Source: a virus. From it: a stretch of DNA of 24,692 nt. Position numbers and translations under genes: made by a program. The notes beneath the pieces were generated by a model. It saw only the letters and a list, made by a program, of their open reading frames with translations, was not told where the DNA came from and did no database searches. How positions within the stretch are numbered: the first letter of the stretch is position 1; every line of letters starts with the position of its first letter. The stretch covers positions 1-24,692 of the IMG/VR virus record IMGVR_UViG_3300022200_005065, one strand, 5' to 3'. Shown here piece after piece: positions 1 to 24,692 of this stretch.

Positions 1-24
1 GAGACAGGTCATTCTAGGACGCAT
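1..24 (-). CDS. Possible start of a further tail gene, cut by window edge
   Basis: An ATG at 24..22 on the minus strand opens a frame of eight codons (MRPRMTCL) that runs off the left edge. It is preceded by AAGG about eight bases upstream, inside the end of the fibre gene, and lies four bases past that gene's stop. The tight spacing is like that of neighbouring genes in the tail operon. Nothing can be said about the product, and the frame could be accidental because so few codons are visible. Confidence 0.3.
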
Positions 25-27
25 ATG

Positions 28-1611
28 TTAAGCCTTAGTTAGTAAATTAATGAAGTCGAATGCACCAGCACTGTTACTGTTTGAACCATCAATACGCTGA
101 CTTAAGACTTCCAAACGAATAGTACGTGTATTAGCTGGCACAGGTAAGCCTATCAGGTATTCAATCCAGTTGTCAGCCGCAGGGTAACCGTTACCACTAC
201 CACCTCGCCACAATTCTGAAGCCGCGCCGTTGAGGAACTTGACAGACAATTGAGCACTATCAAGATCAGCAAAGTCTTTAGAAACAGAACCAAGAAATTC
301 AATAAAACATTTACCTGCATCTATGTCTGTAGAATAAGCTGATACGTCAATATTCTGACGGGCATATCCTTCGATCGTATTTGTTGCTTCGAAGTAATAG
401 TTTCCATAAGGAGCGTTCGGAATACGATTGACTGCAATGTCCGCCAATATCATATTACTTAATGTCCAGCCAGTGCTAGTGCCGCCTGAAACGTCAATGT
501 TTGAACCGATAGATACAGTAGTCAATCCATCATACTCTGCAAAGTATGGATTTTTCAACATACGATGTTCAGCGACTTGCCATGCGTCTGTCATATACTC
601 GTAACGCATATAAGAAAAACCAAGGTATCCATCATTGTCTGATGAAGCCCCAGCGCTAATTACACCGCCGGGTATAAATCTATTATATCCTTTAGCTGTC
701 AAATCAGTGGGGGTTGCGTTATGTGATCTATTAGAGAAATCACCATCGATCATACCATATTGATCACCACCAGCACCACTATCTCTATGCTTCACGGAAT
801 AGATATGCATGTCTGTCGTGATTGGATTAACTTGTTGTGATGGATAAGTCCAACTGTCGTCAGTCTGAAACACACCAAGTTGATTTCCGTTGTCAATGAT
901 CTGCATAATAAAAGTGGTGTTATCAGATTTGCCAAAAAACATAACAGCAGCTTGAGATATGGTATCTTCAAGCAGTGTTGTTAACATGGTGAATGCACCA
1001 TCGGTCGAGTTTGAAATGGTTGGCACACTCCACATTAATCTACCAGAACCATCGTTGTTCTTTACAAAATTAGAGCCAGACGCTTGAAGACCATATCTAC
1101 CGGTAACACCGGCCACTTCATCTACAGTGAATGAACCTGTCAAAAACGCAATGTTGCCATTACACCTGTTTAGCTGAATGCTCTGATTTGGAATATACAC
1201 ACACTTATAATCGGCCCAAACGGCATACATTCCGTAAGTGGCACCCGACGCCGGACGCGTGCTAACACCATCGGCTGATAAAACAATAGTGGTGTCAGTG
1301 GCGGTCGCCAGCGTAGGGACTTTCACCCATAGTGTCCCTCTTTTGTTAACCATATCAATCTCAACCAAGTCGGTTGGGATTTCAGAACCAGATACTGTCG
1401 CACGGACGTCCAAACCATCGTTTGTGAATGTCCAAAAACTGTCAGGCAATTGACCTAGCTCAATGCGCACAGGGAAGTTTGACAAATCGGTGCTTGTCTC
1501 ACCTGATGCTATGACCATATTCCACGCAGGTAGACGACCGCCCACGTGATCGCCAACAGTTATACCAAAACTAGCAACACCATTCTTTAAAGATATTTTA
1601 GATTTAGACAT
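28..1611 (-). CDS. Distal tail fibre / receptor-binding protein (DUF2341 + LamG-like + C-terminal beta-sandwich)
   Basis: A 527-residue structural protein, likely a tail-tip fibre that touches the host surface. Residues about 28-115 look like a DUF2341 domain: the segment with FPVRIEL and the later GTLWVKVP pattern are typical. Residues about 125-360 resemble a concanavalin/LamG-like fold, including a GDFSNRSHN stretch and the WQVAEHRMLKNPYF motif near its end. Residues about 375-527 form a further beta-rich module ending in a TRTIRLEVLSQR strand and an FDFINL strand, similar in layout to a module inside the DUF2163 protein at 6538-8676. The ATG has an AGGG sequence upstream, and the gene starts nine bases after the preceding one. 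LamG and DUF2341 domains in phage proteins are usually carbohydrate-binding; receptor recognition is inferred. No catalytic motif is visible. Confidence 0.75.
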   Translation of the reverse strand: MSKSKISLKNGVASFGITVGDHVGGRLPAWNMVIASGETSTDLSNFPVRIELGQLPDSFWTFTNDGLDVRATVSGSEIPTDLVEIDMVNKRGTLWVKVPTLATATDTTIVLSADGVSTRPASGATYGMYAVWADYKCVYIPNQSIQLNRCNGNIAFLTGSFTVDEVAGVTGRYGLQASGSNFVKNNDGSGRLMWSVPTISNSTDGAFTMLTTLLEDTISQAAVMFFGKSDNTTFIMQIIDNGNQLGVFQTDDSWTYPSQQVNPITTDMHIYSVKHRDSGAGGDQYGMIDGDFSNRSHNATPTDLTAKGYNRFIPGGVISAGASSDNDGYLGFSYMRYEYMTDAWQVAEHRMLKNPYFAEYDGLTTVSIGSNIDVSGGTSTGWTLSNMILADIAVNRIPNAPYGNYYFEATNTIEGYARQNIDVSAYSTDIDAGKCFIEFLGSVSKDFADLDSAQLSVKFLNGAASELWRGGSGNGYPAADNWIEYLIGLPVPANTRTIRLEVLSQRIDGSNSNSAGAFDFINLLTKA

Positions 1612-1620
1612 AGTTTATCC

Positions 1621-2301
1621 CTATACCGCTTCAAGGTCCCCAGTAAGGTCCCATTCATTCGTACCAACTTTTACGAGAGAAGCAGTTGAATATTGTGTGC
1701 GCAATAACAGGGTTTCAGGTGTGTTTATTGTCACACCACCGGTTGCGACTACCGTGACCTGACCTGCACCTTTTTGAAAAAGAGTGATGATGTAACCGAT
1801 TGGAAAAGGCACCGCTGCGTTCAAAGGCACAGTCGCACTTATAGCTGACGCATTGTTGTGGCGAACATATTCATCACCTATCGCATAGGTGTATGATGTG
1901 CCAGTATCATCTTTTACCAAAATGTTTGGTTGCTTAACCATTACTTCAAGGGCTGTGCCGGTAGAATAGATTATCCACATACCGCCCGGTGGGACTGTTT
2001 CAACGACAGTAGAACCATTGAAGGTCAAATCAAAATCGTAAGCGCTGTTGTTCTGTATTGCAAACATGCGCTTTGTGGCTGGTAACGTAAAGGTTACCAA
2101 TGCCGAGTTGTTCTCACCGATAAGAAGCCAGTTTGCTTTCCATTCGGTCGCCGTGAATGTGTACGTTGTCAATCCTGTAAGATCGACAGTCACAGTTTCT
2201 TGCGTTGCATCTTCAAGACGTTGCAAAGCATCATTCGCAGTGGTTTCTTTGTTCGACTGCGAAGTCGTTATAAATGTTATACCAAGAGCAGCAGAAGCCA
2301 T
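1621..2301 (-). CDS. Tail fibre-like protein with DUF2793-like N-terminus
   Basis: A 226-residue beta-rich protein. The first 35 residues (FITTSQSNKETTANDALQRL) resemble the start of DUF2793 proteins, where a conserved Gln and Lys precede an N-D/E-AL-RL pattern. The middle holds short repeated beta strands (LVTFTLPATK, MFAIQNNSAYDFDLTF). Residues about 130-226 match a small beta domain common at the ends of phage fibre proteins, with hallmarks such as FPIGYIITLFQKGAGQVTV followed by a Gly-Val-Thr-Ile turn and a final W-D-L-T-G-D. It has a good ribosome binding site (AGGTGA, seven bases before ATG) and sits between the hub gene and the distal fibre gene. It is probably a fibre or an adaptor between hub and fibre; the exact role is not known. 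Confidence 0.7.
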   Translation of the reverse strand: MASAALGITFITTSQSNKETTANDALQRLEDATQETVTVDLTGLTTYTFTATEWKANWLLIGENNSALVTFTLPATKRMFAIQNNSAYDFDLTFNGSTVVETVPPGGMWIIYSTGTALEVMVKQPNILVKDDTGTSYTYAIGDEYVRHNNASAISATVPLNAAVPFPIGYIITLFQKGAGQVTVVATGGVTINTPETLLLRTQYSTASLVKVGTNEWDLTGDLEAV

Positions 2302-2327
2302 AAAATCACCTATTTATTTTACGTATA

Positions 2328-2347
2328 TTGACGTATTTTTGCGTCAA
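2328..2347 (-). promoter_or_regulatory. Inverted repeat in the leader of the fibre genes
   Basis: TTGACG and CGTCAA form a perfect 6-bp inverted repeat with an 8-base AT-rich spacer, in the 74-base gap between the hub stop and the fibre start. An adjoining TTGACT (2353..2348) resembles a -35 box, but no convincing -10 box lies at the right distance. It could be an operator, a weak hairpin in the mRNA leader or part of a promoter. Confidence 0.3.
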
Positions 2348-2375
2348 AGTCAAAGTTTTTATCCTACGGCTCTAA

Positions 2376-5300
2376 TTAAACCGCATAATAGTTCAATGTT
2401 CCAGTTCCCGGAAACCCTCTTCCTATGTAACCAGACACTTGATAGACCACATAATGTATCGGGTCGAGTGCAGCTACACTATCAGTTGCTTTTTCAGCCG
2501 CAGTGTAAGTCACGGTTGCACTGGCTAGTTCGGTGTAAGAGCGCAAGTATGTGGTTGCATCACCGGGGTCAAATGTATCAACGTCATAGGGAGCTGCCAG
2601 TAAGAATAATTGATACTCGATAGCATCCTCAACAGTTGGAACTGTGCCAGTACCATCCTGCCATTGCCCACCAATACGTGGACGACGTGACCACGTGATA
2701 GTGGTATCACCAGCAGAGTCTGATCGTAGCACAGCCGACGGTGCCCATGGATACATTGATCGACCTTCTAAAGTCACTTCAGTTGCATAACGTACTGACA
2801 GAATATCTGGCGTCATACCAGCATATACAAGCGGCGAGCCAATGTCAGTCACTGCGCGAGCGTCGTCTTTGAAGTATTCATTAAGTATGAAGAATTCTTC
2901 AGTCGCTTGGTGCTTGTCGTGCTCGCTTTCAGTCCCGCGATCGCCACGTATAAGATGCGTCAAAGTATACGTCCCGTCGGCATTATCCAACACGTCACGG
3001 AATTTGATTATCTCTTTACCAACACAAATAATATTACTCTCATTAGGCCAAAGTGTCGGGTCTATTGAAGACCATGTATACATATCAGTTACTGATTCAA
3101 AATCATAAGCTGGAATGACAATCAGTTCGGTTGTCTCGTCTGTAATATCACAGTGACCAGCCGGGTGTGCTGGCACAATAGCAGCAATACGTCCCCAAAC
3201 AAGATCGTCAATAAAGTTATCATCATATTTTGCTACACCATCAGCGCCTTGAGTAAATACAGTACCACCCCGGAACCCTTCACCATAAGCACCCATACCA
3301 GTATACAGTTCTGGTTTGAACAATGATTCAGCGTCACCATCAACAGCATAAGGAATATCAAGAGCAATTGCCTTGACGCTTGGCGAATAAACCTTTGGTC
3401 TTGTAATAATGTTGCCAGCTTCAGCGCCGGTCTTAACCGCAGAATATGTGCCATTGTTATAAGAGAACCCGACAAGATCAAGTTCATAGTTCACGCCAAA
3501 GTCTGCCTGTGCAATACGTGTATTGAACACGTATCCATCATCCATCGTTACTTCAATAACGTCGGTCGGGTCAAGCGCAAGGAACTCCCATGACAATTTC
3601 ATGTCATAGCTAACGCGCTCTGTCCACGCGCCATAAAGCAAGCGGTGGGCAAACGTCTTCGCTTCGTTGACAGTCATTGCCATCGGAATATTTACGTCAA
3701 GCTTGTTACGCGTGTTTGCTGTCTTTACAGGCTTCTTAGGGCGCGAGACATATGTCGAATTTGTTTCATAATCATTCTTTGGGTCGATAAACGTAAAGTC
3801 AACTTTGTATGGCAGATCAATCTCTTGCAAGCGTGTCTCTTTCAAGACTTCGTAACCGCCACCAACCTCTTCGACAACGCCAAGTTTGTCTTGGACAATT
3901 GACCAATCAGGAACCAGTGGTACATCTTTTTGACGTGACACGAATTTGATTTTGTAGTCGCTTTCAATAACGTCAAAGAAATATAGATCGCTCAATTGAT
4001 CAATTACTGACCGGGCTTCAACCGGGCTTTCAAGAATGTAACCAGCTATTTCATCGTTTGCAACATCAGTCACATCAATCTGTGAACGCTCAAAACCGAT
4101 ACGCTCGCAAATGTCATACAGGATACCATGAAGATCAGCAGGAAAGCGTTGCTTGCGATCAACGTAAAGCATTGATAAATCTGTATACACAGAACCTTCA
4201 ACATTCGTGATGATACCACCTTCAAGAGAATAGTATGTCTGAAATCCTGATTGCGGCGGGGCACCGGATGGATAGTTGAATCTGGTTACGTCCTCTTGTG
4301 CGAAATCAATGTTGTAAACATCATCTGCAAACATGAAAGAGAAAATGTTACCACTAACCGCTGGTGGAAATTCACAGTCAGCAACCGCAGATGAACTACT
4401 TGAAACTCTCGCACGCCAGACGAACCTGCCTGTCTCTTTGTCGAGCTTGACAGCAAATGTACCTTCCATTTCTTCCGCCGGGCCTTCGACTGTTTCGATA
4501 ATACCATAGCAGTTTGCTCCGGTAACTTCAAAAACACTGACACTTGTAATGGTGGACTCACCTAAGTCATAACGCAGCTCACGCTCATAAAATAAATCAT
4601 AATCAGACTGCGCCGGATTGAGGTCCGTACCAACGCCAAGCCCTGTCATATAGAACGAGACTTCATCGTCAACAAATGAATATAACGAATAGCCATCGAC
4701 GATCGAACTATCGGTGAGCAACAAATATTTAAACCCGTTAGGATTTTGCACTGGACTTATGAGGGCTTCAGCACCACTAAAGATCGCAGAGAAAGGACAC
4801 TCGACAGCGCCTACAGCCTGATAACGCTCATTGAATATAACGATATCGGCACGTGCGTTTGTCAGCACCGTTTGCCAAAAAGGTGTACCTGTCAACAAAT
4901 CCGGGTAGGTGTAATAAAGCACCTTACTTGGTTGGAACATATTGGTCAGACTTACGCCTGTGCTATTGTCTGCAGAACCCCATTTAACTAATGGGTATAG
5001 CGTCTTGCTATCATAGATTATGATTGGATTTGAGTTGTTACCCTGATTGACTTTGTATATAAGATCACCGATAGCGGACACGCCTAGAAAGGCCCCGTTA
5101 TCGGCAGCGTCATGCCATTCCCAAATAGGGTTAGTAACCCCAAATCTTGTGATTTGACCGCTCTTTAATTCCGACTTGGCGATACGGCGTGTCTCTTCAA
5201 GAGTGTTAAGATCAAAGAAGCGTATTGACGAAGGACTAATATCATATGAAAGCAATTCTTTATCACGGTGGTTGATAAACCTTTTAGTACCAATTTGCAC

Positions 5301-6125
5301 CGTAGGGTAACTTAGGTCAGGAATACCAAGACCAGCAGCAGTGTCGTCGTTCAAGAATTCTAACGGTTGAAATTGATTAGCTGTAACACCGCGACGCGTG
5401 TCAACTGACACTTCAGCAGTGATTGTAGGTGTGCGGTTACCAAAGTCTGTCACTGACAAGTGTTCAAACATCAAATAGCATAGACCTTTAAACGCAGGAA
5501 CATTTTCAGTACCCTGCGTTGATACCATGAAATTATCTTTGCGTTGCTCTTCAGAGCCAGTGTAAAAACGGAACCTGAAGCGACCTGAATCACCTCCGGT
5601 TGCGCCTTTACCTTTGCCGCCTTTACCACCTTTTTTATCACTACCACCATTTTCTTGTGTAGAAAAGCCCGGACCAACAACATCATCTTCGTCGGTACCA
5701 TATTTGTCGTAGATCAAATTGGAGTCAGCCCAAATCTTCAAGACCTCTTTCACTTCTCCAGTGCAAAGACCCATGGCAAAGTTGGCGAAGTATTCATAAT
5801 TCTCCTGACCCTTTTTACCACCCTTTTTCTTGTCACCGCTCTTGGTCTTTTTGCCACCCTTTTTAGTGATTGTCCGTTCTTCTTCGAAGTCGGTAGCCCA
5901 AAACATATTACCTGTCACACGCATCGTGCCATAGACAAGAGGAATGCCTTTACCATAGGAAGAGGACGACACTTTCAGATCGTTAAGCTTTGTTGAATTC
6001 TTCTCTTGCTGACCACCACCCATCATGGAGCCAGCGATAGATGCACCCATGATGCCAAGACGTAATAGCCCTGCACCGCCTAGTCCGCCACCCGCTCCCG
6101 CAAGGCCTATAGCCATCATTGCCAT
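2376..6125 (-). CDS. Tail-tip hub / host-specificity protein (GTA gp15-like)
   Basis: A 1249-residue protein in the position of the GTA host-specificity protein (rcc01698 type), directly after the NlpC/P60 gene. It probably forms the hub at the tail tip that carries fibres and opens for DNA and tape measure release. The N-terminus is Gly/Ala/Met-rich and hydrophobic (residues 1-40), followed by the family signature Y-G-K-G-I-P-L-V-Y-G-T-M-R-V-T-G-N (about 57-73). Two Lys/Gly-rich low-complexity loops interrupt the first domain (about 85-108 and 160-178). The centre (about 660-960) reads like the Phage-tail_3 region, and the C-terminal 250 residues are beta-rich. The ATG overlaps the previous stop as TAATG, with AGGAG seven bases upstream. 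The next ATG in the same frame is two codons on, so the exact start is slightly uncertain. Confidence 0.85.
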   Translation of the reverse strand: MAMMAIGLAGAGGGLGGAGLLRLGIMGASIAGSMMGGGQQEKNSTKLNDLKVSSSSYGKGIPLVYGTMRVTGNMFWATDFEEERTITKKGGKKTKSGDKKKGGKKGQENYEYFANFAMGLCTGEVKEVLKIWADSNLIYDKYGTDEDDVVGPGFSTQENGGSDKKGGKGGKGKGATGGDSGRFRFRFYTGSEEQRKDNFMVSTQGTENVPAFKGLCYLMFEHLSVTDFGNRTPTITAEVSVDTRRGVTANQFQPLEFLNDDTAAGLGIPDLSYPTVQIGTKRFINHRDKELLSYDISPSSIRFFDLNTLEETRRIAKSELKSGQITRFGVTNPIWEWHDAADNGAFLGVSAIGDLIYKVNQGNNSNPIIIYDSKTLYPLVKWGSADNSTGVSLTNMFQPSKVLYYTYPDLLTGTPFWQTVLTNARADIVIFNERYQAVGAVECPFSAIFSGAEALISPVQNPNGFKYLLLTDSSIVDGYSLYSFVDDEVSFYMTGLGVGTDLNPAQSDYDLFYERELRYDLGESTITSVSVFEVTGANCYGIIETVEGPAEEMEGTFAVKLDKETGRFVWRARVSSSSSAVADCEFPPAVSGNIFSFMFADDVYNIDFAQEDVTRFNYPSGAPPQSGFQTYYSLEGGIITNVEGSVYTDLSMLYVDRKQRFPADLHGILYDICERIGFERSQIDVTDVANDEIAGYILESPVEARSVIDQLSDLYFFDVIESDYKIKFVSRQKDVPLVPDWSIVQDKLGVVEEVGGGYEVLKETRLQEIDLPYKVDFTFIDPKNDYETNSTYVSRPKKPVKTANTRNKLDVNIPMAMTVNEAKTFAHRLLYGAWTERVSYDMKLSWEFLALDPTDVIEVTMDDGYVFNTRIAQADFGVNYELDLVGFSYNNGTYSAVKTGAEAGNIITRPKVYSPSVKAIALDIPYAVDGDAESLFKPELYTGMGAYGEGFRGGTVFTQGADGVAKYDDNFIDDLVWGRIAAIVPAHPAGHCDITDETTELIVIPAYDFESVTDMYTWSSIDPTLWPNESNIICVGKEIIKFRDVLDNADGTYTLTHLIRGDRGTESEHDKHQATEEFFILNEYFKDDARAVTDIGSPLVYAGMTPDILSVRYATEVTLEGRSMYPWAPSAVLRSDSAGDTTITWSRRPRIGGQWQDGTGTVPTVEDAIEYQLFLLAAPYDVDTFDPGDATTYLRSYTELASATVTYTAAEKATDSVAALDPIHYVVYQVSGYIGRGFPGTGTLNYYAV

Positions 6126-6541
6126 TACACGACTCCTACAAAATCTCTTGCTTCAATGATGGCGTCTCGCCATTCATAAGCATCTTGTTCAACAACTTTT
6201 CTTAGCTTCATATTCGAATTAATAATTGTCAAACCATTATCACGCTTTGCGACAATACCACAATGAAAAGGAAATGCACCATCCTTCAACAGAACAATGT
6301 TGCCCGGACGCAAGGCACGCATATTTGCTTCCAAAGATTGCGTGCGAATGGTATTGAGAAACAATTTAGTGTCGTGCATTTGTCTGTATTTTTGAGGGTC
6401 ACTTATTTCTTGACCAAACTCACGACCAACCAATACAAGTAGACCAACACAATCGATACCTTTGACACGATCGCGTCCACCCCACCTGAAACGGCTTCCA
6501 ATATATTTGCGAGCAGCATCAACCACGTCGTCTCTGGTCAT
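6125..6541 (-). CDS. NlpC/P60 family peptidase, tail-tip (GTA gp14-like)
   Basis: A 138-residue protein with the NlpC/P60 fold, a papain-like Cys peptidase family that cuts peptide bonds in peptidoglycan stems. The motif Y-I-G-S-R-F-R-W-G-G (13-22) is followed by the catalytic Cys31 in GIDCVGLL, and His93 lies in PFHCGIV. The third polar residue, often His, appears to be Asn108 in IINSN. Length is normal for the family. Its start overlaps the stop of the DUF2163 gene as ATGA, and its own stop overlaps the hub gene as TAATG, so the three are translationally coupled. In related phages and gene transfer agents it sits in the tail tip and opens the cell wall during DNA entry; that role is inferred here. 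Confidence 0.9.
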   Translation of the reverse strand: MTRDDVVDAARKYIGSRFRWGGRDRVKGIDCVGLLVLVGREFGQEISDPQKYRQMHDTKLFLNTIRTQSLEANMRALRPGNIVLLKDGAFPFHCGIVAKRDNGLTIINSNMKLRKVVEQDAYEWRDAIIEARDFVGVV

Positions 6542-8676
6542 ACTCCTGCAACCTTAAAGTATCTGTCATTTCCGGGCACGTCGGGTTCCCCTCTGAAGTT
6601 TATAATATTGTTGAACACCTTGCAGTTTGTTCTTGATTTATCACAACCTGCATGGACTTTAAATTTGTCTCCGATAACCATAGCATAAGGCATTGGAAGT
6701 TTAAAGGTAAAAGTTCCAGAGGCTCCAATATAATCATCTATTTCCATAGACAAGAAAGTGTTGTCACCATCTAACCACTCGAGAACGCCCCAATTGAAAT
6801 AGTCGTCAGCGTAAATTCCAGCCAAGTTAGAGCAGACAAAAGTATATGTATCGGTTACAGAAGTAATTGCGTCCGACGCGGTGTAAACAGGACTGATCGC
6901 TGTCCACACCGCAGTTCCATCGGCTGTCGTGTTTCCAAGCGTAAAATCAAACACAGGTCTTGTTGTGCTACTCACTCCTGCGGTTGTTGCTTTAAACTCA
7001 ACACCGCCATAGCGATCAAATTCATCGGCAGCGATGTACGCTGTTTCTTGTATTTTGAAATAAGGTGCATCGAAGTATATGTTGCTTGTTTCAGCATCAG
7101 ATACACGATAGGCACCAATATGAAAACGAATGTATCTCGTGCCTGAAGGTATGACACCTGAAAAAGAAGTCTCTTTCCAGTTTCGCAAAGAAATAAGGTC
7201 TATTGTGTCTGACCATGTTCGTGATATTTCCACCATACCTGTGTCATAGTAAATAATGCGCACACGTGACCGCATGCCATAACCAATAGCTGTTGCCCAA
7301 TACCCGGCGTTCAAAGTATACAATCCTGCGTCTAGGTCAGCAAGATCAATATTTGTAATTGCAGCAAGGTCAACGTCCGCATTTGGATATGAATAATACC
7401 AAGTTGCCACAGTGTTCGTACTGCCAATGAGCATGCGATCACCTTGATACGGTGATACCATAACACTCGCCGGGACAATGCTTGCGCTATAACCGCCTGC
7501 CCACCAATGGGATTCTGTATACGTTGAATTTAGTGGCTCAAAATAATAGATTGGTGGGTGTACGCTGATTGTCCCAAATGAATCTGTCTCCACTTGAAAG
7601 CGTGCTGAAGAGAAAGTGAATACAGATTCAGTAACCGCAGCGCCATTTGCCATTGGGTTTGTTATTGTCATTACAACTTCCAAATCCTCATTGGCAATAT
7701 AAGGAATTGTCAACTCAATATCATTTGAGGCAGGGTCGGCCGCAGTTATTGTTACACTATCACTTGCACCAGCTAGATCAACACGACGTAAAACAATAGT
7801 TATTTCTTCGTCAATGTAATCTGTACCTTGATCAACAGTCATTCTAAAGAAGTAATTCACAAAATTAGAAGGAGCGGCACCAGATACACTGGCAATGTCA
7901 TTCATCGTTGTGTAAAAAATAGTGTCTTGATAAATACCAGCACGTGTTAGTGTTCGATATTCCCAAAGATCATCGGTGCGTACTTCTCCGGTGATACCAT
8001 CTTCGTTTGTAGCATATCCATCGGCACCACCTGACTCATTTAAAGAAGCCGAGTGGCGAATGATTTCAAAGTCATTGTTTGGAAAGCGTATGTCGGTGTT
8101 GAACCCGGCAGCGGAAGCTGGAACCACAACGCGATCATTTAGTGCATAAATTGAACCAGTTCGATGTTGTTCTGGTATCAATGACACACCACATTTTTCA
8201 TCACCAAAGTCTGCACGACATTCAGGTGTGTAAACGTCAACGATTTGTTGTGAGAATAATTGTGTGAGACCACGCAGCTCGATACGAAATAACCCGGATG
8301 ATGAAATAACTGTTTCACCAAACATACCATAACGCATCGCTACAATACCTTGTGTCAGGTCAGCCCAGTTGGTTACAAAAATCTCGACAGTCGCATAGTC
8401 AAACTTACCGTAGCGCAATTCAACTTCGCTGATTTCAGCATCGTCAAGAAAGCCTTCGACGTCAACATTATCCACATTAGTTTCAGAGCTTGATGCAATG
8501 GCAGAGCGAAAGTAACCGCTTTCAGACTTGTATACCAACCCATCAATTGTCAAATTCAAATCGTGATCGGTGTAGCCAAATATTTGCCCGTCTTGACGCG
8601 TGATCTTCCAGCAAGTGCAAAGCGTTGTCGCAGCACTTTCAAGGTGTGTCTGTAATGATGCAGAAATAGTTTTCAT
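6538..8676 (-). CDS. DUF2163/BR0599 tail protein (GTA gp13-like) with a large beta-rich insertion
   Basis: The N-terminus (LCTCWKITRQDG, GYTDHDLNL, and the later FGDEKCGVSL near residue 160) and the C-terminus (GCDKSRTNC then NFRGEPDVPGND, about 675-705) are the two halves of the DUF2163/BR0599 family, a tail-tip protein next to the NlpC/P60 peptidase. Family members are usually about 280-300 residues; this one is 712. The extra material lies between about residues 200 and 620. It includes a beta-sandwich module at about 385-540 with the TRYIRFHIG strand and a YFDAPYFKI end, then a short segment (YGGVEFKATTAG ... DGTAVWTAI) often seen in phage structural proteins. The start overlaps the DUF2460 stop as ATGA. 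The cysteines of the C-terminal signature are present. Host-surface contact by the inserted module is inference. Confidence 0.85.
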   Translation of the reverse strand: MKTISASLQTHLESAATTLCTCWKITRQDGQIFGYTDHDLNLTIDGLVYKSESGYFRSAIASSSETNVDNVDVEGFLDDAEISEVELRYGKFDYATVEIFVTNWADLTQGIVAMRYGMFGETVISSSGLFRIELRGLTQLFSQQIVDVYTPECRADFGDEKCGVSLIPEQHRTGSIYALNDRVVVPASAAGFNTDIRFPNNDFEIIRHSASLNESGGADGYATNEDGITGEVRTDDLWEYRTLTRAGIYQDTIFYTTMNDIASVSGAAPSNFVNYFFRMTVDQGTDYIDEEITIVLRRVDLAGASDSVTITAADPASNDIELTIPYIANEDLEVVMTITNPMANGAAVTESVFTFSSARFQVETDSFGTISVHPPIYYFEPLNSTYTESHWWAGGYSASIVPASVMVSPYQGDRMLIGSTNTVATWYYSYPNADVDLAAITNIDLADLDAGLYTLNAGYWATAIGYGMRSRVRIIYYDTGMVEISRTWSDTIDLISLRNWKETSFSGVIPSGTRYIRFHIGAYRVSDAETSNIYFDAPYFKIQETAYIAADEFDRYGGVEFKATTAGVSSTTRPVFDFTLGNTTADGTAVWTAISPVYTASDAITSVTDTYTFVCSNLAGIYADDYFNWGVLEWLDGDNTFLSMEIDDYIGASGTFTFKLPMPYAMVIGDKFKVHAGCDKSRTNCKVFNNIINFRGEPDVPGNDRYFKVAGV

Positions 8677-9311
8677 GCTTGAGCTTCTCTAACCTCGACG
8701 ATAGGAATATCAGGCCAAGACATTGTTTCCCAAAAATCATGAGTGATGGAAATTTGGTCTGTATCAAATCTGGCGTGAACGTCAAATTCACATTCGGTGA
8801 TCGCGACAACGTGAGCCGCTGCGGGGATTGCTGAAGCACCAAAAGTGATAATGCCTGTGCTATAATCAATAGTGTATTCAGTTGCGCCGGCGCCTTCAGT
8901 TTGAAGTACGGCGTTTACATAAACCCCGGTCAATGTTCCATCAACAGGTTTTGTGATATCACGTGTATACGTGTAGGCACCGGACGTGTAGTCTTTTGTG
9001 ATCTGGAAGTCAACTGTTGCCCCGTCACCAACGCCAATGTTTTGTGCCCCGGTTTTATAGTCCATCCAATCCTTAAAGCGGAATGAATAACCTCGACCCG
9101 CACGCGCATGAAAGAAATCAACGACTGCTTCCATGTCAACGCGATCTTTCACACCATAGGCAACGTTGTATTCAGCTTTAGCTTTAGCCCAATTGATATT
9201 GCGCTTCTCATAGCCGGAGCCAAGAATTAAAACTGTCGTTGAAAACTTCGGTCCGCCAGCGGAACCATAAGAGATTGCGGTTGGGAACTGAACATCGTGA
9301 AATGCTGGCAT
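8673..9311 (-). CDS. DUF2460 distal tail protein (GTA gp12-like)
   Basis: A 212-residue member of the DUF2460 family (TIGR02217), a tail-tip protein found immediately upstream of DUF2163 genes in gene transfer agents and alphaproteobacterial siphophages. Visible signatures are FHDVQFPTAISYGSAGGP at the N-terminus, ERK/NINWAKAKAEYNVAYGVK, FFHARAGRGYSFRFKDW in the centre and FDVHARFDTDQI near the end. I place the start at the ATG at 9311 and not at the GTG three codons earlier: AAAAAGG abuts that GTG but is eight bases from the ATG, and family members begin with this M-P-A-F-H pattern. It probably builds the ring joining the tail tube to the hub. Confidence 0.9.
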   Translation of the reverse strand: MPAFHDVQFPTAISYGSAGGPKFSTTVLILGSGYEKRNINWAKAKAEYNVAYGVKDRVDMEAVVDFFHARAGRGYSFRFKDWMDYKTGAQNIGVGDGATVDFQITKDYTSGAYTYTRDITKPVDGTLTGVYVNAVLQTEGAGATEYTIDYSTGIITFGASAIPAAAHVVAITECEFDVHARFDTDQISITHDFWETMSWPDIPIVEVREAQA

Positions 9312-9376
9312 AAAATGCACCTTTTTAGTGAAAAGTGATAAAGATTAGCCAATTATGTCTGATCTTTTAACTAAAG

Positions 9377-12300
9377 TCAATTGTTTCTTGAACTGGCTCT
9401 GTTTGCAGAAGCAAGCATACGAGATTGTATCTGCTTTTCAGAGCGTTTGAAACCATCAACGTCACTTACACCTGAAATGTTCATAGTAACATTTACTGCT
9501 TTACCACCTTTACCATCAGCAGCACCAACGCCATCTTTTGGCATTTCAACAGGAATAGAGCGCCCACGTGAAAGAGGGATAACAGCTTCATTCGGGTGGA
9601 GAACAGCCGGCATTCCGCCCATACCATTTTTACCGGTATTGGTTGTGCCTTCAGCATAATGCGGGGCACTTGCAAAGCTTGACGCAGCCATAGAGTGACG
9701 GGAAACAGGGCTGCTTGATAAACCACCCTCTTTAAAACCACCAAGCAAACTTAGTAGACCCATAGCTCCGCCAGCTCCACCACCGCCGCCACTAGCCATT
9801 TGTGAAATGAGCTGCATGATAGCGCCACCAAACTGACCAAGGCCCGGAACAGCTTGTGACAGTGGACCCATAAGGCTAGAAATACCACTACCAAAGCCAC
9901 CAAGGCCCGGCGTAGCTATTGCTGCACTGGAACCCGCCATCGATGCCTGTTGACCTGCCTGTGAGATTGACTGACCGGCTTGCTGGAACTGCGGCGAAGC
10001 TTGCTGTGCATTTGTACCTGCGATCTGGATAGCCTGACCGTTTTGTTGGTGTGCCATAACGCTTTGCTGCGCATTCATTGTTTCAGTCTGTGTGGCAAGT
10101 GTTTTTTGCTGCGAAGCCATTTGCTCTTGCTGCGTTTGAGTTTGCAATTGCTGATTAGCTGTCGTTGCGTTTTGACCAAGGGTTTGCATCTGCGTACCAG
10201 TTTGCTGTAACGCTTGGTTAGCTGATGTGATCGAGCTTGTGGTTGTAGGGTCAATTCCACCACCACCAGCTATTCCCATATTGTTCTGTTGTTGGTTGCG
10301 CCAATCTTGAAGACCTACCATGCCTTCGGTCTCACGTTTGTGAGGGTTCACTTCACCATGCCCAAATACATTGTTTCCAATGCCCGGATTTTTGGCTTTC
10401 ATATCATCAATGAATGGTCCAAGCGCCGCTCTTTGTGCTTCCGTCCAATCGGCATTGTCTTTTGCAATAACTTCTATACCAAGAGCATTGCTGTTGTTAA
10501 GTCCAAGCCCCGGACCTTGCCCGTCTTTCATATGAGAAGTTTTAAAACCGTCAGCAACTAACTGTTTAATCTGACCATCGCGTTCCATGACATATTGAGC
10601 ACCTAAATTACGCTCATTCAATACGTCTCGCACGCCTTCGGCATCACCGCGTCCGCCAGTGTGGTGGATTATAAGACCAGCAACGTCTTGCGACATTTTT
10701 CTGTTGCTATTTGTCAACCCACTTATGAATTCATATTTTGTCAATCCGGCAGCAGGAGCATTACCCGCCACGGATTGTGCTGCGCCAGTGAAGCCCCCAC
10801 CGCTAATGGTGCCACGCATTCCGCTACCCATTAGAGTTCCGCCGACGGGTTGCATAGCTTGAGCGGCTGTCTTAGGTGCTCCACCATTCATAAGGTTGTG
10901 TTGTGCCGAGGTCATACCGCCGGGCTGGTTTAGACCTGCACCAAGTGATGTACCATTCACAACAACGCTGCCAGCGGATACGGTCATTGCAGTCGTAGAT
11001 TGAATACCGGCGCCGGGGTTACCCATTTGTATAGGTGAAATTTTTGATTGCTGCGGCGAGAACAAAGATTTGAATACCTGATGCACACCAATCTTGATGA
11101 ATTCTTTCAAGATAGATTTGGCAAGTGACTGAAAGTCCATTTTGCCATCGACAACAAGATCAGCAATACCATCCGCAAGTCCGTCAAGAGCTTGCGTGGT
11201 TACCTTATCAAGAGCTGTATCCAAATCATCCAGACCAGCGATGTATCCTTCAAAGCTTGAGCTGTCATTAAGACGCTTGTTTTGTTCGATCAATTGAGCC
11301 ATTGCATCAACTTGCTGCATGGTGACAATATGACCGTCACGAATCATCTGATTAGCTTTTTCCTGCGCTTCTGCGCGAGCATCATTTGCCTTACTACTAT
11401 TGATGAGAGCATTGTTCTCTTTTGCTAAAGAGTTCATAAATGAGGCGTAAGGGTCTTGAATTTCTTGAAGCTCTTCGCGCAGGGCTTTTTGAGCCATCAT
11501 GTAGCCTTGGATGCTTACTTTTCCAGAACTATAAGCTGCATTAAGCGCTTTGAGTTTGCTTTCGTAATCCGCTACGGCGTCGGCTATACTCTTCACATTT
11601 TTTGCCGCAGCAGAAAGGTTTTTATCAGAGGTGCTTCCGGGATTCAACCACTGGTCTTTATCTGTAAGATCAAGTTCTTTACGCTTTGGCTTGTTAGCAT
11701 CATTGCTCTGCTGTTTTCTAGCAAACCTGTCTTTTTCAATGGCAGCGATTCGTTCAAATTCATCAGCTAGCCTAGCAGCTTCAGTCTGCGCCACAATAGC
11801 ACGTTTAGCAATGCCTTCAAGCGCACCGGTTGCAGCATCGGCAAAGTTACCAATGTGGTCAGTCTTAAATATTTGCTTTATGTCGTGACCGGTCTCTACT
11901 ATTCCTTTCTTCAATTCACCCAGTATATCAGAAGGAGAAAAAGCTTCAGCCGCCAAACGTCCAGCTTTGGCAAACTCACCATTGAACAATGCGGATACAG
12001 CACCAATAGGTTTTTTCAAGATATTGATGATGGTTGCACCAACATTAGCGGCAACTGCACCAAGACCCATGAACATGCTTATGACAAAGTTCACGACGTC
12101 CTTGAAAATGTCCTTAGTACTAGAACCACTGTCCTTGGAACTTGATTCCATAGACCGCATTACTTCGTCATAGAAGTTGGTAAATTCAGCCCAAGCTTGC
12201 TTTGCCAAGGTACCGACGCTTACATGGGTCTCACCAATCTTTATTAGATCATCCCAATAATAAGCAGCAGCAGCGGAACCAGCTAGAAACACACCAGCAA

Positions 12301-13732
12301 GCAAAGCACCAACAGGTCCAATGGTCATTGCTAGAGTACCAAAACCGGCAACCAAATTCATAACCATGCCATGTACTGACTTAACGGCGGTTACAGCTAC
12401 AAGTGCTCTTATTGATTTGACAACAGTGTCAACGTTTTTGATCAACCACTGCGCAGCCTTGCCAGCCATGCGAATAGCGTCGCCAAGACCTTTACCAATT
12501 TTCTTAGCCAAGTCTTCGAAAGACTTAGAACCCATATCTCTTGTTAATGCTTGAGCAACAGCGCTGATCGCATCTAGTACGCCATTTTCACCAACAGTCT
12601 TTTTGAAGTTGAACCAAGAGTTTTCAAGACGAGAAATCTGAGCGTCCGCACGTTCGGCAGCCGTTGGGATAGCATCGCCTAGCCCTCTTGCCATTTGGTC
12701 AAAAACGGCAATCAAGAATTCTGGTTTGATACGCCGGTTGGTCAAAAAGTCTTCCAAAGAATCAGTGGCGTTGCCTGTCATTTTACGAAGCAAGTCTTGC
12801 GCCGCCGGGAAGAAACCGGGCAATTGCTCACCGATCTGACGACGAAATTCTTCCATAGAACCAACACCCTTAGAGAAGGTCTGTTGGATACCATAGAATA
12901 CAAGTTTTTGTTGTTCGGCTGTAAGGCCAAACACACGCATAGATGCAGATGCATCTTCAAACATATTTTGAGTGTCTTGAAGTGGTACGTTGGCATTCTT
13001 CATAGCAGCAGCAAGACGACCATAACTGTCCATTGCGCCTTCGATTTGAATACCATATTTTTGAGCAACATCACCAACAAACGCCATGTTGCTTGCAATA
13101 TCTTTTGGGCTGTCCGCAGATATTTTCATGATGTTATTGAATTTGGCAACAGCCAAAGATGCGTCATAAACACCCTTGGTGAAGTTACCAAGTGTCAAAG
13201 CACCAAAGAGAACACGAAGCTGCGAACCCATGTGATAAGATGCTGACATTGAATTCTCAAGACCGCGCATCCCGCCTGACAAACGACCGATACCAACGTT
13301 CGCACGCCCAGCAGCCGCACCAACGGCAGTTAGCTGACGAGCTTGACCGCCAATGCCTCGCCCACGCATACCGCCCATCATAGAGGCATTCATCATTTTA
13401 AGAGCGCCAGCAGAACGTGCAGCAGCCGCGCCGATCGCATTGATTTGTGCGGCAGCGTTGCGTAGACCAACAGGAGCTTTGATTGAGGCTAGGGCAGCGC
13501 CGAAGGCTTGAGTGTTGCGGACAGATACCTTAGAGGGGCCTTTCATCGCTGCCATGGACTTTGCCATGCGAGAATAATTCGCACCGGAAAGACCTTTTTG
13601 ACGTGCGACCGCAGCTTGCGTAGTCTGGAGATTACGCAGTGATTTTTGCATTCGGTTTATAGCATTGGTATAATCATTGGCGCCTTTTTTGGCGCCTTTG
13701 GCATCAATACTTAAGCGAAGGTTATCACTCAC
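9377..13732 (-). CDS. Tape measure protein with internal N-acetylmuramoyl-L-alanine amidase domain
   Basis: A 1451-residue protein that sets tail length and is ejected ahead of DNA. The N-terminus is basic and helical. Residues about 165-375 match the tape-measure N-terminal domain (FGLTAEQQKLVFYGIQQTF, EFRRQIGEQLPGFFPAAQ). Hydrophobic stretches near 450-495 and 545-585 fit membrane insertion. Coiled coil follows to about 860. Residues about 1000-1146 are an Amidase_2/PGRP zinc amidase: IIHHTGG with His1023/His1024, FGHGEVNPHK with His1125, then a Glu-rich ETEG that could give the third ligand. A Gln-rich low-complexity stretch (about 1165-1270), a Gly-rich stretch and a HPNEAVIPLSRGR-type tail end follow. 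The start is GTG, with GAAGGG upstream and the chaperone stop three bases before. At about 1.5 angstrom per residue the tail could approach 200 nm, less the globular domain. Confidence 0.93.
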   Translation of the reverse strand: MSDNLRLSIDAKGAKKGANDYTNAINRMQKSLRNLQTTQAAVARQKGLSGANYSRMAKSMAAMKGPSKVSVRNTQAFGAALASIKAPVGLRNAAAQINAIGAAAARSAGALKMMNASMMGGMRGRGIGGQARQLTAVGAAAGRANVGIGRLSGGMRGLENSMSASYHMGSQLRVLFGALTLGNFTKGVYDASLAVAKFNNIMKISADSPKDIASNMAFVGDVAQKYGIQIEGAMDSYGRLAAAMKNANVPLQDTQNMFEDASASMRVFGLTAEQQKLVFYGIQQTFSKGVGSMEEFRRQIGEQLPGFFPAAQDLLRKMTGNATDSLEDFLTNRRIKPEFLIAVFDQMARGLGDAIPTAAERADAQISRLENSWFNFKKTVGENGVLDAISAVAQALTRDMGSKSFEDLAKKIGKGLGDAIRMAGKAAQWLIKNVDTVVKSIRALVAVTAVKSVHGMVMNLVAGFGTLAMTIGPVGALLAGVFLAGSAAAAYYWDDLIKIGETHVSVGTLAKQAWAEFTNFYDEVMRSMESSSKDSGSSTKDIFKDVVNFVISMFMGLGAVAANVGATIINILKKPIGAVSALFNGEFAKAGRLAAEAFSPSDILGELKKGIVETGHDIKQIFKTDHIGNFADAATGALEGIAKRAIVAQTEAARLADEFERIAAIEKDRFARKQQSNDANKPKRKELDLTDKDQWLNPGSTSDKNLSAAAKNVKSIADAVADYESKLKALNAAYSSGKVSIQGYMMAQKALREELQEIQDPYASFMNSLAKENNALINSSKANDARAEAQEKANQMIRDGHIVTMQQVDAMAQLIEQNKRLNDSSSFEGYIAGLDDLDTALDKVTTQALDGLADGIADLVVDGKMDFQSLAKSILKEFIKIGVHQVFKSLFSPQQSKISPIQMGNPGAGIQSTTAMTVSAGSVVVNGTSLGAGLNQPGGMTSAQHNLMNGGAPKTAAQAMQPVGGTLMGSGMRGTISGGGFTGAAQSVAGNAPAAGLTKYEFISGLTNSNRKMSQDVAGLIIHHTGGRGDAEGVRDVLNERNLGAQYVMERDGQIKQLVADGFKTSHMKDGQGPGLGLNNSNALGIEVIAKDNADWTEAQRAALGPFIDDMKAKNPGIGNNVFGHGEVNPHKRETEGMVGLQDWRNQQQNNMGIAGGGGIDPTTTSSITSANQALQQTGTQMQTLGQNATTANQQLQTQTQQEQMASQQKTLATQTETMNAQQSVMAHQQNGQAIQIAGTNAQQASPQFQQAGQSISQAGQQASMAGSSAAIATPGLGGFGSGISSLMGPLSQAVPGLGQFGGAIMQLISQMASGGGGGAGGAMGLLSLLGGFKEGGLSSSPVSRHSMAASSFASAPHYAEGTTNTGKNGMGGMPAVLHPNEAVIPLSRGRSIPVEMPKDGVGAADGKGGKAVNVTMNISGVSDVDGFKRSEKQIQSRMLASANRASSRNN

Positions 13733-13734
13733 TG

Positions 13735-14531
13735 TTATCTACCCTTCGTAGGTTTCTTTTGTTTAGACCTTTTTTCCTGTTGCTCATAATAATTTTGTAG
13801 GAAAATGGAATCCAGAGCCGGGATAGCCTGTAATAAGAATTCAGCATCATCCGGCACTACGCGGGATAATTCTGCGTATGACCAAATGTCGTGAATAGTA
13901 ATGGGCTGCGGTCCGATTTGACCTGTCTGGCGCTGACGATTGAGCACATCAAATGCTCGCCAAGCCCATTCTGAAGTAGCTAGAAGTATCGGCTCTTTTT
14001 CAAGAGTTTTGGACTTCGAAATCTTGCCTTCTTCCTGAAGCTTTTTAAGCCACCCCGCTTGCCTAGAAGACGGGCGGAGTGACCACTTTAGGAATTCAGT
14101 TAGTTTCCCAATGTTTCTTCATCGGAAGACTTTTTGTAAGTTGCCGCTGCCATTGAAAGCTGAACAATTTCAGTCTTCAACTCTTTCATGTCTTCAGAAC
14201 CGAAGACTTCCATAGCAATTTCAGGGGTATATGGGACCACGGAGTCAGTGCCTTCAGCAGTCTTTTCAGTGAAGGTTTCACCACGCCAATCGGCAACAAT
14301 ACCGTAAGCGATTTGCTTGTTCAGAATCTCTTCCGCAGCTTCATCACTCAACTTATTGCGATTGATATCTTGCTGGTATTTCTTGGAAGCTTCTTCACGT
14401 GCTTTTTGCGCCTTCTTTGAAGACAGGCGGCGAATTTTCAACTCGAACCCATCGAACTGGCACCATTTGCCATCTTCTTCAAGGCCAAGGTCAACAGCAT
14501 ATTTTGCTGCTAATTTATCTTTGATACTCAT
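13735..14531 (-). CDS. Tail assembly chaperone, frameshifted long form (G-T type fusion)
   Basis: Ribosomes that slip by -1 at GGGAAAC (14109..14103) leave the 143-residue short frame and read from CTA at 14103..14101 to a TAA at 13737..13735, adding 122 residues for a 265-residue product. I read the whole second frame: it has no stop, starts LTEFLKWSLRPSSRQ, and includes EWAWRAFDVLNRQRQTG and a DDAEFLLQAIPALDSIFLQN segment, as expected for a tail chaperone T domain. This second frame has no good start of its own; a GTG at 13947 lies well inside it and lacks a Shine-Dalgarno sequence. The pair sits just before the tape measure gene, the conserved place for such chaperones, which coat the tape measure while the tube is built. 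Frameshifting is inferred from sequence. Confidence 0.88.
14100..14531 (-). CDS. Tail assembly chaperone, short form (G type)
   Basis: A 143-residue, charged, mostly helical protein between the tail tube and tape measure genes. It contains CQFDGFELKIRRLSSKKAQ near the N-terminus, an acidic/basic helix to about residue 70 and a YTPEIAMEVF segment. It ends with ETLGN and the stop TAA, and the last three sense codons contain the slippery heptamer. ATG at 14531 has GAAGGA upstream at good spacing. As in lambda gpG, the short form should be the major product, with a minority extended by frameshifting. The leader upstream (14543-14586) can fold into crossing helices that end next to the ribosome binding site, so translation may be controlled. 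Confidence 0.88.
   Translation of the reverse strand: MSIKDKLAAKYAVDLGLEEDGKWCQFDGFELKIRRLSSKKAQKAREEASKKYQQDINRNKLSDEAAEEILNKQIAYGIVADWRGETFTEKTAEGTDSVVPYTPEIAMEVFGSEDMKELKTEIVQLSMAAATYKKSSDEETLGN
14103..14109 (-). promoter_or_regulatory. -1 programmed ribosomal frameshift site GGGAAAC
   Basis: The heptamer fits X XXY YYZ and is in the correct phase (ttG GGA AAC taa), one codon before the stop of the short chaperone. Slippage moves ribosomes into the frame that stays open to 13735. A weak 6-bp stem with one G-U pair (14077..14072 with 14055..14050) lies 25 bases downstream, farther than usual for a stimulator, so its role is doubtful; the adjacent stop codon may itself promote slippage. Confidence 0.85.
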
Positions 14532-14542
14532 AGTCGGTTCCT

Positions 14543-14586
14543 TCGGGTAGAGGGCGAGGGGCAGCGACCCGACAACGCCACCCCTC
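14543..14586 (-). promoter_or_regulatory. Candidate pseudoknot in the leader of the tail chaperone gene
   Basis: On the minus strand GAGGGG (14586..14581) can pair with CCCCTC (14561..14556), and TCGGGT (14572..14567) with ACCCGA (14548..14543). The two 6-bp helices cross, giving an H-type pseudoknot with loops of 8, 5 and 7 bases. The last helix ends immediately before the AGGAA of the ribosome binding site. The stretch is GC-rich and alternative pairings exist (for example AGAGGG with CCCTCT), so the fold needs comparative support. Confidence 0.45.
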
Positions 14587-14616
14587 TAACTGTTTATCTA
14601 CAAATATGTCGGTATG

Positions 14617-14636
14617 AAAAGGGAGCTAGGCTCCCT
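14617..14636 (-). terminator. Intrinsic terminator after the tail tube gene
   Basis: Five bases past the tail tube stop, AGGGAGC and GCTCCCT form a perfect 7-bp stem with a CTA loop, and the 3' arm runs into TTTT. It is compact and GC-rich with a short U tract, so it may stop only part of transcription; some read-through would be needed to feed the chaperone and tape measure genes unless a promoter was missed. Confidence 0.7.
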
Positions 14637-14640
14637 CTCC

Positions 14641-16461
14641 TTATTCTGGTTTAATGCTAGAGAAGCGATCAACTTGAAGCATGCACGCGGTTGACGCGTC
14701 ACGGAATGCAGTCCATTCCATTTCTTCAGTGATATCTTCATCGATACCTGTAGGTGATACAGGGTCAGACGTGATCTTAACAGCAGGGACCGTGAATACA
14801 TAGTGATTGAAATCAAGATCAGTAAAGTCAAAACCAAGTGAGATTGTATCGTGGTTGATAAAGTGACTATACAATTCGAGGGTCTCGAAGTATGCAGTCA
14901 TTGTGCCTGTTAGATTGAAACGACCAGTACCAATTCCGCGAGGGAACTTAGAACCAACAGCCATCTGGTTACGCAAAGTCGCGTCGCCTTCTAGCGTGAT
15001 GGACTGAACCGCAGAAGCCAAGATCGAACCGTTTTTGGTGATATCACCAACGTTGGTCGTGGCGTTCATTACTTCAGTGGCTGTTGTCGTAAACAATGTG
15101 TAAGAACCAGCATCACCAATAACTTCAGCAGAAGCAGGTGTTGTTTCTTTACCATTGAACGCCATCGTTCCGGTAACAATCGCACCGGTTGAAACGTCCA
15201 TTGAGAAAGTACCAACGCGCATGCCGGTCATTAGGAAGTGCTTATCAACATCGTTGAAAGAGGTTTCCAAAGAGAATGACTGTGCAGTGATATCTGCAAG
15301 GTCACCCGGATTGCGCAACATTGAAGCTTTAACCGAGGTTACGCCCGGTGCAGCTACAGTTGGTGGTGTTGGTGTTACAGTCAAAACGTCGTCAGCAGCA
15401 TTCACAATCGTGAATACACCACGTGCACCTGCGGCTGAAGCGGCTGCGGCAGTACCAACAGCTATTTCAGTGTTACCATCGACAACTTCAGTCACGTCAG
15501 CAAGAGCGCTATTTGACAAGAAGAACAATGTAACGACACCGACAGCAGGAACAGCTTTAACATTCAAGCGACCAGCGACACGTTCAGCATTCACAGCATT
15601 TGCAAACGACAAAGCAGTATCAGTAGCAGTACCACCAGTTGTATAATCAACACCGGCAACCAAAGCAACGATTTCTGTTCCATCAGTAATTGACAAACTA
15701 TCAGCATCTGCGCCGGTGCCTGTCCAAGTGACTGTGTTGTTACGGAAAGTAACATCACTTACTGGTGTGTCCACATAGATTTTCTGACCTGCAACAAGTT
15801 GACCAGCAGCAATGGCAGAAGCAAAAGCGTTACCACTGTTTGAGTCGATCGTAGCAGCACCAGCGGTACCAAGGCGTAGAGCCGAGCTATTAAGGACGGT
15901 AACGTCGTTCGCATCCATAATTTTTGTATAAGCTGTACCAGCTTCGGCAACAAGGTCTGTTTCAGTAATAGTCACAGTCGTTACACCTGCACCAAATGCA
16001 ACTGAAGCGATTGTGTTATAACCGTTGTTGGTGGCTCCAATGAAGCCTTCAGTTTTAATGTAGCGACCTGCGGTAAAGTAGTCTGTATAATCTCCGCCAG
16101 AAATGGCGATAGCTGATACACCAGTTATAGAAACTGTGTTACCCTTCCAAAAGTCGAAAGACATTGGGCGCGACCATGCGCCAAGTACGAACGCCTGTAA
16201 AAAGTCATCATGTGACCCGGCGCTAAATTCAAAGTTGATATCGCCTTCAGTCATAGCTGAAACTTCGATCACCGAGCTAACCATACGGTCAGCGCGAAGC
16301 TCGTCGGAAACAACAGTTTCCTTGCTTGCAACTAGGGAAGAAGAAGTGAAGCGTAGCTCTCGCACGTTGCCGCTAGCAGGGGTTACACCCCAATCAGCGG
16401 TGTCTTCTGCGATAAAGCGAATGCTGGCGCGGTTGGAATCCGCAAATCCGGCTGTGGGCAT
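14641..16461 (-). CDS. Major tail tube protein with a large insertion
   Basis: A 606-residue protein of the phage tail tube family (Phage_tube_2-like). The N-terminal part (NRASIRFIAEDTADWGVTP, then EGDINFEFSAGSHDDFL) and the C-terminal part (SLETSFNDVDKHFLMTGM, AIVTGTMAFNGKE, SHFINHDTISLGFDFTD) carry the family pattern: strands of the tube beta-barrel and the assembly loops. Family members I know are about 300-400 residues. The excess is an Ala/Thr/Val-rich beta region at about residues 190-390, which I do not recognise and which should lie outside the tube. It begins at ATG 16461 with GGAGAG upstream, has its own promoter and hairpin leader, and is followed by a terminator, fitting a high-copy protein. 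Confidence 0.88.
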   Translation of the reverse strand: MPTAGFADSNRASIRFIAEDTADWGVTPASGNVRELRFTSSSLVASKETVVSDELRADRMVSSVIEVSAMTEGDINFEFSAGSHDDFLQAFVLGAWSRPMSFDFWKGNTVSITGVSAIAISGGDYTDYFTAGRYIKTEGFIGATNNGYNTIASVAFGAGVTTVTITETDLVAEAGTAYTKIMDANDVTVLNSSALRLGTAGAATIDSNSGNAFASAIAAGQLVAGQKIYVDTPVSDVTFRNNTVTWTGTGADADSLSITDGTEIVALVAGVDYTTGGTATDTALSFANAVNAERVAGRLNVKAVPAVGVVTLFFLSNSALADVTEVVDGNTEIAVGTAAAASAAGARGVFTIVNAADDVLTVTPTPPTVAAPGVTSVKASMLRNPGDLADITAQSFSLETSFNDVDKHFLMTGMRVGTFSMDVSTGAIVTGTMAFNGKETTPASAEVIGDAGSYTLFTTTATEVMNATTNVGDITKNGSILASAVQSITLEGDATLRNQMAVGSKFPRGIGTGRFNLTGTMTAYFETLELYSHFINHDTISLGFDFTDLDFNHYVFTVPAVKITSDPVSPTGIDEDITEEMEWTAFRDASTACMLQVDRFSSIKPE

Positions 16462-16501
16462 AGGTCTCTCCGACAGGTTTGGTTTCGATTAAAGGGCAAT
16501 C

Positions 16502-16528
16502 CTATCGCCAGAACCTCCGGCGGGATAG
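16502..16528 (-). promoter_or_regulatory. Hairpin in the leader of the tail tube gene
   Basis: On the minus strand CTATCCCGCC pairs with GGCGATAG (8 bp with a 2-base bulge) around a GGAGGTTCT loop. The loop bases AGGTT could also pair with AACCT at 16479..16475, just before the ribosome binding site, giving a second possible pseudoknot. No U tract follows, so it is not a standard terminator. Confidence 0.5.
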
Positions 16529-16548
16529 TAAAAATCCGAATAACGCAA

Positions 16549-16577
16549 ATTCTACCTTGTTATGGAGCAAAGGTCAA
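16549..16577 (-). promoter_or_regulatory. Sigma-70-type promoter for the tail tube gene
   Basis: TTGACC (16577..16572) and TAGAAT (16554..16549) are each one base from the consensus, with a 17-base spacer. The promoter lies just after the tail terminator stop and would start an RNA at about 16542, giving an untranslated leader of about 80 bases before the tail tube ATG. This is the best promoter match I found in the window. Confidence 0.7.
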
Positions 16578-16600
16578 AGGATTAGCGAGTGGCTCATACT

Positions 16601-17020
16601 TTATATTTTTAGGTCGATTTGATATGATATTGAAATAACCAGACGGTCTCTCCCGTTCCGCATGCCCATATATTTGAATTCAGGTTCATCCATTATGGCG
16701 TAACCACCATCCGATAGGTTGTAACTGACAGCCGCAAAGAAGTCACCAATGAATTCTGCAATCTCGTCGCGTAGACCGGTTCCAGTATCTTTTGGGGTTA
16801 ATACGTCAACCTGAAATATACCAATGCTGCGAAGATGCGTTCGACCTACAGTCGATGGCATTCTCTTGCCTTCTAACATACAAGGGGCAACCAGCACCAT
16901 TTCAGTCGCCTTTTCCAGATCGACATTTTGCCAGTTTATTTCAACATCACCCGGATAGTTGGCTGTCATTTGAGCTAGTAACCGGGTTTCTAATTCTCTG
17001 CGCAAGAGTTTGTGAGACAT
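16601..17020 (-). CDS. Tail terminator protein (DUF4128-like)
   Basis: A 139-residue protein of tail-terminator type, the ring that ends tube growth and docks tail to head. It starts with a helix (LLRRELETRLLAQM), has a central YPGDVEINWQNVD strand, and continues with the RTHLRSIGIFQVDVLTPKDTG pattern typical of this family before ending in beta strands (RLVISISYQIDL). ATG at 17020 follows the previous stop by two bases, with AAGG eight bases upstream. Position between the gp10-like gene and the tail tube gene is the conserved one for tail terminators. Confidence 0.8.
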   Translation of the reverse strand: MSHKLLRRELETRLLAQMTANYPGDVEINWQNVDLEKATEMVLVAPCMLEGKRMPSTVGRTHLRSIGIFQVDVLTPKDTGTGLRDEIAEFIGDFFAAVSYNLSDGGYAIMDEPEFKYMGMRNGRDRLVISISYQIDLKI

Positions 17021-17022
17021 TG

Positions 17023-17499
17023 TTAGCGCCTTTTCATAATTACTTCGAGTTCTTTCATCGATATGCGAGCCATACCAGCGGGTGACCTAGATCGTTCCCG
17101 CGTAGGGAGCATACCATATTCCAATTCATCAATTTTACCATAGTTGTTTGATAGCCAGAATGTTTGAAACGGATTCTTTAGACTTAGACGCGCAAGTGAC
17201 GCATCGGCATCAGCCTGTGCAATTCCGCGTCTTGGTTCCGTACCTAGTGCCATTGAGCTTGTGGCGCCCGGTGCCGGACCGCCGGGGTCCCCCAATTCAC
17301 CGGATGCCGGGGTACCCGCCGACCATTGCCAGTTCCTAAGAGCTGTACCAGTATAAACCGGTGTGCGATCTGTAACGGCTGTGTGTAGATAGGTAATTGC
17401 AATATTGATTTCTTTACGCAGCAATTCGGCTGGCTTCTGCTTATGTATTTGCATGCCAGCGATAACATCGTTGATATTATCTGAAAAGCTGATTGACAT
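17023..17499 (-). CDS. HK97 gp10-like neck/tail completion protein
   Basis: A 158-residue protein with features of the HK97-gp10-like group: an N-terminal helix, the DRTPVYTGTALRNWQWS segment, and the FWLSNNYGKIDELEYG ... RSPAGMARISM end, where the loop E-Y-G and the P-A-G-M are typical. The start codon overlaps the preceding stop as TAATG, so the two are probably coupled. Proteins of this group take part in head-tail joining or tail completion; the precise step is not shown by sequence. Confidence 0.75.
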   Translation of the reverse strand: MSISFSDNINDVIAGMQIHKQKPAELLRKEINIAITYLHTAVTDRTPVYTGTALRNWQWSAGTPASGELGDPGGPAPGATSSMALGTEPRRGIAQADADASLARLSLKNPFQTFWLSNNYGKIDELEYGMLPTRERSRSPAGMARISMKELEVIMKRR

Positions 17500-17879
17500 T
17501 ATCTCTTCCGTAAATGTAGTATTGCAACAGAATCACCGGGGACAGACACTGCTTTCTTAACGTCCCACTTTGTTCCGTCTGGATGGATTACGATATCGTT
17601 ATCGTTCACCACAAAGTTATATGGTAGGCGCGGGAATATCATTTTCTGATCGACAGACCCATCGATCTGTGGGTCGCGCTCCATTTCACGTTGAGTGAAT
17701 TGAGCAAATACACTTTTAGCAATCACAATGTTTGCGGTGTCGGGGCGTGACACAGTGCCCGTCGCCGGGTCGTAAGCGGTATCGCCTTCAGTGACATAGG
17801 TTGCGTTCAACACTGGTAAATCATCCAGAATATCAAACGCGTCTTTAACCAGACTTGCTATGAGATTTTCAAGTGCCAT
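17499..17879 (-). CDS. Head closure / connector protein
   Basis: A 126-residue protein between the DnaT_2-like adaptor and the gp10-like gene, a position normally held by the head-closure (stopper) protein. The sequence has an N-terminal helix (LIASLVKDAFDILDDLP), a FAQFTQREMERDPQ segment and C-terminal beta strands ending GTKWDVKKAVSVPGDSVAILHL, consistent with a small beta-barrel. Start overlaps the upstream stop as TAATG. I assign the role mainly from position and general layout. Confidence 0.65.
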   Translation of the reverse strand: MALENLIASLVKDAFDILDDLPVLNATYVTEGDTAYDPATGTVSRPDTANIVIAKSVFAQFTQREMERDPQIDGSVDQKMIFPRLPYNFVVNDNDIVIHPDGTKWDVKKAVSVPGDSVAILHLRKR

Positions 17880-18400
17880 TACGACCTCGCCACTCTTCCG
17901 AATGTTATTCCTGATGGATTGTCAATTGCGCCTAGTCCGCGCAGCAATAAAATCACATCAGTTGGGATTGTCATTTGCTTGTATTTAGCATCCAGATACA
18001 ATTCAACAACATCAACGCGGATACGTTCAATGCCTTCGCGTGAGCCGGGCGCAGAGCGATCATCGTTTATGAGGAAGCGAGCCATTTCAGATACGGCTGA
18101 TTTCAAGCGTGGAGGGATTTCTGTGGAAAGGATTGCATGACCTTCGTGGTCGAGAACACCTTCGCGAGGCCAAGACAGCATCAGGTCATTGTCAACCTTT
18201 GTGCCTTTCCATTTTACGCGGATATCAATATACCGGGTCGCCCATACAAGCAACGCGTCTTTTTGAGCATCGGTCAAGCCAGCCCAATCAGCATTCGCGA
18301 AAGCATTTGCTTCGATATAAGCATCAGCTTCCGCGATTGTGACATATGAGTTAGCTCCGGTTACACCGGTTCCATCTTCTATGAGTAATGTGACAGCCAT
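17879..18400 (-). CDS. Head-tail adaptor, DnaT_2-like
   Basis: A 173-residue protein of the family annotated as DnaT-like ssDNA-binding (DnaT_2), which in phage late operons is a head-tail connector. Recognisable are EDGTGVTGANSYVTIAEAD at the N-terminus, W-A-T-R-Y-I-D at about 53-59, LSWPREGV and the IPPRLKSAVSEMARFL helix. It starts at ATG 18400, 58 bases after PhoH, with only a weak GGGA sequence upstream, and opens the run of four connector genes. The ssDNA-binding label comes from database naming and should not be taken as its function here. Confidence 0.8.
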   Translation of the reverse strand: MAVTLLIEDGTGVTGANSYVTIAEADAYIEANAFANADWAGLTDAQKDALLVWATRYIDIRVKWKGTKVDNDLMLSWPREGVLDHEGHAILSTEIPPRLKSAVSEMARFLINDDRSAPGSREGIERIRVDVVELYLDAKYKQMTIPTDVILLLRGLGAIDNPSGITFGRVARS

Positions 18401-18458
18401 TTAATTATCCCGCGATTATACGATTAGATGGTTATTGTCACATGCGAGCGACTATAAG

Positions 18459-19220
18459 TCAAAGATTATCGTTAGCGGTCCACTTAGAAAATGCTTCAAC
18501 CCACTCACGTGCGTGTTCAGATCGAACGACGTCTTCAGGTAGGAATTCAATTATATCAGCATCAATATCATATTTTTCGATGATATCCAAGATAGCACCT
18601 AGACCACTGTCGTCAATATCGCTTTGAACAGGGTCCCCGGTTACGACGTAGGTTGTGTCCTCGCCTTTACGTGTCAAGAACAAGCGCAAGTCAGCGAACG
18701 TGCAGTTCTGCGCTTCGTCAAGAATAACAAAGGCATCTTTGAATGTGCGTCCACGCATATGCTCAAATGATAGAAATTCAATATCACCCGCGCCCATAAG
18801 ACGTTCAAGCTCTGCCGCCGACACTTCGTCCTTGAATGCATCCATCATAGGGACCAACCACGGCGCAAGCTTCTGCTCAAGCTTACCGGGCAAGAAACCT
18901 TGCTGGTGTCGCTTTGGTGCAGTAGTTGGACGTGCAATAAGTATCTTTGATATTTCTTGTGATTTTAGTTTTTGAATTGCGATCTTGCATGACAACCATG
19001 TTTTACCGGTGCCAGCTTCTCCTATAGCGAAGATTTGTGTCGCATTTTTGAGGCTATCAATCAGGTCAGATTGACGTGCGTTTAGAGGTCGAATTATGCT
19101 TGGTTGGTATCGGACTTTTGAACTACTTTTTTGCTGCCTTCTCTTCAGCCTTTTGAGAGCCTTTTGGCTCATTGGTGGTAGGTGTTGTTCGTTCGGGTTA
19201 CCAAGTGGTCCTTGAAGCAT
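18459..19220 (-). CDS. phoH: PhoH-like P-loop ATPase
   Basis: A 253-residue PhoH family ATPase. Walker A is GEAGTGKT (67-74), Walker B is VILDEAQN (165-172), followed by the family motif VVTGDPVQSDI. A basic N-terminus (KRLKRRQQK) precedes the ATPase fold. I choose the ATG at 19220: AAGGAG ends five bases before it, whereas the GTG two codons earlier directly abuts that Shine-Dalgarno sequence. PhoH genes are frequent in marine and other phages; their role is unsettled (RNA metabolism or phosphate stress have been proposed). Here it sits among late genes, between small membrane-protein genes and the head-tail connector genes, and is likely expressed late. Confidence 0.95.
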   Translation of the reverse strand: MLQGPLGNPNEQHLPPMSQKALKRLKRRQQKSSSKVRYQPSIIRPLNARQSDLIDSLKNATQIFAIGEAGTGKTWLSCKIAIQKLKSQEISKILIARPTTAPKRHQQGFLPGKLEQKLAPWLVPMMDAFKDEVSAAELERLMGAGDIEFLSFEHMRGRTFKDAFVILDEAQNCTFADLRLFLTRKGEDTTYVVTGDPVQSDIDDSGLGAILDIIEKYDIDADIIEFLPEDVVRSEHAREWVEAFSKWTANDNL

Positions 19221-19263
19221 GTGCACTCCTTATTGACCTTTGCTTACCAAAAATTGGTAGGCT

Positions 19264-19563
19264 TCATTTCATACTGCGTGCCCTGTCTAAGAGTATCGCA
19301 ACGTCTTTTGTGATCGCTTGTAAAGTAGCGGTAGTTCCAGATACCTCACGCCGTACTTCGTGCAGTTCGTTGATTGCACTTTCCAGCATTAAAAGGTCCA
19401 ACGGGTGTAATCGCACACTGGACATAACAACTAAGTCTGAAGGAGGTCTATTTTTGTCTGGTTTCGATTTACCGTGGAGCCACCAAGCTGCCACGGCTGC
19501 ACTAATAGCTGTCGTGAAGCCAACTATGTGTTCAGGCTCCCACGTGATCAGCCATTCCATCAT
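19264..19563 (-). CDS. Small single-pass membrane protein with coiled coil
   Basis: A 99-residue protein with one hydrophobic segment at about residues 12-31 (HIVGFTTAISAAVAAWWLHG), then a charged linker and a helix at about 55-95 with heptad-like spacing that ends in a basic residue pair. The start is one of two adjacent ATG codons, nine bases past the preceding stop, with a weak GAG upstream. The layout (N-terminal anchor plus cytoplasmic or periplasmic coil) occurs among holin-associated and DUF2730-like phage proteins, but I cannot assign a family. Next to a four-pass membrane protein, a lysis-related role is possible. Confidence 0.65.
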   Translation of the reverse strand: MMEWLITWEPEHIVGFTTAISAAVAAWWLHGKSKPDKNRPPSDLVVMSSVRLHPLDLLMLESAINELHEVRREVSGTTATLQAITKDVAILLDRARSMK

Positions 19564-19572
19564 TTTTCATTC

Positions 19573-20031
19573 TCACACTTTGGCAGATATATTCACTGCT
19601 GTCCACAAGTTGCAAATACTTAGTGGCAAATAAATTGAAATCGCCAGCAAGGCGGGTGGTGTTACATACGAAAATAGGACAGTCAACATCGCAAAGAAAG
19701 ATGCGGCATAGATAGCCCCAATGCATCGAAGAATAGGGGAACGACGCCAGTTTCCGTTGATCATAACGCCAGCTATTTGAAAAGTACCGGCAAGGGCGCA
19801 AGTGATACCCCACATAGGTATGGACATTACTTCTAAAAAAGAATTATATATCGAGCTACTCATTGATGCAGGTATTATCAAAATCATCAAACCACGAGAT
19901 AAGATGATTACACCAATCAATAATTCCATAGCGCGGGTATCCAAAGCCCACAACCACTTGATTAAAAATATAAAGAAATTGCCACGAGGTAAGGCTGTAT
20001 GTTCAGTCTGGATACTCACTTGTGTCGTCAT
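19573..20031 (-). CDS. Four-pass membrane protein of unknown function
   Basis: A 152-residue protein with a hydrophilic N-terminus and four likely membrane helices at about 35-55, 72-92, 100-123 and 127-147. No catalytic motif is visible. It overlaps the end of the preceding gene by 29 bases and has only a weak A-rich ribosome site, so translation may be coupled or the true start may be internal (the next clear in-frame ATG begins MELLIGV). It could be a holin, a superinfection-exclusion protein or another membrane factor; sequence alone does not decide. Confidence 0.65.
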   Translation of the reverse strand: MTTQVSIQTEHTALPRGNFFIFLIKWLWALDTRAMELLIGVIILSRGLMILIIPASMSSSIYNSFLEVMSIPMWGITCALAGTFQIAGVMINGNWRRSPILRCIGAIYAASFFAMLTVLFSYVTPPALLAISIYLPLSICNLWTAVNISAKV

Positions 20032-20212
20032 TTTCTTTAACTGGTGCCTTCTGAAGCTTCTGCTTCTTTGTATCGGGTGTGTTTGGGAAAACTGTATCTA
20101 CTGTAAGGGGGCTGTTAGGAGGCCATGGTGTCCAACCCATATCGAACAAATCCTTAGCTTTTTCAGAGCTAACTTCAAAGAGTTGCCCATTAGGACTATA
20201 GACTTTGAACAC
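20003..20212 (-). CDS. Short protein with N-terminal P-x-G ... GW domain, paralogue of the 110-residue gene nearby
   Basis: A 69-residue protein starting at GTG (20212), with GAGAGG five bases upstream. Residues 1-28 (FKVYSPNGQLFEVSSEKAKD, then LFDMGW) align with residues 1-32 of the product at 20677-21009, sharing K-V, P-x-G, E, S, A-x-D-L and G-W. The rest is Pro/Lys/Asp-rich and probably disordered. It lies after a terminator and runs into the membrane protein gene. No function is known to me; a small module binding a head component is one possibility. Confidence 0.65.
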   Translation of the reverse strand: MFKVYSPNGQLFEVSSEKAKDLFDMGWTPWPPNSPLTVDTVFPNTPDTKKQKLQKAPVKENDDTSEYPD

Positions 20213-20269
20213 GGCAACCTCTCATAAAATTCCATTCCACTATATTAACACTTTTGAAGATGGAACCCA

Positions 20270-20303
20270 AATAAATAAAGACCGGCTCAATTAAGAACCG
20301 GCC
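20270..20303 (-). terminator. Intrinsic terminator after the 92-residue gene
   Basis: GGCCGGTTC and GAGCCGGTC form a 9-bp stem with two G-U pairs and a TTAATT loop, followed by TTTATTTATTT. It lies about 40 bases past the stop of the gene at 20342-20620 and ahead of the next gene. Confidence 0.8.
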
Positions 20304-20341
20304 CTTGACAAGCATTTTTCGATGTGTATTAGATGAAAGTA

Positions 20342-20620
20342 TTAGACGATTGCAACAACTGAAACGTCTTGACCAAATGCGGTAGTGTCACATCGTGCCC
20401 AAACAAAATCACCTGCAACTAGCCCCGCATAACCAACTGATTGTTCTTTATTAACTTTCAGTATGATGCCTTTAACAGTCGTAGCTGGTGGAGCAGTTAC
20501 TCCAGCATAAACGTAGATCGGTCCATTGGAAATAAGCTGGACAGTACAATCGCCAGCACCTGAGTGAAGCTGCACCCATGTGTCGCTAGGAATATTTGTA
20601 ATGGTTGTGCTGACAGTCAT
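20342..20620 (-). CDS. Small beta-rich structural protein, possible head decoration
   Basis: A 92-residue protein made almost wholly of predicted beta strands: SDTWVQLHSGAGDCTVQLIS, NGPIYVYAGV, and VAGDFVWARCDTTAFGQDVS near the end. The W-x-x-L-x-S-G-x-G-D and G-P-I-Y-V pattern is common in small phage beta-sandwich proteins encoded near capsid genes. Start ATG 20620 has AGGA eight bases upstream. It has terminators on both sides, so it behaves as a separate unit. Decoration of the capsid or a fibre-tip module is inferred from neighbourhood only. Confidence 0.65.
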   Translation of the reverse strand: MTVSTTITNIPSDTWVQLHSGAGDCTVQLISNGPIYVYAGVTAPPATTVKGIILKVNKEQSVGYAGLVAGDFVWARCDTTAFGQDVSVVAIV

Positions 20621-20633
20621 GATGGTATCCTAT

Positions 20634-20662
20634 AAAGAAAGAGCGGGAACTATGTCCCGCCC
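20634..20662 (-). terminator. Intrinsic terminator after the 110-residue gene
   Basis: GGGCGGGA and TCCCGCTC form an 8-bp stem with one G-U pair and a CATAGT loop, followed by TTTCTTTAT. It lies 15 bases past the stop of the gene at 20677-21009; its U tract overlaps the leader of the next gene. Confidence 0.8.
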
Positions 20663-20676
20663 GTTGAATGGTTGGG

Positions 20677-21009
20677 TTAGCTTCCGCTTTTCCCGCGACC
20701 GCGACCTTTATAGCTTTTTGGGCTGTCGTCGTCTTCGTTGTCACCACTATCTGCATCAGCTTCCAATTGTGCGGCAGCAACTGCAGCGCGTGCTTCTTCA
20801 GCCTCTGCTTCAGCTTCTGCTTCGTCAGCTTCTTTCTGCGCTTTTTTCATAGCAGATTCAGCTTCCGCCTTTGCGATTGCTTTTTCTTTAAGCTTCAGAG
20901 AAACTGGTGGTTCGTCATTCCAGCCTTTAACATTACGAACAAGATCGCGAGCGTTAGCCGGCGACATTTCATACATATTTCCGTCTGGTCCCCATACTTT
21001 AACTAGCAT
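20677..21009 (-). CDS. Small protein with P-x-G ... GW domain and Ala/Glu-rich coil
   Basis: A 110-residue protein. Residues 1-32 (VKVWGPDGNMYEMSPANARD, then LV and a GW) form the same short domain as in the gene at 20003-20212. Residues about 40-85 are an Ala/Glu/Lys-rich helix likely to form a coiled coil, followed by an acidic run and a basic Gly/Arg tail (KGRGRGKSGS). ATG 21009 has GAAGGA upstream. Terminators lie just before and just after the gene. I do not recognise a function; the helix could trimerise or bind a partner. Confidence 0.7.
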   Translation of the reverse strand: MLVKVWGPDGNMYEMSPANARDLVRNVKGWNDEPPVSLKLKEKAIAKAEAESAMKKAQKEADEAEAEAEAEEARAAVAAAQLEADADSGDNEDDDSPKSYKGRGRGKSGS

Positions 21010-21040
21010 AGTGTGAATCCTTCATTTGTCGGTTGAGTTG

Positions 21041-21069
21041 AAAAAGACCGGGGCACGAATGTCCCGGCC
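21041..21069 (-). terminator. Intrinsic terminator after the cement protein gene
   Basis: GGCCGGGACA and TGCCCCGGTC form a 10-position stem with one mismatch, one G-U pair and a TTCG tetraloop, followed directly by TTTTT. It stands 15 bases past the stop of the cement gene. Confidence 0.88.
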
Positions 21070-21083
21070 TTTGAAGATTTTTA

Positions 21084-21500
21084 TCAGACAGGCAATGGAG
21101 CTGCGTAAGCCCAAAAGTCTGCGCCTGAAGTACCATCTGCTTTTGTAGCAACAACGCGAAGAGCAGTCTGTGCAGCAAGCTGCTCGCGCAGAATGCCGAA
21201 GTTGAATGCGCCTGTTGCTGTTACAACAAGTGTATGCAAAGTAACAGTATCGTCGAAGTCGCCAGTAGCTGACACTTGAACTGTTAGAGTTGCACCACTA
21301 TCAACGATACCAGTTACTGACCCGAAGATCACGAACTGCTGTTGATTTGCAGGGTTTGAACCGTCCCAATATGCTGTAAGCACATCAAGGGCTAGTTCGT
21401 CTGAAGTGACGTCCACATTTGCAGTGCCGGTAGAGGCAGTTGCAGTATCGCGAAGCGCGAGGGCATCATCTACAGAGAATCGTACTGAAGAAGCTGGCAT
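21084..21500 (-). CDS. Probable capsid cement/decoration protein (Bbp16-like)
   Basis: A 138-residue, acidic, beta-rich protein immediately downstream of the major capsid gene. Length, position and the pattern of DDALAL..TATASTGTANVDV at the start and a D-F-D-D-x-V ... R-E-Q-L-A ... R-V-V-A-T end resemble the capsid cement proteins of the Bordetella phage BPP-1 Bbp16 group. Such proteins clip onto the outside of the capsid and stabilise it. ATG 21500 has AAGGA eight bases upstream. The family call is from memory of the pattern. Confidence 0.65.
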   Translation of the reverse strand: MPASSVRFSVDDALALRDTATASTGTANVDVTSDELALDVLTAYWDGSNPANQQQFVIFGSVTGIVDSGATLTVQVSATGDFDDTVTLHTLVVTATGAFNFGILREQLAAQTALRVVATKADGTSGADFWAYAAPLPV

Positions 21501-21538
21501 TTTGATTTTCCTTATTCTAAAATTGCCGTTAAGGTGAG

Positions 21539-21556
21539 TGGGGGATTACTCCCCCA
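21539..21556 (-). terminator. Strong hairpin just after the major capsid gene
   Basis: TGGGGGA and TCCCCCA form a perfect 7-bp stem with a GTAA tetraloop, eight bases past the capsid stop. No U tract follows, so it is more likely an mRNA 3'-end stabiliser or weak pause than a full terminator. Confidence 0.5.
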
Positions 21557-21563
21557 TCCCTAA

Positions 21564-22493
21564 TTACTTGGTTACGTCAGCGTTGGTGATACCCCACACG
21601 CGAGACGCAGCGCGTCCGTGCATGACAGCCAATGAAACGAGCCATTCTACGCGTGTGCGATAGACTGGACGATCATCAAGTTCACCAAGGTCCGTTACTT
21701 CCATAACACCGTTCTGGATGCCCTGAACACGATCTGTGCCCATGTTAACAACATACATTGATGTTGATACTGCACCACCGGCTGGACCAGCTTCATTGAA
21801 ATCAATGATTTTTGCGCCTGTGTCGTCATAGTCAACCGCGATGTACGGAAGGCCATTATACAAAGGAACACGCTTGCCGAAATCGTCCATAGCGTAATCG
21901 ATATCACCACCAACGCCCTGACGAGCAGCAGTGTTAAGTTTACGCCACATATCTTTCGAACCGATAATGTGTGTTGCACCATCAACTTCATCGATAGCTT
22001 TATCCAAAGCTTCCAATGACAACGGGCTGTTCGCGCTTGGTGCGGTCAAAAGAGCAGTGATCAACTGGTTACCAGTGATACGTGCACGAAGACCATCAAA
22101 TTCACGCGGGTCAGTTGTGCTGTCGCCGTTGATGATTTTTCCAGTGATGTTAAGAGCAAGTGCCTTAACTTTCATTGCTTCCTGAGAAGAACGAACTTGC
22201 TCACCGCGAGTTTTGATCATAGCCTTATCGACGTCAAGATCACCACCTGCAATACGCAGAACTTCTGTTTCAGGATTGATAACACCCGTTGATTCTGTGT
22301 AGCTCTCGTTATAGCCACGGAATGCGACGCCCGGTAGGGTGCCTTCGCGGTTATAGCTCAACGAACCACCAAGAATATCTTCAAACGGCAAAGCCGCCAA
22401 AAGAGGTGAGTTTGCTGCGAACATTTCAATCACGGCTGATCGTTTTACATCACCGGAATTGAGCTTGCTTGCTTCCATTAGCGTAAGAGGCAT
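21564..22493 (-). CDS. Major capsid protein
   Basis: A 309-residue protein, the likely major head subunit with HK97 fold. Support comes from position (after scaffold, before cement), length, and sequence traits: a helical N-arm, the AFRGYNESYTESTGVINPET stretch expected for an extended E-loop, a DVDKAMIKTRGEQVRSSQEA helix, the NGDSTTDPREFDGL core, and a C-terminal R-V-E-W-L-V-S-L-A strand common in this capsid group. ATG 22493 has AGGAGA nine bases upstream. The leader contains an unusual pseudoknot-like fold, and a hairpin follows the stop, both fitting a gene needing high or tuned output. Confidence 0.9.
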   Translation of the reverse strand: MPLTLMEASKLNSGDVKRSAVIEMFAANSPLLAALPFEDILGGSLSYNREGTLPGVAFRGYNESYTESTGVINPETEVLRIAGGDLDVDKAMIKTRGEQVRSSQEAMKVKALALNITGKIINGDSTTDPREFDGLRARITGNQLITALLTAPSANSPLSLEALDKAIDEVDGATHIIGSKDMWRKLNTAARQGVGGDIDYAMDDFGKRVPLYNGLPYIAVDYDDTGAKIIDFNEAGPAGGAVSTSMYVVNMGTDRVQGIQNGVMEVTDLGELDDRPVYRTRVEWLVSLAVMHGRAASRVWGITNADVTK

Positions 22494-22522
22494 AATTTGG
22501 TTCTCCTATTGTTCCTCAGTCG

Positions 22523-22606
22523 CTGGTGGGCTTTTTAAGCTCTTACCCCCGGTAAGGTTTAGGGTTATCCCTAGAATGAGGCACTGCCCACCAGACAATT
22601 GCCTCA
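22523..22606 (-). promoter_or_regulatory. Candidate H-type pseudoknot RNA in the major capsid leader
   Basis: On the minus strand TGAGGCA (22606..22600) pairs with TGCCTCA (22583..22577), and CTGGTGGGC (22594..22586) with GCCCACCAG (22531..22523). Both helices are perfect (7 and 9 bp) and they cross. Loops are 5 bases, 2 bases and a long loop holding two further perfect hairpins, TAGGG/CCCTA and CTTACC/GGTAAG. The element lies between the scaffold stop and the capsid ribosome site, ending 14 bases before AGGAGA. No U tract follows, so it is not a plain terminator. Similar pseudoknots act as translational operators (for example T4 gene 32); that role is inferred here. Confidence 0.7.
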
Positions 22607-22625
22607 CCCGTAATATTCAAAGCAG

Positions 22626-23420
22626 CTAGGCTACTTTTCCCTTCAGTGCTTGGTTCGCGAACGCTAGGCGCTGTTGAGCCGGCAACTTCTGGAATTCTTC
22701 TTGGCTCATTCCGTTAGGGTATTTATTATTCCCATCAGAACCACCAGCACCGCCACCTGTGTTACCTTTGAAGAAGTGCGGAGCAGCTTTCTTCAGAGTG
22801 GTAACCCATTCATCGGCTGTCATTGGTGTAGCCCCGTCGGAGCCATACATAACGACATTTTCGTCTTTCATTGCCACCACTTCGCCTTTTTCATTCACTT
22901 TGAATGTTGAGCGAGCGCGGGACAAAATATCTGGAAGGGCGGATGGATTAACACCACTTTCTTCCTTCAACACGGCGTCGGTGATATGACGATCAACAAC
23001 AGTGTTAGCGTATTTCTTTTTACCATCATGCACTTCGGCAGTGAGGGTCTTGTTCTTGTTTTCAGCTTCAATGAGTTGAGCTTCGAGTTGCTCTTTCATT
23101 TGCTTAACCCGGTTGTCCACTTCCTTCTCAATGTCGTCGCTCTTTTTGAGCTTTCCGTCACTGACTTGTTGGGCGGTCCTACGCAGGGCTTCTAATTCGG
23201 TCTTGAAGTTGTCGGCATCTTCGCCAATCAATCCAGACAATTGTGTGTTCGTGGCCTTCAGGGTGTCGCGTTCTTCAGCTAGTGCGATATTGTTATCGCG
23301 GAATTCATCGAGCTTCGCTTTTGGAACGACGTTGACTTCCCATTTGTCACCGTTTTGTTTAGCAGAGTCTTCCAGACCTTCTGGAATTTCGTCTTTCGAC
23401 GCAAAAGTTAATACAGGCAT
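22626..23420 (-). CDS. Head scaffolding protein
   Basis: A 264-residue, strongly charged, mostly helical protein directly upstream of the major capsid gene, the usual place for a scaffold. A short N-terminal beta segment (VLTFASKDEIPEGL) is followed by a long coiled coil at about residues 35-135, a middle region and a C-terminal helix-turn-helix after a Gly-rich linker (QEEFQKLPAQQRLAFANQAL). The basic or mixed C-terminal helices of scaffolds typically bind the capsid protein. ATG 23420; its ribosome site lies in a small hairpin. A protease is not visible here, so the scaffold may be expelled instead of cleaved. Confidence 0.82.
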   Translation of the reverse strand: MPVLTFASKDEIPEGLEDSAKQNGDKWEVNVVPKAKLDEFRDNNIALAEERDTLKATNTQLSGLIGEDADNFKTELEALRRTAQQVSDGKLKKSDDIEKEVDNRVKQMKEQLEAQLIEAENKNKTLTAEVHDGKKKYANTVVDRHITDAVLKEESGVNPSALPDILSRARSTFKVNEKGEVVAMKDENVVMYGSDGATPMTADEWVTTLKKAAPHFFKGNTGGGAGGSDGNNKYPNGMSQEEFQKLPAQQRLAFANQALKGKVA

Positions 23421-23424
23421 ATGT

Positions 23425-23437
23425 ACCTCTCCGAGGT
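23425..23437 (-). promoter_or_regulatory. Hairpin over the scaffold ribosome binding site
   Basis: ACCTC and GAGGT form a 5-bp stem with a GGA loop in the leader of the scaffold gene. The ribosome binding bases (GGAGAGG) lie in the loop and 3' arm, four bases or so before the ATG, so the stem could reduce translation. It is short and may be chance. Confidence 0.35.
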
Positions 23438-23455
23438 TTTAAGGTTTGCGAAAAT

Positions 23456-23474
23456 TCACCGAATAACGCGGTGA
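23456..23474 (-). promoter_or_regulatory. Hairpin containing an 11-base motif shared with the tail tube leader
   Basis: TCACCG and CGGTGA form a perfect 6-bp stem around a 7-base loop. Within it, GCGTTATTCGG (23469..23459) also occurs at 16546..16536, close to the expected transcription start of the tail tube gene. Confidence 0.35.
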
Positions 23475-23511
23475 CGGGTTTGATAGAGCGTATTGTGTCA
23501 GACTGTTAAGC

Positions 23512-23540
23512 AAAATACAAGAAATTTACAAGTGGCTCAA
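23512..23540 (-). promoter_or_regulatory. Weak promoter candidate upstream of the scaffold gene
   Basis: TTGAGC (23540..23535) and TATTTT (23517..23512), spaced by 17 bases, match four of six positions in each box. It would drive the scaffold and capsid genes from a leader of about 85 bases. AT-rich surroundings make such matches easy to find by chance. Confidence 0.28.
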
Positions 23541-23737
23541 AAAATAAGTTGTATTATTTTCGTCTTACGTCGTATATTAGAACAGAACTATTCTGCCTAT
23601 GGGTCAGACCAAAGCGTATTTTTGGTAACCGCCGCTTGGGGTTTCCAGCGAAATTGTCTATGGCAAGTAACATATCATCGAGCGCATCACGCGCACCGAA
23701 TAATCCTGCCTGTCGGGTTTGCCAAATTATTTTACAT
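23541..23737 (-). other. Gene-poor stretch between the 38-codon ORF and scaffold leader
   Basis: Together with the scaffold leader this leaves just over 300 bases without a supported gene. A 68-codon frame (23760..23554) opens with a GTG inside the 38-codon ORF, has no Shine-Dalgarno sequence and no ATG near its start, and I do not regard it as a gene on present evidence. It includes the segment ARDALDDMLLAIDN, slightly like the AMDDIL of the short ORF, so a broken or frameshifted gene is conceivable. Confidence 0.4.
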
Positions 23738-23854
23738 TCAGACTGTATCGAGAAACACACTTAGAGCTGTTAACTCTGTCTGTACCTGTGCTGATTTGGT
23801 TAGAATATCATCCATCGCTGTGACGATGGCTTGTAGTTTAGCTAATAGTGTCAT
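23738..23854 (-). CDS. 38-residue peptide, helical, unknown function
   Basis: A short frame with ATG at 23854, TAAGGA seven bases upstream, and TGA at 23740..23738. The product (MTLLAKLQAIVTAMDDILTK then 18 more residues ending FLDTV) has hydrophobic residues at heptad-like spacing, suggesting an amphipathic helix or small coiled coil. The good ribosome site and its position between two structural genes support expression. No family is recognised. It is too short for strong coding evidence. Confidence 0.5.
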   Translation of the reverse strand: MTLLAKLQAIVTAMDDILTKSAQVQTELTALSVFLDTV

Positions 23855-23906
23855 AATCTTTTCCTTAGAGTTGTTCTATCTTTCTATTTTGAGTTAGTTA
23901 TCATTC

Positions 23907-23923
23907 GAGATAAATGTTATCTC
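23907..23923 (-). other. Hairpin spanning the stop of the fibre-like gene
   Basis: GAGATAA and TTATCTC form a perfect 7-bp stem with a 3-base loop across the stop codon at 23919..23917. It is AT-rich and lacks a U tract, so it may protect an mRNA 3' end or mean nothing. Confidence 0.35.
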
Positions 23924-24690
23924 TCACTGATTCTTAATTGACCGCCAGTAATAATATCAATATTACCAGTGCCTTTTGTATTGGCAATCCGTAACTCAAG
24001 TCTGTCGCCACTTACGACTGAAGTGTAAGCCCCTACAGGTACACTTTCTGCCCTGTCTTGGGCTTGACCGCCGTTCAACGTCGCAGCAAATGAAGGTGAA
24101 ATAGCCGCCCAAGTTGTGGTTGCAGCGGTATATTTCCAAACCTGAATTGACATTGTGTCGTTTGTTGAACCAGAAAAATTTAGATTGCCGTCTATAACAA
24201 TTTCAATCTCTTGGTCGCTAAGATATTCAACGGCGGTGGTGCCAAATGCCTGAAACCAAGTTAGGTCAGAAAGCACCCCAGTGCCAAGTAGTGGGTAGAA
24301 TGTATCCACAACAGATATCACAATGGTTCCTGATGCGCCGATGGTCATTACCGCGCCGGGATAGGTATTGGGCGTTCCCTGTGAATTGCTGAAGCGAGCC
24401 TTTACTGAATTGGTGGGCATATTTGGGAAGGCATTTAAGTTAGATGGCATCCTTGTGCTGTTCATTACGAAACCAGCGTCTAGGCTAATGTTGCTAGGAG
24501 CGAAGTCACAGAACACACCCGGCGCTGTAAGCGCTAGACCATTGAAGTTAGACCTGCAACTGTTATTGATTAGCAAGGCAGTTCCAGCTTTTAAGATAGC
24601 TCCCGTAAATGTAACACCCGCCAAAATCACAATTGAAGACTCTACTGTGATACCACCTGCCATGGTTCCAGAAAAGGTAATCCCGTCAAC
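23917..24690 (-). CDS. Fibre-like structural protein, 5' end outside the window
   Basis: The open frame continues upstream of the ATG at 24663 to the window edge (VDGITFSGT before that Met), and the text on either side repeats the same pattern (GITFSGT, AGVTFTGA), so the true start lies beyond the right edge. At least 257 residues are present. The N-terminal visible part has short Gly/Val/Ile/Thr repeats, as in a right-handed beta-helix. The C-terminal 150 residues form a beta-sandwich-like module (YLSDQEIEIVIDGNLNFSG, MSIQVWKYT, GDRLELRIAN). It lies just before the scaffold gene, so a head fibre or head-linked appendage is possible; a tail role cannot be excluded. Confidence 0.7.
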   Translation of the reverse strand, partial: VDGITFSGTMAGGITVESSIVILAGVTFTGAILKAGTALLINNSCRSNFNGLALTAPGVFCDFAPSNISLDAGFVMNSTRMPSNLNAFPNMPTNSVKARFSNSQGTPNTYPGAVMTIGASGTIVISVVDTFYPLLGTGVLSDLTWFQAFGTTAVEYLSDQEIEIVIDGNLNFSGSTNDTMSIQVWKYTAATTTWAAISPSFAATLNGGQAQDRAESVPVGAYTSVVSGDRLELRIANTKGTGNIDIITGGQLRISER

Positions 24691-24692
24691 AC

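Follow-up and report, generated by a model that had tools for sequence, protein, structure and literature searches.

The leader between the scaffold and capsid genes

Does the gap in front of the major capsid gene of this virus encode a structured RNA and, if so, what could this RNA do for capsid synthesis? In the window, by which we mean the whole 24,692-base stretch of the virus record that was analysed, the major capsid gene follows a scaffold gene on the minus strand, with 132 nt between the two. The scaffold gene (22626..23420, minus strand) matches PHROG 206 (E 6.6e-41), a head scaffolding family, and scores 33.8 with the Pfam model Phage_scaffold, just under the 35-bit cut-off. The major capsid gene (21564..22493, minus strand), which would be the gene under control, matches PHROG 212 (E 1.5e-83), annotated as major head protein, and the Pfam model GP7 above the cut-off. 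Its AUG at 22493 is preceded by the Shine-Dalgarno sequence AGGAG at 22507-22503, which is predicted to be mostly unpaired (unpaired probability 0.64). The initial annotation had placed a pseudoknot-like RNA between scaffold and capsid genes and near the capsid ribosome site, and these gene assignments hold.

An H-type pseudoknot can be read directly from the minus strand between 22606 and 22523, where perfect 7-bp and 9-bp helices cross and two hairpins are enclosed. The 5' strand of stem S1, UGAGGCA (22600..22606), forms 7 bp with UGCCUCA (22577..22583). Loop L1, AUUGU (5 nt, 22595..22599), leads to the 5' strand of stem S2, CUGGUGGGC (22586..22594), which lies within the S1 loop and forms 9 bp with GCCCACCAG (22523..22531), thereby crossing S1. 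The two-nucleotide loop L2, AG (22584..22585), separates S2 from the 3' strand of S1, and the 45-nt loop L3 (22532..22576) contains both hairpins, all on the minus strand. Hairpin H1, UAGGG-AUAA-CCCUA (22560..22573, 5 bp), is also part of the MFE fold, and hairpin H2, CUUACC-GGG-GGUAAG (22542..22556, 6 bp, GGG triloop), is kept in L002, L057, and L212. Thus, every element that had been described, namely the 9-bp and 7-bp crossing helices in 84 bases, the loops of 5 and 2 bases, and the hairpins of 5 bp and 6 bp, is present. Two crossing helices, groove-spanning loops and a short junction characterise the H-type class, and the window sequence has them with loops of 5, 2, and 45 nt. The 3' end of the pseudoknot is 29 nt upstream of the capsid AUG.

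The pseudoknot exceeds chance expectation

The leader was shuffled 5000 times with its dinucleotides preserved, and no shuffle reached the score of the window pseudoknot (-37.2); the shuffles scored -15.1 on average and -33.6 at best. When both strands of the whole window were scanned for perfect Watson-Crick pseudoknots with S1 of at least 6 bp and S2 of at least 7 bp, only the one in the capsid leader and one weak 6+7 case were found, and shuffled windows gave zero to two per strand. The nested folding energy is unremarkable, with z-scores of -1.2 for the leader and -1.9 for the 84 bases. This is because RNAfold cannot count the crossing helix, and the MFE z-score was therefore dropped as evidence. 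According to a simple energy estimate, in which S2, H1, and H2 contribute -28.7, the stacking of S1 contributes -15.3, and the penalty for a pseudoknot is about +9.6, the pseudoknot is favoured over the nested minimum (-29.4) by approximately 5 kcal/mol.

The same topology recurs in related phages

Capsid homologues were gathered from IMG/VR, from GTDB genomes (three loci from a contig scan), and from named phages. The same topology, built from other letters, is found in the scaffold-capsid gaps of phiCbK, CcrColossus, Lacusarx, DSS3P8, RcXuper, and uncultivated phages. For example, two leaders read CCCGGC-UAAC-GGUCAGU-GCCGGG ... ACUGACC (L006) and GUGCGAC-CCAAC-GGGCUG-A-GUCGCAC ... CAGCCC (L009), while phiCbK (L191) has UCCCUCGGU-GACG-GCCGGUC-G-ACCGAGGGG ... 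GACCGGU and Erythrobacter phage XM05 (L190) has GCCCCGGC-UUU-GGUAGCCU-GUCGGGGU ... AGGCUACC. In Bambus (L189), S2 is formed by GGUGGUCG and CGACCACC.

Recurrence was tested with one leader per similarity cluster, and the 75 clusters include distant ones from outside the pseudoknot clade described below. The search was limited in geometry (L1 of 1-6 nt, L2 of 0-3 nt, L3 of up to 75 nt, and a position 12-75 nt before the start) and was compared with 300 shuffles for each leader. The p-value was at most 0.01 in 20 and at most 0.05 in 36 of the 75 clusters (Fisher combined p 2.5e-32). An earlier, looser search had given a combined value of 1.5e-36 over 61 clusters but picked wrong partners in some leaders (e.g. 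L005, L013, L068) and is superseded by the geometry-limited one, which also mispicks some leaders (e.g. L007, L203, L191), for which curated helices were substituted. With the identical procedure, p-values of at most 0.01 were obtained for 32% of the closer-relative leaders, 2% of the antisense leaders, and 0% of the coding controls, which were stretches of equal length within, or just past, the capsid gene start.

In the 35 curated leaders the median pseudoknot has an S1 of 7 bp, an L1 of 4 nt, an S2 of 7 bp, an L2 of 0 nt, and an L3 of 22 nt (range 8-63), and the distance from the end of S2 to the start codon has a median of 33 nt (range 20-52). S2 mostly comprises about 7-9 bp, and L2 is usually limited to 0-2 nt. 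The distance from the scaffold stop to S1 is variable and covers 7-226 nt among the relatives. A pseudoknot promoting stop-codon readthrough or frameshifting was considered and rejected because of the spacing and the frame: in the window S1 starts 19 nt past the scaffold UAG instead of a few nt, the frame closes two codons later at a UGA, and the stop-to-S1 spacing varies widely among the relatives.

A separate observation concerns the annotation of phiCbK at L191 1901-1992. The annotated capsid start (JX100813, gene 68; GTG at L191:1908) falls within S1 of the pseudoknot. The true start is likely the ATG at L191:1992, which is preceded by the Shine-Dalgarno sequence AGAGGAGC, and the annotated one is probably a misannotation. 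The published phiCbK capsid peptides start at A50, and the N terminus of the Colossus capsid protein is 29 residues shorter (PMC3556154).

Compensatory changes and strand

Two groups of leaders could be aligned with plain MAFFT, using sequence only and without any fitting to the structure. In the XM05/Lacusarx group (A2, 16 leaders), 96% of the S2 cells are paired and five of eight pairs have changed on both sides in at least one sequence. An outer helix described below, P0, is 79.5% paired in the same group, with five of its seven pairs double-changed. The covariation score is 0.326 compared to 0.02-0.11 in all slid versions. In the phiCbK group (A3, eight leaders), S2 is 100% paired with four of seven pairs double-changed, and the score is 0.294 compared to 0.04-0.125 in slid versions. 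In both groups the signal collapses already at a slide by one column. S1 shows only one-sided changes and mismatches inside the two groups and is wholly different between them. The cells of S1 and S2 together contain 39 G-U pairs but only two A-C pairs, and the structure therefore belongs to the sense-strand RNA.

The initial annotation had proposed to look for compensatory changes in related phages. This check has now been run, and the pseudoknot has withstood it, with double-changed S2 pairs in both alignable groups. The helices of the window itself are not alignable base by base with those of any diverged relative. MAFFT misaligns the helices of a mixed group (A4) and those of the window together with L057, L212, and L002, and we do not claim covariation there. 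The covariation is thus found in sister groups and would extend to the window through the shared topology and position.

Complementarity that arose by chance and has no function would be consistent with the ordinary z-score of the nested fold. However, it is hard to reconcile with the shuffles, the coding and antisense controls, the compensatory changes in two groups, and the asymmetry of the G-U pairs. We regard it as practically negligible, and for the family it is effectively refuted.

Hairpins in loop 3 and an outer helix

The GGG-triloop hairpin found in L3 of the window recurs in the leaders of L057, L212, L002, L203, the phiCbK relatives, the Roseobacter phages, L027/L222, and L207. Capsid leaders contain 17 such hairpins compared to 0.59 expected and a maximum of three in 200 shuffles; the count partly reflects shared ancestry, although stems and closing pairs nevertheless differ between lineages. 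A pattern search for the GGG hairpin returned 18 loci, and the capsid leaders among them were only those already known. H1 was not found to recur among the relatives, and many of them have a bare L3. Of the layout described initially, the idea that the capsid leader contains a conserved RNA structure is strongly borne out by covariation and recurrence, but the two extra hairpins are not part of the general design.

A subset of the leaders contains an additional outer helix, P0, which is formed by the 5' end of the leader, just past the scaffold stop, and the sequence 3' of S2 around the capsid Shine-Dalgarno. It is significant in 14 of the 35 curated leaders (combined p 2.7e-12), and its 5' strand begins, in most cases, no more than about 25 nt from the scaffold stop. 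P0 covers the Shine-Dalgarno or the start codon in L006 (where it is formed by CUCCUUGUGUCG and CGACACAAGGAG), L014, L102, L186, L063, and others. The window leader has no significant P0 (p 0.45), and the phiCbK group is also without it. Because the Shine-Dalgarno of the window is in addition predicted to be mostly unpaired, occlusion is not the mechanism in the window.

Distribution and losses

Of the 35 leaders that we curated as containing the pseudoknot, 34 belong to one clade of 41 (support 100/96) in a tree built from 113 capsid proteins. The labels are our own curation, and some of the negative ones inside this clade are uncertain, for instance L065, which resembles L064, and L088 and L106, which both have pseudoknot-like pairings. 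In the neighbouring clade of 67 capsids, most gaps either measure less than 60 nt or contain other structures. Among the capsid relatives that differ from the window, L002/L003 is the nearest (78% identity); its gap measures 60 nt and contains no pseudoknot but retains the hairpin CUUGCC-GGG-GGUAAG, and L004 has a 47-nt gap with neither of the two. The pseudoknot can thus be lost, and the retention of the hairpin in L002/L003 suggests that it may have a role of its own.

Other leader structures were observed alongside. Distant capsid relatives without the pseudoknot have several leader hairpins with NGA triloops (GGA, UGA, CGA) closed by G-C or G-U pairs (L226, L227, L228, L229, L231, L235, L262, L267, L268, L087, L124, and L167; an example is gacagcgGGAugcuguc). 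Hairpins with GGA in the loop number 27 in these distant leaders compared to 5.7 expected. Binding sites of the CsrA/RsmA type were considered for the G-rich loops but are not invoked here, since the loops have three bases, GGG here and NGA in the other clade, and are not ANGGA hexaloops. In L021, L022, L023, L047, and L187 a conserved CGCUCC has two possible partners, a GGAGCG on its upstream side and a GGAGC on its downstream side, and would form a stem of the pseudoknot with the latter. This alternative pairing is a possible structure switch, in a sequence too conserved for a covariation test.

A second pseudoknot at the tail assembly chaperone

The gene of the tail assembly chaperone (14531-14100) is preceded by a second conserved leader pseudoknot, at 14586-14543 on the minus strand of the window. 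Its 11-bp stem is formed by 14586-14576 and 14566-14556, and the loop sequence UCGGGU (14572-14567) pairs with ACCCGA (14548-14543), which abuts the Shine-Dalgarno (all minus strand). Among the corresponding leaders of phiCbK, RcXuper, a Mesorhizobium phage, and others the stems are wholly different while the loop UCGGG is kept. The loop together with a CCCGA located 2-37 nt before the start is found in 11 of 15 tail-chaperone leaders compared to 0.08 expected. Seven of the leaders have a second CCCGA upstream of the hairpin, and these competing partners suggest mutually exclusive pairings that may constitute an RNA switch at the tail chaperone.

Comparison with known leader RNAs

The initial annotation knew of no described RNA family with such a layout in front of a capsid gene, and this agrees with our search of Rfam release 15. 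No family reached its gathering cut-off in the window, and 20 relatives gave only the tmRNA and tRNA genes of L064. At this locus (L064 1-927) of a phage contig, a permuted tmRNA-like gene and three tRNA genes precede the capsid gene by about 1-2 kb. Under permissive settings the leader gave, at best, an sRNA match on the opposite strand (E 0.16) and a miRNA match (E 5.4). The described motif Mu-gpT-DE (RF03012), which is presumably located upstream of the major head genes gpT of Mu-like phages, provides some precedent for structured RNA in front of a capsid gene. Mu-gpT-DE, which is named in PMC7657543, did not reach its gathering score in the window and the 20 relatives and is absent from the weak matches of the leader. 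A literature search for capsid-leader pseudoknots returned nothing relevant, and the phiCbK genome paper mentions none.

Leader pseudoknots as translational operators are known from other genes. The pseudoknot in the gene 32 leader of the phages T4, T2, and RB69 is an autogenous translational operator (PMC3014915, PMC535899), on which gp32 nucleates in T4 (PMC535899). The capsid-leader pseudoknot appears comparable to this operator, because both are of the H-type, are located tens of nucleotides upstream of the start, have a short junction, and leave the ribosome site open, and because the gene 32 pseudoknots of T4, T2, and RB69 likewise diverge in sequence while keeping their shape. However, the T4 pseudoknot comprises only about 28 nt and precedes the gene of a single-stranded DNA-binding protein, whereas the one described here has longer helices and a large L3 and precedes a capsid gene. 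In addition, the T4 leader contains repeats of the UUAA(A) type for the cooperative binding of gp32, of which the window sequence CGACUGAGGAACAAUAGGAGAACCAAAUU has none. In Escherichia coli rpsO, a ribosomal protein gene (S15), the leader pseudoknot extends into the ribosome site, where it traps the ribosome, while the capsid-leader pseudoknot instead ends 29 nt before the AUG. The rpsO pseudoknot is listed as part of a translational operator in PMC3014915. Thus, the leader pseudoknot is known as a kind, but the family, the gene that it precedes, and its breadth appear to be new.

Possible functions of the capsid-leader pseudoknot

The initial annotation had offered three candidate functions, namely an operator recognised by capsid or scaffold protein, RNase processing, and stabilisation of the mRNA. 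Judged by its conservation, the capsid-leader pseudoknot is very probably a real, previously undescribed control element for capsid protein synthesis. The pseudoknot is located just 5' of the position that an initiating ribosome would occupy, and we tentatively prefer the reading, which could well be correct, that it acts in cis on the translation of the capsid gene. It would then be a translational operator or an initiation-control element that determines the amount of capsid protein in relation to scaffold. The constant position upstream of the ribosome site and the helices that mask the Shine-Dalgarno in some relatives speak in favour of a translational role, and the tail chaperone pseudoknot adjoining its Shine-Dalgarno also points to translation. 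The control could be exerted in two ways. Either a phage or host protein binds to the pseudoknot, as gp32 of T4 does on its own leader, or, where P0 is present, capsid initiation may be coupled to the ribosomes that finish the scaffold gene. Since the shape of the helices but not their sequence is kept, recognition would probably involve the shape and a few loop bases, and the recurrent GGG-triloop hairpin of L3 is a candidate contact.

The second of these routes could also operate without any trans-acting factor. The leader would in this case block independent initiation or isolate the capsid site, and scaffold-terminating ribosomes would open it. Such translational coupling or insulation would agree with P0, which mostly starts near the scaffold stop and, in some of the leaders, engages the Shine-Dalgarno or the start codon. 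However, P0 reaches significance in no more than 14 of the 35 curated leaders and is absent from the window and the phiCbK group, and the part common to all is the pseudoknot, so that we consider coupling or insulation alone to be quite unlikely.

The main rival to translational control is a role in mRNA stability or processing. The polycistronic head transcript might be cleaved in the scaffold-capsid gap, and the pseudoknot at the new 5' end would block 5'-end-dependent RNases and thereby raise the level of capsid mRNA. RNase E or RNase J, the latter being present in many alphaproteobacteria, are candidates for such enzymes. The site directly past the scaffold stop and ahead of the most demanded product would be well placed for this purpose, a conservation of shape over sequence fits a mechanical block, and the ribosome site of the window is open. 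It does not explain, however, why P0 lies over the Shine-Dalgarno in relatives and why the tail-chaperone pseudoknot abuts the Shine-Dalgarno. A stability role is possible, although we regard it as the less probable explanation, and sequence alone cannot separate it from translational control.

A transcriptional element, such as an attenuator, a terminator or an antitermination RNA, might be expected from stable GC-rich stems in an intergenic position. But there is no U tract 3' of the window pseudoknot, as had been noted initially, the terminator scan has no entry at the leader, and the distance to the capsid start codon is constant, all of which makes this very unlikely. Even more improbable is a small-molecule riboswitch. 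H-type pseudoknots with an inserted hairpin do occur among riboswitches, but the groups of leaders share almost no core sequence, the context is that of structural genes, and Rfam gave no match.

Returning to translational control, the most far-reaching version would be that the capsid or scaffold protein itself binds a class of pseudoknots conserved in shape but variable in sequence in order to balance both proteins, in a large group of siphophages mainly of alphaproteobacteria, that the tail chaperone carries a second, separate switch, and that pseudoknots thus control a number of virion assembly genes. This version is speculative and, taken as a whole, unlikely to hold.

The capsid-leader pseudoknots represent an RNA class that has been missed by current libraries, and its weak sequence conservation is the probable reason. 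Phages have to produce capsid subunits in large numbers and in the right ratio to scaffold and portal, and little is known about how this ratio is set post-transcriptionally. The pseudoknot is kept across a capsid clade that includes phiCbK, a long-used Caulobacter phage, which makes the question testable with simple reporters.
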